Part shown: in pieces, positions 1 to 64,000 of the stretch
Layout of the letters: each line of letters begins with the position of its first letter
Position numbering within the stretch: the stretch's first letter is position 1
NCBI RefSeq assembly: GCF_029948125.1
Contig: NZ_JASAMB010000001.1
Location: forward strand, 434,001-498,000
DNA from: Catellatospora sp. KI3
Lineage (GTDB): Bacteria; Actinomycetota; Actinomycetes; Mycobacteriales; Micromonosporaceae
Direction: 5' to 3'
DNA: 64,000 nucleotides
Notes under the pieces: generated by a model
Seen by the model: only the letters and a program-made list of their open reading frames with translations
What the model was told of the DNA's origin: nothing
The model's database searches: none
Translations under genes and position numbers: made by a program

Positions 1-2
1 CC

Positions 3-479
3 GAGTGGGAGTTCGCCGCGTGCGGCGGGCGCGCCGAGCCTCCCGAGTACGCCTGGGGCGACGAGCTGACCCCGGGCGGCGTGCACCTGGCCAACGTGTG
101 GCAGGGCGAGTTCCCGGTGCTCAACCTGTGCGCCGACGGGTACGAGCACACCGCGCCCGTCGGCTCGTTCCCGCCGAACCTGTACGGGCTGTCCGACATG
201 ATCGGCAACGTGTGGGAGTGGACCTCGGACTGGTTCGGGCCGTACCAGCAGGCTGCCCAGGCGTGCTGCGCCCCGGCCGACCCGCGCGGCGCCCGCGAGC
301 AGGACAGCTACGACCCGGCCCTGCCCGGGGTGCGCATCCCGCGGCGGGTGCTCAAGGGCGGCTCGTTCCTGTGCGCGCCGAACTACTGCCGCCGCTACCG
401 TCCCGCCGCCCGGATGCCGCAGGCCGTCGACACCTCCACCTGCCATCTGGGCTTCCGGCTGGTGGTGCGCCCCGGCTGA
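3..479 (+). CDS. Formylglycine-generating enzyme (aerobic sulfatase maturase), C-terminal part
   Basis: The reading frame is open from the left edge, so the 5' part is missing; 158 codons remain. It starts with the family signature EWEFAA and continues with GLSDMIGNVWEWTSDWF, both typical of the FGE-sulfatase (SUMF1) fold. Near the end KGGSFLCAPNYCRRYRPAAR carries a C-x4-C pair (codons at 372 and 387). This matches the copper-binding active-site cysteine pair of true formylglycine-generating enzymes, which oxidise a CxPxR cysteine of sulfatases to formylglycine. Many SUMF1-fold proteins, such as EgtB-like or PvdO-like members, lack this pair, so the functional call is better than family-level. 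No sulfatase is visible in the window; the partner may lie upstream. Confidence 0.88.
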   Translation, partial: EWEFAACGGRAEPPEYAWGDELTPGGVHLANVWQGEFPVLNLCADGYEHTAPVGSFPPNLYGLSDMIGNVWEWTSDWFGPYQQAAQACCAPADPRGAREQDSYDPALPGVRIPRRVLKGGSFLCAPNYCRRYRPAARMPQAVDTSTCHLGFRLVVRPG

Positions 480-530
480 GCGCGCACCCCGGGACCACGC
501 AGGTGGCGCGGGTTGGGGAGGATGGTCGCC

Positions 531-1790
531 ATGTCCGCCCCCACCCCCGTCGTCACCAGCTCCGGCGTACCCGCCGACACCGAAGCGCCGAACCGGCGGC
601 GGCAGTGGCGGGCACGCGCCTGGGCGGTGCTGCCGCCGGTGGTGTCGTACCTGGTCGGGCACCTGCTCTACACGGTCGCCGGGTGGCTGGTGGGCGAGCC
701 GTACCTGCCGGTGGACGGGCGGGTGCGCGCCGACTCCGGGCTGTACGCCCTGATCGCCTCGCGCGGCTACGACCTGTTCCCCTGCCGCGACGACCCGGGC
801 CTGGCCCCGCTGTTCTCGCCCGACGCCTGGTGCGGCTCGGCGGGCTGGTTCCCGCTCTACCCCGGCCTGATCAAGGTGATCACCACGATCACGAGCTTCG
901 GCGAGTACGAGGCGGGCCTGCTGATCACCGAAGTGTGCCTGCTTGCCACCGCGGCGCTGCTGTGGCTGCTGCTGCGGCGCGCCGCCGTGGCGCGCGGGAC
1001 GGCGCTGGCGGTGCTGGCCCTGGCCACGGTGCTGCCCAGCGGGGTCTACCTGCACGCGGTGTTCCCGATGTCGCTGGCCGCCGCGCTGCTGCTGTGCTGC
1101 GTCGTCGCGCTGCACGCGCGGCGGTGGGCGGTGGCGGGCCTGCTCGGGGCGGTGGTCGCGGCGGCGTACCCGGTGGGGATCCTGGTCGCGGCGCTCGGCC
1201 TCGGCCCGGTCGCGGTGCTGCGGCACCGGCGCGAGCTGACCTGGCCGCAGGCGGTGCGCGCGGCGCTGCTGGCGTGCGGGCTGCCGCTGCTCGGCCTGGC
1301 CGCGGTGTTCGCGGTGTACCAGCTGGCGGTCGGGCACTGGGACGCGTACCTGATGATCCAGCGGCACTACGGCAACGGGTTCCACAACCCGCTGACCTCG
1401 CTGTGGCAGCTGGCCACGCAGCCCGCGGTGATCCCGGTGCCGGAGCCGCGGCAGGAGCTGCTGTGGGTGCTGTACGTGTTCACCGACGCGGAGCTGTACT
1501 GGTCACTGGGCCTGGTCCTGCTGTGCGCGGCGGCCGCCGCCCTCGCGGCACGGCGCGGCACCCTCACCCCCGTCGACGTCGGCCTGGCCCTGTACGCCCT
1601 GGCCATGTTCGTCGGGCCGCTGGTCGCCGGGCCGGGCGTGTCCCAGTACCGCTCGCACACCCTCCTGCTGCCCGCCGTCCTCCTCCTGCGCCACCTCTCC
1701 CCCCGCCTCATCCTCTGGCCCTACACCGCCACCGCCCTGGCCATCGCCCTCCCCATGGGCACCCTCTTCTCCACCTGGCTCCTCTTCTAA
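531..1790 (+). CDS. GT-C type membrane glycosyltransferase (PIG-V-like mannosyltransferase family)
   Basis: 419-residue polytopic membrane protein. After about 30 polar residues it has a first membrane segment (VLPPVVSYLVGHLLYTVAGWL), then an extracytoplasmic loop with DSGLYALIASRGYDLF and later GWFPLYPGLIKVI. These resemble the acidic loop and FFPLYP motifs of PIG-V-like GT-C mannosyltransferases, which use polyprenyl-phosphate sugars. About eight further hydrophobic segments follow. An in-frame TTG (513) and ATG (522) lie upstream, but GGGAGG at 516-521 is 9 nt before the ATG at 531, so 531 is preferred. The acceptor cannot be inferred. The gene is followed by a short hairpin at 1811-1829. 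Confidence 0.7.
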   Translation: MSAPTPVVTSSGVPADTEAPNRRRQWRARAWAVLPPVVSYLVGHLLYTVAGWLVGEPYLPVDGRVRADSGLYALIASRGYDLFPCRDDPGLAPLFSPDAWCGSAGWFPLYPGLIKVITTITSFGEYEAGLLITEVCLLATAALLWLLLRRAAVARGTALAVLALATVLPSGVYLHAVFPMSLAAALLLCCVVALHARRWAVAGLLGAVVAAAYPVGILVAALGLGPVAVLRHRRELTWPQAVRAALLACGLPLLGLAAVFAVYQLAVGHWDAYLMIQRHYGNGFHNPLTSLWQLATQPAVIPVPEPRQELLWVLYVFTDAELYWSLGLVLLCAAAAALAARRGTLTPVDVGLALYALAMFVGPLVAGPGVSQYRSHTLLLPAVLLLRHLSPRLILWPYTATALAIALPMGTLFSTWLLF

Positions 1791-1810
1791 CCCCCCGCCC
1801 CCGGCCCACC

Positions 1811-1829
1811 CCCACCTCGTTGAGGTGGG
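1811..1829 (+). terminator. Short GC-rich hairpin after the GT-C gene
   Basis: CCCACCTC-GTT-GAGGTGGG, 8-bp perfect stem with a 3-nt loop, 21 nt after the stop codon. No T-run follows. It probably acts as a terminator or attenuator before the phosphofructokinase gene. Confidence 0.5.
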
Positions 1830-1899
1830 CGGGGGGTGGAGGTGGTAACGGGGCGGGGGTAACGTGCGGGGCTTCCGGGTGGCTAGGAGGTTGGTGCGG

Positions 1900-3249
1900 A
1901 TGGTGCCGGAGGGTGTGGATCTGGCGGTACGGACGCTGGGTGACTGCCGGGTGGACTCGCCACTGGCGTCGCTGCTGGACGGCGCGCCGTCCACCGAGCA
2001 CTACGTCAACGAGGACGACCGGGTGCTGTTCGACGACACCGTGGGCATGCTGACCGGCCGCGACCTGCCGATCGACGCGCTGCCGGGCTTCGAGCCGGGC
2101 GGCCCGCGCCGCAGGATCTTCTTCCAGCCGTCCAAGACCCGGGTCGGCATCGTGACCTGCGGCGGCCTGTGCCCCGGGCTCAACGACGTCATCCGGGGCC
2201 TGGTGCTCCAGCTGACCTCGCACTACGGCGTCACCAAGATCTACGGCTTCCGCAACGGCTACCAGGGCTTCATCGCCAAGTACGGCCACCCGCCGATCGA
2301 CCTCACCGCCGAGTCCGTCAGCGGCATCAACGAGTACGGCGGCACCATCCTCGGCACGTCGCGCGGCAGCCAGGACTCGTACGAGATCGTCGACTGCCTG
2401 GAGCAGATGAGCATCAACGTGCTGTTCGTGATCGGCGGCGACGGCTCGATGCGCGGGGCGCTGCGCATCGCCGACGTGGTCAAGGAGCGCGGGCTGAAGA
2501 TCGCCGTCATCGGGGTGCCGAAGACGATCGACAACGACATCCCGTACATCGACCAGAGTTTCGGCTTCCAGACCGCGTTCTCGAAGGCGACCGAGTCGAT
2601 CCGCAGCGCGCACGTCGAGGCCCGGGCGGTGCCCGACGGCGTCGGCCTGGTGCAGGTGATGGGCCGCCACTCGGGCTTCATCGCCTGCTACGCCGCGCTG
2701 GCCAACAACGACGCCGACTACGTGCTGGTCCCGGAGGTGCCGTTCACCCTCGACGGGGACGACGGGTTCCTGGCCCACCTGCGGCGGCGGGTGCGTACGC
2801 GCGGCCACGCGGTGGTGGTCGCGGCCGAGGGCGCCGGCCAGGAGTACCTGAACTCCGAGCCGGCGCAGGTGGACAAGTCCGGCAACTCGAAGCTGCGCGA
2901 CATCGGCGTGTACCTGCGCAAGCGCATCGCCGACGACTTCGCCCAGCACGGCATGGAGGCCAACCTCAAGTACATCGACCCCAGCTACGCCATCCGCAGC
3001 GTGCCCGCCAACCCGTACGACAGCGTCTACTGCATCCGGCTGGCCCACGCCGCCGTGCACGCGGCGATGGCCGGGCGCACCGCGATGGTGGTGGGGCGGT
3101 GGCGCGGCCGCTTCGTACACGTGCCGATCGAACTGGCCATCAGCAAGCGCAACCAGGTCGACCCGGCCGGCGACCTCTGGATGTCCGTCCTGGAGGCCAC
3201 CGGCCAACCCCGCACCTTCGGCCCCACCCCGGCTCCCCAACCCAGTTGA
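1900..3249 (+). CDS. pfkA: ATP-dependent 6-phosphofructokinase (plant/TP0108-like group)
   Basis: 449 residues, long for a bacterial PfkA (about 320-340) but usual for the plant-type group with an N-terminal extension of about 90 residues. It phosphorylates fructose 6-phosphate at the committed step of glycolysis. Visible motifs: GIVTCGGLCPGLNDVIRG (nucleotide-binding loop), GGDGS at 179-183, PKTIDND at 207-213 and MGRHSGFIA. The glycine in GGDG favours ATP over pyrophosphate (PPi enzymes have GGDD). The lysine in PKTIDND is shared with plant ATP-PFKs and PPi-PFKs, so donor choice rests on one residue. AGGAGG at 1885-1890 is 9 nt before the ATG at 1900; upstream GTG codons are too close to it. 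It is convergent with the glycosidase gene. Confidence 0.9.
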   Translation: MVPEGVDLAVRTLGDCRVDSPLASLLDGAPSTEHYVNEDDRVLFDDTVGMLTGRDLPIDALPGFEPGGPRRRIFFQPSKTRVGIVTCGGLCPGLNDVIRGLVLQLTSHYGVTKIYGFRNGYQGFIAKYGHPPIDLTAESVSGINEYGGTILGTSRGSQDSYEIVDCLEQMSINVLFVIGGDGSMRGALRIADVVKERGLKIAVIGVPKTIDNDIPYIDQSFGFQTAFSKATESIRSAHVEARAVPDGVGLVQVMGRHSGFIACYAALANNDADYVLVPEVPFTLDGDDGFLAHLRRRVRTRGHAVVVAAEGAGQEYLNSEPAQVDKSGNSKLRDIGVYLRKRIADDFAQHGMEANLKYIDPSYAIRSVPANPYDSVYCIRLAHAAVHAAMAGRTAMVVGRWRGRFVHVPIELAISKRNQVDPAGDLWMSVLEATGQPRTFGPTPAPQPS

Positions 3250-3268
3250 TCAGGAAGCCGTGCCTCCG

Positions 3269-3305
3269 ACACACCGTCGAACCGTGCCATAAGTTCATGA
3301 TCGAC
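3269..3305 (-). repeat. 37-bp dispersed intergenic repeat, copy 1
   Basis: Read on the minus strand, 31 of 37 positions match 21019-21055. The shared core is GATCATGAACTTAT followed by TTCGACGG. It fills the gap between the convergent pfkA and GH63 genes. Together with the upstream TGATCAGGAA it can form an imperfect hairpin. Confidence 0.7.
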
Positions 3306-3308
3306 GGG

Positions 3309-5969
3309 TCAGTGGAGGGGGGCCTCGGGGTGGTGGCGGGTGAGGATTAGGTCGAGGACCAGGGCGGTCCAGCCGCATTGGTGGGCGGCGCCCAGGCCAA
3401 GGCCGGTGTCGCCGTGGAAGTACTCGTAGAAGAGCAGGTGGTCGGTCCAGTCTGGGTGGTCGGGGAGTTGGGGGTGGCGGGGGGCGTAGGGGCGGTCGCC
3501 GTTGGCGTCGGGTAGGAACAGGGAGATCAGGCGGTCGGACAGGTCGTCGGCGATCTGGTCGAGGGTGAGCTTCTGGCCGGAGCGGGTGGGGAACTCCACC
3601 TGCAGGTCGTCGTGGAAGAAGCGCGCGTAGTGGCGTACGCCCTCGATGAGCAGGTAGTTCACCGGGAACCAGACCGGGCCGCGCCAGTTGGAGTTGCCGC
3701 CGAACAGGCCGTTGGTCGACTCGGCGGGCTCGTACCCGACGGTGAAGTCGTTGCCGCCCAGCCGCACCGTGTACGGGTTGGCCAGGTGGTGCCGCGACAG
3801 CGAGCGCAGCCCGTACGGCGAGAGGAACTCCTCCTCGTCGAGCATCCGGGACAGGATCCGCCGCAGCTGCTCCGGCCCGACCACGGCCAGCAGCCGCTGC
3901 TGCTGCCCCCCGCCGGAGATCCGCCGTGAGCCGACGACCTCGCTGAACTCGGGCCGGTTGGTGAGGAACCAGCGCAGCCGGGCGGCGATCTCGGGCAGCC
4001 GCACCAGCGTCACCGAGCTGAGCGTGGTGGTCGCGCACAGCGGCAGCAGCCCGACCAGCGAGCGCACCTTCAGCGGCACCTCCCGCCCGTCGGTGCGGCG
4101 CAGCACGTCGTAGAAGAACCCGTCCTCGTCGTCCCACAGCCCCTGGTGCGAGGCGGCGTTGGCGATGTAGGCGAAGTGCTCCAGGAACTTGGTCGCGATG
4201 TCGGTCCAGACCCGGTCGTGGGTGGCCAGGACCAGGGAGATCTCCAGCAGGTTGAGGGCGTACATCGCCATCCAGGCGGTGCCGTCGGACTGCTCCAGCA
4301 CCCCGGGCACGGGCAGCGACGCGGACCGGTCGAACGGGCCGACGTTGTCCAGGCCCAGGAAGCCGCCCTCGAACAGGTTGTTGCCGCCGGTGTCTTTGCG
4401 GTTGACCCACCAGGTGAAGTTCAGCAGCAGCTTGTGCATGATCCGGGCGAGGAAGGCGAAGTCGCGCGCCCCGTCGATCTCGAACACGCGCAGCGCGGCC
4501 CAGGCGTGCACGGGCGGGTTCACGTCCCCGAACGCCCACTCGTACGCCGGGATCTGCCCGTTGGGGTGCAGGTACCAGTCGCGCAGCAGCAGGAGCAGCT
4601 GCTCCTTGGCGAAGTGCGGGTCGACCCGGGCCAGCGCGACGCAGTGGAAGGCCAGGTCCCAGGCGGCGTACCAGGGGTACTCCCACGGGTCGGGCATCGA
4701 GATGACGTCGAAGCTGGTCATGTGGCGCCAGGCGTGGTTGCGGCCGTACCGGTGCCCGTCGGGCGGCGGCACCGAGCCCGGGTCGCCTTCGAGCCAGCGG
4801 GCCACGTCGTAGTGGTAGAACTGCTTGCCCCACATCAGCCCGGCCACCGCCTTGCGCACGACGTCGGCCTCGGCCGCCGGGGTGCCCGCGGGCACCAGCT
4901 GCGCGAAGTAGTCGTCGGCCTCGGTGCGGCGGGCCTGCATGACCTCGTCGAAGTCGCCGGGCAGCGCCGGGGCGGGACGGGCCCGGCTGCCGGGCGCCGC
5001 GACCTGGGTCAGCCGCAGCCGGATCCGCGCGGTCTCGCCCGACGGCACGGTCAGCACGTAGTGCAGCGCGGCCTTGGTGCCGACCCCGGCCGGGTTGACC
5101 GTGTCGGTGCCGTGCACGACGTGGTCGGCGATGCCGTCCTTCGGGTATTCCGGCGTCTCCTCGTACCCCCACAGGCGCCGCGCGTTGGTCTCGTTGTCGC
5201 AGGCCAGTGGGGTCGGGTCGCCCTCGCCCTGCAGGACGAGCTGGCCCAGGATGCGGTGCCGGGCGTGCAGGGCGGCGCCGCCGCCCGCGACCTGCTCGAC
5301 GATGATCTCGGGCTTGTCGTCGCGGCCGGGCAGGCCCCACGACCAGGTGTTGCGGAACCACAGCGTGGGCAGCACGTGGATGCTGGCGGGTTCCGGCGCC
5401 CGGTTGGTGAGGCTGACCAGCACGCACAGGTCGGTCGGCTCGGCCTTGGCGTAGTCGGCGGTGACGACCCAGTAGCGGCTGTCGTCGAAGACGCCGGTGT
5501 CGGCCAGCTCGTACTCCGGCTCGGCCCGCTCCAGCTGCCGGTTGACCGCGACCAGCTCCGAGTACGGGAACTCGCGCTGCGGGTAGTGGTAGCGCCACGA
5601 CATCCACGAGTGCGTCGGCGTGGAGTCGGTGTACCACCAGTACTCCTTGGCGTCCTCGCCGTGGTTGCCCTCGTTGCCGGTCAGCCCGAACAGCCGCTCC
5701 TTGACGATCGGGTCGACGCCGTTCCACAGGCCGAGTCCGAAGCAGAAGGTCTGCCGCTCGTCGCAGACCCCGGCCAGCCCGTCCTCGTTCCACCGGTACG
5801 CCCGCGAGCGCGCGTGGTCGTGCGGGAAGTACTCCCAGGCCGTGCCGTGTTCGCTGTAGTCCTCGCGCACGGTGCCCCAGGCCCGTTCGGAGAGGTACGG
5901 TCCCCAGGCCCGCCAGGGGTGCGCCCCGGCGTCGGCGTCAGCCAGTCTCCGGCGCTCTGCGTCGTTCAC
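3309..5969 (-). CDS. GH63/MGH1-like alpha-glycosidase
   Basis: 886-residue cytoplasmic glycosidase; no signal peptide. The N-terminus has [18 protein letters not shown] and [16 protein letters not shown], hallmarks of actinobacterial GH63-like glucosidases with an (alpha/alpha)6 barrel. The C-terminal half has [15 protein letters not shown] and [19 protein letters not shown], also conserved in this family. Substrates in the family range from glucosylglycerate and mannosylglycerate to alpha-glucosides, so specificity is open. An upstream TTG at 6008 is possible, but GGGGAG at 5979-5984 lies 9 nt before the GTG at 5969, which I use. It is divergent from the debranching enzyme across about 100 bp, suggesting joint control of an alpha-glucan locus. 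Confidence 0.85.
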
Positions 5970-6069
5970 CCGGCGATTCTCCCCTGCCCGTGTTACACCT
6001 TTGTGCAACTTACGTCGGATGTCGCGCGATCACTGTTCGGACACCGCCGCTCTTTGACAGAGTTGGCGT

Positions 6070-7962
6070 ATGCGATTCGGCACCCAGATCTGCGGTGATC
6101 TCTCCGTCGGCGGCCAGCGCGAATGGCTGGTGGCCGACGGTCGCGGCGGCTACGCCATGGGTACGGTCAGCGGCCTGCGCACCCGCCGCTACCACGGCCT
6201 GCTGGTGGTGGCCGGGGAAACCCCGGCGACCCGCCATGTCGGACTGGCCGCGCTGGACCCGGTCCTGCGCCTGCCCGGCGGGGAGGCGGTGCGGCTGGGC
6301 TGCCACGAGTGGGCCGACGGCACGGTCGCCCCGCACGGCCACACCCTGCTGGAGGAGTTCGCGCTGGTCGACGGCCTGCCCCGGTGGCGCTGGCGGATCG
6401 GTGCCACGGTGCTGGAGCGCGAGCTGGCGCCGCGGCACGGCACGGCCTGCGTCGCCGTGGTGCACCGGCTGCTGTCCGGCGGCCCGGTCGAGCTGGACCT
6501 GGAGGCGCTGTGCACCTGGCGCGACCAGCACGGCGAGCGCCGCGCCGGGCACCTGGACGTGCGCGAGGCCGCGGGCGGGGCGGTGGTCGAGGGGGCGTAC
6601 CGGCTGCGCGGGCCGGGCTGGCGCCCCGACGGGACCTGGCTGCTGGGCGTGCACCACCGGATGGAGGCCGCCCGGGGGTACGTGCCGAACGAGGATCTGC
6701 TGCTCGCGGGCCGCTTCGGCGGCACCCTGGCCGAGCCCGGCGACACGGTCGAGGTGCTGGCGTGGGCCGGGGACCTGTCTGTCGAGCCGCCGCCCGCGCG
6801 GGAGATCGTGGACGCGGAGCACCGGCGGCGGCGCGAGGTGGCGGCCGCGGTCGGTTCGGCCGATCCGGACGCCGCGACGCTGGCCCTGGCGGCGGACGCG
6901 TTCGTGGTGCGCACCGCGCACGGGCCCGACGTGGTGGCCGGCTACCCGTGGTTCGGTGCTTGGTCGCGCGACACGATGACGTCGTATGAGGGGTTGTTCC
7001 TGGTCACCGGGCGGCACGAGGAGGGGCGCGAGCTGCTGCGGGCGTACGCGGCGACGCTGAGCGAGGGCATGCTGGCCAACACCGCCGACGGCGGCACGGT
7101 CGGCTACAACACCGCCGACGCCACGCTGTGGTTCCTGCACGCGATCGACCGGCACGTGCAGGCGACCGGCGACGACGACCTGGCCGCCGAGCTGGTCCCG
7201 GCGCTGGACGGGGTCCTCGCGGCGCATCTGCGCGGCACCCGCTACGGCATCAAGGTGGACGAGAGCGACGGGCTGCTGGTGCAGGGCACCGACGGTGAGG
7301 CGCTGACCTGGATGGACGCCCGGGTCGGCGGCATGGGGGTGACCCAGCGCGCGGGCAAGGCCGTGGACATCAACGCGCTGTGGTGCAACGGGTTGGCGGC
7401 GCTGGCCGGGCTGCGCGACCGGGCCGGGTTGAGCAGCGACGACGTGCGGCGGCGGCGGGCGGTGACGGTGGCGGCGTTCCGGCGCCGGTTCCCGGCGCCG
7501 CAGGGGTGGCTGTTCGACGTGCTCGATCCGGACGACGCCGCGCTGCGGCCGAACCAGCTGCTGGCCTGGTCGCTGCCGTACGCCCCGATGGAGCCGGACC
7601 CGGGCGCGCTGCGCCGCATCGGCGACGCCCTGCTGACCCCGCTGGGCCTGCGCAGCCTGGACCCCGACGACCCCGCGTATCGGGCGCACCACAGCGGCTC
7701 GCTGGTGGACCGCGATCACGCGTACCACCAGGGCACGGTCTGGCCGTGGCTGATGGGTCCGTACGCGGGGGCGCTGCGCAACGCGTCGCTGCCGCTGGCC
7801 GGGCTGCTCACCGGGTTGCGGGCGCACCTGGGCGACTACGGCCTGGGCTCGATCAGCGAGACGGCGGACGGGGCGGCGCCGCACGCCGCTACCGGCTGCC
7901 CGTGGCAGGCCTGGAGCGTAGCGGAAAATCTGCGCATTCTACTCATATCTACTAAGTGGTAG
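6070..7962 (+). CDS. Glycogen debranching enzyme, amylo-alpha-1,6-glucosidase type
   Basis: 630 residues. The N-terminal domain has REWLVADGRGGYAMGTVSGLRTRRYHGLL, the signature of GDE-type debranching enzymes. The C-terminal (alpha/alpha)6 domain has GYPWFGAWSRDTM, GTDGEALTWMDARVGG and HAYHQGTVWPWLMGPY, matching the glucoamylase-like catalytic part. It should hydrolyse alpha-1,6 branch points of glycogen or a related glucan. The last 11 sense codons are AT-rich and use codons rare here (AAT, CTA, ATA, TCT, ACT), giving an unusual tail (NLRILLISTKW) after WSVAE, where relatives normally end. No clear ribosome site precedes the ATG. A GT4 and a branching enzyme follow on the same strand. Confidence 0.9.
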   Translation: MRFGTQICGDLSVGGQREWLVADGRGGYAMGTVSGLRTRRYHGLLVVAGETPATRHVGLAALDPVLRLPGGEAVRLGCHEWADGTVAPHGHTLLEEFALVDGLPRWRWRIGATVLERELAPRHGTACVAVVHRLLSGGPVELDLEALCTWRDQHGERRAGHLDVREAAGGAVVEGAYRLRGPGWRPDGTWLLGVHHRMEAARGYVPNEDLLLAGRFGGTLAEPGDTVEVLAWAGDLSVEPPPAREIVDAEHRRRREVAAAVGSADPDAATLALAADAFVVRTAHGPDVVAGYPWFGAWSRDTMTSYEGLFLVTGRHEEGRELLRAYAATLSEGMLANTADGGTVGYNTADATLWFLHAIDRHVQATGDDDLAAELVPALDGVLAAHLRGTRYGIKVDESDGLLVQGTDGEALTWMDARVGGMGVTQRAGKAVDINALWCNGLAALAGLRDRAGLSSDDVRRRRAVTVAAFRRRFPAPQGWLFDVLDPDDAALRPNQLLAWSLPYAPMEPDPGALRRIGDALLTPLGLRSLDPDDPAYRAHHSGSLVDRDHAYHQGTVWPWLMGPYAGALRNASLPLAGLLTGLRAHLGDYGLGSISETADGAAPHAATGCPWQAWSVAENLRILLISTKW

Positions 7963-8104
7963 CAGAGCGTAACAGACACGAAACAAAAGGTCCCCAGCTG
8001 GCAATACCGATGCGCCAAACTGTGCATCAACCCCATCGGCATACCGACACCTGAGGCAGGTGTCCCGTTCCGTATGCCCGGGTTGTCACTGCGAGGGGGC
8101 CCGC

Positions 8105-9424
8105 ATGAGCATGACCATGCCCGTCGCATCGGACCCGCTGGCGGCACCGAAGCCGCTCCGGATCATGATGCTTTCTTGGGAGTACCCGCCGGTCGTCGTC
8201 GGCGGACTCGGCCGGCACGTGCACGCGCTGGCCACCTCGCTGGTGACCGCCGGTCACCAGGTGACCGTGGTGACCCGGCACGCGCCGGGCGCGCCCCTGG
8301 AGGAGTACGCCGAGGGCGTGCGCATCGTGCGCGCACCCGAGGACCCGCCGCTGTTCCCGCTGGCCACGCCGACGCTGCTGGCCTGGACGATGGCGTTCAA
8401 CCACACGCTGACCCGGGCCGCGCTGCGGGCCGCCGAGACCGACCACTACGACGTGGTGCACGGGCATGACTGGCTGGTCACGCACACCGCGGTGACGCTG
8501 GCCGAGCACCTGGGCCGCCCGCTGGTCGCCACGGTGCACGCCACCGAGGCGGGCCGCCACCAGGGCTGGCTGCCCGACGACCTGAACAAGAGCATCCACT
8601 CGGTGGAGTGGTGGCTGGGCCACCGCGCCTGCCGGGTGCTGGTCTGCTCGGAGTACATGCGCTGGGAGGTCAGCCGCCTGCTCGAACTGCCGATGAGCAA
8701 GGTCGACGTGATCCCCAACGGCGTCAACGGCAAGGTCTGGAAGGCGCCCGCGCAGAAGGTCCGGGAGGCCCGCTCGCGCTTCGCCGGGGACGGCCCGCTG
8801 ATCGGCTTCGCCGGGCGGCTGGTGTACGAGAAGGGCGTGCAGCACCTGGTCGACGCGGTGCCGCAGCTCGCCGACGAGCACCCCGGCCTCAAGGTGATCA
8901 TCGCCGGGGACGGACCCTACCGCCAGGAGCTGCAGGAGGCCACGCAGCGGCTCAAGCTCAACAAGACGGTCGACTTCATCGGCTTCCAGTCCGAGCGGGA
9001 ACTGCCCGCGCTGCTGGCCGCCACCGACGCGACCGTGGTGCCCTCGCTCTACGAGCCGTTCGGCATGGTGGCCCTGGAGGCGGCCGCCGCCGGGGCGCCG
9101 CTGGCGGTGGCCGCGACCGGAGGCCTGGCCGAGATCGTTGAACCCGGCGTGACCGGAATGACCTTCCCCCACAGCGACCCCGAGGCGCTGGCCGGCGCGG
9201 TCGGCACGCTGCTGGCCGAGCCCAAGCGCGCCAAGCAGATCGCCCGGCGGGCGCTGACCATGGTGTCGGAGAAGTACGGCTGGCAGTCCATCGCCGCCCG
9301 CACAGTCGCCTCGTACCGGGCGGCGATCCACGAGGAGCCGCTGTTCCAGGCCGAGCGGCTGGCCGAGCAGACCGGCGGTGAGCGGCAGCTCATCGTCGTA
9401 CCGGACGGGAACCTGCTGCGATGA
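8105..9424 (+). CDS. GT4 alpha-glucosyltransferase (glycogen synthase / Rv3032-like)
   Basis: 439-residue GT-B enzyme. The start of the N-terminal domain (MMLSWEYPPVVVGGLGRHVH) closely resembles mycobacterial Rv3032-type alpha-1,4-glucosyltransferases and GlgM. The C-terminal donor-binding half has FAGRLVYEKGVQHL and YEPFGMVALEAAAAG with the retaining-GT E-x7-E pair. It probably elongates alpha-1,4-glucan from ADP-glucose or UDP-glucose; donor choice cannot be read. GAGGGGGC at 8093-8100 precedes the ATG at 8105, so longer in-frame starts are rejected. The stop overlaps the start of glgB (ATGA at 9421-9424), implying translational coupling and a joint synthase/branching function. Confidence 0.88.
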   Translation: MSMTMPVASDPLAAPKPLRIMMLSWEYPPVVVGGLGRHVHALATSLVTAGHQVTVVTRHAPGAPLEEYAEGVRIVRAPEDPPLFPLATPTLLAWTMAFNHTLTRAALRAAETDHYDVVHGHDWLVTHTAVTLAEHLGRPLVATVHATEAGRHQGWLPDDLNKSIHSVEWWLGHRACRVLVCSEYMRWEVSRLLELPMSKVDVIPNGVNGKVWKAPAQKVREARSRFAGDGPLIGFAGRLVYEKGVQHLVDAVPQLADEHPGLKVIIAGDGPYRQELQEATQRLKLNKTVDFIGFQSERELPALLAATDATVVPSLYEPFGMVALEAAAAGAPLAVAATGGLAEIVEPGVTGMTFPHSDPEALAGAVGTLLAEPKRAKQIARRALTMVSEKYGWQSIAARTVASYRAAIHEEPLFQAERLAEQTGGERQLIVVPDGNLLR

Positions 9425-11265
9425 CCGAGCTGATCGGCGACCTGGACCTGTACCTGATCGGCGAGGGCCGCCACGAGAAGCTGTGGCAGGTGCTCGGCGC
9501 GCACCCGCTGCCCGAGAACGCGGGCTGGCGGTTCGCGGTGTGGGCGCCCAACGCCAAGGCCGTGCAGGTCATCGGCGACTTCTCCGGCTGGTGGCCCGAC
9601 GACGGCATCGACCTGAGTCCGCAGGGCGGCAGCGGGGTGTGGGCCGGGACCGTGCCGCACGCCCAGGCCGGCCAGTGCTACAAGTTCCGCGTGCACGGCG
9701 CCGACGACCGGTGGACCTACCGTGCCGACCCGCTCGCGTTCGCCACGCAGTGCCCCCCGGAGAACGCCTCGGTCCTGTACTCCTCGGACTACTCCTGGAA
9801 CGACGAGGCCTGGATGGCCAAGCGGGCGAAGGTCCGCGACCACCACGCCCGCCCGATGAGCGTGTACGAGGTGCACCTGGGCTCGTGGCGGCCGGGGCTG
9901 TCGTACAAGGAGCTGGCCGACCAGCTGGTGGACTACGTCGCCGACCTGGGCTTCACCCACGTGGAGTTCCTGCCGGTGATGGAGCACCCGTTCGGCGGCT
10001 CCTGGGGCTACCAGATCACGGGCTTCTTCTCCCCCACCGCCCGGTTCGGCACGCCCGACGAGTTCCGGCACCTGGTCGACCGGCTGCACCAGGCCGGGAT
10101 CTCGGTGCTGCTGGACTGGGTGCCCGCGCACTTCCCCCGCGACGAGTGGGCCCTGGCCCGCTTCGACGGCACCCCGCTCTACGAGCACGAGGACTGGCGG
10201 CGCGGCGAGCACCCGGACTGGGGCACGCTGGTGTTCAACTACGGCCGCCGCGAGGTGCGCAACTTCCTCATCGCCAACGCCCGCTACTGGTGCCAGGAGT
10301 TCCACGTCGACGGCCTGCGCGTGGACGCGGTCGCCTCGATGCTGTACCTGGACTACTCGCGCAAGGACGGCCAGTGGGCGCCGAACGTCGACGGCGGCAA
10401 CACGTACCTGGAGGCGGTCGACTTCATCCGGGAGCTGAACACCGCCGTCTACGCCGACAACCCGGGCGTGCTGACCATCGCCGAGGAGTCCACCGCCTGG
10501 CCGGGCGTGTCGCGGCCGGTCGAGTTCGGGGGCCTGGGGTTCGGCATGAAGTGGAACATGGGCTGGATGCACGACACGCTGGAGTACGTCCAGCGCGACC
10601 CGGCGCACCGCAGCTACCACCACGGCGACCTGACCTGGCCCAGCATGTACGCCTTCGACGAGCAGTGGGTGCTGCCGCTCAGCCACGACGAGGTGGTGCA
10701 CGGCAAGCGCTCGCTGATGGGCAAGCTGCCCGGCGACCGCTGGCAGCGGCTGGCCGGGCTGCGCGGGCTGCTCGGCTACATGTACGCCTTCCCCGGTAAG
10801 AAGCTGCTGTTCATGGGCGCGGAGCTGGCCCAGGAGAGCGAGTGGAGCGAGCAGTTCGGCCTGGACTGGGCGCACGCCGACTACCACGGCGACATCCGCT
10901 CGCTGGTCCGCGACCTGAACACGCTGTACGCCGACAGCGCGGCGCTGTGGGCCCGCGACACCGAGCCGGACGGCTTCAGCTGGATCGACCCGCACGACTC
11001 GGGCACGAACACGCTGTCCTTCGTACGGCACGGCAAGACGTCGAAGAAGCTGCTCGCCTGCGTGGTGAACTTCTCCGGCATCCCGCTGCTGGAGCACCGG
11101 ATCAAGCTGCCCCGGCCGGGCTCCTGGCGGGAGGTGGTCAACACCGACGCCGAGATCTACGGCGGGTCGGGCGTCGGCAACCTCGGCCGCATCCGCACCG
11201 ACAGCGAGGGCGAGGCCACCATCGGTGTCGGGCCGTACGCGGCGGTCTGGTTCAGCCCGGTCTGA
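9421..11265 (+). CDS. glgB: 1,4-alpha-glucan branching enzyme (GH13_9)
   Basis: 614 residues, shorter than the usual 700-740 because the N1 extension is absent. It has one CBM48 module (GWRFAVWAPNAKAVQVIGDF) and a GH13 barrel. Catalytic residues are visible: nucleophile D302 in DGLRVDA, acid/base E355 in TIAEEST, and the HD of LSHDEVVHGKRSL. It introduces alpha-1,6 branches into the glucan made by the coupled upstream GT4. The start overlaps the upstream stop by 4 nt. A strong hairpin terminator follows at 11291-11327. Neither glgC nor glgE/glgP is in the window. Confidence 0.95.
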   Translation: MTELIGDLDLYLIGEGRHEKLWQVLGAHPLPENAGWRFAVWAPNAKAVQVIGDFSGWWPDDGIDLSPQGGSGVWAGTVPHAQAGQCYKFRVHGADDRWTYRADPLAFATQCPPENASVLYSSDYSWNDEAWMAKRAKVRDHHARPMSVYEVHLGSWRPGLSYKELADQLVDYVADLGFTHVEFLPVMEHPFGGSWGYQITGFFSPTARFGTPDEFRHLVDRLHQAGISVLLDWVPAHFPRDEWALARFDGTPLYEHEDWRRGEHPDWGTLVFNYGRREVRNFLIANARYWCQEFHVDGLRVDAVASMLYLDYSRKDGQWAPNVDGGNTYLEAVDFIRELNTAVYADNPGVLTIAEESTAWPGVSRPVEFGGLGFGMKWNMGWMHDTLEYVQRDPAHRSYHHGDLTWPSMYAFDEQWVLPLSHDEVVHGKRSLMGKLPGDRWQRLAGLRGLLGYMYAFPGKKLLFMGAELAQESEWSEQFGLDWAHADYHGDIRSLVRDLNTLYADSAALWARDTEPDGFSWIDPHDSGTNTLSFVRHGKTSKKLLACVVNFSGIPLLEHRIKLPRPGSWREVVNTDAEIYGGSGVGNLGRIRTDSEGEATIGVGPYAAVWFSPV

Positions 11266-11290
11266 CACGCCGGAGCGCGACACGCTAGCC

Positions 11291-11327
11291 GCGATGACCG
11301 GCGCCGGGTATCGGCGCCGGTCATCGC
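11291..11327 (+). terminator. Intrinsic terminator after glgB
   Basis: GCGATGACCGGCGCC / GGCGCCGGTCATCGC, 15-bp perfect arms with a 7-nt loop, followed by ATTTCTT. This ends the glycogen operon. Confidence 0.85.
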
Positions 11328-11467
11328 ATTTCTTGCGTCCAGAACGTGAAAAACTCCAGATCGGATGGTGCAAGCTAACGCCCGGGTAAGTAATATCAGC
11401 CGCGGCTGCGCCCTATCGGAGGTCGAATCAGGGGCACGGTCGTCCACCGGCGCGCTTGAGAGGTCGC

Positions 11468-12058
11468 ATGCCCCAACGCTCCACGCCCCCCACCACGATA
11501 AAGATCCTGATCGCGGGCGGGTTCGGCGCCGGAAAGACCACCCTGGTGGGCACGGTGAGCGAAGTGCTGCCGCTGCACACCGAGGAGGTGCTGACCACCG
11601 CCGGAGCCGACGACGACGACCTCTCCGGGGTGGAGGGCAAACGCACCACCACCGTCACCATGGACTTCGGCCGGATCACCATCGGCGACAACATCGTGCT
11701 CTACCTGTTCGGCACGCCGGGCCAGGACCGGTTCAAGTTCCTCTGGGACGAGCTGGCCGTGGGCGCGCTCGGCGGCGTGGTGCTGGCCGACACGCGCCGA
11801 CTGGCCGACAGCTTCCCGTCGATCGACTACTTCGAGAAGCGGGGCACGCCGTTCATCGTGGCGGTGAACTGCTTCCACGGCGCGCAGCCGTTCTCGGTGG
11901 CGGCCGTGCGCACCGCGCTGACGCTCGACGCCGACGTGCCCGTGGTCATGTGCGACGTGCGTGACCGCCGCTCGGGCCGCGAGGTGCTGGTCGCGCTGAT
12001 CGAGCACGTGCGCTCGCTGATCCTCGGCCCCGACTACACGCCCGTCGGGGCGCCCTGA
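11468..12058 (+). CDS. CvnD-type small GTPase (conservon ATP/GTP-binding protein)
   Basis: 196 residues. P-loop GGFGAGKTT at about 17-25, G3-like FGTPGQDRF, and a degenerate G4 (VAVNCF instead of NKxD), as in actinobacterial CvnD proteins that work with CvnA sensor kinase, CvnB roadblock and CvnC partners. Here it stands alone: glgB is upstream, and the next gene is a convergent TetR regulator ending 8 bp away. GAGAGG lies 4 nt before the ATG at 11468; a TTG at 11456 is less likely. It is probably a switch protein linked to development or nucleotide sensing in trans with a conservon elsewhere; that link is inference. Confidence 0.85.
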   Translation: MPQRSTPPTTIKILIAGGFGAGKTTLVGTVSEVLPLHTEEVLTTAGADDDDLSGVEGKRTTTVTMDFGRITIGDNIVLYLFGTPGQDRFKFLWDELAVGALGGVVLADTRRLADSFPSIDYFEKRGTPFIVAVNCFHGAQPFSVAAVRTALTLDADVPVVMCDVRDRRSGREVLVALIEHVRSLILGPDYTPVGAP

Positions 12059-12065
12059 CCCGGCG

Positions 12066-12791
12066 TCAGCCGCGCGCCGGGATCAGCCTTGCCAGACCGC
12101 CGATCAGCAGCTCCAGCCCGAACTCGAACCGCTGGTCGCCGTCCCCGGACAGCATCTCGTCGACGTGCGCGGCGAAGAACGGCAGCCGCGCCGCCGGCAG
12201 GGTCCGGAAGTAGTCGCCGAGCTGCCCGAAGTACTGCTGGATGAACTCCTCCTCGGTGGCGCCCATGGCCCGCTGCCGGGCGCGGTACAGCGCACCCTCG
12301 TACGCGTCGGCGCTCAGGTACATCGCGATCCGGTCGACCGCCCAGGCCGCCTGCTGCGGCGGCAGCCCCGCCGTGATCAGGATGCCCAGCATCGCGTCCG
12401 CGATCCGCAGCGCGTTGGGGCCGGTGGGCACGTTGGCCAGCGCGACCTGCGCGATGTCGCCGTGCGCGCCGACCACCCGGTATGACTCCCGCGCGATCTC
12501 GCGCAGCTGCTCCTGCCAGCGGTCCGGGTCCGGCGCCTCGGGCAGCCGGATGCCGCCGATGATCCGGTCGTAGGCCAGCTCCAGCAACTCGTCCTTGTTC
12601 GCGACGTGCGCGTACAGGGAGGCGGCGCCGGTGCCCAGCTCCTCGGCGACCCGGCGCATGCTCACCGCCTCCAGGCCCTCGCGGTCGAGCACGGCCAGCG
12701 CCGCCTCGACGATCGCCTCCTGGCTCAGCTGCCGTCTACCGGCTGAGCGTGACCGTCGCCACGGCGGAGCCGGGATCTCGGGGGCGGGCAT
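12066..12791 (-). CDS. TetR-family transcriptional repressor
   Basis: 241 residues. The N-terminal helix-turn-helix spans about 20-65 (LSQEAIVEAALAVLDREG ... ELGTGAASLYAHVANKDELLEL), and a helical ligand-binding C-terminal domain follows. It is divergent from an MFS exporter across a 98-bp gap holding three GAAC-N3-GTTC palindromes, so it very likely represses the exporter and itself and is relieved by an exported compound. A TACGAT box ends 7 nt before its ATG, the layout of a leaderless transcript. Confidence 0.9.
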   Translation of the reverse strand: MPAPEIPAPPWRRSRSAGRRQLSQEAIVEAALAVLDREGLEAVSMRRVAEELGTGAASLYAHVANKDELLELAYDRIIGGIRLPEAPDPDRWQEQLREIARESYRVVGAHGDIAQVALANVPTGPNALRIADAMLGILITAGLPPQQAAWAVDRIAMYLSADAYEGALYRARQRAMGATEEEFIQQYFGQLGDYFRTLPAARLPFFAAHVDEMLSGDGDQRFEFGLELLIGGLARLIPARG

Positions 12792-12798
12792 GGCGGCA

Positions 12799-12804
12799 AT
12801 CGTA
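12799..12804 (-). promoter_or_regulatory. -10 box of tetR, leaderless layout
   Basis: TACGAT on the minus strand, 7 nt before the ATG at 12791. The operator palindromes lie directly upstream. Confidence 0.5.
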
Positions 12805-12805
12805 C

Positions 12806-12835
12806 TTGACGCGAACGCCGTTCGGTAGGTAGAAC
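12806..12835 (+). promoter_or_regulatory. Candidate promoter of the MFS exporter
   Basis: TTGACG at 12806-12811 and TAGAAC at 12830-12835, 18-bp spacer. The -10 overlaps the second operator palindrome and the spacer contains the first, so repressor binding would block polymerase. Confidence 0.5.
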
Positions 12836-12860
12836 AGTGTTCGTCAAACGAACAGTGTTC
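12813..12860. promoter_or_regulatory. Three-palindrome operator between tetR and MFS gene
   Basis: GAACgccGTTC (12813-12823), GAACagtGTTC (12832-12842) and GAACagtGTTC (12850-12860). The half-sites are identical in all three, and the centres are 19 and 18 bp apart, close to two helical turns. They are the obvious binding sites of the adjacent TetR protein. Confidence 0.82.
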
Positions 12861-12889
12861 GAGTTTAAACCCTCCCCTGGAGTCCGCAC

Positions 12890-14365
12890 ATGTCCGCCGT
12901 CGTCGAGACCGCGACCCCGCCCGATACCGAGCCCCCGGCGTACCGCTGGCGCTGGGCCGCCCTCTTCACCATCCTCGCCGCCGAGGTGATGGACCTGCTC
13001 GACGCGCTGGTCACCACCATCGCCGGGCCGTCCATCCGCGCCGACGTCGGCGGCTCCGAGAGCCTGATCCAGTGGCTCGGCGCCTCGTACACGCTGGCCA
13101 TGGCGGTCGGCCTGATCACCGGCGGCCGCCTGGGCGACCTGTTCGGCCGCAAGCGCATGTTCATGATCGGTGCCGCCGGGTTCACGGCCGCCTCCGTGCT
13201 GTGCGCCGTGTCCACCTCCCCCGAGGTGCTCGTCGCCGCCCGAGTGCTGCAGGGCCTGTTCGGCGCGGTGCTGCTGCCGCAGGGCCTCGGCATCATCAAG
13301 GAGGTCTTCCCGCCCAAGGAGATGGGCGCCGCGTTCGGCGCGTTCGGCCCGGTCATGGGCCTGTCCGCGGTGGCCGGGCCGATCCTGGCCGGGTGGCTGG
13401 TCGACGCCGACTTCTGGGGCACCGGCTGGCGCATGATCTTCCTGATCAACCTGCCGCTGGGCCTGCTCGCCCTGCTCGGCGCCGCCAAGTTCCTGCCCGA
13501 GTCCCGCTCGGCGCACGCCTCCAGGCTCGACCTGACCGGCGTCGGCCTGGTCACCGGCGGTGCCCTGCTGCTGCTCTACCCGCTGGTGCAGGGCCGCGAG
13601 CTGGGCTGGCCCGCGTGGACGTTCGCCATGATGGCCGCCTGCCTGCCCGTCTTCGCCCTCTTCGTACGCCAGCAGGCCAGGCGCAGCCGCGGCGGCGGCG
13701 ACCCGCTCGTCGAGCCGTCGCTGTTCCGCAAGCGCGCCTTCACCGGCGGGCTCGTCGCCGGGCTGGCCTTCTTCTCCGGCATGATCGGCTTCGGCCTCGC
13801 CTTCAGCCTGTACGTCCAGCTCGGCCTGGGCTTCAGCCCGCTCAAGGCCGGTCTGGCCTCGGTGCCGCAGTCGCTGGGCATCATGGTCGGCTTCGTCCTG
13901 GCCAGCGCCGCCGGGCTGACCCGGAAGCTGGGGCGCCGCCTGCTGCACGTCGGACTGACCGTGATGGCGGCCGCCACCATCGGCTTCGTGATCACGCTGG
14001 AGCTGGCGGGCACCGACGTCACCCCGTGGCGGCTCGCCCCCGCGCTCGGCGCCTTCGGCATCGGCATGGGCCTGGTCATGGCCCCGTTCTTCGACATCAT
14101 CCTGGCCGGGGTGCAGCCGCACGAGACCGGATCGGCCTCGGGCACCCTCACCGCGGTGCAGCAGCTCGGTGGCGCGGTCGGCATCGCCCTGCTCGGCACG
14201 CTGTTCTTCAACACTGTCAGGTTCGGGCAGTCCGGACCGGACCAGGCCTCCTTCGCCGACGCGATGCGCCTGGTGCTCTGGGTCGAGGTCGCGCTGCTCG
14301 CGGTCACCTTCGCGGCCGCGTTCCTGCTGCCGCGCCAGGCCCGGGAAGAGGAGCACGCGCACTGA
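12890..14365 (+). CDS. MFS drug exporter, DHA2 (EmrB/QacA) family
   Basis: 491 residues with about 14 hydrophobic segments. Motif A is visible as GGRLGDLFGRKRMF after the second segment. Motif C-like glycines occur in FGPVMGLSAVAGPILAGWLV. The family exports drugs or metabolites by proton antiport. TGGAG lies 10 nt before the ATG. Control by the divergent TetR gene is expected from the operator array. The next gene starts about 60 nt downstream and may be read through. Confidence 0.92.
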   Translation: MSAVVETATPPDTEPPAYRWRWAALFTILAAEVMDLLDALVTTIAGPSIRADVGGSESLIQWLGASYTLAMAVGLITGGRLGDLFGRKRMFMIGAAGFTAASVLCAVSTSPEVLVAARVLQGLFGAVLLPQGLGIIKEVFPPKEMGAAFGAFGPVMGLSAVAGPILAGWLVDADFWGTGWRMIFLINLPLGLLALLGAAKFLPESRSAHASRLDLTGVGLVTGGALLLLYPLVQGRELGWPAWTFAMMAACLPVFALFVRQQARRSRGGGDPLVEPSLFRKRAFTGGLVAGLAFFSGMIGFGLAFSLYVQLGLGFSPLKAGLASVPQSLGIMVGFVLASAAGLTRKLGRRLLHVGLTVMAAATIGFVITLELAGTDVTPWRLAPALGAFGIGMGLVMAPFFDIILAGVQPHETGSASGTLTAVQQLGGAVGIALLGTLFFNTVRFGQSGPDQASFADAMRLVLWVEVALLAVTFAAAFLLPRQAREEEHAH

Positions 14366-14415
14366 CGCACCGGCCCGGGGTGGCCACCGGACTGCGCGGA
14401 ATGGCGTTCATCGCC

Positions 14416-14421
14416 TACTCT
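14416..14421 (+). promoter_or_regulatory. -10 box, leaderless layout
   Basis: TACTCT, followed by 6 nt and the GTG at 14428. This decides the start of the 685-residue membrane protein in favour of GTG 14428 over ATG 14401. Confidence 0.45.
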
Positions 14422-14427
14422 GCGCCG

Positions 14428-16485
14428 GTGACCACCCCCGCCGCCATCTCCATTGATCGATCGACGCCGAGCGACGGCGGCGCCGTGCTGGTCGCCGGGC
14501 TGGTCGCCGTCGTGACGCACTGGCGCGCGCTGGCCGCCGTGATCGTGCCGACGCTGCTGCCCGCCCTGCTGCTGGCGGACGTGCTCGCCATCGTGCAGGC
14601 GGGACCCTCGGCCACCATCGTGGACGGCGTGCTGCGGCCGCTCGCCACGAACGAGGGTTCGGTGGTCGGCGGCCTGGTCGTCGCCTTCGGCTGGCTGCTC
14701 GGCCTCAACGCCGCCATGGTCGTGCTGACCGGGCGGCTGCGCGGCGTCACGGTGCCGCCCCGGCAGGCGCTGCGCCGGGCACTGCGGACCCTGCCGGAGT
14801 CGGCCGTGGCCGTGCTGCTCCTGCTGCTCCTGGTCGGCGCGGTGGCGGTGGGCGCCGCATTCGCCGCAGCGGGCGCCGATGAGCTGCAGCTGCCGCTGCT
14901 CGTAGTGCTCATCGCGGGCGGGCTGGTCCTGGTGGGCACCCGGCTGCCGCTGCTGCCCGCGCTCGTCCTGCGCGACAACGAGCTGCCACTGCTGCGGCAC
15001 GTGCACCGGCTGGTCGACGGGCGGCTGCCCAGCACCGGGATCGCGCTTTCGGTGGTGATCGCCCTGCCCTGGCTGGCCGACCTGCTCACCGACGGCCGGT
15101 CGCAGCCCGTCGCCCCGCCCTACCCGGCGTACCTCGGCTGGGTCGGGCAGGTGCTGGCGGTCGTCGGGCTGCTGCTGATCACGGCAGCGCAGGCGGCGCT
15201 GCTGACGGTGGCGTACCTGCGGCAGCGCGCCCCGGGGCAGGCCGGCTCGGTCGAGGCCGATCCGGCCCGGATCGACGCCGTTCTGGCCGCGCTCGGCGCC
15301 ACCGGCACCGCCCCGGCGCCTCGGCGGGCCGCCGGCTGGACGCTGGCGGCGCTGGTGCCGCTGCCGATGCTGCTCGGGCTCGGGGTCGCGGCGGTGAACC
15401 CGTACGGCAGCCCGCGCGCCGTGTCCCAGCAGGTCTCCTGGAGCGGCGCGATCCTGGCCACGGCCTGGCCCGCCGGACGCCACCCGATCGTGGTCACCGA
15501 CTGGGGCGTGCACTGGTGCCGCGACGACGCCTGCGCCAGCAGCGACCAGCACACCTCAGCGGTGACCTGGCACGGCGCCGAGGGCACCGCCAGCGCGATC
15601 GGCGCGGACGGCACCGTGGTGGCGGCGGGGCTGCGGGGCCGGGACGTGCCCGATCTCGTCCGGACCGACGGCAACGACGCGGTCCAGCTCGAACGCTGCG
15701 ACGGGCCCGAGCGCTGCGACGACGGCATCACCCGATGGCACACCGGGGGTGAGGAGGCCCAGCCCGTGCTGGCCGTCGCGCCCGGCCCGGACGGCTCGGT
15801 CGTGGTCGCCACCGCTCGGCCGCTGCCGGTCAAGGAGGGCGACCCGGAGCGGGTGGAGCTGGCGGTCACCCGCTGCAATACCGTGCACTGCAACCGGCGC
15901 TCGCTGGCCGTGCTCGGCACCGTCGAGGCCGCACTGACCAGTCCCGACCGCCACGGCGACAGCCTGCGTACGGTGGTAGCCCAGCTCACGCTGACCCTCG
16001 ACGCCGACGACCACCCGACGCTGCTGCTGCGCGACGCGGCCGGGGGCCGGGCCTGGCTGGCCACCTGCCCCGCGGCCGACTGCCGGGGCGCCCGCGTCGA
16101 GCAGATCGGCGCGCCCGCCGACGCCACCCTGCCCGCCGCCCTGCTCGACCGGGGTGGACCCCGCCTCGTCGAGGGCGCCGAACTCGGTGGCGACCAGGGC
16201 CGCTGGCCGGTGGCCGTACGCGGTGACACCGCCTGCGGGCTGACCACCGCCCCCGGGCCGGAGCCGGTGGTGTCCGTGCGCATCGGCGCACCGACGCCGA
16301 CGCCCCGGCGGCTGGCGCTGTGGTGCATGCCGGCGGACGGCGCGACCTGGCCGCCGCGCCGGGTCACGCTGGCCCCGCTGACGGGCGAGCCGTACTACCT
16401 GGCGCTGGTCGCCGCGCCGGACGGGCGGCTGCTGGCGCTGTGGGACGACGACGGCTACCGGCACGCGCTGCTGGTCACCCTCTGA
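14428..16485 (+). CDS. Membrane protein with C-terminal cysteine-pair repeat domain, unknown function
   Basis: 685 residues. The first ~320 carry about seven hydrophobic segments, and the N-terminal part resembles an integral membrane domain of unknown type. A last segment (WTLAALVPLPMLLGLGVAAV) leads into a ~360-residue, probably extracytoplasmic domain. In it closely spaced cysteine pairs recur (WCRDDAC, CDGPERC, CNTVHC, CPAADC), each within a block containing a dated phrase such as DGSVVVA or GRLLALW. This suggests blades of a propeller stabilised by disulfides. I do not recognise a named family. ATG 14401 is an alternative start. The stop lies inside the first unit of a 19-bp tandem repeat. 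Confidence 0.6.
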   Translation: MTTPAAISIDRSTPSDGGAVLVAGLVAVVTHWRALAAVIVPTLLPALLLADVLAIVQAGPSATIVDGVLRPLATNEGSVVGGLVVAFGWLLGLNAAMVVLTGRLRGVTVPPRQALRRALRTLPESAVAVLLLLLLVGAVAVGAAFAAAGADELQLPLLVVLIAGGLVLVGTRLPLLPALVLRDNELPLLRHVHRLVDGRLPSTGIALSVVIALPWLADLLTDGRSQPVAPPYPAYLGWVGQVLAVVGLLLITAAQAALLTVAYLRQRAPGQAGSVEADPARIDAVLAALGATGTAPAPRRAAGWTLAALVPLPMLLGLGVAAVNPYGSPRAVSQQVSWSGAILATAWPAGRHPIVVTDWGVHWCRDDACASSDQHTSAVTWHGAEGTASAIGADGTVVAAGLRGRDVPDLVRTDGNDAVQLERCDGPERCDDGITRWHTGGEEAQPVLAVAPGPDGSVVVATARPLPVKEGDPERVELAVTRCNTVHCNRRSLAVLGTVEAALTSPDRHGDSLRTVVAQLTLTLDADDHPTLLLRDAAGGRAWLATCPAADCRGARVEQIGAPADATLPAALLDRGGPRLVEGAELGGDQGRWPVAVRGDTACGLTTAPGPEPVVSVRIGAPTPTPRRLALWCMPADGATWPPRRVTLAPLTGEPYYLALVAAPDGRLLALWDDDGYRHALLVTL

Positions 16486-16543
16486 CCTGCTGGTCACCCT
16501 CTGACCTGCTGGTCACCCTCTGACCTGCCGGTCACGCTCTGAC
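16468..16543 (+). repeat. 19-bp tandem repeat, four units, overlapping a stop codon
   Basis: Units at 16468-16486, 16487-16505 and 16506-16524 are identical (CTGCTGGTCACCCTCTGAC). A fourth at 16525-16543 has two changes. The first unit encodes the last residues (LLVTL) and stop of the 685-residue protein; the others are non-coding copies of that 3' end. Confidence 0.9.
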
Positions 16544-16583
16544 CGAAATGCCGCAACCGGCGATGCGGGCGTCCAGGCTGGAC

Positions 16584-16589
16584 TAATTT
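16584..16589 (+). promoter_or_regulatory. -10 box of the yibE/F gene, leaderless layout
   Basis: TAATTT, followed by 6 nt and the ATG at 16596. Confidence 0.5.
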
Positions 16590-16595
16590 CGGGGC

Positions 16596-17798
16596 ATGGG
16601 GGCCGGGCACAGTCACGAGCCGAGTGAGACCCTGCCGCCCGCGCCGCCCCGGCTGCGGCGCATCGTCACCCTCGTCATCGTCCCGATGGTGGTGGCGACG
16701 GTGGTGGGGCTGCTCGTGCTGTGGCCGCGCGGCAGCGCCCCGCCCGCCGAGGAGCCGCTGCCCCGGCTGCGCGGCGAGATCGTCAGCGCCACCCCGGCCT
16801 GCCCGCGCGAGATCCCGGCGCAGCCCGGCGGCGACTGCGGCACCGCGGTCGTACGGGTACACGGCGAGCAGGTCGAGGCGACCGTGCCGTCCGGCCCGAC
16901 CGCGCCCGTCGTCGCCCCCGGCGACAAGGTGATCGTGGTGCAGAGCCCCGACGCGCAGGGCAACGTCCGGTACGCCGTCGTCGACCACGACCGCTGGACC
17001 CCGTTACTGCTGCTGGTGGCCCTGTTCATCGCCGCCGTGATCGCGTTCGCGCGCTGGCGCGGCGCGGCCAGCCTGGTCGGCCTGGCCGTCAGCTTCGCCG
17101 TGCTGCTCGGCTTCATCCTGCCCGCGATCCAGCAGGGCGGGGCGCCACTGCCCGTGGCCATCGTCGGCGCGGCGGCGATCATGTTCGCCGTCATCTACCT
17201 CACCCACGGCGTCAGCGTGGGCACCTCGATGGCGGTGCTCGGCACGCTGGCCGCGCTGATCCTGACCGGACTGCTCGGCCTGCTGGTGACGCGCGGGCTG
17301 CACCTGACCGGCGCGGGCACCGACGAAGCGGCGATCCTCACCAACGTGCTGGCCGGAGTGGACCTGCGCGGCCTGCTGCTCGCCGGGATAATCATCGGCA
17401 CGCTCGGCGTGCTCGACGACGTCACCATCACCCAGACCGCGCTGGTCGGCGAGCTGTCGCTGGCCGACCCGACACTGTCGGCGCGCCAGCTCTACCGGGC
17501 CGCGATCCGGGTCGGGCGCTCGCACGTGGCCTCGGTGGTCAACACCATCATCCTGGCGTACGCGGGCGCGTCGCTGCCGCTCATGCTCCTGATCGTCAGC
17601 GCCGGGGCGAAGGCCGGCGACGTGCTGCCCACGCAGATCATCACCGCCGAGATCGTGCGCGGCGTCGTCGGCACGCTCGGGCTCATCGCCGCCGTGCCGA
17701 TCACCACCGCGCTGGCCGCCTGGGCGGTCGCCGAGGCGCACCGGCATCCGGCGACGACTTCTCCGATTTCCCCCGAAACGGGGCATGACCACGGATAG
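16596..17798 (+). CDS. YibE/F family membrane protein
   Basis: 400 residues. A short cytoplasmic N-terminus precedes one membrane segment (about 25-45), then an extracytoplasmic domain of about 90 residues with a cysteine pair (ACPREIPAQPGGDC). About seven membrane segments follow, including the family hallmark GIIIGTLGVLDDVTITQ. The family is conserved in Firmicutes and Actinobacteria, and its biochemical role is not settled. It ends just before a small DUF7144 membrane gene with its own ribosome site. Confidence 0.88.
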   Translation: MGAGHSHEPSETLPPAPPRLRRIVTLVIVPMVVATVVGLLVLWPRGSAPPAEEPLPRLRGEIVSATPACPREIPAQPGGDCGTAVVRVHGEQVEATVPSGPTAPVVAPGDKVIVVQSPDAQGNVRYAVVDHDRWTPLLLLVALFIAAVIAFARWRGAASLVGLAVSFAVLLGFILPAIQQGGAPLPVAIVGAAAIMFAVIYLTHGVSVGTSMAVLGTLAALILTGLLGLLVTRGLHLTGAGTDEAAILTNVLAGVDLRGLLLAGIIIGTLGVLDDVTITQTALVGELSLADPTLSARQLYRAAIRVGRSHVASVVNTIILAYAGASLPLMLLIVSAGAKAGDVLPTQIITAEIVRGVVGTLGLIAAVPITTALAAWAVAEAHRHPATTSPISPETGHDHG

Positions 17799-17835
17799 CG
17801 TGAGAGAACATCACTTTCCACGGGAGGGTGTTCCA

Positions 17836-18240
17836 ATGACGACGGCCGTACGGCCCGCCAGCCCACCGGTCTCCGGCTGGCTGTCCTTCGCGGGCCTGCT
17901 GATCCTGCTGCTAGGCGTGTTCAACGTGGTCGAGGGGGTCTTCGCGCTCTTCAACGACAAGTACGTCGGCTACGCGGCGGGCGAGTTCTACCTGTTCGAC
18001 CGGACCGGCTGGGGCTGGGTGCACATCATCCTCGGCGTCATCCAGATCGTCGTCGGCTCGGGCATCATGGCCGGCAAGACCTGGGCGCGCGGCGTCGGCG
18101 TCGGCCTGGCCGCCCTGACCGCCCTGATCCAGATGCTCTACCTGCCGGTGTTCCCGTGGTGGTCCCTGATCAACATCGCCCTGTGCGTGCTGGTCATCTA
18201 CGCCCTGATCGTCCCGCCCCGCGGCGCGATCGGCAGCTGA
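17836..18240 (+). CDS. DUF7144 family small membrane protein
   Basis: 134 residues with four hydrophobic segments: WLSFAGLLILLLGVFNVVEGV, WGWVHIILGVIQIVVGSGIM, a third around residue 85, and a fourth near the end. This matches an actinobacterial family of unknown function annotated DUF7144. GGGAGGG at 17822-17828 is 7 nt before the ATG. It is followed by a 62-bp palindrome shared with four other sites. Confidence 0.8.
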   Translation: MTTAVRPASPPVSGWLSFAGLLILLLGVFNVVEGVFALFNDKYVGYAAGEFYLFDRTGWGWVHIILGVIQIVVGSGIMAGKTWARGVGVGLAALTALIQMLYLPVFPWWSLINIALCVLVIYALIVPPRGAIGS

Positions 18241-18267
18241 GCTCGCCCCGCGCCGGCGGCGCCTGGC

Positions 18268-18329
18268 TGCAGTTTCGGGGAAAGTGCACGAATCCGGGGC
18301 TGGATGGGTGCGCTTTCCCCGAAACTGCA
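18268..18329. repeat. 62-bp dispersed palindrome, copy 1
   Basis: Perfect 16-bp arms TGCAGTTTCGGGGAAA (18268-18283) and complement (18314-18329). It lies between the convergent DUF7144 and S15 hydrolase genes, where it can serve as a two-way terminator. Its centre diverges from the other copies. Confidence 0.9.
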
Positions 18330-18336
18330 TGATCTT

Positions 18337-19899
18337 CTAGCGGGTGGGCAGGTCGAGCCAGGACTGGCCGGAGAAGAGGACGGACCCGAGGGTGCCGTTC
18401 TCGTCCAGGTAGAAGCCGTCGTGGCCGTCGACGACCAGAGCCAGGCGGTGGCCCGCGGGCACGTCCCAGCTGGTCGCGGGGAACTTGATGTCGAGGGTAC
18501 GGGCGGCGCCGGCGGTGCCGTTCAGCCACGAACCCGGGGCGTGGGTGATCAGGCGCCCCGTACCCGCCCAGTCCACGTCGTACAGGTACGCCACCAGGGT
18601 GCCGCTGCGCTCGGTCGGGGTGAACCGGGCGTGCACCGTGGCCGCGCCCCGGATCCGGATCGTGCCGCCCGCCTCGTCGGCCTGCCACACCCCGGCGGCG
18701 TTGCGGTCCACGGCCGGGATCCAGGCCGTCGGCGGGATGCCGGTCAGCGCCTGCAGCCCGTTGGACAGCAGCACCACCCCACCGGCGGCCACCGTGTCCA
18801 CGGTGAACCAGGTACGCCGCGACCAGCCCGTCGACGGGGCGCCGCCCAGCCGGCCGGTGCCGGTCAGCCAGCTCACCTCGCCCAGGCCGTACCGGACGGT
18901 GGTGGTGTTGACCGCCGCCCAGCTCGGGTAGGACTCGACCGGGCCGCCCGTGAGCGAACGCAGCACCACCGGCGGCTCGGTGTCGATCCCGTTCGCCGCG
19001 CCCTGCAGGTAGCGGTCCATCCAGCGGCGTACCGAGGTCCACACGTGGTTGTCCAGCCCCGCCAGGCCGGTCAGCTCCGGGATGGCGTGGTCGCCCGGGG
19101 CGAACTCCAGCCGCTTCGGGCCGGTCAGGCCGGTGAAGAAGTCGGTGAGCTGGTTCGGCGGGAAGATCGAGTCGCCGTACCCGTTGGCCATCAGGATCGC
19201 GGGGTGGCTGGCGTTGATCGCGGCCAGGTACGTGCCCGCCGACCGGGCGCGGGCGAAGGACTTCACCCCGTCGATGTTGCGGTTGGCGTAGAAGTCGCCG
19301 ATCACCGTGTCGAACTCGTCGCTGGTGTCGGCCAGCAGCGCCGCCGCGCCGACCAGCAGCGCCGAGGACTGCAGGCGGCGGGTGTCCCCGCCGTAGAGCG
19401 AGGCGACCAGGTCGCTCCAGCCGCTGAGCGCGGCCACCGCCCGGATCCGGCTGTCGTGGCCGGACGCGATCAGGCTGATGCCCGCGCCGTACGACACCCC
19501 GGCCATGCCCAGGCGGGAGGCGTCGGCAGTGGTGTTGGCGACGGTCCAGTCGAGCACCCGGGACACGTCGGCGATGTCCTTGGGCCCGGCGGTGTCGACC
19601 TCGCCGCCCGAGGCCCACCACCCGCGCGGGGTGTACGACACGACCGTGTAGCCGCCCTGGGCGAGGGCGCCGGCCTGGGCCAGGTACTCCAGATCGTTGA
19701 GTCCCCAGCTGGACGGGAACACGATGGCGGGGTGCCGGCCGGGGCTGGTCGGCTCGATGACGTTGGCCTTGAGCACCACCCCGTCCGAGGCGGTGATGTC
19801 GACGAAGCGGAACCCGGTGGTCGTGCCGGCGTGGGCGGGAGCGGCCCAGCCGAACAGGGCTAGCACGACCACCGTGAAGAGGGGTAGGGATCTCCTCAC
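18337..19899 (-). CDS. Secreted CocE/NonD-type (peptidase S15) alpha/beta hydrolase
   Basis: 520 residues with a Sec signal peptide (RRSLPLFTVVVLALFGWAAPAHA, cleavage near 24). The hydrolase domain has GVSYGAG with nucleophile S136, and GDHAIPEL supplies the likely catalytic histidine. The C-terminal ~200 residues form the jelly-roll-like PepX_C domain (LVAYLYDVDWAGTGRLITHAP, LALVVDGHDGFYLDENG). Family members are X-Pro dipeptidyl peptidases, cocaine esterases or glutaryl-7-ACA acylases; substrate is not evident. The stop is 7 bp from palindrome copy 1. Confidence 0.87.
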   Translation of the reverse strand: MRRSLPLFTVVVLALFGWAAPAHAGTTTGFRFVDITASDGVVLKANVIEPTSPGRHPAIVFPSSWGLNDLEYLAQAGALAQGGYTVVSYTPRGWWASGGEVDTAGPKDIADVSRVLDWTVANTTADASRLGMAGVSYGAGISLIASGHDSRIRAVAALSGWSDLVASLYGGDTRRLQSSALLVGAAALLADTSDEFDTVIGDFYANRNIDGVKSFARARSAGTYLAAINASHPAILMANGYGDSIFPPNQLTDFFTGLTGPKRLEFAPGDHAIPELTGLAGLDNHVWTSVRRWMDRYLQGAANGIDTEPPVVLRSLTGGPVESYPSWAAVNTTTVRYGLGEVSWLTGTGRLGGAPSTGWSRRTWFTVDTVAAGGVVLLSNGLQALTGIPPTAWIPAVDRNAAGVWQADEAGGTIRIRGAATVHARFTPTERSGTLVAYLYDVDWAGTGRLITHAPGSWLNGTAGAARTLDIKFPATSWDVPAGHRLALVVDGHDGFYLDENGTLGSVLFSGQSWLDLPTR

Positions 19900-20203
19900 A
19901 GCGACCTCGCGGGGGTGTCGGCCTTGCTGCGGACAAGTTACCGAGAGGTAACCATGCTGTGCGCTAGATCACAATACCCACTGGTAACAATGGCCCACCC
20001 CGGTCACAACACCGCTGGTCACGCCGTCGCCCCGCCCCGCTTTTCAGTGACGCTGGCCTATCCAGAGGACTTTCCAACGACAGTGGCCTATCTAGAAGAC
20101 GGTTTCCCGGAATTCGTCTTCCAGATAGGCCACTGTCAATGTCAAGCCCAGCCCCGCCATGCCCGCCACGGGTCCGACCCGGGCGGGGCAGGGCGGGATG
20201 GGG
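19900..20203. other. Intergenic stretch between hydrolase and fabG-like gene
   Basis: No convincing gene. The part near 19900-19990 should hold the hydrolase promoter. The centre holds a long hairpin and a direct repeat (20054-20136, listed separately). Its AT-richness is higher than in neighbouring genes. Confidence 0.6.
20054..20136. repeat. Long hairpin with an extra upstream half-copy
   Basis: Arms of 21 nt at 20080-20100 and 20116-20136 pair with one mismatch around a 15-nt loop (20101-20115). The core is TGGCCTATCTAGAAGAC. A degenerate direct copy (TGGCCTATCCAGAGGAC, 20054-20070) sits exactly 30 bp upstream of the left arm. No T-run follows on either strand, so a plain intrinsic terminator is not the only explanation. 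Confidence 0.85.
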
Positions 20204-20962
20204 TCAGCCGCGGGGGCCGCCGGCCACGTAGATGACCTGGCCGGTGACGAAACCGGCGCCCTCGCTGGCCAGGTACGAGATCGCGTGCGCGACGTCCTCC
20301 GGGCGCCCCACCCGGCGTACCGGCGTCTCGGCCGCCCGGGCCGCCTGGAACGCCTCGAAGTCCACGCCCACCCGGGCCGCGGTGGCCGCCGTCATCTCGG
20401 TCACGATGAACCCGGGCGCGACCGCGTTGGCGGTGATGCCGAACGGGCCCAGCTCGATGGCGAGCGTCTTGGTGAAGCCCTGCAGCCCGGCCTTGGCGGC
20501 GGCGTAGTTGGCCTGGCCCCGGTTGCCCAGCGCGGACGTGCTCGACAGCGACACGATCCGGCCGTACTTCTGCTCCACCATGTACTTCTGCACAGCCCGG
20601 CTGCACAGGAACGCCCCGCGCAGGTGCACCGACATGACGGTGTCCCAGTCGTCGTCGCTCATCTTGAACAGCAGATTGTCACGCAGTACGCCCGCGTTGT
20701 TGACCAGCACGGACGGGCTGCCCAGGTGCTCTGCCACGTGGGCGACGGCGGCCTCGACCGCGGCGGCGTCGGACACGTCGGCACCGACGGCGATCGCCCG
20801 GCCCTTGGTGGCGGCGATGGCGGCGACGGTGTCGGCGCAGTTGGCCGCGTCGAGGTCGACGGCGGCGACGGCGAACCCGTCGGCGGCCAGTCGCTGAGCG
20901 GTGGCGGCGCCGATACCCCGCGCGGCCCCGGTGACGATCGCAACTCTCTGCCTGTCAGTCAT
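20204..20962 (-). CDS. Short-chain dehydrogenase/reductase, FabG-like
   Basis: 252 residues, classical SDR. Cofactor motif TGAARGIG at 11-18, NNAG at 88-91, catalytic S140, Y153 and K157 in the usual spacing, and a C-terminal GQVIYVAGG. Similar to 3-oxoacyl-ACP reductase, an NADPH-dependent step of fatty acid or polyketide synthesis. With no fatty acid genes nearby, the substrate may be another acyl or hydroxy compound. A TAAAGT box ends 6 nt before the ATG, the leaderless layout. Confidence 0.88.
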   Translation of the reverse strand: MTDRQRVAIVTGAARGIGAATAQRLAADGFAVAAVDLDAANCADTVAAIAATKGRAIAVGADVSDAAAVEAAVAHVAEHLGSPSVLVNNAGVLRDNLLFKMSDDDWDTVMSVHLRGAFLCSRAVQKYMVEQKYGRIVSLSSTSALGNRGQANYAAAKAGLQGFTKTLAIELGPFGITANAVAPGFIVTEMTAATAARVGVDFEAFQAARAAETPVRRVGRPEDVAHAISYLASEGAGFVTGQVIYVAGGPRG

Positions 20963-20968
20963 GCCCGC

Positions 20969-20974
20969 ACTTTA
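20969..20974 (-). promoter_or_regulatory. -10 box of the fabG-like gene, leaderless layout
   Basis: TAAAGT on the minus strand, 6 nt before the ATG at 20962. Confidence 0.55.
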
Positions 20975-21018
20975 ACGACCATTAACCCCCTCCCACCCCG
21001 CCCCACCCCCTCCCCCAC

Positions 21019-21055
21019 GTTGATCATGAACTTATAGCCGTGTTCGACGGCGTGT
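21019..21055 (+). repeat. 37-bp dispersed intergenic repeat, copy 2
   Basis: Matches 3269-3305 (read on the minus strand) at 31 of 37 positions, beginning GTTGATCATGAACTTAT. Confidence 0.7.
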
Positions 21056-21111
21056 CCCCACCCCACGACCGTGATCACCTCCAGCGGCGGGACCACATGC
21101 CGCCCACAAAC

Positions 21112-21136
21112 GGTGATCTCGTGCACGGAGATCACC
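21112..21136. promoter_or_regulatory. Palindrome GGTGATCTC-N7-GAGATCACC
   Basis: Perfect 9-bp arms around GTGCACG, which itself contains the palindrome GTGCAC. A related GTGATCAC occurs at 21071-21078. Possible regulator site for one of the two flanking divergent genes. Confidence 0.5.
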
Positions 21137-21264
21137 GCGCGGGGTCGAAATATGGCGCCGAAGCCAAACGTCTGCCCGCAGACGCCGATCTTGACCCGAG
21201 CGCACGCCGCTTAGCGCACACCGCTTAGCGCACCGCCGGAGCGCACCGCCGGAGCGCGTGCCTC

Positions 21265-21314
21265 GGATCTAGATGAGTTGTCGCCGCCTCCACAACCACA
21301 GCTCATCTGGATCC
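21265..21314. promoter_or_regulatory. Hairpin GGATCTAGATGAG / CTCATCTGGATCC
   Basis: 13-bp arms (one mismatch) at 21265-21277 and 21302-21314. Inside them TTGT and ACAA can extend pairing. It lies about 190 nt upstream of the DDAH gene. Terminator-like or a regulatory RNA fold; no T-run. Confidence 0.45.
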
Positions 21315-21490
21315 GCTCGTGGGACAGTCGCTCGGACGGGGACTGGGCGGGGTGGTGAGGCGGGCGTAACGTGGGCGCGGGAAGGGGTTTTCGGCCCGGC
21401 GCAACGAATCGTTGGTCGGGACACTGAAATGCGCAATAAACCAAGGTCATGCGCATGGCCGAATGGTGGTTACCACGCGTGTCCGGCCCC

Positions 21491-21496
21491 TAGCGT
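21491..21496 (+). promoter_or_regulatory. -10 box of the DDAH-rocD operon, leaderless layout
   Basis: TAGCGT, followed by 6 nt and the ATG at 21503. Confidence 0.5.
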
Positions 21497-21502
21497 TGAA
21501 GC

Positions 21503-22312
21503 ATGCAGAAGCGCTTTCTGATGTGCCGGCCCACCCACTTCGCCGTCACCTACAAGATCAACCCGTGGATGGACCCCGCCGCCCCGTACGACACCACCCT
21601 GGCCATCAGCCAGTGGGAGAGCCTCAAGGCCACGTACGAGAACCTCGGCCACCAGATCGAGCTGATCGAGCCGGTCCCCGGCCTGCCCGACATGGTCTTC
21701 GCCGCCAACGGCGGCACCGTGATCGACGGCCGGATGTTCACCGCCCAGTTCCGCCACGCCGAGCGCGCCGACGAGGGCCCGGCCTACCGCGACTGGTTCG
21801 ACCGCGCCGGCTACGAGGTGCACGACGCCAAGCACGTCAACGAGGGCGAGGGCGACATCCTGCTCGCCGGGGAGTACGTCCTGGCCGGTACCGGCTTCCG
21901 TACCGCGCACGCCTCGCACGCCGAGGTGCAGGAGATCTTCGGCCGCCCGGTGATCACCCTGCAGCTGGTGGACCCGCGCTTCTACCACCTGGACACGGCG
22001 CTGTGCGTGCTGTCGACCGGCACCGACGGCAAGCCCGCGAACATCGCGTATCTGCCGGAGGCGTTCTCTCCGGGCAGCCAGGCGGTGTTGCGCCAGCTCT
22101 ACCCGCACGCCGTGATCGCTAATATCGAGGATGCCGAGGTGCTGGGCCTCAACGCGGTGAGCGACGGGCACAACGTCGTGCTGCCCGTGCAGGCTCCGCA
22201 CCTGGCGGAGGAGTTGCGCAAGGCCGGTTACGAGCCGATCGGGGTGGACGTCTCCGAGCTGCGCCTGGCCGGCGGTGGACCCAAGTGTTGCACCCTGGAG
22301 CTGCGGTCATGA
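21503..22312 (+). CDS. ddaH: Dimethylarginine dimethylaminohydrolase-type amidinohydrolase
   Basis: 269 residues, pentein fold. Visible: DMVFAANGG at 63-71, H162 in YHLDTA, and the nucleophile cysteine (C262 or C263) in GGGPKCCTLEL. Known members hydrolyse methylated arginines to citrulline; close relatives act on arginine, some releasing ornithine directly. The 4-nt ATGA overlap with rocD and a comparable DdaH-like/rocD arrangement in mycobacteria (recalled, not checked) suggest an arginine-to-glutamate route in which this enzyme supplies ornithine or citrulline. Precise substrate is inference. Confidence 0.88.
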   Translation: MQKRFLMCRPTHFAVTYKINPWMDPAAPYDTTLAISQWESLKATYENLGHQIELIEPVPGLPDMVFAANGGTVIDGRMFTAQFRHAERADEGPAYRDWFDRAGYEVHDAKHVNEGEGDILLAGEYVLAGTGFRTAHASHAEVQEIFGRPVITLQLVDPRFYHLDTALCVLSTGTDGKPANIAYLPEAFSPGSQAVLRQLYPHAVIANIEDAEVLGLNAVSDGHNVVLPVQAPHLAEELRKAGYEPIGVDVSELRLAGGGPKCCTLELRS

Positions 22313-23529
22313 ACTCGATCGTCGATAGCCGTACCCCGTCGGCAGTGGCCGACGCCGAGCGCTGGACGGCGCACAACTACCACCCGCTGCCGGTGGTGAT
22401 CTCGGAGGCCGAGGGGGCCTGGGTCACCGACATCGACGGCAAGCGGTTCCTGGACTTCCTGTCCGGATACTCCGCGCTGAACTTCGGGCACCGGCACCCG
22501 AAGCTGATCGCCGCCGCGCACGCGCAGCTGGACCGGCTCACGCTGACCAGCCGCGCGTTCATCCACGACCAGTTCGCCGAGTTCTGTCACCGGCTGGCCG
22601 ACCTCACCGGGCAGGACCTGGTGCTGCCGATGAACACCGGCGCCGAGGCGGTGGAGACCGCGATCAAGGTGGCCCGCAAGTGGGGGTACCAGGTCAAGGG
22701 CGTGCCGGACGGGCAGGCGAAGATCATCGTGGCGGCGGACAACTTCCACGGCCGTACCACCACGATCATCAGTTTCTCGACCGACGAGGACGCGCGGGCG
22801 GACTTCGGGCCGTACACGCCGGGGTTCCAGATCGTGCCCTACGGCGACCTGAGCGCGCTGGCGGAGGCGGTCGACGACTTCACCGTCGCGGTGCTGCTGG
22901 AGCCGATCCAGGGCGAGGCCGGGGTGCTGGTGCCGCCGGACGGCTACCTGCGCGGGGTACGCGAGCTGTGCGACCGCCGCAACGTGCTGTTCCTGGCCGA
23001 CGAGATCCAGAGCGGCCTGGGCCGCACCGGCATGACGTTCGCCGTCGACCACGAGGGCGTCCGCCCGGACATGCACATCATGGGCAAGGCGCTGGGCGGC
23101 GGCATCGTGCCCGTCTCGGCCGTGGCGGCCAGCCGCGAGGTGCTGGGCGTGCTCAAGCCGGGCGAGCACGGCTCGACCTTCGGCGGCAACCCGCTGAGCT
23201 GCGCGGTCGCCATCGAGGTGATCAAGCTGCTGGAGACCGGCGAGTTCCAGCGCCGCTCGGCCGAGCTGGGCGGGCTGCTGCACGAGCAGCTGCGGGCGCT
23301 GATCGGCCGGGGCGTGACGGCGGTGCGCGGGCGCGGCCTGTGGGCCGGGGTCGACATCGACCCGTCGATCATGAGCGGGCGCGAGGCTTCGGAGCGGCTC
23401 ATGGCGCGCGGCATGCTGGCCAAGGACACCCACGGCGTGACGGTACGGCTCGCGCCGCCGCTGGTCATCGAAGAGGACGAGGTCCGCTGGGCGGTACGCC
23501 AGCTCGCCGAGGTCATCGGCGCGGCCTGA
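22309..23529 (+). CDS. rocD: Ornithine--oxo-acid transaminase
   Basis: 406 residues, class III PLP aminotransferase. PLP lysine K260 in MGKALGGG, cofactor aspartate D231 in LADEIQSGLGRTG, and EPIQGEAGV. It converts ornithine plus 2-oxoglutarate to glutamate semialdehyde plus glutamate. The ATG at 22309 overlaps the upstream stop (ATGA), so an in-frame start at 22285 is rejected. It is followed by a cluster of three palindromes. Confidence 0.93.
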   Translation: MNSIVDSRTPSAVADAERWTAHNYHPLPVVISEAEGAWVTDIDGKRFLDFLSGYSALNFGHRHPKLIAAAHAQLDRLTLTSRAFIHDQFAEFCHRLADLTGQDLVLPMNTGAEAVETAIKVARKWGYQVKGVPDGQAKIIVAADNFHGRTTTIISFSTDEDARADFGPYTPGFQIVPYGDLSALAEAVDDFTVAVLLEPIQGEAGVLVPPDGYLRGVRELCDRRNVLFLADEIQSGLGRTGMTFAVDHEGVRPDMHIMGKALGGGIVPVSAVAASREVLGVLKPGEHGSTFGGNPLSCAVAIEVIKLLETGEFQRRSAELGGLLHEQLRALIGRGVTAVRGRGLWAGVDIDPSIMSGREASERLMARGMLAKDTHGVTVRLAPPLVIEEDEVRWAVRQLAEVIGAA

Positions 23530-23954
23530 CCCGCCGACCCGCCATCCTGATCGCTGCCCGTGGTCACGACCGCCGCTCCGGCGCTCCGGCTCGCCCGGAG
23601 AGTGACCACAGGCAGCGATCTTCGCTGTTCCGCCCCGGCCGTGATCGCGACCTGCGGCCAAAAGCTCGGATTCAGCCTCCGGTAGCACCCGGAACTGACC
23701 GCAGGTAGCGATCTTCGCCCGCTAGTCCCGCCATGATCGCGGTCTGCGGTCAGAAGGCCGACCCACAGCCGCCATTCTGACCGCCAATAGCGATCACCGC
23801 CCGCCCCGCGACCACAAGAGCCCGCGCGGCACTGGAGGCCCGCGGACCACAAGAGCCCGCGGAGCGCTGGAACCCGCGCGGCGTCAGAGGGCTGGGAGCG
23901 TCAGAGGGCTGCGGGGCGTCAGACGGCTGCGGGGCGCCGGAGGCGGGCGGAGCG
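23530..23954. other. 425-bp gap between convergent rocD and PIN-like/FHA genes, filled with repeats
   Basis: No gene seen. Positions 23549-23796 hold three palindromes (listed separately). Then GACCACAAGAGCCCGCG occurs twice (23810 and 23845, 35-bp period), and GCGTCAGAGGGCTG occurs three times (23881, 23898, 23916, the last with one change). Confidence 0.7.
23549..23796. repeat. Three tandem copies of the GATCGC/GCGATC palindrome family
   Basis: Copy A 23549-23620: GATCGCTGCCCGTGGTCAC pairs with its near complement. Copy B 23642-23713 has the same outer ends (GATCGC...GCGATC) and CTGCGGCCA/TGACCGCAG inside. Copy C 23733-23796 has GATCGCGGTCTGCGGTCAGAA against TTCTGACCGCCAATAGCGATC in shorter form. 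A and B are both 72 bp. A fourth relative is the kgd terminator (55457-55517). Confidence 0.85.
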
Positions 23955-25016
23955 TTAGAAGCCGGGGTTGTTGGGGCGGAAGGCCATGGTCGGCGCCTCG
24001 CCGAGCACCGACGCCGAGTCGACGGGCCGGCTGCTGGCCAGGGCGCCGAGCCGCCCGATCTCCACCCCGGGGAACAGCTCCACGATGTCCGACACGCCGA
24101 GCTGCCGCGATGCCCCCCGGCTGAGCTGGAGCTCCCCGTCGGCAGCCCCGCCGAGCCGCACCAGTGTCCCGTTCATGCTCAGATCGGTGATCGAGATCCC
24201 GGCCTGGGTCAGCGCGACCGACACGTGCGCCCGGCTGACCTTCGCCCGCGCGTCCTCGTTCAGCCACGGCCCGAGCTGCACCCCGGTCTGCCCCTGGCCG
24301 CCGTCGGGCGCCCGGCCGACCACGACCGGTCCGGCCGCGGTGACCACGAAGCGGGTACGGATCACACCGTCGATGCGCACCGCGAGCACCTGCTGCGGCG
24401 GGCGCGGTCCGGCGTCGCCCAGCGGCGCGTCGTGCCGGGCGCAGACCGGCTGGCCGTTGCGCAGCCGCGGCACGGGCTGGCCGCTGCCGCGGCGGGCCGG
24501 GCCGAAGCTGCCGCACTCGGGGTCGGGGCAGTGCCACCAGCGGGCGGTCAGCTGGCGGCCGACCGGCGACGGGCCGGGCGGCACGGGTCCGCGCGGCTGC
24601 AGCACCGCGCCGCCCGCGCCGGGCAGCGGCGACCACACGGCGGGCAGCGCCCGGGAGATGATCGGCAGGCCGGTGAGCTCGGAGATCTCCATGACGCGCG
24701 GGGCGGCGCCGACCGCGACCTCGACGGTGCCGTCGTCGGCCCAGCGGCGCATGACCATGCGCTCGTTGGAGGTCAGGTCCTGGTTCGACAGCAGCGACTT
24801 GTCGACCACGCAGTACGCCGAGACGTGCTCCTCGCCGACCTGGCGGGCCAGGGCGTCGACCACCATCCCCAGCCGCACCAGGTTGGCGGGGCGCCCGCCG
24901 TCCAGGTCGGCGCAGTAGATCAACTCAGCCACGTCGAGGACTCCGGCGGCCAGGGCCGGGTCGGTGCCCAGCCGCCGCTCGATCGCATCCAGTACGTGGC
25001 TGACCTCGAACCTCAT
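23955..25016 (-). CDS. PIN-like domain + zinc ribbon + FHA domain protein, unknown function
   Basis: 353 residues in three parts. Residues 1-125 look like a PIN/NYN-type nuclease fold, with an acidic strand (LIYCADLDG, 32-40) and a second acidic cluster (AYCVVDKSLL); this is by eye only. Residues 160-200 form a probable zinc ribbon (C163, C168, C192, H195). Residues 215-305 are an FHA domain with G234-R235, S261-R262-x-H264 and N282-G283, the residues that read phosphothreonine. It would link serine/threonine kinase signalling to a nucleic-acid-cleaving module. A TAGGGT box lies 8 nt before the ATG. Last gene on the minus-strand envelope cluster, possibly separately transcribed. Confidence 0.7.
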   Translation of the reverse strand: MRFEVSHVLDAIERRLGTDPALAAGVLDVAELIYCADLDGGRPANLVRLGMVVDALARQVGEEHVSAYCVVDKSLLSNQDLTSNERMVMRRWADDGTVEVAVGAAPRVMEISELTGLPIISRALPAVWSPLPGAGGAVLQPRGPVPPGPSPVGRQLTARWWHCPDPECGSFGPARRGSGQPVPRLRNGQPVCARHDAPLGDAGPRPPQQVLAVRIDGVIRTRFVVTAAGPVVVGRAPDGGQGQTGVQLGPWLNEDARAKVSRAHVSVALTQAGISITDLSMNGTLVRLGGAADGELQLSRGASRQLGVSDIVELFPGVEIGRLGALASSRPVDSASVLGEAPTMAFRPNNPGF

Positions 25017-25069
25017 GACCACAGACCCTAGGTTCGCGGCGCGACCTGCCGCAACCCGCAAACGGATCG

Positions 25070-25528
25070 TCAGGCACCACTCGTCGCTGTCGGATTTGCG
25101 GCTGCGGCCGAGGTCGCGGCGCTGGTAGCGGTTCCAGGCACCGTCGGCGTGGCAGGAGTCACTGCCTTGGCGGCATCGAGCACTCGCGCTTTCTCGGTCG
25201 CGAACTCGGCGTCGGTCAGCTTGCCGCGGTCGTGCAGGTCGGCGAGCATGCTCAGCTGCTGGGCGGTGTCGGTCGGCGCGTACTTCTGCACGAACTCGCG
25301 GCTGGCCTGGTCCATCGCCTGCCGCTCCTGCGGGGTGGCGCCCGGCCTGCGGAAGATCAGGTAGATCAGGGTGCCGAAGAACGGCGCCAGGATCACCACG
25401 ACGATCCACAGGGCCTTGAGCCAGCCGCTGAGGTCGTCGCGGCGGAAGATGTCCACCACGGCGAACGCCCAGATCAGCAGGAGCGGGATGAAGATCAGCA
25501 ACAGCCAGAAGACATCCCAGAAGTCCAT
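25070..25528 (-). CDS. PLDc_N / SHOCT domain membrane protein
   Basis: 152 residues. Two membrane segments at about 5-25 and 36-58 (LLLIFIPLLLIWAFAVVDIFRR, LWIVVVILAPFFGTLIYLIFRR) match the PLDc_N two-helix anchor. A SHOCT motif (LADLHDRGKLTDAEFATEKARVL) follows at about 88-112, then an Ala/Thr-rich tail. AAGGGGG lies 5 nt before the ATG at 25528. SHOCT motifs are thought to mediate oligomerisation; role unknown. Confidence 0.8.
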   Translation of the reverse strand: MDFWDVFWLLLIFIPLLLIWAFAVVDIFRRDDLSGWLKALWIVVVILAPFFGTLIYLIFRRPGATPQERQAMDQASREFVQKYAPTDTAQQLSMLADLHDRGKLTDAEFATEKARVLDAAKAVTPATPTVPGTATSAATSAAAANPTATSGA

Positions 25529-25600
25529 GTTGCCCCCTTTTTGTGGATACCTCCTCACATTCTGGCAAGCAGGGGGCGGTTCAGCGTCGAGTTCGGCGAA

Positions 25601-28600
25601 TCAGCGCATGCGGCCCAGGGCGGCACGCAGGCGGGCCATGTCGCGGCGCCGCCGCTCGTAAGTGATCGCGAGCGCCAGCAGCACCGCCCCGCCGACCGCG
25701 ATCGGCACCCAGCTCGGCGCCAGCCGGACCACCAGCACCAACTCGTGCGCGGCCAGGATCAGCAGCACGCCGCCGCCGAGCACCACCGGCGCCTGCCAGC
25801 GGCGCAGCGACCCGAAGACCACCACGGCCAGCGCGCCCGCGCCCAGCAGCAGCCGCCGGGTGACCGACTCGCCGGTCAGCGCCCCGGCCAGGCTCGGCAG
25901 CAGCGCCGCCACCAGCGCCGGTCCGGCGAACAGCCAGCTCGACAGGTCCGGGCGGGTCCGGGCCGCGTACAGGCCGACGGCGAGTGCCAGCAGCGCCACC
26001 GGCAGCGTGTACGCCTCCAGCGTGCCCACGCCCGCCGCGTCCAGCAGCAGGCACCAGGCGACCGCCTCGCCCACCGCCGCCAGGGCCGCGCGCGGCACCC
26101 GCTGGGCGGCCGGTGCCGCCAGCACGGTCAGCCCGACGGCCACGCCCCACAGCGCCAGCACCGCCGCGCTCGGGCGCACCGCACCCTGGCACAGCGTCAG
26201 CGCCACCAGCGCCGCCGAGTGCGCCGCCGCCTCGACCGCGACCCGCTGGCCGCGCACCCGGGGCAGGTACGCCAGGGCGAGCAGGACCGCCGCCACGGCG
26301 AGCACCAGGTAGCCGGTCACCTCGGTGGACAGGTCGGCGGCACGGCCCACGGCGTACGCGAGCAGCACCTTCGCGGTCGCACCGGCCAGCCACGCCACGG
26401 TGCGGATCGGGGCGGTGCGGCCGCCGAAGGCGGCCACCCCGAGCGCGACGGTCAGCACCGCCAGCGCCGCGATGGTGGACCACTGCCGGGGCAGCGCCCC
26501 GGCCAGCCCGAGCAGCGCGAACAGCACGCCGTACGCGGTCGCGGTGGCGGTCAGCGGGCCGAGGCGGCGCAGCGAGACCGCGACCAGCGCCGCGACGCCG
26601 AGCAGCAGCTGCAGCGCCGCGATGGCCGGCCACGGGGCGGGCCAGGCGGCCAGCGCCGCGAACACCGCGACCATGCCGACCAGGCCGCCGAGGATCAGGC
26701 CGTACCGGCGGCCGGCGCGGTCGAACCAGGCGGCCGCCGCCGGGGCGTACAGGGCCAGGGCGAGCACCGAACTCCAGGTCACCGGCTCCAGCAGGGCGGG
26801 GCTGAGCCCGGCGCCGGTCGGGGTGCCGGTCCAGATCGCGTCGAACCAGCCCAGCGGGGCCACGAATATCGCGTGCAGGGCCGTACGGCACTGCGCCAGG
26901 CCGAGCAGGAACACCGCCGCCGGGACCCAGCGCACCCACGACTGCCGCGCCAGCAGCCAGATCGCGGACAGCGCCAGCGCGCAGAGCGCGGTGTAGACCT
27001 CGGCGGGCTCGGCGTCGGGCAGCCCGAACGGCAGCGCCCACAGCGCCCCGACCAGCCCGCCCACCACGGCGTACGTACGCAGCGACCGCAGCAGGTACAC
27101 CCACAGCGGGCTGAGCAGCGCGGCGACCAGCATCGCCCGGTGTCCGACCAGGTCACTCGCCCCGGCGGCGACCACGGTGGCGTGCACCGCGGGCGGGACC
27201 AGGGCGATCGCGATCGCCGCGCCCACCCCGCCGACCACCGCCGACGCCTGCGGCAGCAACCGCAGCGCCGCCGCGGACAGCGCGCCGAGCAGGACCATGC
27301 CGACCAGCGCCACCGCCGAGAGCAGCGGCGAGCCGCCGCCCGCCAGCAGCGCGTGCGCCCCCAGCAGCAACGCGACCACGCCCCAGGCGAACGCGCCCGG
27401 CCCGGTCGGCCGCCACGGAACAGCGGCGGCGGGCGGCAGCGGGCCGCTGGGCACGGTGCCGCCGCCGAGCAGCGCGGCCCCGGCGGGCGTACTGAACCCG
27501 GTCAGCATGATCCGCTCGCCGGTGCCGACCTCGTGCTCGCGGGCAGACGGCGCAGTCCACTGCGTGGCCGCGCCCGCCCCTGCGGCCTCGGCGGCCTGGG
27601 CGGACCGGACGTCCCCGGTGACCTGAGTGACCTGAGTGGCCTGGGCGTCCCCGACGGCCTGGGTGGCCGACGCGTCGGGCGGCCCGGTCTCCTCAGCGAC
27701 CGGCTGCACGGTGTCGGCAGGCGCCGGTGCGGCTGGAGGCGTCGAGGCGGATCCCGTGCTGCCGGTCCGGGTGATCGGCGCCGATGCGAGCAGGCCCGCG
27801 CCGGCGACCTGCGGACGGGCCAGCAGTGCCAGCAGGACGGCGGCCGAAGCCGCGACCAGGTCGGCGGTGACAGCGGTCCACGGGGTCAGCGCGGGGTGGC
27901 CCGGCAGAGCCAGCGCCAGCAGCGGCAGCGCGGGGACCAGCAGCCAGCGGCGCAGGACGCCGCCGGGCTCGGCCTGCCCGGCGAGCAGCCAGCCCGCCGC
28001 CGTGACCAGCAGCAGCGACAGCGGCAGCTGCCACTCGTAGCCGGACCGGTACGCCGCCGGATGCGCGTCCCACCACGGCAGCGCGTCGCTCAACGTGGAC
28101 AGGCCGATCAGCAGGGACCAGCCGGCCGCGCACACCGCGGGCGCGCCCAGCACCAGCGCCGCGCCGGCGCGCGCCCCGGTGGCCGCGGCCGGTTCCCGCC
28201 TGGTCAGCAGGTCCTCCACCGCCAGCGCCAGCACCGCGACCACGTCGGCGGCCGCCGTCAGCACCAGCAGCCACTGCTGCGGCCACTGCACCAGCGCGGG
28301 CCGGGCCAGCGCTCCGGCCAGCGCGGCGGTGACCACGCCCGCCGCCACGGCTCGCCGGTAGGGCAGGCCGGAGGCGACCGGTGCCGCACCTGGCCGTGCC
28401 ACCGCGGGCCCGGCGGCGACGGATCCGGCAGTCGACTCGGAAGCGCGCGCGGCCGGTGCCGCGGGCCCGGCGGCGACGGATCCGGCGGCCGGCTCGGGAA
28501 TCCGCACCGCCGGAGCCGCGGGCGTGGCGGCGACCGGGTCGGGCAGCCAGAGCCAGGCCGCCAGGATGGCGACTACGACCAGCAGCACCGCCGAACCGCG

Positions 28601-29629
28601 CAGCGCCGCGCCGAGGTCCTCGGCCAGCAGCCAGCCGCCCAGGGCCAGCAGCAGCGCGACAGCCAGGGCCAGTCCGGCGGCCAGCGCGGCCAGCACCCGC
28701 CACGTCGCGGCCGCGCCGGACCCGTCCCGCCAGGTGCGCCGCAGCAGCAGGTCACCGACGGCCACGGCCGCGAAGACCAGCGTCCAGCCGTCCCCGCCGA
28801 GGTCGGTGGGCAGGAACAGCAGCGGCAGCGCGGGCTGCGCGGTGAGCAGGGCGCCGAAGCGGGTCGCGGCCGTGCCGACGATCCGGGTGTACGCGAACCC
28901 GACCGCGCTCGTCACCGCCGCCACCGTGCCGGCGTACGCGGCGCCCTCCCAGTGGTCGGCGACGCCGCCGAGGTTGACGTACCAGATGGCGTAGCCGTCG
29001 AGCAGGACCAGGAGCAGGCCGAGGGCGGCGAAGGTCTCGGCGGTTGCGGTGAGGCCGCGGCGGCGCACCAGCGGCGGCACCGCCAGCACGGCCAGGGTCA
29101 CCGTGCCCAGGATGACCGCGCGCCCGACCACGTCGAACGCGGCCCAGGCCACGGCGGTGAAGACGATCGCGGCGATGCCGAGCAGCAGCCCGCCGAGCAC
29201 GAACAGCAGGTTCTGCACCGTCTTGGTGCTGGCCTCGGGCCGTCCGCCCGGCCCGCCCGGCGCGACCGGCTGGACCGGCCACGACGGACCGCCGGTCGCG
29301 GCGGCACCGCCGGAGACCGCGGCGGGGGCGGCGACCTGGGTGCGCTGGGTCAGCACGGCGAGCCGCTCGCCGCGCTGGCGGGCGACGGCGGTGCGGACGG
29401 CCGTGGCGTGCAGCTCCCGCTGCCGGCGGGCGAGGGTCAGCTCGCCGGCCAGGCTCTCGTACGCCGTCCGCGCCTGCTCGACCTGGGGCACCAGGACGGC
29501 GATGCGCTGGTCGTACGCGATGACCTCGGCGGCGTCGCGGTCCGGCGCGCGCCCGCAGCCAGGGCACGGTCCTGCCAGCGTGGCGGAGGCTCCGCACATG
29601 GGACACGGATACGCGGACGGCTCGCTCAT
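25601..29629 (-). CDS. Giant zinc-ribbon multi-spanning membrane protein (SCO7613-like)
   Basis: 1342 residues. An N-terminal zinc ribbon (C9, C12, C22, C25: YPCPMCGASATLAGPCPGCG) is followed by a coiled-coil-prone segment (about 30-85), then roughly 35-40 hydrophobic segments in Ala/Leu/Val-rich sequence, interrupted by a proline/threonine-rich loop near residue 700. It resembles actinobacterial proteins named after the SCO7613 C-terminal domain. No catalytic motif was recognised. Two starts are possible, ATG 29629 and ATG 29641; neither has a good ribosome site. It is preceded by the 459-residue membrane protein gene on the same strand. Confidence 0.75.
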   Translation of the reverse strand: MSEPSAYPCPMCGASATLAGPCPGCGRAPDRDAAEVIAYDQRIAVLVPQVEQARTAYESLAGELTLARRQRELHATAVRTAVARQRGERLAVLTQRTQVAAPAAVSGGAAATGGPSWPVQPVAPGGPGGRPEASTKTVQNLLFVLGGLLLGIAAIVFTAVAWAAFDVVGRAVILGTVTLAVLAVPPLVRRRGLTATAETFAALGLLLVLLDGYAIWYVNLGGVADHWEGAAYAGTVAAVTSAVGFAYTRIVGTAATRFGALLTAQPALPLLFLPTDLGGDGWTLVFAAVAVGDLLLRRTWRDGSGAAATWRVLAALAAGLALAVALLLALGGWLLAEDLGAALRGSAVLLVVVAILAAWLWLPDPVAATPAAPAVRIPEPAAGSVAAGPAAPAARASESTAGSVAAGPAVARPGAAPVASGLPYRRAVAAGVVTAALAGALARPALVQWPQQWLLVLTAAADVVAVLALAVEDLLTRREPAAATGARAGAALVLGAPAVCAAGWSLLIGLSTLSDALPWWDAHPAAYRSGYEWQLPLSLLLVTAAGWLLAGQAEPGGVLRRWLLVPALPLLALALPGHPALTPWTAVTADLVAASAAVLLALLARPQVAGAGLLASAPITRTGSTGSASTPPAAPAPADTVQPVAEETGPPDASATQAVGDAQATQVTQVTGDVRSAQAAEAAGAGAATQWTAPSAREHEVGTGERIMLTGFSTPAGAALLGGGTVPSGPLPPAAAVPWRPTGPGAFAWGVVALLLGAHALLAGGGSPLLSAVALVGMVLLGALSAAALRLLPQASAVVGGVGAAIAIALVPPAVHATVVAAGASDLVGHRAMLVAALLSPLWVYLLRSLRTYAVVGGLVGALWALPFGLPDAEPAEVYTALCALALSAIWLLARQSWVRWVPAAVFLLGLAQCRTALHAIFVAPLGWFDAIWTGTPTGAGLSPALLEPVTWSSVLALALYAPAAAAWFDRAGRRYGLILGGLVGMVAVFAALAAWPAPWPAIAALQLLLGVAALVAVSLRRLGPLTATATAYGVLFALLGLAGALPRQWSTIAALAVLTVALGVAAFGGRTAPIRTVAWLAGATAKVLLAYAVGRAADLSTEVTGYLVLAVAAVLLALAYLPRVRGQRVAVEAAAHSAALVALTLCQGAVRPSAAVLALWGVAVGLTVLAAPAAQRVPRAALAAVGEAVAWCLLLDAAGVGTLEAYTLPVALLALAVGLYAARTRPDLSSWLFAGPALVAALLPSLAGALTGESVTRRLLLGAGALAVVVFGSLRRWQAPVVLGGGVLLILAAHELVLVVRLAPSWVPIAVGGAVLLALAITYERRRRDMARLRAALGRMR

Positions 29630-29664
29630 GGGGGCCAGCATGCCGTAGCGGCGCCAGTCCCGGA

Positions 29665-31044
29665 TCACCCGCTCGGGTCGGGTACCCGACGGGCGAGCGT
29701 CAGCAGCAGGGTGACTGCCGCGCCGACGGCGAACACCCAGATCGCGGTACCCGGCGACGGCCGCGCCAGCAGCCACCACCCCAGCAGGAGCCCCACCAGG
29801 ACCGCGATCGGGGCGAAGAACCGGCGCACGAACCGGCCCACCGACCGGACGGCGGGCTCGTCGCCCATGGGCTCGGCGATCCGGTCCAGCCCCCGGTTGA
29901 CCAGGGCACGCAGGCGTCGCGCCACCGGCGACGGACCGGCCAGCACCGTCCACACCGCGCCGAGCAGCAGCACCAGCAGCATGGTGCCCAGGGCGTAGAG
30001 CAGGCTGCGGATGACGGTGTCGTACACGTCGAGGGTCACCGAGCGGTCGAAGCCGCGCGCCACCGCCTGCTGCGCGACCCGGTCCCGGGCGACCTGGTTG
30101 GCCGCCAGCGCGACGCCCACCACCAGCGCGCTGAGCAGCAGCCCCATGAGCAGTCCGCGCCGGTGGTTCGGCGCCGCCCACACGGCGAGGCCCAGCAGCA
30201 GCAGCGCCGCGATCGGGATCCAGACCGCGCCCAGCTGCAGCAGCTTGACGTAGTGCTGGATGGTCGGCAGCTGCTCGATCTGCGCCACCGGGTACGGGAT
30301 GGACATGTCCGGGATGTGCGCGGCCAGGGTGAAGCCCCGGTCGACCAGGTTCTGCCGGGCCAGGGCCAGCACCGGTCCCAGGTCGAGCACCACGGTGGCG
30401 TCCTCGGCGCGTACGTAGCGGCCGTCCTGGCCGGTGAGGATGTTGGCCAGCCCCGTGTGCCCGATCCGGTTGATCTGTATCCACACCGTCGCGAACTGCG
30501 GTGAGTGGACCACGTCGGTCACGATCCGGTGCACCTGGCCGGTCAGCCAGTTGGTGATCGCGGGCGTGGCCAGGTCGATGATCGACTGTGCCCGGGGCAG
30601 CCCGACCGCGTTGGCGAGGTCGCCGGCCAGCTGCTGGATGGGCAGCCGGGCCATCACCTCGTGCGTCACCCGCTCCACCACCGCGGCCTGCACCTGCGGA
30701 TCCTCGGCCAGCGGCGCGACGGTCTGCACGTACCGGTCTGTGTCCAGCAGTTGCGCCCGCGCGAACCGGGCCAGCACGGACCCGGTCACCAGCGTCGCGG
30801 CCAGCAGCGCGAGCACGAACGCGAGCACCCAGCGCAGCCCCCGCACCGCCTGCCCACCCCGCCCGCGCCGCACCACGGTCGGCGGTACGGTCGGCGGCGC
30901 TGACCCTGGCGCGGATGAGCCGGGCAGCGGTTCGGTGACGGCGTCATGCGCCGCGGTGCCGTGCGGTGCCGCTGGGTCGACCGGTACGACCCGGGGCTCC
31001 TCGGGCTCGCCGGGTTCGGGCTGGGTCAGGACGCGGGGAGCCAT
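29665..31044 (-). CDS. Membrane protein with four or five TM segments, unknown function
   Basis: 459 residues. A proline-rich cytoplasmic N-terminus (1-65), a first membrane segment (WVLAFVLALLAATLVTGSVL), then a soluble domain of about 170 residues (TDRYVQTVAPLAEDPQVQAAV...) and three to four more segments towards the C-terminus. The extracytoplasmic domain pattern (PLAEDPQVQ, VTxxV) recurs in uncharacterised actinobacterial proteins. The ATG overlaps the stop of the upstream SHOCT gene, so the two are translationally coupled. Confidence 0.75.
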   Translation of the reverse strand: MAPRVLTQPEPGEPEEPRVVPVDPAAPHGTAAHDAVTEPLPGSSAPGSAPPTVPPTVVRRGRGGQAVRGLRWVLAFVLALLAATLVTGSVLARFARAQLLDTDRYVQTVAPLAEDPQVQAAVVERVTHEVMARLPIQQLAGDLANAVGLPRAQSIIDLATPAITNWLTGQVHRIVTDVVHSPQFATVWIQINRIGHTGLANILTGQDGRYVRAEDATVVLDLGPVLALARQNLVDRGFTLAAHIPDMSIPYPVAQIEQLPTIQHYVKLLQLGAVWIPIAALLLLGLAVWAAPNHRRGLLMGLLLSALVVGVALAANQVARDRVAQQAVARGFDRSVTLDVYDTVIRSLLYALGTMLLVLLLGAVWTVLAGPSPVARRLRALVNRGLDRIAEPMGDEPAVRSVGRFVRRFFAPIAVLVGLLLGWWLLARPSPGTAIWVFAVGAAVTLLLTLARRVPDPSG

Positions 31045-31493
31045 CACATGCCCAGCAGCCGGGACTTGGCGGCGGCGAACTCCGCCTCGGTCAGCGCGCC
31101 CGCCGCATGCAGCTCGGCCAGCTGCCTGAGCTGCTCCGACGCGACCCCGCCCGCCGCAGCCGCACCCCCTGCGGCCGCACCGCCTGCGGCCGGGTCACCG
31201 CCGACGGCCGGCGCCCCCGGCGCGGGCGGGGCGGACGCGGGCGCCGCGAACCCCGGCGTGATCGTCGCGGCCTGCTCACCCGTCCCCAGCGGCGCCGCAT
31301 GCCGCCCGGTGGCCTGCTCACTCGTGCCCTGCTCGCCCGTGGCCTGCTCGCCCGTGGCCCGCTCGCCTGTGGCCCGCTCGCCCGTGGCCTGCTCGCGGGT
31401 GGCCCGCTGCCCGGGCTGATGGGCCGCCGCCTGCTGGGCCGCCGTGTCGAGCAGTCCCGGCCGCCGCCGGGTCACCGCCGGTCGTCGCAGCAT
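31044..31493 (-). CDS. SHOCT-domain protein with pentapeptide repeats
   Basis: 149 residues. The C-terminus is a SHOCT motif (LRQLAELHAAGALTEAEFAAAKSRLLGM, last 30 residues). Residues 31-65 are seven 5-residue units of the type ATGEQ/ATGER, encoded by a 15-bp tandem repeat. The middle is Ala/Pro/Gly-rich and probably disordered. It overlaps the next gene by 1 nt and starts 1 nt after the end of the DUF6325 gene, so these form one transcript. Confidence 0.75.
   Translation of the reverse strand: MLRRPAVTRRRPGLLDTAAQQAAAHQPGQRATREQATGERATGERATGEQATGEQGTSEQATGRHAAPLGTGEQAATITPGFAAPASAPPAPGAPAVGGDPAAGGAAAGGAAAAGGVASEQLRQLAELHAAGALTEAEFAAAKSRLLGM
31299..31403 (-). repeat. 15-bp in-frame tandem repeat, seven units
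   Basis: Encodes ATREQ-ATGER-ATGER-ATGEQ-ATGEQ-GTSEQ-ATGRH. Unit length is a multiple of three, so copy-number change would keep the frame. Confidence 0.8.
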
Positions 31494-31494
31494 G

Positions 31495-31923
31495 TCAGCC
31501 TCCTCCGCTCGCCGCCTCGATCGCGTCGACGACCGGGCCGGGGATCCGTTCGGTGAACACGACCGCGCCGCCCGCCTCGGCGATCGTGGTACGCATGCTG
31601 CGCAGCCACAGGTGCTCGAAGAGCAGCACCAGCGCGGTCGCGCCCGGGGTGATCGACTCGCCGAGGTCGCGCACGTCCTGTTCGGAGATCAGCCCGTCGA
31701 GGGCCTGGATGTCGGGGTCGAGCGCCTCGAAGTCGGGGTCGCCCTCGTACTCGCCCAGCTCGTGTGCGGTGACCGCGCCGTCGGTCGACCGAGTCACCAC
31801 CACCATGTCGATCACGCGGACGATCTCCTGGTCGACCAGGCGGTGCAGCTCCGGCGCGAGCGCCCGGCCGGGCACCCGGTCCGGGAACTCGACGACGACG
31901 AACTCCAGCGGGCCCCGCTTCAT
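31495..31923 (-). CDS. DUF6325 family protein
   Basis: 142 residues, soluble. It begins GPLEFVVVEFPDR and contains LVDQEIVRVIDMVVVTRSTDG and ALVLLFEHLWLRSMR, matching the small actinobacterial family DUF6325 (related in shape to DUF1269). Function unknown; relatives sit beside SHOCT proteins, as here. GGAGGAGG lies 7 nt before the ATG. First gene of the minus-strand run and divergent from hdeD. Confidence 0.82.
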   Translation of the reverse strand: MKRGPLEFVVVEFPDRVPGRALAPELHRLVDQEIVRVIDMVVVTRSTDGAVTAHELGEYEGDPDFEALDPDIQALDGLISEQDVRDLGESITPGATALVLLFEHLWLRSMRTTIAEAGGAVVFTERIPGPVVDAIEAASGGG

Positions 31924-32019
31924 CGCCGCCTCCTCCGTCAGCCGCCGTCGCTTCCCGAGGCTACTAGTACGAATCGGGAGAAAATCTCAAATAGCGGAAG
32001 TCACGGAGAGATCGCGGGA

Positions 32020-32025
32020 TATGTT
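32020..32025 (+). promoter_or_regulatory. -10 box of the hdeD gene, leaderless layout
   Basis: TATGTT, followed by 6 nt and the ATG at 32032. Confidence 0.5.
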
Positions 32026-32031
32026 CGCAAC

Positions 32032-32634
32032 ATGGTCGACCCATACGGTGACGCGGCGCTGGAGTCCGCCGCACTGCGAGACTTCAAGCGGATGGCGCTG
32101 GTGGGCGGCCTGCTCTCCATCGCCATGGGACTGGTGCTCCTCTTCTTCCCCGAGAGCACCCTGGCGGTCATCGCCGCCCTCATCGGCGTACTGCTGATCG
32201 TCGTCGGCATCTTCCGGATCGCCGAAGCCTTCACCAGCAAGGGCGCCCGCGGCTGGCACCGCATCCTGATCGGCGTCATGGGCCTGCTGTTCATCGTGGT
32301 CGGCATCCTGTGCCTGAACCATTTGCCCGGCACCGTCAAGCTGCTGGCGCTGCTGCTCGGCCTGGCCTGGATCGTCAGCGGCATCGCCGAGATCGCGGCC
32401 GGCATCGGCCGCCGCCACGGGGGCTGGGTCCGGGTGGGCACGATCCTGATGGGCGTGCTCGGCGTGCTCGCGGGTTTGGTCGTGCTGTTCTGGCCCGAGA
32501 TCACCCTGACCGTGATCGTCTGGATCACCGGCCTGTGGCTGGTGGCGCTCGGCGTCGTCCAGCTCATCCTGGCCTTCACCGCAGGCCGCGCCGCCAGGAA
32601 CACCGGCGCCCCCGACATCCCCGGCATCGCCTGA
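32032..32634 (+). CDS. HdeD-family membrane protein
   Basis: 200 residues with six hydrophobic segments in three pairs, each pair containing the family pattern of a helix ending in GLVLLFxPE and a following VIG(V/L)LLIVVGIFRI-like helix. HdeD in E. coli is linked to acid resistance; actinobacterial homologues are uncharacterised. It is divergent from the DUF6325-SHOCT run, about 110 bp apart, suggesting a shared stress response. It is followed by palindrome copy 2. Confidence 0.85.
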   Translation: MVDPYGDAALESAALRDFKRMALVGGLLSIAMGLVLLFFPESTLAVIAALIGVLLIVVGIFRIAEAFTSKGARGWHRILIGVMGLLFIVVGILCLNHLPGTVKLLALLLGLAWIVSGIAEIAAGIGRRHGGWVRVGTILMGVLGVLAGLVVLFWPEITLTVIVWITGLWLVALGVVQLILAFTAGRAARNTGAPDIPGIA

Positions 32635-32670
32635 CCCCCCACCACACCCGCGCCGCGCTGTGCGGCGGGG

Positions 32671-32732
32671 TGCGGTTTCGGGGAAAGTGCAGGAATCTTG
32701 GGCCGGATTCGCGCGATTTCCCCGAAACTGCA
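32671..32732 (-). repeat. 62-bp dispersed palindrome, copy 2
   Basis: Same 62-bp length; one change in one arm. The asymmetric centre CCAAGATTC reads on the minus strand, so this copy is inverted relative to copies 3-5. It lies between the convergent hdeD and patatin genes. Confidence 0.9.
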
Positions 32733-32764
32733 CGAACGCCCAGGCCGCGGTGGGGCGGGTGGGG

Positions 32765-33592
32765 TCAGCGGCCGGTGGCGGCGAGGTAGTCACGGGAGGC
32801 GGCGTACGCTTCGCCGACCCGGCGGCCGATCGCGGCGGCGTCGCGGTACGCCCAGGGGCTCTCGTCGGCTCCGGCGCCGCCCGGCAGCACGTGCACCCGG
32901 ACCCGGTCCGGGACGGCGGCCAGCTCGCGGGCGAACCGGACCCGGCGCGCGATCTCCATGGAGACGCCGGTCGCCTCCCACGGCCGCTGCGGCGGCTCCA
33001 GCGGCCGCTCCAGGCGGCCCACCTGCAGCATGAACACCTCGTCGGCGCCGAGCCGGATCGCCTCGGTGATCGGGTACGACACCAGTCCGCCGTCCAGGAA
33101 GTGCTCCCCGTCGATCTCGACCGGCGGCAGCACGCCCGGCAGCGCGGCGGCGGCCAGCACGGCGGGCACGACCCGGCCCCGGTCGAACCAGTGCGCGTCG
33201 GCGCGTTCGATGTTGGCCGCGCACAGGTGCAGCGGCACGGGCAGGTCGGCGAAGGTGGTCTCGGCGCGGATGGTGCGCTCCAGCAGCCGCTGCAGCGGCG
33301 CGGGCGAGTGCAGGTGGGTGCGGGTGGCCAGGCGGCGGATCTGGCGCGGCACCGAGTCGCCGTACACCTCGCTGATCTCCGGGGTGGCCCACAGCCGCAC
33401 CAGGCGGTCGATCACCTCAGGCGCGGGGTCGGCCGCGACCATGGCCGCGTTTATCGCTCCGATGGACAGGCCGACGACCAGGTCCGGCCGGATGCCGGCG
33501 CGGAACAGCGCGCGCAGCATGCCGACCTCGACGGCGCCGAGCACCCCGCCGCCACCCAGCACGAACGCGACTGTCCCCACGTCCGCCATCAT
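32765..33592 (-). CDS. Patatin-like phospholipase
   Basis: 275 residues. GGGGVLGAVEVG oxyanion loop at 13-24, nucleophile S43 in GLSIG, and D167 in HFLDGG complete the Ser-Asp dyad of patatin lipases (RssA-like). It probably hydrolyses acyl esters of phospholipids. No ribosome site is visible before the ATG at 33592 because a 16-bp-arm hairpin begins 4 nt upstream; initiation at a later codon cannot be excluded. Confidence 0.85.
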   Translation of the reverse strand: MMADVGTVAFVLGGGGVLGAVEVGMLRALFRAGIRPDLVVGLSIGAINAAMVAADPAPEVIDRLVRLWATPEISEVYGDSVPRQIRRLATRTHLHSPAPLQRLLERTIRAETTFADLPVPLHLCAANIERADAHWFDRGRVVPAVLAAAALPGVLPPVEIDGEHFLDGGLVSYPITEAIRLGADEVFMLQVGRLERPLEPPQRPWEATGVSMEIARRVRFARELAAVPDRVRVHVLPGGAGADESPWAYRDAAAIGRRVGEAYAASRDYLAATGR

Positions 33593-33595
33593 GCA

Positions 33596-33647
33596 TGATC
33601 CTGGCGTCCTCCGAGCCGTCGGCGCAGCTCAGAGGACGCCAGGATCA
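33596..33647. terminator. Hairpin between chitinase and patatin genes
   Basis: TGATCCTGGCGTCCTC (33596-33611) pairs perfectly with 33632-33647, 20-nt loop, no T-run. It ends the chitinase transcript and also directly abuts the patatin start codon on the same strand. Confidence 0.65.
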
Positions 33648-33672
33648 CAGTGCGCGGGTCAGTGCGCTCCGG

Positions 33673-36294
33673 TCACAGCTTCAGCCACAGCGCGGGCACG
33701 TTCGGCGGCTCCCAGCCGACGATCGAGGTGTGCGGCTGGCGGCACTGGTACGTCGAGCCGCCGTAGGTGACCTTGGCTCCGGTCGCGTACGCCACGTTCG
33801 GCGCCCACGCCGGGGTGGTCCCGGGCGAGGTCGACGCGCTCGGCGACGGCGAGGCACTGGGCGAGGCGGACGGGCTCGGCGAGGCCGACCGGCTCGGGGA
33901 CGGGCTGGGGCTCGGCGACACCGACGGCGAGGCCGACGGGGAGGCCGACGGCGACGGGCTGCCGCCGGTGCACGGGCCGAGGTCCACCCAGACCGAGGCG
34001 ACACCGGGGGTCTCGCCCGAGGTCCACCACTGCGCCCGCCAGGCGTGCCCGTTGTAGGACACCCGGTTGCCGCCGGTGTAGACCTTGCCGCTCTCCCACG
34101 CCGGGTCGGTGCAGGTGCCGGGCGGGGTGCTCGGCGAGGCCGAGGCCGACGGGCCGACCGAGGTGGACGGCGACGCGCTGGGCGCCACCCCGCCCCGGGC
34201 GTAGTTCACGGCCAGGCTGTACGACTGCCCGCCAAAGGTGAGCGTGTAGTTGGAGGGGCTGCTGATCGGGAGCACGTAGTTCAGCGTGATCTCGACGTTG
34301 GCGCCCGGCGCGATCGACTGGTAGCTCGGGATCGTCACCTTGGCGTGGTGGAAGTCGCCCTTGAGGCCGCCGATGTTGTTGCCGGTGTGGCCCGGCGTGA
34401 CGGTCATGGCCCAGCCGGACTGCTGGCTCATCGTGCCCGGCGCCGAGGTGCCGTAGTCGAAGTCCAGCACCGCGCCACCGGGGATGGTGGTGGTGGAGTT
34501 GTTGGTCAGGCGCAGCTTCGGGTTGATCGGGTAGTTCGAGTCGCCCAGGGCGAAGCCGTTGAGCGAGACGTCCACGTTCAGCGTCTGCGCGGGCAGCGCC
34601 GTGTTCGACTTGCTCGCGCCGTACGGCGAGGCGGTGGCGAACTTCGAGGCGATCAGGTTGGTGAGCGTGTTGCCCATCTGGTACTCACCGGCGGTGGAGT
34701 TGAAGGCGTAGTCGCCGGCCAGCTCCCAGATCATGATGCCGCCGATGCCCTTGTTCACCACGTAGTCGGCCTTGGCGCCGATGGACTGCTCGTCCTCGGT
34801 GGACAGGAACACCTTCTTGGTCGCGTTCCACAGCCACGGCGCGGCCAGCGTCGCGGAGTAGTTGCGCACGTAGGTGCCGGTCAGGTTGTCGTTCGGGTCG
34901 GTGGCCGGGGTCAGGCCGTACGCGGCACGGTAGGAGCCGGCGATGCCGTTCTCCAGGTTCTTGGCGTGCCACATCGGGTTGGAGCCGGCCGGCTCCTCGT
35001 TGCCCGAGGTGTCCAGGTCGTGCCACAGGTTGTCGATGCCGATGGCGCCGTTGCCGCAGGGGCTCTGGGTGCCGACGGGGCAGTTCGTGCTCTTGGGCGC
35101 GGTGCCCCAGAGGCCGTTGTTGCCGCCGGTGACGCCCTGGAAGCCGCGGGTGTAGTACGGCACCCCGACGTTGATCCGCCCGCTCTGCACCGCACCGCGG
35201 TAGTAGTGGTAGGCCCAGTCGGTGTTGAGGTAGCCGATGTTGGAGTAGGCGCTGTAGACGCCGCCCGCGGTCAGCTCGTTGTCGGCGCCGTCGTCGAACA
35301 GCGACGCGTTCGGGCCGACGTACTGGTTCCAGGCGCCGTGCAGGTCGTACGACATGATGTTGATGTAGTCGAGGTACTGGGTGGCCTGGTAGGCCTCCAT
35401 GCCCCGCAGCAGCCAGCCCGACGCGGGCGCGGCCACGGTCACCATGTAGTACTTGCTGTCCGCGGCGGCGGCGGTGTCCAGCTTGGTGCGCAGCGTCTTC
35501 ATCAGCGTCTGGAACGACGCGTTCAGCCCGGCGCGGCGCGCGTTGGCCTGGACGAAGTCCATCGGGTTGCCCGCGTCCTTGTTGGACGTGGCGTACTCGT
35601 AGTCGATGTCCACGCCGTCGAAGCCGTACTGGCGCAGGAACGCCACGACCGAGTCGGCGAAGGCGTTGATGCCGGCCGTGTTGATCGAGCCGTCGGCGTT
35701 GGTGGTCATCCGGTAGAAGCCGCCGGAGTCGACGTGGGTGCCCGCGTCGTCGAAGTAGCCGCCGGTCTCGGCCCAGCCGCCGACGCTGATCAGCGTCTTG
35801 ACGTCCGGGTACTGCTTCTTGAACTTGTTGAGCAGGTTGAAGTGGCCGGTGTACGAGTACGCCGGGTCCATCTCCGCCCCGGCCACGCCCGGCCAGGTCA
35901 TGTTCGTGGAGGGGTTGTTCGCGGCGGTCGGGGTGCCGACGGAGATCTTGTTAGCCCCGTCGACGTGCGCGAACGCGTAGTTGATGTGCGTGACCTTCGT
36001 CCACGGGATCTGGCTCGCCAGGTACGCGGGGGCGCCGTTCTTGCCCGTACGCCAGTTGGTGAAGTAGCCGATGATCCGGCGCGGGTGGCCCGCGCCCATG
36101 GCCTCGCGGCCGGTGGAGTCGTAGACGTCGCAGTAGGGGACGGTGACGCCGGGCGTCCGGTAGAGACCGTCGGGGCGGCAGGTCTCCTGGTCGACGGCCG
36201 AGTTGGCGGTGCCGGCGAACGCGACCGCGAACGCGGTGGCGGCCAGGCCGGTCGCCGCGGCGACGAGCAGGTTGAGGAGCGGCTTGCGTTGCAT
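33673..36294 (-). CDS. Secreted GH18 chitinase with two C-terminal CBM5/12-type chitin-binding modules
   Basis: 873 residues. Signal peptide 1-32 (ending GTANSA). The GH18 barrel (about 70-560) has LISVGGWAETGG and FDGVDIDYEY with D229, D231 and catalytic acid E233. A beta-sandwich domain follows (about 575-720), then two aromatic-rich chitin-binding modules: AWESGKVYTGGNRVSYNG...WVDLGPC and WAPNVAYATGAKVTYGG...ALWLKL. Pro/Ser/Ala linkers (SPSASPSPSPS) separate them. GGAGGG lies 5 nt before the ATG at 36294. It degrades environmental chitin. The upstream region has two palindromes suggesting regulation. Confidence 0.93.
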   Translation of the reverse strand: MQRKPLLNLLVAAATGLAATAFAVAFAGTANSAVDQETCRPDGLYRTPGVTVPYCDVYDSTGREAMGAGHPRRIIGYFTNWRTGKNGAPAYLASQIPWTKVTHINYAFAHVDGANKISVGTPTAANNPSTNMTWPGVAGAEMDPAYSYTGHFNLLNKFKKQYPDVKTLISVGGWAETGGYFDDAGTHVDSGGFYRMTTNADGSINTAGINAFADSVVAFLRQYGFDGVDIDYEYATSNKDAGNPMDFVQANARRAGLNASFQTLMKTLRTKLDTAAAADSKYYMVTVAAPASGWLLRGMEAYQATQYLDYINIMSYDLHGAWNQYVGPNASLFDDGADNELTAGGVYSAYSNIGYLNTDWAYHYYRGAVQSGRINVGVPYYTRGFQGVTGGNNGLWGTAPKSTNCPVGTQSPCGNGAIGIDNLWHDLDTSGNEEPAGSNPMWHAKNLENGIAGSYRAAYGLTPATDPNDNLTGTYVRNYSATLAAPWLWNATKKVFLSTEDEQSIGAKADYVVNKGIGGIMIWELAGDYAFNSTAGEYQMGNTLTNLIASKFATASPYGASKSNTALPAQTLNVDVSLNGFALGDSNYPINPKLRLTNNSTTTIPGGAVLDFDYGTSAPGTMSQQSGWAMTVTPGHTGNNIGGLKGDFHHAKVTIPSYQSIAPGANVEITLNYVLPISSPSNYTLTFGGQSYSLAVNYARGGVAPSASPSTSVGPSASASPSTPPGTCTDPAWESGKVYTGGNRVSYNGHAWRAQWWTSGETPGVASVWVDLGPCTGGSPSPSASPSASPSVSPSPSPSPSRSASPSPSASPSASPSPSASTSPGTTPAWAPNVAYATGAKVTYGGSTYQCRQPHTSIVGWEPPNVPALWLKL

Positions 36295-36377
36295 TATCAC
36301 CCTCCTGGGGCGAAGCAGAACCACGGAGCGGAGTGGGCGGTGCGACAGAGCAGAGTGGAGCCGAGCGGTCGACTCTG

Positions 36378-36419
36378 TTAGTAAAGTTTGCTAAAAATTA
36401 GCCCCGTGACCCGGGTCAC
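36378..36419. promoter_or_regulatory. Two candidate operators upstream of the chitinase gene
   Basis: TTAGTAAAGTTTGCTAA (36378-36394) is an AT-rich inverted repeat of the kind bound by ROK-family repressors (inference). GTGACCCGGGTCAC (36406-36419) is a perfect 14-bp palindrome. Both lie 85-125 bp before the ATG at 36294. No DasR-type site was seen. Confidence 0.55.
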
Positions 36420-36505
36420 GCAAGAGGCCCGCGCCGATGTTTAACCGAGCGTTAAGGTACGGCGAACCGAGCGCACGTTCCGCGTGGCCGGACCCTGCGG
36501 GAGGG

Positions 36506-36567
36506 TGCAGTTTCGGGGAAGCTGCACGAAAGCCCGCCAAGATTCCAGCACTTTCCCCGAAACTGCA
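36506..36567 (+). repeat. 62-bp dispersed palindrome, copy 3
   Basis: Arms TGCAGTTTCGGGGAA(G) and TTTCCCCGAAACTGCA with centre CCAAGATTCCAGCAC. It lies between two co-directional genes (end of sensor kinase, start of chitinase), not between convergent genes. Confidence 0.9.
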
Positions 36568-36614
36568 CCGCCCAGCGGCCCCGGCCACCCGGGGCGCGGG
36601 GCGCGGGGCGCGGG

Positions 36615-38081
36615 TCAGGCGAGGGGTAGGCGGACCGCGAAGGTCGCGCCGCCGCCCGGGGTCGGGGTGTACGTGATGGTGCCGCCATGCCCCGTGACCA
36701 GGGAAGCCACGATGGACAGCCCGAGTCCGGAGCCCGCCGCCGGGGACCGGTCGTGGTCGCGGGCCCGCGCCGGATCGACCCGGTAGAAGCGTTCGAAGAC
36801 CCGTTCGGCGTGCTCAGGGGCCAGGCCGGGCCCCCGGTCGACCACGTCCAGCACCGCGCGGTCGCCTTCGACACCGACCCGGATCGTGACCGGGGTGCCG
36901 GGCGGGGTGTGGATCAGCGCGTTGCCGAGCAGGTTGGTCAGCACCTGGCGCAGCCGGTCCTCGTCGCCGAGCACCACCGGCGCCTCGCCGTCGAGCAGTT
37001 CCAGGCGCATCGGGCAGGCCGGTTCGCGCAGCTGGGCCGATTCGATCGCGTCGGCGGCGATGGGCACCAGGTCGACCGGTTCGCTGCGCAGCGGGCGCTG
37101 CTCGTCCAGCCGGGCCAGCAGCAGCAGGTCCTCGACGAGCAGGCCCATCCGGGTGGCCTCGGTTTCGATCCGGGCCAGCAGCGCCGACACCTCGGCCGGG
37201 TCGGTGACGACGCCGTGCCGGTGCAGTTCGGCCAGGCCGCGGATGCCCGCGAGCGGGGTGCGCAGCTCGTGTGAGGCGTCGCCGACGAACCGGCGCAGCC
37301 GCGCCTCGGACGCGGTGCGCTCGCCGAACGAGCTCTCGATCTCGGCGAGCATCGTGTTCAGGGTGCGCGACAGGCGCCCGATCTCGGTGCGCGGCGCCGC
37401 CTGCACCGGCACGCGCCGGCCGAGGTCGCCCCCGGCGATGATCTCCTCGGCGGTCTGCTCTACCTCGGTCAGCGGCCGCAGACCCATCCGGATCACGTAG
37501 ACGCCGAGCACGGTGGCCAGGCCGAGCACGACCAGGGTCACCACGATCTCGATGCCGCCGAGGCGGCCCATGGTCCGGGCGACGCCGGTCAGGTCGTACG
37601 CGATGACGACGCTGCCCTGGCCGTCGGTACGCTCGGTGACCAGCACCTGGTAGCCGGGGTGGTGGTTCTCGGCGATGTTGCGGGCGAAGAACGGCTTGTC
37701 CGCGTGTGCCGCGACTCCGGCGCGGTCGAGCACCGGCAGCTCGGGGGCACCGCGCTGGCCGGGCCCCTTCAGCCCCTTGACCTCGCCGCCGTCGTTGTCA
37801 CGAAACGACAGGACGTACGCGTCGAACAGGGCTTTGCCCTTGGAGTTGGACAGCCGGGCGAACTCCTCGTCGCTGACCTCGGCGGGCTCGGTCTGCGACA
37901 TGGCCTGGCCGGTGAGGTAGAGCTGCTCGTTCACCCGGTCGATGAGGTACATGCGCAGCAGCGCGACGCTGGTGAAGTCGGCGACGACGAAGCCCGCGGC
38001 GACCAGCGCCAGCACCCCGGCCAGCAGCCGCGACCGCAGCGACCAGCGCTTGGGGCGCTTCAGGGCGGCGACCAGCTTCAC
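36615..38081 (-). CDS. Two-component sensor histidine kinase (system 1)
   Basis: 488 residues. Membrane segment near 20-45, extracytoplasmic sensor of about 120 residues, second segment near 175-200, HAMP, H-box (RRFVGDASHELRTPL), then N-box (NLLGNALIHTP) and G-boxes (DRGPGL, GSGLGLSI). The GTG start (38081) overlaps the stop of the regulator gene (GTGA), so they are coupled. The protein is clearly similar to the kinase at 46807-48429, pointing to an old duplication. Likely target: the divergent RND exporter. Confidence 0.9.
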   Translation of the reverse strand: MKLVAALKRPKRWSLRSRLLAGVLALVAAGFVVADFTSVALLRMYLIDRVNEQLYLTGQAMSQTEPAEVSDEEFARLSNSKGKALFDAYVLSFRDNDGGEVKGLKGPGQRGAPELPVLDRAGVAAHADKPFFARNIAENHHPGYQVLVTERTDGQGSVVIAYDLTGVARTMGRLGGIEIVVTLVVLGLATVLGVYVIRMGLRPLTEVEQTAEEIIAGGDLGRRVPVQAAPRTEIGRLSRTLNTMLAEIESSFGERTASEARLRRFVGDASHELRTPLAGIRGLAELHRHGVVTDPAEVSALLARIETEATRMGLLVEDLLLLARLDEQRPLRSEPVDLVPIAADAIESAQLREPACPMRLELLDGEAPVVLGDEDRLRQVLTNLLGNALIHTPPGTPVTIRVGVEGDRAVLDVVDRGPGLAPEHAERVFERFYRVDPARARDHDRSPAAGSGLGLSIVASLVTGHGGTITYTPTPGGGATFAVRLPLA

Positions 38082-38791
38082 GAGCGGGGCAGTCGCAGCG
38101 AGTAGCCGAAGCCGCGCAGGGTGTGGATCAGCGGCGGGTCGACGGTGTCGACCTTGCGGCGCAGCAGCGAGATGTACGACTCCACGATCCGCGCGTCGCC
38201 GCCGAAGTCGTAGCGCCACACGTGGTCGAGGATCTGCGCCTTGCTGACCACCCGGTCGGCGTTGGCGAGCAGGTAGTGCAGCAGCTTGAACTCGGTCGGG
38301 CTGAGCCGGACCAGCTTGCCCGCCCGCCGTACGTCGTGCGTCTCCTCGTCCAGCTCCAGGTCGGCGAAGCGCAGGGTGGAGTCGTCGCTGGGCAGGGCCG
38401 CCCCGGCGTAGGTGCGGCGCAGCACGGCGCGGATGCGGGCGACGACCTCCTCCAGGCTGAACGGCTTGGTCACGTAGTCGTCGCCGCCGACGGTCAACCC
38501 GGTGATCTTGTCCTGGACGCCGTCGCGGGCGGTCAGGAACAGCACGGGCACGTGGGCGCCGGAGGCGCGCAGCCGCCGTACCACCTCGAAGCCGTCGCAG
38601 TCGGGCAGCATCACGTCGAGGACGAGCAGCTCGGGTTTGAACTCGGCGGCCACCGCGAGCGCCTGGGCGCCGGTGGCGGCGGTGCGCACGTCGAAGCCGA
38701 CGAACCGCAGGCTGGCCGAGAGCAGCGACACGATCGTCGGCTCGTCGTCGACCACGAGCAGCCTGCGCTGCTCCCCCTGCTCCGGCTTCAT
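38078..38791 (-). CDS. OmpR-family response regulator (system 1)
   Basis: 237 residues. Receiver domain with acidic pair D15-D16, phosphorylation site D59 (LVLDVMLPD) and conserved K in TKPFS; winged-helix DNA-binding domain ends GFGYSLRLP. The ATG at 38791 has GGGAGC 6 nt upstream, so a longer frame to 38881 is rejected. A weak copy of the shared box (TTTCAG-N5-ATTCGGG, minus strand 38858-38876) lies upstream, compatible with autoregulation. Confidence 0.92.
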   Translation of the reverse strand: MKPEQGEQRRLLVVDDEPTIVSLLSASLRFVGFDVRTAATGAQALAVAAEFKPELLVLDVMLPDCDGFEVVRRLRASGAHVPVLFLTARDGVQDKITGLTVGGDDYVTKPFSLEEVVARIRAVLRRTYAGAALPSDDSTLRFADLELDEETHDVRRAGKLVRLSPTEFKLLHYLLANADRVVSKAQILDHVWRYDFGGDARIVESYISLLRRKVDTVDPPLIHTLRGFGYSLRLPRS

Positions 38792-39146
38792 GCCGCGCTC
38801 CCGTCCTCGGTTGTCGCGCCAGTGTGCCCGACCTGTCCCCGCGGTTGCCTGCACGCGACCCGAATAAATGCTGAAAGTCACCGCCCGATCTGCGCAAGAC
38901 GTCCCGAGTTGCCAGGTGGTTGGGCGTATCTTGGGCGCTTGTTACCCACAGTCGCCGGGCGACTTGACCTGGATCTTGAACGGGCGGGCGGGGCGTGACG
39001 GAGAGCACTCGGGGCTTTCGGTTGGCTTTCAGCTTCGGTTCAGGGTTCGTGCGAGTAGACCTGGTTGACTGCGGCTGAACTCGGACGACCCTCCCTGGGC
39101 CGCCCGCCCCCGCTCACCGCTGCACCCTCCCCCTGGAGTCGAAGAG
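38792..39146. other. 355-bp divergent control region of system 1 and RND exporter
   Basis: No gene seen. It holds the putative response-regulator box before the RND gene (39027-39045) and a weaker one before the regulator gene. The remainder shows no clear structure. Confidence 0.6.
39027..39045 (+). promoter_or_regulatory. Putative response-regulator box upstream of RND gene
   Basis: TTTCAG-CTTCG-GTTCAGGG: TTCAG repeated with 11-bp spacing, the arrangement OmpR-type dimers use. It matches the box before the system 2 regulator at 14 of the fixed positions except one. Confidence 0.6.
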
Positions 39147-42100
39147 ATGTCGTTCCTGACCAGGCTGAGCCTCGCCAGTCGCGGTCTCGTAGCCCTGATC
39201 ACCGTGGCGATCCTCGGTGTCGGCGCGTACGTGCTACCGCAGCTGCGCCAGCAGATGTTCCCGGACATCCAGTTCCCGAACGTCTCGGTGCTCGCCGCGT
39301 ACCCCGGCGCCACCCCGGAGATCGTCGAAAGCCAGGTCACCATCCCGATCGAGCAGGCGGTCGCGGGCGTCGACGGGGCCACCGGCATCACCTCGGTGTC
39401 GCGCAACGGCTCGGCGACCGTCGCCATCACCTTCGACTTCGGCGTCGACGTGGACAAGGTCGAGGGCGACATCCAGCAGGCGCTCAGCCGCATCGACAGC
39501 CGCCTGCCGGCCAACGTCGACCCGACCGTCTTCGCGGGCTCGACCGACGACTTCCCGGTGGTCCAGCTCGCCGCCAGCGGCGCGGGCGGCGACGACCAGG
39601 AGCTGGCGCGACGGCTGCGGGCCGTGGTGCTGCCGGCCCTGAACAACCTCGAGGGCGTACGCGAGGCGACGCTGTCCGGCGCCCGCGACCCGCAGGTCAC
39701 CATCGACCTCGACCCGGCCAAGCTGGCCGCGCGCGGCCTCTCGGCCCAGGCCGTCATCACCGCGCTCACCGCCAACGGCGTCAGCATGCCCGGCGGCGTG
39801 ATCGCCGACGGCGGCCTCACCTACTCCGTGGCCGTCGGCGGCCGCTTCACCACGCTGGCCCAGCTCGGCGACCTCTACCTGACCCCGGCCGCGGGCGCCG
39901 CGCGTCCGGCCGCACCGGCCCCGGGCACCGCGCCCAAGCCGCTGACGCAGCTCAAGGACGTCGCCACGCTGGCCTCGGCGCCGGCCGCGGCCACCCAGCT
40001 GACCCGCACCAACGGCAAGCCCAGCCTGGGCGTCGGCGTCACCGCCAAGCCCGGCGCGAACGCCGTCGAGATCTCGCACGCGGTCAACGACAAGCTGCCC
40101 GAGCTCGCCGCGCAGCTCGGCACCGGCGGCGCGCTGCAGGTCGTGTTCGACCAGGCGCCCGAGGTCGAGCGCTCGGTCAGCAGCCTCACTACCGAGGGCG
40201 CGCTGGGCCTGGCCTTCGCCGTACTGGTGATCCTGGTCTTCCTGCTGTCGGTCCGCTCGACCCTGGTCACCGCGGTCTCGATCCCGGTCAGCGTGGTCAT
40301 CGCGCTGATCGCGCTGTGGACCGGCGACTACTCGCTCAACCTGTTCACCCTGGGCGGTCTGACGATCGCCATCGGCCGCGTCGTCGACGACTCGATCGTG
40401 GTCCTGGAGAACATCAAGCGCCACCTGGAGTACGGCGAGCCGAAGAAGGAGGCCATCCTCACCGCGGTGAAGGAGGTCTCCGGCGCGGTCACCGCCTCGA
40501 CCCTGACCACGGTCGCGGTGTTCCTGCCCGTGGCGCTGGTCGGCGGGTTCGTGGGGCAGCTGTTCGGCCCGTTCGGCCTGACCGTCACCGCGGCGCTGCT
40601 CGCCTCGCTGCTGGTGTCGCTGACCATCGTGCCGGTGCTGGCGTACTGGTTCCTCAAGTCGCCGCAGGGCACCGCCGAGGAGCTGGCCGAGATCCGGGAG
40701 AAGGCCGAGGCCAAGGAGCTGCGCAGCCCGCTGCAGCGGGTGTACGTCCCGGTGCTGCGCTGGTCGCTGGGCCACCGCGCGATCACCCTGGTCGTCGCGG
40801 CGGTCATCTTCTTCGGCACGGTCGGACTGGCCAGCCGCATCGAGACCAGCTTCATCGGCAGCTCGGGCAACTCGTTCTCGATCACCCAGCAGCTGCCCAC
40901 CGGCACCGACCTGGCCACCACCGACGCGGCGGCCAAGCGAGTCGAGGAGGTCCTCAGCAGCACCGAGGGCGTGAAGTCGTACCAGGTGACCGTCGGCGGC
41001 GGCGGCAACATGTTCGGCGGCGGCGCCCCCGACACCACCAAGGCCCGGTTCCAGGTCACCTCGGAGGCCGAGGTCGACCAGGCCAAGCTCACCGAGACCC
41101 TGCGCGACAGGATCGACGCGCTGGACGACACGGCCGTCGGCGAGGTCGTGGTCGGCGCGGTGCAGGGCGGCCTCGGCTCGTCCAACGTCGAGGTGTCGGT
41201 CAACGCGGCCGACGACGCCACGCTGCGCCAGGCGGCCCAGCAGGTCAAGGACGCGCTGACGCAGGTCGACGGGCTCACCGACGTCGAGAGCGACCTGTCG
41301 GCCAGCACCCCGCAGGTGCAGGTCGCCCTCGACCGGCCGGCCGCCGCGCGGGTCGGGCTCACCGACGCCGCCGTCGGCCAGCTCGTCAACCAGGCCTTCC
41401 GCGGTACGACGGTGACCCGCGCGGTCATCAACGGCATCGAGCAGCCGGTGATCCTGCGTACCGGCGCCGCCCCGGTCGACCTGGCCGCGCTGCGCGCGCT
41501 GCCGATCGCCGGCGGGCTGCGCCTGGACGACGTCGCCGACGTGACCACGGTCGCCGGCCCGAGCCAGATCAACCGCGTGGAGCAGGTCCGCACCGCGAAG
41601 GTGACCGGCGCCCCCACCGCCGAGGCGCTGGGCACGCTCAGCAAGAACCTGGACGAGAAGCTCAAGTCGCTCGACCTGCCGGAGGGCGCCACCTACAAGA
41701 TCGGTGGCGTGCTGGAGAGCCAGCAGTCGGCCATGGGCGACCTGTTCCTGGCCATGGGTGTCGCGGTCGCACTGGTCTTCATCGTGATGATCGGTACCTT
41801 CCGGGGCCTGGCCCAGCCGATGGTCCTGCTGGTGTCGATCCCGTTCGCGGCGACCGGTGCGCTGCTCGCGCTGCTGGCGACCGGCCAGCCGCTGGGCCTG
41901 GCCGCCATGATCGGCATGCTGATGCTGGTCGGCATCGTGGTCACCAACGCGATCGTGCTGCTCGACCTGATCAACCAGTACCGCGAGCAGGGCATGTCGA
42001 TCCGCGACTCGATCATCGAGGGCGGCCGGCGCCGCCTGCGGCCGATCCTGATGACCGCCGCGGCGACCATCTTCGCGCTGCTGCCGATGTCGCTGGGGCT

Positions 42101-42347
42101 CACCGAGTCGTCGGCGTTCATCTCGCAGCCGCTCGCGGTCGTGGTCATCGGCGGCCTGGTCAGCTCGACGCTGCTCACCCTGGTGCTGGTGCCGGTCGGC
42201 TACTCGCTGATCGAGGGCTTCAAGCAGCGGATGCGCAACCGCCGGAGCAAGGGCGCGCGGCCGGTCGCCGTCGACGTCGAGCAGCCCGCGGCGCCGGTCG
42301 CCGGGCCGCGCCACGCCGCCAACGACGCGGAGCCCGCGCTGAACTGA
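39147..42347 (+). CDS. RND-family efflux transporter permease
   Basis: 1066 residues. RND topology: one membrane helix, a large periplasm-type domain (about 35-340), six helices, a second large domain (about 550-860), five helices. The conserved TM4 acidic motif is GRVVDDSIVVLENI, and the start MSFLTRLSLASRGLVALI...FPDIQFPNVSVLAAYPGATPE is typical of HAE1/SwrC-like members in Gram-positive bacteria. No membrane fusion protein gene accompanies it, as usual in actinobacteria. GGAG precedes the ATG. It is divergent from system 1, its likely regulator. A terminator follows. Confidence 0.93.
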   Translation: MSFLTRLSLASRGLVALITVAILGVGAYVLPQLRQQMFPDIQFPNVSVLAAYPGATPEIVESQVTIPIEQAVAGVDGATGITSVSRNGSATVAITFDFGVDVDKVEGDIQQALSRIDSRLPANVDPTVFAGSTDDFPVVQLAASGAGGDDQELARRLRAVVLPALNNLEGVREATLSGARDPQVTIDLDPAKLAARGLSAQAVITALTANGVSMPGGVIADGGLTYSVAVGGRFTTLAQLGDLYLTPAAGAARPAAPAPGTAPKPLTQLKDVATLASAPAAATQLTRTNGKPSLGVGVTAKPGANAVEISHAVNDKLPELAAQLGTGGALQVVFDQAPEVERSVSSLTTEGALGLAFAVLVILVFLLSVRSTLVTAVSIPVSVVIALIALWTGDYSLNLFTLGGLTIAIGRVVDDSIVVLENIKRHLEYGEPKKEAILTAVKEVSGAVTASTLTTVAVFLPVALVGGFVGQLFGPFGLTVTAALLASLLVSLTIVPVLAYWFLKSPQGTAEELAEIREKAEAKELRSPLQRVYVPVLRWSLGHRAITLVVAAVIFFGTVGLASRIETSFIGSSGNSFSITQQLPTGTDLATTDAAAKRVEEVLSSTEGVKSYQVTVGGGGNMFGGGAPDTTKARFQVTSEAEVDQAKLTETLRDRIDALDDTAVGEVVVGAVQGGLGSSNVEVSVNAADDATLRQAAQQVKDALTQVDGLTDVESDLSASTPQVQVALDRPAAARVGLTDAAVGQLVNQAFRGTTVTRAVINGIEQPVILRTGAAPVDLAALRALPIAGGLRLDDVADVTTVAGPSQINRVEQVRTAKVTGAPTAEALGTLSKNLDEKLKSLDLPEGATYKIGGVLESQQSAMGDLFLAMGVAVALVFIVMIGTFRGLAQPMVLLVSIPFAATGALLALLATGQPLGLAAMIGMLMLVGIVVTNAIVLLDLINQYREQGMSIRDSIIEGGRRRLRPILMTAAATIFALLPMSLGLTESSAFISQPLAVVVIGGLVSSTLLTLVLVPVGYSLIEGFKQRMRNRRSKGARPVAVDVEQPAAPVAGPRHAANDAEPALN

Positions 42348-42366
42348 CCCGCCCTCCGCAGTACTC

Positions 42367-42400
42367 TGCCCGCCCCGGGGCCGCCTCCCCGGGGCGGGCA
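42367..42400. terminator. Bidirectional terminator between RND and lipoprotein genes
   Basis: TGCCCGCCCCGGGG / CCCCGGGGCGGGCA, 14-bp perfect arms, 6-nt loop, between convergent genes. Confidence 0.8.
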
Positions 42401-42413
42401 GTTCCGTATCAGC

Positions 42414-44330
42414 TCAGGACTTGGCGGCCAGGCCCAGCGGGCCGCTGATCCGGGCGCCCACGGTGTCCAGCACCCCGGTCGGGAACCTCCCGGCGCCGTC
42501 CAGCACCCAGACCTCGTCGATCCCGGCCGACGACAGCGCCAGCCAGTCCGCCAGCGCCGGGGGCAGCGCCGCAGGGTCGATCGCCAGCACCGGCCGGGCC
42601 TGCGACTGGCCCGCCGCGACGGCGAACCCGACCGGGTCGGCGCTGGAGACGAGGATCGGCCGGGCCGCGAAACCGGCGTACCGGTCGAGCAGCAGCACGG
42701 CCGTGGCGGCGTCGTCGGCGCCGCGCAGCTCGGTCGCCTTCAGCTTCTTCGGCCGGGCCGGCCACGCGGCCAGGGCGTCGGCCGCCGTGCCCGCCGCCAC
42801 CACCTTCGCGTCGGGGCCCAGCTGCGCCAGGAACGCCGCGGTCGGCACGGGCATCTTGCCCCCGTCGGTGAGCAGCACCCTCGCGCCGTAGTACTCCCCG
42901 GCGTACGCCGCCCCCAGCGAGGTCGGGTCGGTCACCGAGACCAGCACGACCTCCGAGGCCCCCTGGGGCTCGCCCGCCAGCGCCGGGGACGCGGCGAGGG
43001 CGAACCGGTCCGCGCCGGGCACCCGGTCCACCGTGAAGCCGAGCGCCTTGAGCCGGTTCAGCACCTTGTCGGAGAGCACCGACCTGTCCCCGACGACGTG
43101 CGCGGACGGGCTGCCGCCGACCTTCGGGTCGATCGCGCCGAAGATCCGCTTGATCTCGGCCTCGACCTTGGCGTCCAGCTCCGCACCGCCGGTCAGCAGG
43201 AAGCCGGAGCGCCCTCCGGTGGCCATCCGGGCCGCCGTCAGGGCCAGCTCGGGCCGGTCGGCGGGCGCGATCACCAGATCCATCACGTCCGCGCACTCGC
43301 ACAGCACGAAAGGCCTGGTCTTGGTCGGCCAGGCGAGCTGCGACGCGGCCAGCGCGGTGCCGACCGGATCGGCGCCGGACAGGCGCGTCACCCGGTCGGT
43401 CGCCCGGCCCAGAAACGTGGGCACGCCGGTGATCGGCGACAGCTCCGTCGCGGGGTTCTCCTTCGCGCCCTTGGGCACCTGGGCCGCGACCGACTCCACC
43501 CCGGACGGGGTCTGGTACGCGACGTTCCTGCCGTCCGGCGTCCAGGTCAGGTGCGAGGGCTTGGCCGCGCCGAAGGTGATCTGCGCGGGCTTGGCCTTGT
43601 CCTTGACCTCGATGACGGAGACCTCGCCGTTGGCGGCGACGAAGGCCACGTGCAGGCCGTCCGGCGAGATCGCCGGCTCGGTGCCGTCGGCCAGCTTCAT
43701 GCCGAACGGCTCGCGCTGGTAGAGGTCCACCACCCAGACCTCGCCGCCCTTGGCGCCCCGGTGCTGGTAGGCGAGGTCGATCGCGTGGTCGCCGCCTGGG
43801 CTGGCGGTCAGCGCCGAGTTGCCGGTCTCCGCGGCGTCCGGGGAGAGGCTGGTCGGCTGCTCGCGCTGCTGGTCGTACTGCAGGCCGCCGTTGCCGAAGA
43901 CGCTGACGAGGCGGTCCTTGCCACCCGACGTCTCGGTGAAGGCGATCTCGACGCCGCCCTCCTTCCATGCGGGACGGCTGCGTTTCACGCCCGCCCTGGC
44001 CGTGGTCAGCTTCTTCAGGCCGGTGCCGTCCGGCCGCGCCGTGGCGACGTCGCCGTCGCCGTCCACGAACGCCACCCGGCTGCCGTCAGGCGACCAGGCC
44101 GCCTCGGTCACCGCGGTCGGGAACTCGACCGGCCTGCCGTCGATGCGCACCGTCTCGCTGCCGTCCGAGACCAGCAGCGACCCCTCCTTGACCGCCGGCG
44201 CGGCCGGTGCCGCGCTCGGGTCCGGCGCGGCCCCGGGCGAGTCCTTCGGCCCGCACCCCGCCACCACCGCCAATGACGCCGCGATCACCGCGGCCCGAAC
44301 CGCCCGGTCTCGCATCACCAAGGCACGCAT
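42414..44330 (-). CDS. Lipoprotein with WD40-like propeller and cell-wall-binding-repeat-like C-terminus
   Basis: 638 residues. Lipobox AVVAGC with lipidated C26. Residues 60-330 contain TolB/WD40-like phrases (WSPDGSRVAFVDGDGD, ISPDGLHVAFVAANGE, WTPDGRNVAYQTPSG). The C-terminal half has VPGADRFALAASPAL and EVWVLDGAGRFPTGVLDTVG, which resemble CW_binding_2 repeats. It is probably an envelope-anchored protein; ligand unknown. GGGGAGGAAG lies 3 nt before the ATG at 44330, fixing the start. Convergent with the RND gene. Confidence 0.75.
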   Translation of the reverse strand: MRALVMRDRAVRAAVIAASLAVVAGCGPKDSPGAAPDPSAAPAAPAVKEGSLLVSDGSETVRIDGRPVEFPTAVTEAAWSPDGSRVAFVDGDGDVATARPDGTGLKKLTTARAGVKRSRPAWKEGGVEIAFTETSGGKDRLVSVFGNGGLQYDQQREQPTSLSPDAAETGNSALTASPGGDHAIDLAYQHRGAKGGEVWVVDLYQREPFGMKLADGTEPAISPDGLHVAFVAANGEVSVIEVKDKAKPAQITFGAAKPSHLTWTPDGRNVAYQTPSGVESVAAQVPKGAKENPATELSPITGVPTFLGRATDRVTRLSGADPVGTALAASQLAWPTKTRPFVLCECADVMDLVIAPADRPELALTAARMATGGRSGFLLTGGAELDAKVEAEIKRIFGAIDPKVGGSPSAHVVGDRSVLSDKVLNRLKALGFTVDRVPGADRFALAASPALAGEPQGASEVVLVSVTDPTSLGAAYAGEYYGARVLLTDGGKMPVPTAAFLAQLGPDAKVVAAGTAADALAAWPARPKKLKATELRGADDAATAVLLLDRYAGFAARPILVSSADPVGFAVAAGQSQARPVLAIDPAALPPALADWLALSSAGIDEVWVLDGAGRFPTGVLDTVGARISGPLGLAAKS

Positions 44331-44409
44331 GAGCTTCCTCCCCCTGTCGATCTGCCGGGCCGAAGCATAGGGGAGGGCGCAAGGGCCGCGGGCGACCGAA
44401 GTGGACGGG

Positions 44410-45075
44410 TCAGGTCACGGCGTCCTGGCGGGAGAGCAACTCGGTGCACCTGCGTTCGGCCGCCGCCTCGTCATCGTCCAGATAGCCCGGTCCCGGGCCG
44501 GGCGGGGGCGGCTCGGCGGCGATCGCGGCGACGAGTCGGTCCAGCTGCTCCGTACCGGCGGTGTGGGCGAGGAGCTCGGCGGGTTCGGTGAAGCGGAACA
44601 GCACCGTGCCCTGCTGGATCCGGAACCGGTACGCGGCGAAGCCGGCGACCGCCCCGCCGCCGCCGCGGTCGCCCCGGTGCGCGGCCAGCGTCGGCGTCAC
44701 CGCGTCCTGCCCCCGGCGCGCGGTCGGATGGGCGAGGTACGGGCAGGCCACGGCCGCGTACAGCATGCAGGCGCGGTGCCCCGGCGCCTCGGCGGTGGCG
44801 GCCGCGTTGGCGTACGCGCCCGGCCCGGCCAGCCCCGCGGCGATCGCGTCGGCCTCGGGTCCGGCGACGACCCGCCACACCGGACCGGCCGCCATGGTCA
44901 GCCCGCAGATGGAGCAGCGTCGTTCCACGGCGCAGATGTAGGTGCGGGCGATGCCCGTGGCCGCGAACCGGGGCTGGTCACCCTGCCACGGCGTGATCGC
45001 GGGCACCGGATAGCCCCGCTGGTCCCGGGGGCGGGCCGCCACGGCAGGAGGCAGGGGGATCTCAGACACGCGCAC
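44410..45075 (-). CDS. Cysteine-rich hypothetical protein
   Basis: 221 residues, soluble, not recognised as a named family. Possible metal ligands cluster in CAVERRCSICG (C48, C54, C57) and GHRACMLYAAVACPYLAHP (H100, C103, C111, H116), suggesting a zinc or iron-sulfur site. The sequence RFRIQQGTVLFRFTEPAELL follows. The start is GTG 45075 or GTG 45069; a TAGAAA box 6 nt before 45075 favours the former. Stands alone between the lipoprotein gene and the protease terminator. Confidence 0.65.
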   Translation of the reverse strand: MRVSEIPLPPAVAARPRDQRGYPVPAITPWQGDQPRFAATGIARTYICAVERRCSICGLTMAAGPVWRVVAGPEADAIAAGLAGPGAYANAAATAEAPGHRACMLYAAVACPYLAHPTARRGQDAVTPTLAAHRGDRGGGGAVAGFAAYRFRIQQGTVLFRFTEPAELLAHTAGTEQLDRLVAAIAAEPPPPGPGPGYLDDDEAAAERRCTELLSRQDAVT

Positions 45076-45146
45076 CGCCGGTTTCTACGGCGCGGGCGCG
45101 ACCCCCGTCAAGTAGCCGGGCGGCCGGCCCCGTCCCCCGCAGGCGA

Positions 45147-45194
45147 ACGGCGGGCGAGCTGGACCAACCCCGATGGTCCTTGCTCGCCCGCCGT
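45147..45194. terminator. Terminator of the system 2 / protease operon
   Basis: ACGGCGGGCGAGC (45147-45159) and GGACCA (45161-45166) pair with TGGTCC (45174-45179) and GCTCGCCCGCCGT (45182-45194). It lies 35 bp past the protease stop on the minus strand. Confidence 0.75.
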
Positions 45195-45229
45195 CCTTGT
45201 GGGGAGGAGGCACAGGTCTTGTGCTGCTG

Positions 45230-46741
45230 TTAGGACGCTTCGCCCAGCGTCACCGTTGCCGTCTTCGCCTCACCGTTTCGGGTGAACTCGACGGTCACCT
45301 GCTGGCCGACGGTGCCCGATTGGACAGCCGACACGAGGTCGTCCGAGTCGTTGATGATGCGCCCGGCGAACTTGGTGATGACGTCGCCCTTCTGCAGCCC
45401 GGCCTTGGCCGCCGGGCTGTTCTCGCTCACCGAGCCGACGGACGCGCCGCCGGTGTCGGCCGCGGTCACGGAGACGCCCAGGTACGGGTGGCTCACCGGC
45501 TTGCCGTTCATGATCTGCTCGGCCACGGACTTGGCCTTGTTGCTGGGGATCGCGAAGCCGACGCCGATGTTGCCGTCGCCGCTGCCGTTGGTGGCGATGG
45601 CGGTGTTGATGCCGACGATCTCGCCCTTGGTGTTGACCAGGGCGCCACCGGAGTTGCCCGGGTTGATCGGCGCGTCGGTCTGCAGCAGGCCGGACAGCGA
45701 GGTGCCCCGGTTTTCGCCGACGGAGATGGTGCGGTCGCGGGCGCTGATGATGCCGGCGGTGACCGAGCCCTGCAGGCCGAGCGGGCTGCCGATGGCCAGC
45801 ACGGTGTCGCCGACGGCGACCTGGTCGCTGTTGCCGAACGTGGCGAACTTCAGCCCCTTGGCCTCGGCCTTGACCACGCCCAGGTCGGTACGCGGGTCGG
45901 TGCCGACGATGGTGGCCTTGACCTTCTTGCCGTCGGCCAGGGTCACCGTGACCTCGCGTCCGGCCGCACCGGCCACCACGTGGTTGTTGGTGACGATGTA
46001 GCCGTCCTCGGTGAGCACGATGCCGGAGCCCTCGCCGGAGCCGGTGGAGATGTTGACCACGCTGGGCGAGAGGGCGGCGGCCACGGCCGACAGCGAGCCG
46101 CGGTCGATGACCGGTGCGGCGGCGGTGGAGCCGGTGGACACGGTGATCTTGCCGTCGTCGGCGTACCGGGTGGCGATCACCGCGCCGGCGATGCCGGAGC
46201 CGACGGCGAGCACGACCGCGGCGACCGAGCCGATCGCGATCTTGGCGATGGTGCCGCCGAGCCCGCTGCCCTTCTGCTGCTGCTGGCTGCCGGGCGGGGT
46301 CCAGGTGGCGCCGGTCGGCGTGCCGTACGCGTGCTGGGCCGTCGGGTAGCCCCCGGTCGGGTAGCCGCCCGCCTGCGGGTAGCCGCCGCTGTGGGGGTAC
46401 CCGCCCGCCTGCGGGTAGGTCTGGTAGCCGCCGGCCGGGTAGCCGGGGTACTGCGGTTGGCCGGCCGCGTGCTGGGGCACGTGGCCCGGCACCGGGGGGA
46501 CGGCGGGCTGCTGGGCCGTGGGCAGGTCTGCGGCCGGGCCCGACGCGGGCTGTCCCGCCTCGGGCCCGGCCGGTGCGGCCGACACCGGGGAGGAGGGGGT
46601 GTCGGACGGAGGCGACCACACCGCCGGCGCGGGATCGTGGGCGGCCTGCGGGGCCGCGCCCTGAGCCGGGTCCGGATGCGCTGCTTGGTTGCCCTCGGCC
46701 GGAGGCTGCGCACCGTACGGGGGCTTGTCGATCTCGCTCAT
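45230..46741 (-). CDS. Membrane-anchored HtrA/DegP serine protease with PDZ domain (PepD-like)
   Basis: 503 residues. Cytoplasmic Pro/Gly/Tyr-rich N-terminus with GYPxAGG repeats (about 97-140), membrane anchor 164-190, trypsin-like domain with triad H254 (TNNHVV), D286 (TDLGVV), S364 (NPGNSGGAL), and a PDZ domain at about 415-500. It is a quality-control protease of the cell envelope. Order regulator - kinase - protease on one strand mirrors mprA-mprB-pepD of mycobacteria, where the protease and system respond to envelope stress. AGGGAAG lies 8 nt before the ATG. Confidence 0.92.
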   Translation of the reverse strand: MSEIDKPPYGAQPPAEGNQAAHPDPAQGAAPQAAHDPAPAVWSPPSDTPSSPVSAAPAGPEAGQPASGPAADLPTAQQPAVPPVPGHVPQHAAGQPQYPGYPAGGYQTYPQAGGYPHSGGYPQAGGYPTGGYPTAQHAYGTPTGATWTPPGSQQQQKGSGLGGTIAKIAIGSVAAVVLAVGSGIAGAVIATRYADDGKITVSTGSTAAAPVIDRGSLSAVAAALSPSVVNISTGSGEGSGIVLTEDGYIVTNNHVVAGAAGREVTVTLADGKKVKATIVGTDPRTDLGVVKAEAKGLKFATFGNSDQVAVGDTVLAIGSPLGLQGSVTAGIISARDRTISVGENRGTSLSGLLQTDAPINPGNSGGALVNTKGEIVGINTAIATNGSGDGNIGVGFAIPSNKAKSVAEQIMNGKPVSHPYLGVSVTAADTGGASVGSVSENSPAAKAGLQKGDVITKFAGRIINDSDDLVSAVQSGTVGQQVTVEFTRNGEAKTATVTLGEAS

Positions 46742-46806
46742 GGTCCTAGTCTTCCCTGTGTCGCTGCGTTCGTTCTGGGATCGGTCTGGAACTTTTCTGT
46801 GAGTCG

Positions 46807-48429
46807 TCAGGTCTGCGCGCGGTCAGCGCCGGAATTCGCGGCCAGCGGGCCGGGCTCGTGCTCATCGAGCTCGTCGACGAGGTCCACCAGCGGCAGGCGT
46901 ACCCGGAACACCGCGCCCTTGCCCGGTTCGCTGTCGACCTCGACCGTGCCGTGGTGCGCCGCCACCAGCGCGGCCACGATGGCCAGCCCGAGGCCGGTGC
47001 TCACGTGCCCGTCGCCGCGCCTGGTACGCGCCGCGTCGGCCCGGTAGAACCGCTCGAAGACCCGCTCCCGCTGGTCTTCGCTGAGGCCGGGGCCCTCGTC
47101 GGCCACCTCGATCACAGCCTGCTCGCCGTCGCGGCCCAGCCGCAACTCGACCGGCGTGCCGGGTGGCGTGTGCGCCAGGGCGTTGCTGGTGAGGTTGCCG
47201 AGCACCTGGCGCAGCCGGGCGTCGTCGCCGAGCACCAGCAGCTCGCCCGAGTCCGGGGTGACGACCAGGCCGATCGGGCGGTGGGGGTCCATCGCGCGGG
47301 CGCCCTGCACCGCCTCGACCGCGAGCACGCGCAGCTCCACCGGCGTGGGGCGCAGCGGGCGCTCCTGGTCCATCCGGGCCAGCAGCAGCAGGTCCTCGAC
47401 GAGCAGGCCCATCCGCTGGGCCTCGTCCTCGATCCGCTTGACCAGCGCCGCCGTCTCCTCCGGCGCGCGCGCCGCGCCCTGCCGGTACAGCTCGGCGAAG
47501 CCGCGGATGGTGGTCAGCGGGGTGCGCAGCTCGTGCGAGGCGTCGGCGACGAACCGGCGCATCTTCTCCTCCGAGCGGCGGGCCCGGTTCTCCGACACCT
47601 GCGCGGCCACGGCCGCGTCGCGGGCGGCGGACTCGGCCGCGCGGGCCGAGGTCTCCGAGGCGGCGCGGGCGGTGAACGCGGTCTCGATCTGGGCCAGCAT
47701 CGAGTTGAGCGATCTGGCCAGCGAGCCCACCTCGGTACGCGCGACGGGCTCGCCCTGCTCCGGATCGGGTACGCGCCGGGTGAGGTCGCCGCCCGCGATC
47801 GCACCGGCGGTCTTCTCGATCGCGCTGAGCGGGCGCAGGCTGCGGCGGACCAGCTCGGTGCCGATCATCGCGGCGAGGATGAGCACGGCCGCCCCGCCGT
47901 AGATGTTGATCCACAGCAGCTTCTGCAGCGCGTCGTCGATCGCCCTGGTCTGCTCCCCCACCACGAAGACGTGGTTGCCGGGCAGCGACTCGACCCGCAG
48001 CCGCCAGGTGGGCGCGCCGTCGACCGCCTTGACCGTCATGAACTGGCCGACCTTGTCGCGCAGGTCACTGGGCTTGGCGGGCAGCTGCGGCTCGTCCAGC
48101 TCCGACATGAACTGGGTGCGGATGACCGTCCACGGCTTGTCGCTGGGCTCGACCACCAGATCCCGGGGCATGGCGACCAGGAACTCGCTGGGCAGCAGCA
48201 CGACATGGTTCCGCACGCCGCTGTCGTTGGTCACCGACTGCTGGACCTGGCCGGCCGCGGCCACGAGGTCGTCGTCCATCTTGCCGGTCAGGTAGCGGCG
48301 CATCGCCACGTGGCTGGCCACGCCGATGAGCACGATGGCCAGCACCAGCAGCAGCATGGTCTGCGCCACCAGCCGCACCCGCAGCGGCTGGTGGGTGCGC
48401 CACCGCGCGATCAGCGCGAACGGCTTCAC
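46807..48429 (-). CDS. Two-component sensor histidine kinase (system 2, MprB-like)
   Basis: 540 residues. Membrane segments near 20-45 and 180-205 flank an extracytoplasmic domain of about 130 residues. HAMP and an Ala/Arg/Glu-rich coiled coil (ARAASETSARAAESAARDAA) precede the H-box RRFVADASHELRTPL. ATPase boxes: NLTSNALAHTP, DEGPGLS, STGLGLAI. The GTG start overlaps the regulator stop (GTGA). The coiled-coil insert of about 30 residues is absent from the system 1 kinase. Confidence 0.9.
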   Translation of the reverse strand: MKPFALIARWRTHQPLRVRLVAQTMLLLVLAIVLIGVASHVAMRRYLTGKMDDDLVAAAGQVQQSVTNDSGVRNHVVLLPSEFLVAMPRDLVVEPSDKPWTVIRTQFMSELDEPQLPAKPSDLRDKVGQFMTVKAVDGAPTWRLRVESLPGNHVFVVGEQTRAIDDALQKLLWINIYGGAAVLILAAMIGTELVRRSLRPLSAIEKTAGAIAGGDLTRRVPDPEQGEPVARTEVGSLARSLNSMLAQIETAFTARAASETSARAAESAARDAAVAAQVSENRARRSEEKMRRFVADASHELRTPLTTIRGFAELYRQGAARAPEETAALVKRIEDEAQRMGLLVEDLLLLARMDQERPLRPTPVELRVLAVEAVQGARAMDPHRPIGLVVTPDSGELLVLGDDARLRQVLGNLTSNALAHTPPGTPVELRLGRDGEQAVIEVADEGPGLSEDQRERVFERFYRADAARTRRGDGHVSTGLGLAIVAALVAAHHGTVEVDSEPGKGAVFRVRLPLVDLVDELDEHEPGPLAANSGADRAQT

Positions 48430-49115
48430 GACGTCGGCTTGCGCAGCACGTATCCCACTCCGCGCAGCGTCTGGATCAGGCGCGGCGAGACGTTGTCGAT
48501 CTTGCGGCGCAGGTACGAGATGTACGACTCGACGATGTTGTCGTCGCCCCGGAAGTCGTAGTTCCACACGTGGTCGAGGATCTGCGCCTTGGACAGCACC
48601 CGGTTCGGGTTCAGCATCAGGTAGCGCAGCAGCTTGAACTCGGTCGGCGACAGCTGCACCAGGTTGCCGGCGCGGCGCACCTCGTGCGTCTCCTCGTCCA
48701 GCTCCAGGTCGGCGAAGACGAGCTTGGGCGACTCGGTGTCCTCACCGTTGGTGCGGCGCAGCACCGCGCGGATGCGCGCGGTCAGCTCCTCCAGGCTGAA
48801 CGGCTTGGTGACGTAGTCGTCGCCGCCCAGGGTCAGCCCGCGGATCTTGTCGTCGGTGGCGTCGCGGGCGGTCAGGAACACCACGGGCACCCGGCCGCGG
48901 TCGGCGCGCAGCTGCTTGATCACCTCGAACCCGTCGAGGTCGGGCAGCATCACGTCGAGCACGACCAGGTCTGGTCGGTTCTTGGCGGCCGCGTCGAGGG
49001 CGGTCGCGCCGTCGCCGACCGCCTTGACGTCGAACCCCGCGAACCTCAGGCTCGCGGACAGCAGCTCCAGGATGTTGGGGTCGTCCTCGACCACCAGCAG
49101 GTTCGCCTCCGGCAT
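48426..49115 (-). CDS. OmpR-family response regulator (system 2, MprA-like)
   Basis: 229 residues. Receiver: D11-D12 pair, phosphorylated D54 (VVLDVMLPD), K in TKPFS. Winged-helix domain with PTEFKLLRYLMLNPNRVLSKAQILDHVW and terminal GVGYVLRKP. Highly similar to the system 1 regulator, including the ELDEETHEVRRAG segment. The shared box T[TC]TCAG-N5-GTTCAGGG lies 46-64 nt before its ATG, consistent with autoregulation. Confidence 0.93.
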   Translation of the reverse strand: MPEANLLVVEDDPNILELLSASLRFAGFDVKAVGDGATALDAAAKNRPDLVVLDVMLPDLDGFEVIKQLRADRGRVPVVFLTARDATDDKIRGLTLGGDDYVTKPFSLEELTARIRAVLRRTNGEDTESPKLVFADLELDEETHEVRRAGNLVQLSPTEFKLLRYLMLNPNRVLSKAQILDHVWNYDFRGDDNIVESYISYLRRKIDNVSPRLIQTLRGVGYVLRKPTS

Positions 49116-49157
49116 TACCCCATCCTGCGCCCGAACCCTCTCCCTCCGCTGTGCAAT

Positions 49158-49179
49158 CCCTGAACGCTTCCTGAGAACC
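49158..49179 (-). promoter_or_regulatory. Putative MprA-like box upstream of system 2
   Basis: On the minus strand GGT-TCTCAG-GAAGC-GTTCAGGG. TCAGG is repeated with 11-bp spacing. Same pattern as the box before the RND gene. Confidence 0.6.
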
Positions 49180-49262
49180 GCGTCACGGTCCGCTCGAACC
49201 CAGGCATCGGCGGTTGCAGGCCGCTCGGCGTCATGCGGAGCGAACGCGGAGCGTGACGCCGA

Positions 49263-50066
49263 TTAAGGCCGCAGAGCCGATGCCGCAGCAGTAGAGCGGC
49301 GGGAGAAGAACGCGGGCTGGGGCGGGGCGGTCGTGACGGTCACCCGCAGCGACCGGGCCGCCAGCACCCGGCGCAGCGACTCGACCAGGGTGTCCTCGCC
49401 GATGAACGAGGCGGCCGGGTGGTCGTAGTGCAGCGTGAACGGCTGCACCGGCGCGCCGGCGTCCAGGGCGGCCTGAAAGAAGGCGCTGCGCCAGCGGACC
49501 TGGTGCGAGCCGCAGGTGGTCGTACCCTCCGGGAAGACCTGGACCGTGTCGCCTGCCCGCAGCGCGGCGGCGGCCTCGGCCACGGTCAGCGGCAGCCGCC
49601 GGGGCCGGGCCCGGTCCACGAAGATCGTCCGCTGGCGGCGGGCGATCCGGCCGATCACCGGCCAGGCGGCCACCTCGGCCTTGGCCACCATGCGCAGCCC
49701 CCGTACCCGCCCGCTCAGCGCCACCGCCACCACGATGTCGAGCCAGGAGACGTGGTTGCCCACCAGCAGCGCGCCCGGCGCGATCGGCGGCCCCTCGACC
49801 CGCAGCCGCACGCCCAGCGCGCGCAGCAGCGCGCGGGCCAGCAGGTCGGCCCGCCACGGCAGCACCACCCCGACCAGCAGCACGACCGTCGCGGCCGACG
49901 TCCGCGCCGCCCGGCGGAGCAGGCCGGCGCGGGACTGCGGCACGCCGCGGCACTGCGGCCCGCAGGCCGCGGCGGGCCGCCACAGATCGTCGAGGACCTG
50001 CGGGGGTACGGTCCGAGCCCGGCCCGGAAAGCGGGGACCGGCCGGGCTCGCCAGTGAAACCGACAC
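49263..50066 (-). CDS. Lysophospholipid acyltransferase family protein (OlsA-like)
   Basis: 267 residues. PlsC motifs: N104-HVSWL-D110 (HX4D catalytic) and FPEGT at 178-182; membrane segment near 57-72. It would acylate a lyso-lipid. It starts 6 nt after the OlsB-like gene, so the pair likely makes ornithine lipid: OlsB forms lyso-ornithine lipid, OlsA adds the second acyl chain. A generic glycerophosphate acyltransferase role is the alternative. Start is GTG with a weak ribosome site. Confidence 0.82.
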   Translation of the reverse strand: MSVSLASPAGPRFPGRARTVPPQVLDDLWRPAAACGPQCRGVPQSRAGLLRRAARTSAATVVLLVGVVLPWRADLLARALLRALGVRLRVEGPPIAPGALLVGNHVSWLDIVVAVALSGRVRGLRMVAKAEVAAWPVIGRIARRQRTIFVDRARPRRLPLTVAEAAAALRAGDTVQVFPEGTTTCGSHQVRWRSAFFQAALDAGAPVQPFTLHYDHPAASFIGEDTLVESLRRVLAARSLRVTVTTAPPQPAFFSRRSTAAASALRP

Positions 50067-50072
50067 GGCGGC

Positions 50073-50810
50073 CTACGCCAGGAAGTGCTTCATGTAGCGC
50101 GGGTCGACCCGGTCCACGCCCAGCAGGACGTAGAAGTCGGCCACGCCGAACGCCGGGTCGTAGGCGGGCTCGCCCGCCACCCAGGCGCCCAGTCGCAGGT
50201 AGCCGCGCAGCAGCGACGGGGCCGCCGCGGCGGTCGCCGGCTTCTCGACGGCCTGCGGGGTCCACGGCAGCAGCGGGCGCACCCGCAGCTGCGGCGGGGA
50301 CAGGTGCTTGCGCGAGACGTAGTCCCACACCTGCGAGGCCTGTACGCCGCCGTCGGCCAGCGGCACCGACGCGCAGCCGGACAGCCAGCGGAAGCCCATC
50401 CGGTCGAGGTACTTGGCGATGCCCGCCCACATCAGGTTGATCACGGCACCGGTGCGGTGGTCGGGGTGCACGCACGAGCGGCCCGCCTCGACCAGCTGGT
50501 CGCGCAGGACCAGCAGCGAGGTCAGGTCGAACTCGCTGTCGCCGTAGCGGCGGCCCAGCCAGATCGCCCGCTGCGGCGGCAGCAGCCGGTACGTCCCGAC
50601 GACCTCGCCGGTGCGGTCCTCGCGCACCACCAGGTGGTCGCAGTAGGCGTCGAACTCGTCGACGTCGAGCCCGCTCGGGTCGAGCTGGGCACCCATCTCC
50701 TCGGCGAACACGCGGTAGCGCAGCCGCTGGGCCGCCTCCACCGTCGCCGCGTCTCCCGCGATCAGCGCGGAGTAGCCCGTAGGGGCCGCGGTCAACAACA
50801 TCTGCGTCAT
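50073..50810 (-). CDS. GNAT-family N-acyltransferase (OlsB-like, ornithine lipid synthesis)
   Basis: 245 residues. Acetyltransferase fold of the hemolysin/OlsB type: RLRYRVFAEEMGAQLDPSGLDVDEFDAYCDHLVV, VVGTYRLLPP, and EAGRSCVHPDHRTGAVINLMWAGIAKY. In OlsB these residues bind acyl-ACP to 3-hydroxyacylate ornithine. The partner gene follows directly. Starts ATG 50810 (GTG 50816 possible). Divergent from the hotdog protein gene with about 80 bp between. Confidence 0.82.
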   Translation of the reverse strand: MTQMLLTAAPTGYSALIAGDAATVEAAQRLRYRVFAEEMGAQLDPSGLDVDEFDAYCDHLVVREDRTGEVVGTYRLLPPQRAIWLGRRYGDSEFDLTSLLVLRDQLVEAGRSCVHPDHRTGAVINLMWAGIAKYLDRMGFRWLSGCASVPLADGGVQASQVWDYVSRKHLSPPQLRVRPLLPWTPQAVEKPATAAAAPSLLRGYLRLGAWVAGEPAYDPAFGVADFYVLLGVDRVDPRYMKHFLA

Positions 50811-50889
50811 GTTCACTGTGTAGAAGTGCTGGATAAAGCCTGTACCCGCGATGGGTGACCGGCACGTGAAGAGTGAAAGGCTTAACGGC

Positions 50890-51567
50890 ATGACCGAGCA
50901 CATCGTGATCGACGCCGATCGCACCGGGCCGCCTGCCACCGGCAACGGCGGCTGGACCAGCGGACTCGTGGCCGGGGCGGTGGACGCCGGGGCCGGGACG
51001 GTCGAGGTGACGCTGCGGCAGCCGCCGCCGGTGGGCGTGCCGCTGGCCGTGGTGGACCAGGGCGACGGCGGCTGGGCAGTATGGGACGGCGGGCTGCTGG
51101 TGGCGACGGCGACGACCCGTACCGCCGAGATCGAGCCGGTGCCCCCGGTGAGCCGCACCGAGGCGCTCGCCGCGAGCGGCCGCTACCCCGGCCACCTCAG
51201 CCACCCCTTCCCCACCTGCTACGTGTGCAGCCCGCAGCGGCCGGACGGGCTGCGGATCTTCCCGGGCCCGCTGCCGGACGGCCGCACCGCGGCGACGTTC
51301 ACGGTGCCGCCGCAGGTGTCCCTGCCGGTGCTGTGGGCGGCGCTGGATTGCCCCGGCGGCTGGACGGTCCTGTCCGGCGAGCACCCGTTCGTGCTGGGCC
51401 GGATCGCGGCCATCGTCGACGCCATGCCCGAACCCGACGACGAGTGCGTCGTGGTGGGCCGCCTGGTACGCCGCGAGGGGCGCAAGGCGCTGGTGCGGAC
51501 CTCGCTGTACGGCCCGGACGGCGGCCTGCTCGCCCGTGCCGAGGCGACCTGGATCGCGGTGGCGTAG
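50890..51567 (+). CDS. Hotdog-fold thioesterase-like protein
   Basis: 225 residues. The segment FPTCYVCSPQRPDGLRIFPGPL followed by WAALDCPGGWTVL resembles actinobacterial proteins with PaaI/4HBT-like hotdog domains. No catalytic assignment. GAAAGG ends 9 nt before the ATG at 50890; an in-frame upstream start is rejected. Divergent from the ornithine lipid pair, which may share acyl thioester substrates. Confidence 0.6.
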   Translation: MTEHIVIDADRTGPPATGNGGWTSGLVAGAVDAGAGTVEVTLRQPPPVGVPLAVVDQGDGGWAVWDGGLLVATATTRTAEIEPVPPVSRTEALAASGRYPGHLSHPFPTCYVCSPQRPDGLRIFPGPLPDGRTAATFTVPPQVSLPVLWAALDCPGGWTVLSGEHPFVLGRIAAIVDAMPEPDDECVVVGRLVRREGRKALVRTSLYGPDGGLLARAEATWIAVA

Positions 51568-51611
51568 CACACATCCACCGACTTCCACCCAGGAATCCAC
51601 CTGTCGGGACT

Positions 51612-51625
51612 GTGTCATGCGACAC
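51612..51625. promoter_or_regulatory. Inverted repeat GTGTC-ATGC-GACAC before kgd
   Basis: 5-bp arms with 4-nt spacer about 100 bp upstream of the kgd start, followed by a possible -10 TAGCCT at 51664. Candidate operator; weak. Confidence 0.3.
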
Positions 51626-51724
51626 GGAGGCCTGCCGCCCGTGCCCGGACGTACGGGGGCGCGTAGCCTGGGACGCGGTTTTCTGAGTACTCGTTAAAGA
51701 CATGCGGAAGAGGCGAAAGTACCC

Positions 51725-54700
51725 GTGTCGACCCAGCAGAGCTCGGGCGCCGGCCCGAGCGGCCGCTCAGTGCAGGACAACCCGCTCGCGAGCTTCGGCC
51801 CGAACGAGTGGATCGTGGAGGAGATGTACCAGCGGTACCTCGCCGATCCCACCAGCGTCGATCCCGCCTGGCACGACTTCTTCGCCGACTACAAGCCGGC
51901 CGACGGTGCCGCCCCCGCCAGCGCGAAGCCCAAGGCCGCGCCCGCGCAGGCCGCCGCGCCCGCCCAGTCCGCGCCGGCCGCCGCGCAGCCCGCCGCCCCG
52001 GCCCCCGCCCAGCCCGCGCCGGTGCAGGCCAAGCCGGCCGAGAAGGCCGCCGCCCCGAAGGCCGCCGCCCCGGCCGAGCCCGCCGGGAACACGGTGGTGC
52101 CGCTGCGCGGCATCGCCGCCAAGATCGTCGAGAACATGGGCGCCTCGCTGGAGGTGCCGACCGCGACCAGCGTGCGCGCCGTCCCGGCCAAGCTGCTGTC
52201 GGACAACCGCATCGTGGTCAACAACCACCTGCAGCGCGGTCGCGGCGGGAAGGTCAGCTTCACCCACCTCATCGGGTACGCCCTGGTCCGGGCGCTGGCC
52301 ATCCACCCGGAGATGAACAACCACTTCGGCGAGAGCAACGGCAAGCCCGCGATGATCGTGCCCGCGCACGTGAACCTGGGCATCGCCATCGACCTGGCCA
52401 AGCCCGACGGCTCCCGCACGCTCGTGGTGCCCTCCATCAAGGGCTGCGAGACGATGGACTTCCGCCAGTTCTGGCAGGCGTACGAGGACATCGTCCGGCG
52501 CGCCCGCAAGAACGAGCTGACCATGGACGACCACGGCGGGGCCACCATCTCGCTGACCAACCCGGGCGGCATCGGCACCGTCCACTCGATCCCGCGCCTG
52601 ATGCAGGGGCAGAGCGCCATCATCGGCGTCGGCGCGATGGAGTACCCGGCGCCGTTCTCCGGCATGAGCGACGCCCAGCTGGCCGACATGGCCGTCAGCA
52701 AGATCATCTCGCTTACCAGCACCTACGACCACCGGGTCATCCAGGGCGCCCAGTCCGGCGAGTTCCTGAAGGTCATGCACGAGCTGCTGCTCGGCGAGCA
52801 CGGCTTCTACGACGAGATCTTCACCGCGCTGCGCATCCCGTACGAGCCGGTCCGCTGGATCCGGGACATCGCGCACACCTCCGAGGGCCAGATCGACAAG
52901 GCCGCGCGGGTCATCGAGCTGATCCACTCCTACCGGGTCCGGGGCCACCTGATGGCCGACACCGACCCGCTGGAGTTCCACATCCGCAAGCACCCGGACC
53001 TCGACGTCCGCGAGCACGGGCTGACCCTGTGGGACCTGGACCGGTCGTTCCCGGTCGGCGGCTTCGCCGGCAAGGACACCATGAAGCTGCGCGACATCCT
53101 GGGCGTGCTGCGCGACTCCTACTGCCGCCGCGTCGGCGTGGAGTACATGCACATCACCGACCCGGAGGAGCGCACCTGGATCCAGCGGCGGGTGGAGCAG
53201 AAGTACACCAAGCCCACCCCCGAGGAGCAGAAGCACGTGCTGGGCCGGCTCAACGCCGCCGAGGCGTTCGAGACGTTCCTGCAGACCAAGTACGTCGGCC
53301 AGAAGCGGTTCTCGCTGGAGGGCGGCGAGTCGCTGATCCCGCTGCTGGACGAGGTGCTGCAGGCCTCCTCCGAGGGCGGCCTGGACGAGGTCGTCATCGG
53401 CATGGCCCACCGCGGCCGCCTGAACGTGCTCGCCAACATCGTCGGCAAGCCGTACGAGAAGATCTTCGGCGAGTTCGAGGGCCACCTGGACCCGAAGACC
53501 GCGCAGGGCTCCGGCGACGTCAAGTACCACCTGGGCATGACCGGCAAGTTCACCAGCCCCGACGGCGCCTTCACGACCACCGTGTCGCTGGCGGCCAACC
53601 CGTCGCACCTGGAGGCGGTCGACCCGGTGCTGGAGGGCATCGTCCGGGCCAAGCAGGACCGGCTCGACCTGGGCCTGCACGGCTACACCGTGCTGCCGCT
53701 GCTGGTCCACGGCGACGCGGCATTCGCCGGCCAGGGCGTGGTGGCCGAGACGCTGAACCTGTCGCAGCTGCGCGGCTACCGCACCGGCGGCACCGTGCAC
53801 GTGGTCGTCAACAACCAGGTCGGCTTCACCACCGCCCCGGAGTACAGCCGCTCCTCGCTGTACAGCACCGACGTCGCGCGCATGATCCAGGCGCCGATCT
53901 TCCACGTCAACGGCGACGACCCCGAGTCGGTCGTCCGCGTCGCCCGCCTGGCCTTCGACTACCGCCAGGAGTTCAACAAGGACGTGGTGATCGACCTGGT
54001 GTGCTACCGCCGCCGCGGTCACAACGAGGGCGACGACCCGTCGATGACCAACCCGCTGATGTACCAGATCATCGACACCAAGCGCTCGGTGCGCAAGCTC
54101 TACACCGAGGAGCTGATCGGCCGCGGCGACATCACCGTCGACCAGGCCGAGGAGGCGCTGCGCGACTACCAGACGCAGCTGGAGACGGTCTTCAAGGCCA
54201 CCCGCGACGCCGTCGCCGGGGTGTCCAGCCGGCTGACCCGCGCCCGCGAGGTGCTGCCCGAGCCGACCGTGGCCACCGCGGTCCCGGCCGACCTGGTCCG
54301 GCGCATCGGCGAGGCGCACACCTCGCTGCCCGAGGGCTTCACCCCGCACAAGCGCATCCAGCAGCTGCTGGAGAAGCGCGCCAAGATGGCGGTCGAGGGC
54401 GAGATCGACTGGGGCTTCGGCGAGATCCTGGCCTTCGGCACCCTGCTGTCGCAGGGCGTGACCGTGCGCCTGTCCGGCCAGGACAGCCGCCGCGGCACCT
54501 TCGTGCAGCGCCACGCCGCGATCGTGGACGCGCTCACCGGCGGCGACTTCCTGCCGGTGACCAGCGTCGCCAGCCCCGAGGCCCGCTTCCACGTGCAGGA
54601 CTCGCTGCTGAGCGAGTACGCCGCGATGGGCTTCGAGTACGGCTACTCGGTCGAGAACCCCAACGCCCTGGTGCTGTGGGAGGCGCAGTTCGGCGACTTC

Positions 54701-55435
54701 GTCAACGGCGCCCAGTCGGTGATCGACGAGTTCATCAGCTCCGGCGAGGTCAAGTGGGGCCAGCAGTCCAGCGTGGTCGTGCTGCTGCCGCACGGGCACG
54801 AGGGCCAGGGCCCGGACCACACCTCCGGCCGCCCCGAGCGCTGGCTGCAGCTGGCCGCCGAGGACAACATGCGCGTCGCGATCCCGTCGACGCCGGCCAG
54901 CCACTTCCACCTGCTGCGCCGCCAGGCCCTGTCGCCCAAGCGCAAGCCGCTGGTCGTGTTCACGCCCAAGTCGCTGCTGCGCCACCGCCTCGCGGTGTCG
55001 TCGGTGGCCGACTTCACCACCGGCACCTTCTCCCCGGTGCTGGGCGAGACGGCGCAGCTGGACGCGGCGCGGGTCAAGCGGGTGCTGTTCTGCTCGGGCA
55101 AGGTCTACTACGACCTGGTCCAGGCGCGGCAGGAGCGGGGCATCACCGACACCGCGATCATCCGGCTGGAGCAGCTGTACCCGCTGCCGGTCGAGGAGGT
55201 CAAGGCGGAGCTGGCCAAGTACCCGGCGGCCGAGGACTTCTGCTGGGTGCAGGAGGAGCCGGCCAACCAGGGCGCCTGGTCGTTCGTGGCGCTGAACCTG
55301 CTGGAGCACCTGGACGGGGTGCGCATGCGCCGCATCTCCCGCCCGTCGGCGGCCGCCCCGGCCGTGGGCTCCACCAAGCTGCACGACGTCGAGCAGGCCG
55401 CCCTGCTCGAAGCGGCCCTGCCGCGCCCGGCCTGA
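51725..55435 (+). CDS. kgd: Multifunctional 2-oxoglutarate decarboxylase/dehydrogenase (E1 with fused E2 catalytic domain)
   Basis: 1236 residues, the length of mycobacterial Kgd. N-terminal helix segment ([30 protein letters not shown]), Ala/Pro-rich linker (60-120), E2-type acyltransferase domain with H336 in [14 protein letters not shown], then the ThDP-dependent E1 part with [28 protein letters not shown] and [16 protein letters not shown]. No lipoyl domain is fused, as in other actinobacteria. It catalyses the TCA step from 2-oxoglutarate to succinyl-CoA with Lpd/AceF partners. GTG start preceded by AAGAGGCGAAAG. No FHA regulator (GarA/OdhI) is adjacent. A strong terminator follows. Confidence 0.96.
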
Positions 55436-55456
55436 CCGGCCGACCCTTTAGGCGAT

Positions 55457-55517
55457 GATCGCCGTTTCGGGTCACGAGAAGCGGTTCAACCGCATCCTGT
55501 GACCCGAAGCGGCGATC
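55457..55517 (+). terminator. Intrinsic terminator of kgd (GATCGC/GCGATC palindrome family)
   Basis: GATCGCCGTTTCGGGTCAC (55457-55475) pairs with 55499-55517, with an inner hairpin GCGGTTcAACCGC. It is followed by TTTTCTT. Outer ends match the three palindromes at 23.5-23.8 kb. Confidence 0.88.
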
Positions 55518-55537
55518 TTTTCTTACCGGAGGCACAG

Positions 55538-55714
55538 ATGTACTTCACCGATCGCGGGATCGAGGAGCTGGTCGAGCGGCGCGGCGACGAGCAGGTCACG
55601 CTGGAGTGGCTGGCCGAGCGGCTGCGCGACTTCATCGACCTCAACCCGGAGTTCGAGATCCCGGTCGAGCGCTTCGCCACCTGGCTGGCGCGCCTGGACG
55701 AGGACGACGAGTAG
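55538..55714 (+). CDS. DUF6104 family small protein
   Basis: 58 residues: begins MYFTDRGIEELVERRG and ends FATWLARLDEDDE. Acidic, soluble, conserved in actinobacteria without known function. GGAGG at 55528-55532 is 5 nt before the ATG. Sits between the kgd terminator and pta. Confidence 0.85.
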   Translation: MYFTDRGIEELVERRGDEQVTLEWLAERLRDFIDLNPEFEIPVERFATWLARLDEDDE

Positions 55715-55761
55715 CGCGTTCCACAGGGCGGGTACGCCGCTCACCGGCGCCGGGCAGGCCG

Positions 55762-55767
55762 TACGGT
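55762..55767 (+). promoter_or_regulatory. -10 box of pta-ackA, leaderless layout
   Basis: TACGGT, followed by 7 nt and the GTG at 55775. Confidence 0.5.
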
Positions 55768-55774
55768 ATGGGTT

Positions 55775-57850
55775 GTGGCTCGTGGCGTATACGTGACCGG
55801 CGTGGGCGCCGGCGGTGGCAAGTCGGCGGTGGCGCTGGGTCTGGCGGAGGTGCTCAGCCGCCGGGTGCGCCGGTTGGGCGTGTTCCGCCCGCTCACCCGG
55901 GAGGGCGACTCGGCCGACCCGGTGGTGGCGCTGCTGCGCAGCCGCTACAGCACCGCGGGCGCGGCCGGGCCGAGCTACCAGCACGCCTCGGCGCTGCTGG
56001 GCGCGCACCGGATGGACGACCTCGTCGGCGAGATCCTGGAGCACTACCACCAGCTCGAGCGCGCCTGCGACGCGGTGATCGTGGTGGGCACGGACTTCGG
56101 CCGTACCCTCGGCGAAGGCCCGGACGAGCCCGCGCTGCCCGATGAGCTCGGCCTGAACCTGCGCATCGCCGGTGAGCTGGGTGCCTCGGTGCTGCCGGTG
56201 GTCAACGGCCACGGCCACGACGCGGTCGAGCTGACCGACGCGGTCCGGGCCGCCTACTACGCCTGCAACGACCTGCCGGTGCTGGCCGTGGTCGCCAACC
56301 GGGTGCCCGAGCAGGTGCTGCCGCTGCCGCCGGTCGGCCTGCCCGTCCCGGTGTACGCGATCCCGCAGCTGCCCGCCATCGCCGCCCCGACCATGGCCGA
56401 GGTGGCCGCCGCGCTGCACGCGACACCGGTGCACGGGGCGACCCCGGGCGCGCTGGCCCGCGATGTGGTCAGCGCCGTGGTGGGCGCCGCCTCGGTGCCC
56501 ACCTTCCTGGACCACCTGCGCGACAACTGCCTGGTGGTGACCCCGGGCGACCGCCCCGACCTGATCGTGGCGACGTTCGCGGCGCACCTGGGCGGCCAGG
56601 CGGCCGTCGCCGGGCTGCTGCTGACGCTGGGCATCGAGCCCGACCCGCGAGTGGTCCAGCTGGTCAGCCGGTTCCGCGTCGAGCTGCCGATCTTCACGGT
56701 CACCTCGGACAGCTACGACACCGTGGCCGCGCTGACCGGTCTGGAGGGCCGCCTGCGCGCCGACAACCAGCGCAAGGTCGACGCGGCGCTGGGCCTGTTC
56801 GAGTCGCACGTGGACACCGCCGAGCTGGCCGGGCGGCTGGACCTGTCCCGGCCCGACCGCGTCACCCCGCTCATGTTCGAGTACGAGCTGATCGAGCGCG
56901 CCCGCGCCGACCGCCGTCACGTGGTGCTGCCCGAGGGCGTCGAGGAGCGGATCCTGCGTGCCGCCGAGGCGCTGACCCGGCGCGGCGTCTGCGACCTGAC
57001 CCTGCTCGGCCCGGTCGACCAGATCGAGCAGCGGGCCCGCGAGCTCGGCCTCGATCTCGGCGACGCCCGCCTGGTCAACCCCGCCGACTCCCGCTGGCGC
57101 AACGAGTTCGCGCTGGAGTACGCGCGCATGCGCGCCCACAAGGGCATGACCCGCGACATCGCGTACGACCTGATGACGAACGTGAACTACTTCGGCACCA
57201 TGATGGTCCACACGGGACGGGCCGACGCGATGGTCTCCGGCGCGGTGCACCCGACCGCCGACACCATCCGCCCCGCCTTCGAGATCATCAAGACGCAGCC
57301 GGGCGTCTCGGTCGCCTCGAGCGTGTTCTTCATGTGCCTGGCCGACCACGTGCTGGTCTACGGCGACTGCGCGATCAACCCCGACCCGACCCCGGAGCAG
57401 CTCGCCGACATCGCGGTGTCGTCGGCCGAGACGGCCGCCCGGTTCGGCGTCGAGCCCCGGGTGGCGATGCTGTCCTACTCGACCGGCGGCTCCGGCACCG
57501 GCGCCGAGGTCGACAAGGTGGCGCTGGCGACCAAGCTGGTCCGCGAGCGGCGCCCCGACCTGCCGGTGGAGGGCCCGATCCAGTACGACGCGGCCGTCGA
57601 CCCCAGCGTCGCCGCGACCAAGCTGCCCGGCAGCGAGGTGGCCGGGCGGGCCACGGTGCTGATCTTCCCGGACCTGAACACGGGCAACAACACGTACAAG
57701 GCGGTGCAGCGCTCGGCCGGGGCGGTCGCGGTCGGCCCGGTGATGCAGGGCCTGCGCAAGCCGGTCAACGACCTGTCCCGGGGCGCCACCGTGCGCGACA
57801 TCATCTCGACGGTGGCCATCACCGCGATCCAGTCCCAGGTGGCGTCGTGA
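55775..57850 (+). CDS. pta: Phosphate acetyltransferase, long form
   Basis: 691 residues. N-terminal BioD-like P-loop domain (GVGAGGGKSAVALGL near 8-22), central DRTGG domain (about 220-330), C-terminal PTA_PTB catalytic domain (about 370-690) with GAVHPTADTIRPAF, SYSTGGSGTGAEVDKV and FPDLNTGNNTYKAVQR. Interconverts acetyl-CoA and acetyl phosphate. Overlaps ackA by 4 nt (GTGA). Together they form the acetate overflow/activation pathway. Confidence 0.95.
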   Translation: MARGVYVTGVGAGGGKSAVALGLAEVLSRRVRRLGVFRPLTREGDSADPVVALLRSRYSTAGAAGPSYQHASALLGAHRMDDLVGEILEHYHQLERACDAVIVVGTDFGRTLGEGPDEPALPDELGLNLRIAGELGASVLPVVNGHGHDAVELTDAVRAAYYACNDLPVLAVVANRVPEQVLPLPPVGLPVPVYAIPQLPAIAAPTMAEVAAALHATPVHGATPGALARDVVSAVVGAASVPTFLDHLRDNCLVVTPGDRPDLIVATFAAHLGGQAAVAGLLLTLGIEPDPRVVQLVSRFRVELPIFTVTSDSYDTVAALTGLEGRLRADNQRKVDAALGLFESHVDTAELAGRLDLSRPDRVTPLMFEYELIERARADRRHVVLPEGVEERILRAAEALTRRGVCDLTLLGPVDQIEQRARELGLDLGDARLVNPADSRWRNEFALEYARMRAHKGMTRDIAYDLMTNVNYFGTMMVHTGRADAMVSGAVHPTADTIRPAFEIIKTQPGVSVASSVFFMCLADHVLVYGDCAINPDPTPEQLADIAVSSAETAARFGVEPRVAMLSYSTGGSGTGAEVDKVALATKLVRERRPDLPVEGPIQYDAAVDPSVAATKLPGSEVAGRATVLIFPDLNTGNNTYKAVQRSAGAVAVGPVMQGLRKPVNDLSRGATVRDIISTVAITAIQSQVAS

Positions 57851-58947
57851 AGATCCTGGTGCTCAACCTCGGCTCCGCCTCGATCAAGTGGGGCCTGTTC
57901 GCCGACGGCGCCTCCGTCGACGGCGGCCTGATCGACCGCGTCACCAACCACGCGCAGGCGCTGCGCGAGCTGATGTTCGAGATCGACCCCAGCGGCCTGG
58001 ACGCGGTCGGCCACCGCGTCGTGCACGGCGGGCTGCGCTTCACCACGCCGACGCTGCTGGACGACCACGTGGTGGAGGCGGTGACCAAGCTGGTGCCGCT
58101 GGCCCCGCTGCACAACCCGCTCAACCTGCTCGGCATCCAGCTGATGCGCCAGCAGCTGCCCGACGTGCCGCAGGTGGCGGTGTTCGACACCGCGTTCCAC
58201 CGCATCATCGGCCCGGCGCAGTCGACCTACGCCATCGACATCGAGGTGGCGCAGGAGAACGGCATCGCCCGGTACGGCTTCCACGGCACCTCGCACGCGT
58301 ACGTGTCCCGGCGTACCGCGGCGCTGCTCGGCCGCGACCTCGCCGACGTCAACACGATCACGCTGCACCTGGGCAACGGTGCGAGCGCGTGCGCGGTGCG
58401 CGGCGGCCTGAGCAGCGCCACCAGCATGGGCCTGTCGCCACTTGAGGGCCTGGTGATGGGCACCCGCAGCGGCAACATCGACCCGGCGGTCGTGTTCCAC
58501 CTGCACCGGCACGCCGGGATGGGCTTCGACGCGATCGAGGACCTGCTCAACAAGCGCAGCGGGCTGAAGGGCCTGTGCGGCGACGGCGACATGCGCGAGG
58601 TGCTGCGCCGCCGCGCCGAGGGCGACGAGCGGGCCGCCCTGGCCTTCGACGTGTACTGCGCCCGGGTGACCGGCTACGTCGGGGCGTACTACGCGCTGCT
58701 GGGCCGGGTGGACGCGGTCACCTTCACCGCCGGGGTCGGCGAGAACGCGGCGCCGGTGCGCGCCGAGGTGCTGGCCGGGCTGCAGCGGCTGGGCATCGCG
58801 GTGGACCCGGCCCGCAACGAGGCGTCCGGCCGCGGCGAGCGCCTGATCTCGCCGGACGGGTCCGAGGTCGCCGTCTGCGTCGTGCCCACCGACGAGGAGT
58901 GCGAGATCGCCACCCAGACCGCGGACCTGCTCACGCGCACGGGTTAA
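57847..58947 (+). CDS. ackA: Acetate kinase, short variant
   Basis: 366 residues, about 30 shorter than usual (about 400); the gap falls in the N-terminal domain between GSASIKWGLF and DAVGHRVVHGG. Other motifs are intact: FDTAFH, RYGFHGTSHAYVS, TLHLGNGAS, GTRSGNIDP and TAGVGENA. The usual NSGSSS start is NLGSAS here. It makes acetyl phosphate from acetate and ATP, coupled to pta. GTG start overlaps the pta stop. Bidirectional terminator follows. Confidence 0.93.
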   Translation: MKILVLNLGSASIKWGLFADGASVDGGLIDRVTNHAQALRELMFEIDPSGLDAVGHRVVHGGLRFTTPTLLDDHVVEAVTKLVPLAPLHNPLNLLGIQLMRQQLPDVPQVAVFDTAFHRIIGPAQSTYAIDIEVAQENGIARYGFHGTSHAYVSRRTAALLGRDLADVNTITLHLGNGASACAVRGGLSSATSMGLSPLEGLVMGTRSGNIDPAVVFHLHRHAGMGFDAIEDLLNKRSGLKGLCGDGDMREVLRRRAEGDERAALAFDVYCARVTGYVGAYYALLGRVDAVTFTAGVGENAAPVRAEVLAGLQRLGIAVDPARNEASGRGERLISPDGSEVAVCVVPTDEECEIATQTADLLTRTG

Positions 58948-58980
58948 GGCGGCGGGCCGTGAATCAATCGGCCCGCCGCC
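58948..58980. terminator. Bidirectional terminator between ackA and LysM genes
   Basis: GGCGGCGGGCC / GGCCCGCCGCC, 11-bp perfect arms, 11-nt loop, between convergent genes. Confidence 0.8.
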
Positions 58981-59005
58981 GTGTATCCGGTAACGCCTCG
59001 CCGCA

Positions 59006-59461
59006 TCAGTCGGGGATCTTCAGCACCCAGCCGATGTCGATCTGGTTCGGATTCGCGATGTTGTTCGCCTTGGCGATCTTCATGTACTGCCGCCCGTCGC
59101 CGTAGTAGTTCGCGGCGATGTCCCAGAGCGTGTCACCGGCCTTGACCCGGTAGGTGCGCTCCTGCTGCGCCTGCGGCTTGGCCTTGGTCGCCGCGGCCGG
59201 TTTCCCGGGCGGCGGAGCGGGTTTCGGAGCTGCCGCCGGTGTCGCGGGCGCCGGCGGGGCCTGGGGCGCCGCCGCGGTCGGCGGTGGCGGTGCCGCTGCC
59301 GGCGGTGCGGGCGCGGCGGCCGGGGGCGGCGGCGCCTGCGCGGCGGGTGGCGGCGGGGCCTCCTCCTTCTTCTTCTTGCCCCACTTGAACGGGTTCATGA
59401 AGCCTGCGGCCTCGTGTTCGAGCTTCTCCAGCCCGCCGTCCTTCTCCTGCTCCTGCGACAT
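59006..59461 (-). CDS. LysM-domain protein with proline/alanine linker
   Basis: 151 residues. Short charged N-terminus (GFMNPFKWGKKKKEEA), long Pro/Ala linker (about 36-100), C-terminal LysM (YRVKAGDTLWDIAANYYGDGRQYMKIAKANNI, about 104-150). No signal peptide or membrane segment is seen, so export is unclear; LysM normally binds peptidoglycan. The lysine run KKKK could associate with membrane or nucleic acid. GGGGG lies 8 nt before the ATG. Confidence 0.85.
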   Translation of the reverse strand: MSQEQEKDGGLEKLEHEAAGFMNPFKWGKKKKEEAPPPPAAQAPPPPAAAPAPPAAAPPPPTAAAPQAPPAPATPAAAPKPAPPPGKPAAATKAKPQAQQERTYRVKAGDTLWDIAANYYGDGRQYMKIAKANNIANPNQIDIGWVLKIPD

Positions 59462-59804
59462 TCGAAGTACCCCCGTACTCAGGCTCGTCGAGCCGTACGA
59501 GCCTCACATTAACCCCGGCTCGCACCGATATGTCGACCTTCTCCGGATACGTGGCGCCCAGCGGGGCGGGGTGGTAGGGCGGCAGTGGGGGCTGTTTCCG
59601 GGGAAACCGCACGAATATCGACCAAGATTCGTGCAGTTTCCCCGAAACTGCACGAATGAGCGCCCAGAAAGGTGCGTGAGCAGGCAACCGGGGTTGCGGT
59701 CCAATGGGGACACAGCTACATTGACGTAGTGACTACATCGACATTGTCGACGGGATGGTCCCGTTGTAAGTCCCTGCTCCGGAACACGATCAGAAGGAGG
59801 GATC
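59462..59804. other. 343-bp gap between LysM gene and a small plus-strand gene
   Basis: No gene. It holds palindrome copy 4 and, at 59715-59765, an AT-richer promoter-like stretch with TTGACG and two short palindromes (GTAG-TGA-CTAC and TCGA-CATTG-TCGA). Confidence 0.6.
59591..59652 (+). repeat. 62-bp dispersed palindrome, copy 4
   Basis: Right arm exact; left arm degenerate. The inner pair GCACGAAT/ATTCGTGC is perfect and the centre CCAAGATTC is kept. Located between divergent genes. Confidence 0.85.
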
Positions 59805-60005
59805 ATGGCACTGACCGAGAGCGCGTCGTACCTGTTCAGGATCGAGCTGCTGCCTACAGCCCGGCGACTCGACCTGACATTCCCGAACGGCCCGGTCCGG
59901 CCGGGCCGGCTGGGGTTGGGAACACACCCGACAGCCGGTTCCGAGCCGAGCTCCGCGGCGGACGCCCGGATGGTGATCCGAGGCCGGAAGGGGCCGCGCC
60001 CCTGA
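59805..60005 (+). CDS. Small protein of unknown function, strong ribosome site
   Basis: 66 residues beginning MALTESASYLFRIELLPTARR, not recognised. AAGGAGGG at 59793-59800 ends 4 nt before the ATG, among the best ribosome sites in the window, with a promoter-like region upstream. The stop TGA (60003-60005) overlaps a different reading frame that continues with a cysteine-rich zinc-knuckle-like sequence, so it may be the first part of a frameshifted or coupled gene. Confidence 0.5.
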   Translation: MALTESASYLFRIELLPTARRLDLTFPNGPVRPGRLGLGTHPTAGSEPSSAADARMVIRGRKGPRP

Positions 60006-60178
60006 ACGGGCGCTCGCCCTACCCCAGGGTCAGCCCGTGCGCGCACTGCGACCGGCCGGTGCTGCGCGACAACAACGACGACTGGATCCACGCCAACCTG
60101 GCGTACGTGTGCCGGGACCGGTGGGGCGGCGTGACCAACACCACCGCCGCCCCGGCGCGGCCGAATCAGCGGCTGTGA
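60002..60178 (+). CDS. Possible zinc-knuckle-like small protein or frameshifted C-terminal part
   Basis: About 58 codons in the -1 frame relative to the upstream small gene: C-x2-C (CAHCDRPV), then DDWIHANLAYVC, a pattern of small actinobacterial zinc-binding proteins. No ATG/GTG start exists locally; the only overlap is CTG at 60002-60004 with the upstream TGA. Options are a CTG start with coupled translation, a programmed -1 shift, or a natural or sequencing frameshift. It overlaps the 3' end of the convergent MDR gene by 13 bp. Confidence 0.4.
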   Translation: MNGRSPYPRVSPCAHCDRPVLRDNNDDWIHANLAYVCRDRWGGVTNTTAAPARPNQRL

Positions 60179-61137
60179 TCGAGCACGATCTTCCCGAAGG
60201 CGTGCCCCGCCGCCAGCTCCTCGAACGCGGTGCGCGCCTGCGAGAAGCCGTACACCCCGGCGACCACCGGGCTGATCTTCTTAGCCGCCAGCAGCTCCAG
60301 TAGCGCCGCCAGCTCCTCCCTGGTGCCCATGGTCGACCCGACGATCTCCTGCTGCAGGAAGAACACCCGGCGCAGGTCGACCGTGGCCAGGTGACCCGAC
60401 GTCGAGCCCGACACCACGATCCGGCCGCCCGGCTTGGTGTTCTTGATCGAGTGGTCGAACGTCGCGGCGCCGACCGTCTCGATCACCACTTCCACCCGCT
60501 CGGGCAGGCGGTCACCCGTGGCCAGCGCGGACGCGCCCAGCGCCTGCGCCTGCTCCCGCTTGGCCGCGTCGCGGCTGGTGGCGTACACCCGCGCGCCCAG
60601 TGCCCGGCCCAGCACGATCGCCGCGGTGGCCACCCCGCCGCCCGCGCCCTGCACCAGCACGCTGTCGCCCTCGCGCACCCGCCCCCGCGTCGTCAGCATC
60701 CGGTACGCCGTGAGCCACGCCGTCGGCACGCACGCCGCGTCGGTCCAGCTCATCCCCTCGGGCTTGGGCACCAGGTTGCGCCGCGGCACGGCCACCAGGT
60801 CGGCCAGCGTGCCCGGGTGCAGTTCGGACAGCAGGGTACGGCGCGGATCCAGGGTCTCGTCGCCACCGCCCGCCGCCGGGTCCCCGATCACGGCGTGCAC
60901 GACCACCTCGTTGCCGTCAGCGTCCACCCCCGCCGCGTCGTTGCCCAGGATCATCGGCAGCTTGTCCGCCGACAGCCCGACCCCCTTGAGCGACCAGAGG
61001 TCGTGGTGGTTCAGCGCGCTCGCGCGCACCCGCACCGTCGTCCACCCCTCCGGCACCTCGGGCTCCGGCCGCTCCCCGACGACCAGCCCCGCCAACGGAT
61101 CATCCTCATTGATCGATTCCGCATAAACCGCACGCAT
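60166..61137 (-). CDS. MDR-superfamily NAD(P)H-dependent oxidoreductase (quinone reductase-like)
   Basis: 323 residues. GroES-like N-terminal domain with NHHDLWSLKG and LGNDAAGV, Rossmann domain with VLVQGAGGGVATAAI near 165-180, and C-terminal SGSTSGHLATVDLRRVFFLQQEIVGSTMGT. Annotated relatives are zinc-binding dehydrogenases or quinone/enoyl reductases; structural zinc cysteines are not evident. A TAGCGT box ends 7 nt before the ATG. Confidence 0.85.
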   Translation of the reverse strand: MRAVYAESINEDDPLAGLVVGERPEPEVPEGWTTVRVRASALNHHDLWSLKGVGLSADKLPMILGNDAAGVDADGNEVVVHAVIGDPAAGGGDETLDPRRTLLSELHPGTLADLVAVPRRNLVPKPEGMSWTDAACVPTAWLTAYRMLTTRGRVREGDSVLVQGAGGGVATAAIVLGRALGARVYATSRDAAKREQAQALGASALATGDRLPERVEVVIETVGAATFDHSIKNTKPGGRIVVSGSTSGHLATVDLRRVFFLQQEIVGSTMGTREELAALLELLAAKKISPVVAGVYGFSQARTAFEELAAGHAFGKIVLDHSR

Positions 61138-61144
61138 ACCCGCG

Positions 61145-61150
61145 ACGCTA
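61145..61150 (-). promoter_or_regulatory. -10 box of the MDR gene, leaderless layout
   Basis: TAGCGT on the minus strand, 7 nt before the ATG at 61137. Confidence 0.5.
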
Positions 61151-61241
61151 ACAGCCCTCCCGGCGCACCCCGCGCCCACGCCGCACGCCACCGCGCGCGT
61201 CCCCACCGCGCGTGGGCATCGCGCGGAGGCGCCGCGCGGAG

Positions 61242-61303
61242 TGCAGTTTCGGGGAAACTGCGCGAATCCGATCCAAGATTCCAGCACTTTCCCCGAAACT
61301 GCA
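61242..61303 (+). repeat. 62-bp dispersed palindrome, copy 5
   Basis: Perfect 16-bp arms TGCAGTTTCGGGGAAA and complement, centre CCAAGATTCCAGCAC as in copy 3. Lies between two minus-strand genes (malic enzyme 3' end, MDR 5' end). Confidence 0.9.
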
Positions 61304-61340
61304 GCCTGACCCCACCGCCCGCGCGGCCCGCGCGGGTGGG

Positions 61341-62501
61341 TCAGCGGGTGACGGCGTCGCGGTGGGCGGCGTCGGCGACGGCCGCGGCGACCGCCGGGGC
61401 GACGCGCGGGTCCAGTGCGCTGGGCACGATCGCCTCGGGGCTGAGGTCGGCCGCGACCACGTCGGCGATCGCGTTGGCGGCGGCGAGCTTCATGCCCTCG
61501 GTGATCCGGGTGGCGCGGGCCTGCAGCGCGCCCCGGAAGATGCCCGGGAACGCGAGCACGTTGTTGATCTGGTTCGGAAAGTCGCTGCGCCCGGTGGCGA
61601 CGATCGCGGCGTACCGCGCGGCGACCTCCGGGTGGACCTCGGGCGTGGGGTTGGCCAGCGCGAAGATCATGGCGCCGGGCGCCATGCCGGCGACCGCCTC
61701 CTCCGGGATCTGCCCGCCCGACACGCCGATCAGCACGTCCGCACCGGACAGCGCGGCGGCGATGTCGCCGCGCACCCCGGCCGCGTTCGTACGCTGCGCC
61801 AGCTCCGCCTTGGCCGACCCGGCGACCAGGTCGGACCGCCCCTGGTGGATCGCGCCGCGCGAGTCGCACACGACCAGCGCGGCCGGGTCGACCCCGCCCG
61901 CCATCAGCATCTTCGCCACGGCCACCCCGGCCGCGCCGGCCCCGGAGATGACCACCCGCAGGTCGCCGAGCTTGCGCTCGGTCAGCGTCGCGGCGTTGCG
62001 CAGGGCGGCGAACACGACCACGGCGGTGCCGTGCTGGTCGTCGTGGAAGACCGGGATGTCCAGGGCCTCCACCAGCCGCTGCTCGATGTCGAAGCAGCGC
62101 GGCGCGGAGATGTCCTCCAGGTTGATCCCGCCGAAGCCGGGCGCGAGCGCCTTCACGATCGCCACGATCTCGTCGGGGTCCTGCGTGTCCAGGCAGACCG
62201 GCACCGCGTCGACCCCGCCGAACTGCTTGAACAGGACGGCCTTGCCCTCCATGACGGGGAGCGCGGCCTTAGGGCCGATGTTGCCCAGTCCGAGCACGGC
62301 CGAGCCGTCGGTGACGACCGCGACGGTGTGCCCCACCCAGGTGTAGTCGTAGGCCAGGGCCGGGTTCTGCGCGATCGCCTCGCAGACGAGCGCGACACCC
62401 GGGGTGTACGCCAGGGACAGGTCTTCTCGAGTGGCCAGGGGCACGGTGCTGGCGACGACCATCTTGCCGCCTCGGTGCCGTTCGAACGCCGGATGCTCCA
62501 C
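61341..62501 (-). CDS. Malic enzyme (malate to pyruvate, NAD(P)-dependent)
   Basis: 386 residues, short bacterial form without N-terminal ACT domain. Motifs: [60 protein letters not shown], and Rossmann [13 protein letters not shown]. It decarboxylates malate to pyruvate; cofactor preference is not readable with certainty. GGGAG ends 6 nt before the GTG at 62501; a GTG at 62525 would give 394 residues. Links the TCA pool (kgd) with pyruvate/acetyl-CoA (pta-ackA). Confidence 0.92.
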
Positions 62502-62658
62502 GGTGGACTCCCATAGTCTCAACACACGGGCCGGTCGAGATCAACGACGGGTCAGCGTTGACGCGGCGCGGCGGAGTTCACGGGGTTCTCCCGAGGTCAG
62601 GAGTTTATTCCTGGTCTTATGCATGATCAACGACCGGGGTGTCCGGTTGGCGGATTTT

Positions 62659-62976
62659 TCACACTCCCTTGCCTCGCAGCAGCCGGGGCCGGGGCCAGTA
62701 GCGGCACAGCACCCGGCCGACGGCGTCGGCCACGCCGTACGCCCGGGAGTCGTCGGTGACCAGGTCGTTGTCGCCGCGCAGCCACCAGCCGCCGTCGCGC
62801 GCGGCCTCCACCCGCTTGACTACCAGCAGGTCAGGACGGGTACGGAACCGGGCGACCACCACATCGCCGGGCCGGATGGCGCGCCCGCCGCGGCGTACCA
62901 GCAGCATGTCGTCGTGGCGCAGGGTGGGCGCCATGGACGGTCCGCGCACGATTACGGGATACAGCGGCCAACGCAA
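62659..62976 (-). CDS. sodX: Nickel superoxide dismutase maturation protease
   Basis: 105 residues, S26/S24-like signal-peptidase fold without a membrane anchor. Catalytic S14 in RGPSMAPTL and K54 in LLVVKRV. It removes the N-terminal propeptide of SodN. Start is TTG at 62976, supported by GAGGAG 6 nt upstream. Divergent from sodN with a 78-bp gap. Confidence 0.92.
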   Translation of the reverse strand: MRWPLYPVIVRGPSMAPTLRHDDMLLVRRGGRAIRPGDVVVARFRTRPDLLVVKRVEAARDGGWWLRGDNDLVTDDSRAYGVADAVGRVLCRYWPRPRLLRGKGV

Positions 62977-63054
62977 TGTGTTCTCCTCGCCGGTATAGGG
63001 TCGACCTGGGGATCATTGTCCCGTTCAGACCTACCGCAACTCATGGAGGACCTG

Positions 63055-63450
63055 ATGCAGTTCTTCAAGCCGCGCACCGTGGTGAGCGCGCACTGCGACC
63101 TGCCCTGCGGCGTGTACGACCCGGCGCAGGCGCGGATCGAGGCCGAGTCGATCAAGGCCATCTGCGAGAAGTACCAGGCCAACACCGACCCCGAGTTCCG
63201 CACCCGGGCGCTGGTGATCAAGGAGCAGCGCGCTGAGCTGGTCAAGCACCACCTGTGGGTGCTGTGGACCGACTACTTCAAGGCGCCGCACTTCGAGAAG
63301 TACCCGCAGCTGCACCAGCTGTTCAACGAGGCCACCAAGCTGGCCGGCGCGGGCGGCGCGAAGGGCCAGGCCGACCCGGCCGTCGCCGAGCAGCTGCTCG
63401 GCAAGATCGAGGAGATCTCCAAGATCTTCTGGGAGACCAAGCAGGCCTGA
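63055..63450 (+). CDS. sodN: Nickel superoxide dismutase
   Basis: 131 residues. Propeptide MQFFKPRTVVSA followed by the nickel hook HCDLPCGVYDP; the mature protein would begin at H13 with ligands H1, C2 and C6. The remainder is the four-helix bundle ending KIFWETKQA. GGAGG at 63046-63050 lies before the ATG at 63055; the ATG at 63043 would place that site inside the gene. It detoxifies superoxide in the cytoplasm and needs divergent sodX. A nickel-regulator box was not found. Confidence 0.96.
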   Translation: MQFFKPRTVVSAHCDLPCGVYDPAQARIEAESIKAICEKYQANTDPEFRTRALVIKEQRAELVKHHLWVLWTDYFKAPHFEKYPQLHQLFNEATKLAGAGGAKGQADPAVAEQLLGKIEEISKIFWETKQA

Positions 63451-63460
63451 TCGGTCTCTT

Positions 63461-63498
63461 CTCCCGGTGTGCGGCCAGCGTCGGCGGCACACCGGGAG
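63461..63498 (+). terminator. Terminator after sodN
   Basis: CTCCCGGTGTGC / GCACACCGGGAG, 12-bp perfect arms with a 14-nt loop. The stem can extend through GGTCTC/GAGACC with a bulge. Confidence 0.75.
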
Positions 63499-63592
63499 AC
63501 CGCGTACGGGCTGCGCGTGCGGATTCCGGCTCACGCGGAACGCGCGCGGGTGCCCGGCCATGAGCTAGGCTCCGCGCCGGGGGGTTGGCGAG

Positions 63593-64000
63593 GTGAGTCA
63601 GATTCTGCACAGCACGGCGGAGCCGGTCACGGACAACGTCGTCGCGGTCACCGTGCCCGCCGACGGCGGCTGGCTCGGCATTCTGCGTACGGCGACCGCG
63701 GGGCTCGCCGCGCGCCTGCGCTTCGCGGGCGACAAGATCGAAGATCTGCGCATCGCCGTCGACGAGGCCTGCGCCATGCTGCTGGTCATCGCCCCACCCG
63801 GGGCCGACCTGCACTGCCGCTTCGAGATCGGCGAGACCGAACTGGGCGTGGTCGTCTCCGCCCCCGCCGACGCCCGCCGCAGACTCCCCGAGCCCTCCGC
63901 CTTCGCCTGGAAGGTCCTCAACGGCCTCACCTCACGCGTCGAGGCGGAACAGACCCCCGACCGCGCCACCATCCGCCTGGTAACCGAACTCCCCCACCCC
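63593..64000 (+). CDS. Anti-sigma regulatory factor (GHKL serine kinase family), 3' end outside the window
   Basis: 136 codons, open to the right edge. Contains LRIAVDEACAMLLVIAPPGADL, the N-box of RsbW/SpoIIAB-type anti-sigma ATPases (helix with E-A-C/N), and a C-terminal AFAWKVLNGLTSRVEAE segment typical of actinobacterial anti-sigma factors for SigF/SigB-type sigma factors. GTG start at 63593 with GGGGGTTGGCGAG upstream; TAGGCT at 63566-63571 may be its -10. The cognate sigma factor would be expected just beyond the window. Confidence 0.8.
   Translation, partial: MSQILHSTAEPVTDNVVAVTVPADGGWLGILRTATAGLAARLRFAGDKIEDLRIAVDEACAMLLVIAPPGADLHCRFEIGETELGVVVSAPADARRRLPEPSAFAWKVLNGLTSRVEAEQTPDRATIRLVTELPHP

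What the first reader, a model, noticed from the sequence alone, without database searches (positions are those of the whole stretch)
36506..36567. Family of exactly 62-bp intergenic palindromes, five copies in the window
Copies at 18268-18329, 32671-32732, 36506-36567, 59591-59652 and 61242-61303 all have the same length and arms (TGCAGTTTCGGGGAAA / TTTCCCCGAAACTGCA). Constant length plus a partly conserved asymmetric centre (CCAAGATTC at a fixed position in four copies) goes beyond what a terminator needs and suggests a mobile or actively maintained element. Density is about one per 13 kb. No transposase is nearby, so a REP/RAYT-like or MITE-like origin is an inference.
Basis: partly seen in the sequence, partly recalled or inferred. 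Interest (0 to 1): 0.8.

Follow-up and report, generated by a model that had tools for sequence, protein, structure and literature searches.

The report
Rigid 62-bp gene-end palindrome family
A soil actinomycete (Catellatospora) carries hundreds of copies of a 62-base mirror-image DNA element, nearly always exactly the same length and mostly just after the ends of genes; it is built like known mobile 'REPIN' repeats, but the enzyme that moves those was not found, so something else may copy or preserve it.

Summary
The five palindromes are real. The element occurs 303 times in this Catellatospora genome and 23-217 times in each of ten other genomes of the genus. With exact cores, 589 of 597 copies in six genomes have the same arm spacing; the other eight differ by one base. 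Arms are nearly invariant. The centre is free: in three other species it is close to random and shows almost no base-pairing covariation. This speaks against a simple hairpin terminator and for two arms read in rigid register. Copies lie at gene ends (27 of 64 between convergent genes; 26 of 29 testable tandem copies nearer the stop). In orthologous gaps the element persists while its flanks are close to unalignable, so it is conserved in place. The RAYT link fails: no RAYT-type transposase was found in the three high-copy genomes. No consistent target duplication was seen. Best reading: a REPIN-like inverted doublet, read as a unit by an unknown protein, serving gene ends and spread by RAYT-independent copying. 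Other palindromes, two of them (B, F) also of nearly fixed length, occupy some orthologous gaps that lack it. Function is untested.

The parts
18268..18329 (.). family A 62-bp palindrome, between convergent genes (DUF7144 gene ending 18240 +; S15 peptidase ORF with stop at 18337 -)
   Evidence: element also in the orthologous gap of G009 and G008
32671..32732 (.). family A 62-bp palindrome, between convergent genes (DUF308 protein +; patatin -); TTGG half on the left
   Evidence: present in the G008 gap, absent in G009
36506..36567 (.). family A 62-bp palindrome, 47 bp downstream of the stop of a histidine kinase gene on the minus strand (tandem gap by my gene caller)
   Evidence: present in the G009 gap; no element in the G008 gap
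59591..59652 (.). family A 62-bp palindrome with a degenerate left arm, in a long tandem gap
   Evidence: G008 has a copy with one core mismatch and G009 a 63-bp degenerate one in the orthologous gap
61242..61303 (.). family A 62-bp palindrome, 37 bp downstream of the malic enzyme gene (minus strand)
   Evidence: G009 orthologue keeps core 0.93 and centre 0.95; element also within the fetched malic-enzyme locus of G006, degenerate in G004; absent in G008
55457..55517 (.). a copy of another palindrome family (D: GATCGCCGTTT..AAACGGCGATC, 61 bp), shown because its length is close to that of family A
   Evidence: C1 position 489457-489517, shifted by 434000

Best explanation
The 62-mer is a REPIN-like inverted doublet: two arms of about 20-21 bp (TGCAGTTTCGGGGAAAsTGC), held 41 bp apart centre to centre (about four helical turns) around a roughly 20-22-bp spacer whose length matters but whose sequence matters little. 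Shown: copy number, rigid spacing, arm conservation, a free and hardly pairing centre, gene-end position, conservation in place, no RAYT found. Inferred: a sequence-specific protein of the host reads both arms as one unit on double-stranded DNA; at gene ends this serves as an orientation-neutral boundary (blocking or terminating transcription from either side); the family grew by rare copying of the whole 62 bp through a mechanism that is not RAYT. The identity of the protein and the boundary function are the unproven steps.
For: Spacing: 589 exact-core copies at the standard spacing against 7 one base shorter and 1 one base longer, with spacings 1-29 and 31-60 searched in the same six genomes. 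Position profile (111 copies from three genomes): outer arms 4.3% off consensus, positions 18-20 and mirror 2.7%, but 17/46 34%, 21-22 and mirror 40%, centre 27-36 31%. Almost no pairing covariation in the inner 15 pairs of 75 copies of G001+G002 (575 Watson-Crick cells against 567.8 expected), nor, apart from one pair at p 0.027, in 45 G007 copies. Gene ends: density 1.12 per kb in convergent, 0.34 in tandem and 0.10 in divergent gaps; 26 of 29 tandem copies nearer the stop. Conserved in place: 52 orthologous-gap pairs have core identity 0.91 and centre 0.78, while 30-bp flanks have 0.65-0.67, near the 0.60-0.62 of unrelated gaps. No orientation bias of the asymmetric half relative to transcription: 16 to 14. 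Copying: shared asymmetric centre at unrelated gaps.
Against: No binding protein was identified. Three outer pairs of 31 (4/59, 5/58, 10/53) covary across the whole palindrome (0, 1 and 4 of 1000 permutations reach the observed pairing), which favours base pairing or arm homogenisation, though related copies are not independent. The arm's own two halves show no covariation, so a separate dimer site per arm has no support from it. All seven RNA folds of the five window copies are strong hairpins (-30.9 to -48.2 kcal/mol). Gaps without A often hold other long palindromes, which suits plain termination. Gene-end palindromes other than A are also rarer on the terminus side of G007, so such elements are not needed at every gene end.
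Confidence: 0.42

Rival explanations
1. A bidirectional intrinsic terminator family: the RNA of either strand folds into a long hairpin at the gene end, and the family spread because it is a good terminator.
For: Gene-end location and convergent enrichment; strong hairpins, on both strands for the two copies folded both ways; other palindromes in several orthologous gaps that lack A; length-matched convergent gaps with A hold another long palindrome less often (6 of 22) than those without (35 of 69), and tandem gaps likewise (1 of 20 against 36 of 244); outer-arm covariation.
Against: A terminator hairpin does not need a fixed loop length or a conserved 20-bp sequence; the inner part shows almost no pairing covariation in three species; the flank base counts show no run of T; 31 of 63 gap-placed copies lie in tandem gaps and terminus-side gene ends mostly lack long palindromes.
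Confidence: 0.28
2. A selfish REPIN/MITE-like element whose mobiliser is unrecognised or recently lost; length is fixed because only 62-bp copies transpose; gene-end location is only tolerance.
For: Architecture equals a REPIN: inverted doublet, specific spacing, less conserved spacer (PMC3116915, passages read); copying evident from the shared centre; copy number varies 23-303 within the genus; E. coli genomes without RAYT still carry REPINs, though fewer (PMC8049555, passages).
Against: No Y1_Tnp in the three high-copy genomes; in-place conservation above the flanks is not expected of a merely selfish element; no consistent target duplication and no clean empty site; tandem copies lie near the stop codon.
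Confidence: 0.24
3. A chromosome-organising site (in the manner of nucleoid-occlusion or macrodomain sites), set mostly in the origin half.
For: In the one-contig genome G007, of 50 listed of 58 exact copies, 4 lie in the terminus quarter and 16 in the terminus half.
Against: Palindromes other than A show the same gradient: 10 of 20 sampled convergent gaps on the origin side against 1 of 20 on the terminus side, so the gradient is not specific to A. Resemblance of the arm to the Noc site is recalled only.
Confidence: 0.06

Closest known systems
REPINs (REP doublets forming hairpins; PMC3116915, passages read)
   Same: Two inverted conserved arms, each with its own palindrome, at a specific distance around a less conserved spacer; extragenic; hundreds of copies; mostly doublets.
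   Different: No RAYT found in the high-copy genomes; one single spacing (REP spacings vary there, 71 and 110 bp being the two commonest); inner part hardly selected to pair in three species; clear gene-end bias; conserved in place.
GTAG- and CGTC-tagged REPs (PMC3733652, passages read)
   Same: Short stem-loop units joined as inverted dimers, most with spacers of 20-100 bp, some of similar length and different sequence.
   Different: The arm of this species bears neither tag; each arm is a 9-bp near-palindrome (one pair often mismatched) around 3 bases. That paper's main text has no occurrence of Actinobacteria, Micromonospora, Salinispora or Streptomyces (term search).
Bidirectional intrinsic terminators (general knowledge)
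   Same: Location and ability to fold on both strands.
   Different: Rigid length, conserved primary sequence, free and hardly paired centre.
MITEs (general knowledge)
   Same: Short, inverted ends, no genes, many copies.
   Different: No consistent target duplication; no recurrent inverted pair of arms at any other distance up to 2 kb in 1.2 Mb.

Membership tests
REPIN/RAYT system | inverted doublet of conserved arms at specific spacing with a divergent spacer | tested here: met
REPIN/RAYT system | RAYT (Y1 HUH transposase) encoded in the genome | tested here: not met
   PF01797: 0 in G000, G008, G009 (and G001, G010); matches in the other 6 of 11 genomes, frames up to 157 aa (one 234-aa frame with a weak match). 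NF047646: weak matches in 3 of 11, 0 of 11 over cut-off; the control search passes the cut-off in one of 14 control genomes
REPIN/RAYT system | elements flank the RAYT gene | tested here: not met
   no element (up to 4 core mismatches) in the loci fetched around the 9 Y1_Tnp matches in other species; only about 1.5 kb each side seen
REPIN/RAYT system | spacer able to complete a hairpin with compensatory changes | tested here: inconclusive
   three outer arm pairs covary in 111 copies; inner part does not in G001 and G002 and hardly in G007
GTAG/CGTC REP superfamilies | terminal GTAG or CGTC tag next to the stem | tested here: not met
   consensus TGCAGTTTCGGGGAAAGTGCAGGAATC in these genomes; several related elements of G020, in another family, contain CGTC next to the arm, not pursued
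MITE | target-site duplication | tested here: not met
   104 copies: directly at the ends, 3-bp repeats 0 against 1.3 expected, 2-bp 27 against 18.1, 6-bp 1 against 0.2; one base further out, 3-bp 4 against 1.0; a duplication of varying length is not excluded
MITE | autonomous partner with the same ends | tested here: inconclusive
   no recurrent long-distance arm pair within 2 kb in 1.2 Mb; one search lists 55 lone arms in 2.4 Mb, most of them the arm of a known element read on the other strand, a few true single arms whose neighbouring genes were not examined
intrinsic terminator | stable RNA hairpin at gene ends | tested here: met
intrinsic terminator | transcripts end there | not testable with these tools
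   no RNA data
known RNA family | match to an Rfam model | tested here: not met
   0 matches at gathering threshold in the window

The most novel reading that the evidence does not exclude
Catellatospora has a gene-end system made of several palindrome families with different arms (A 62 bp; B 53-bp core; F 57-bp core; perhaps D 61 bp) that keep nearly fixed lengths and can take each other's place in orthologous gaps. A common, undescribed, RAYT-independent machinery would measure element length, copy whole elements into gene ends and read them there as transcription or chromatin boundaries.
Probability: 0.25. Interest if true: 0.82.

Novelty: new variant of a known kind. Interest (0 to 1): 0.58.

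Why it matters
REPINs are held to be copied by their RAYT transposase and to form a hairpin (PMC3116915 and PMC8049555, passages). Here a REPIN-shaped family reaches 200-300 copies in genomes where no RAYT was found, keeps its length to within one base while its centre drifts, and is conserved in place at gene ends. It separates what REPIN architecture requires (rigid arm spacing) from what was assumed (RAYT, pairing spacer), and it offers a tractable case in a soil actinomycete for asking whether such repeats are parasites or working gene-end parts.

Tried and rejected
RAYT or IS200-type mobiliser: not found where copies are most abundant. MITE with a consistent target duplication: none. Longer element with the same ends: no recurrent arm pair within 2 kb; lone arms only listed, their genes not examined. 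Virus or plasmid carriage: 0 stretches in viral contigs with the exact pattern, no match in plasmids in distant mode with one 62-base consensus. Rfam: none in the window. Nucleoid-occlusion-like siting: fewer copies near the terminus in G007, but other palindromes are fewer there too. Pure RNA-hairpin selection: inner pairing nearly absent. De novo histogram of long palindromes was too noisy in GC-rich repeats to show one length by itself; per-family spans were used instead. Literature: the listings of searches show no paper on these elements in Catellatospora or Micromonosporaceae; the library holds only openly licensed papers. PMC3116915, PMC8049555, PMC12306157 and PMC3733652 were seen as term passages only. 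Gene calls are from my own codon-usage ORF caller, not from an annotation; Pfam was run on 10 window ORFs only, so 'no transposase in the window' was not tested in full.

Full report
OBSERVATION. The window is contig C1, 434001-498000, of an 8.2-Mb assembly in 96 contigs.

EXTENT. The pattern of two 11-base cores 30 bases apart, up to 3 mismatches in 22, has 303 copies in this genome and 0 for the reversed control; in the ten other genomes of the genus it has 95, 48, 33, 23, 37, 68, 86, 202, 217 and 74, controls 0. In 298 genomes of the order at up to 2 mismatches, 15 match: the window's genome, 13 genomes of one sister genus with 1-3 copies each, and one 2.4-Mb genome of another family with 5 copies of a variant; the reversed control matches once, in one other genome. 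In 396 genomes of the phylum with a related, stricter pattern only the window's own genome matches. This is a family of one genus with traces in relatives.

LENGTH. In 1.2 Mb of this genome 62 of 64 close core pairs are exactly 41 bases apart; the other two are 40 and 42. With exact cores, six genomes hold 589 copies at the standard spacing (173, 59, 29, 58, 164, 106), 7 copies one base shorter among all spacings of 1-29 and 1 copy one base longer among spacings of 31-60. Substitutions in the spacer are common, length changes are almost absent.

WHAT IS CONSERVED. In 111 copies from three related genomes, turned so that the GAATCTTGG half is on the left, the outer arms depart from consensus at 4.3%, positions 18-20 and their mirror at 2.7%, 23-26 and mirror at 8.9%; positions 17/46, 21-22/41-42 and the middle 27-36 depart at 34%, 40% and 31%. 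The alternation of fixed and free positions looks like contacts of a protein, which is inference. The asymmetric centre is shared by copies in unrelated gaps of this clade, so they descend from one another. In G001, G002 and G007 the centre is close to random (identity 0.43, 0.45 and 0.41 against 0.35, 0.33 and 0.35) although arms and length remain. G001 and G007 share some copies with the same centre, so they are not fully independent.

PAIRING. Across the full palindrome, pairs 4/59, 5/58 and 10/53 covary (0, 1 and 4 of 1000 permutations reach the observed pairing; 31 pairs tested, copies partly orthologous), while 17/46, 21/42 and 22/41 do not, and 22/41 pairs less often than expected (33 against 54); no pair within one arm covaries at that level. 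In 75 copies of G001 and G002 the inner 15 pairs give 575 Watson-Crick cells against 567.8 expected, with 17/46 the nearest to an excess (p 0.058). In 45 G007 copies 23/40 is nominally above expectation (p 0.027) and 26/37 near it (p 0.059). So arms match each other, but the inner part is hardly kept as a stem. As RNA, the five window copies (two of them folded on both strands) fold at -30.9 to -48.2 kcal/mol.

PLACE. Of 64 elements in 1.2 Mb, 27 lie in convergent, 31 in tandem and 5 in divergent gaps, 1 overlaps a predicted gene. Per kb of gap this is 1.12, 0.34 and 0.10; of 29 tandem copies with room to test, 26 are nearer the stop (median 47 bp from the stop, 141 bp from the next start). 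The asymmetric half has no preferred direction (16 to 14).

ORTHOLOGOUS GAPS. G000 C1 (0.8 Mb) was compared with 0.6 Mb each of G008 and G009. Of 55 candidate elements of G000, the G009 gap has an element in 21 cases, none in 19, and no anchors in 15; for G008, 21, 18 and 16. Of 22 in G009, 20 are present in G000, 1 absent, 1 unanchored; of 25 in G008, 21, 2 and 2. The candidate sets include two 5-mismatch matches in G000, of which the one at 74866 lies in sequence conserved like coding DNA and is chance; its rows among the 'absent' are not real losses. In 52 same-length pairs (not independent; 12 gaps hold an element in all three genomes, 16 in two) the core is 0.91 identical, the centre 0.78, the 30-bp flanks 0.65 and 0.67; for unrelated gaps these are 0.89, 0.68, 0.60 and 0.62. 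For the 29 pairs with centre identity of at least 0.8 flanks are still at 0.65. The element therefore stays while its surroundings are rewritten. Empty gaps usually differ by much more than the element, and none printed is a clean join; the nearest case, C1 509052 against G008, matches up to the left end only.

OTHER FAMILIES. In several gaps that lack A other palindromes appear. Spans of adjacent core pairs in 2.4 Mb are nearly fixed for F (57 in 43 of 45) and B (53 in 29 of 31), less so for D (61 in 7 of 15) and C (55 in 4 of 8). F and G sit mostly at gene ends (F 22 convergent, 9 tandem, 1 divergent; G 19, 17, 3 and 2 elsewhere); B (3, 6, 0), D (3, 8, 1) and C (2, 3, 2) are few. That A, B, D and F are all near 61-62 bp depends on where the outer ends are drawn, and several B copies share with A the motif CCAAGATwC just right of the centre, so a common length mechanism is a hypothesis, not a result.

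CHROMOSOME. In G007 (one contig, dnaA near 1.43 Mb) 50 of 58 exact copies were listed; of the 50, 4 are in the terminus quarter and 16 in the terminus half; the 8 unlisted lie beyond 7.8 Mb if the list is sorted. Long palindromes of other kinds are fewer there too: in 20 sampled stretches, 10 of 20 convergent and 11 of 68 tandem gaps on the origin side against 1 of 20 and 5 of 54 on the terminus side hold one, family A left out.

MOBILITY. Y1_Tnp is absent in G000, G008 and G009 and present in 6 of 11 genomes, all with fewer copies. NF047646 gives three weak matches, none over the cut-off. No match in viral contigs at the exact pattern or in plasmids at distant sensitivity. Copying has happened; its means are unknown.

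VERDICT. Architecture and sequence evolution match REPINs, but the RAYT requirement fails and the pairing requirement is doubtful; position and in-place conservation suggest a working gene-end element. A protein reading two arms in rigid register explains the fixed length best; RNA termination explains position best; both may be true in part.

Noticed in passing
L016-L077 (G000), L092-L111 and L142-L181 (G009, G008): Several other intergenic palindrome families, two with nearly fixed core spans (B TTGCCGGGCAATCG, F ACGCTGGCCTATC), others less fixed (D GATCGCCGTTT, C GATCATGAACTTATG) and a shorter one (G, GATAAGAAGGGGCCC, about 44-48 bp); some occupy orthologous gaps that lack family A.
   Followed up: partly
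L182-L201 (G007): Long gene-end palindromes other than A are much rarer in sampled terminus-side stretches than in origin-side stretches (1 of 20 against 10 of 20 convergent gaps).
   Followed up: partly
flanks of family A copies, e.g. C1 26126, 88347, 323294: GATC often lies 1-3 bases outside either end, and TTCG/CGAA directly outside the ends; meaning unknown.
   Followed up: no
G020 (2.4 Mb, another family of the order): Five elements of the same arm spacing with variant cores TTTCAGGGAAA (3) or TTTCCGGGAAA (2), some with T-runs in the centre.
   Followed up: no
G001:C8:187552-188730 and G007:C1:2296889-2298067: Of the 11 best malic-enzyme matches, these two are the ones reported with one TAG inside the match; its position was not looked at.
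   Followed up: no
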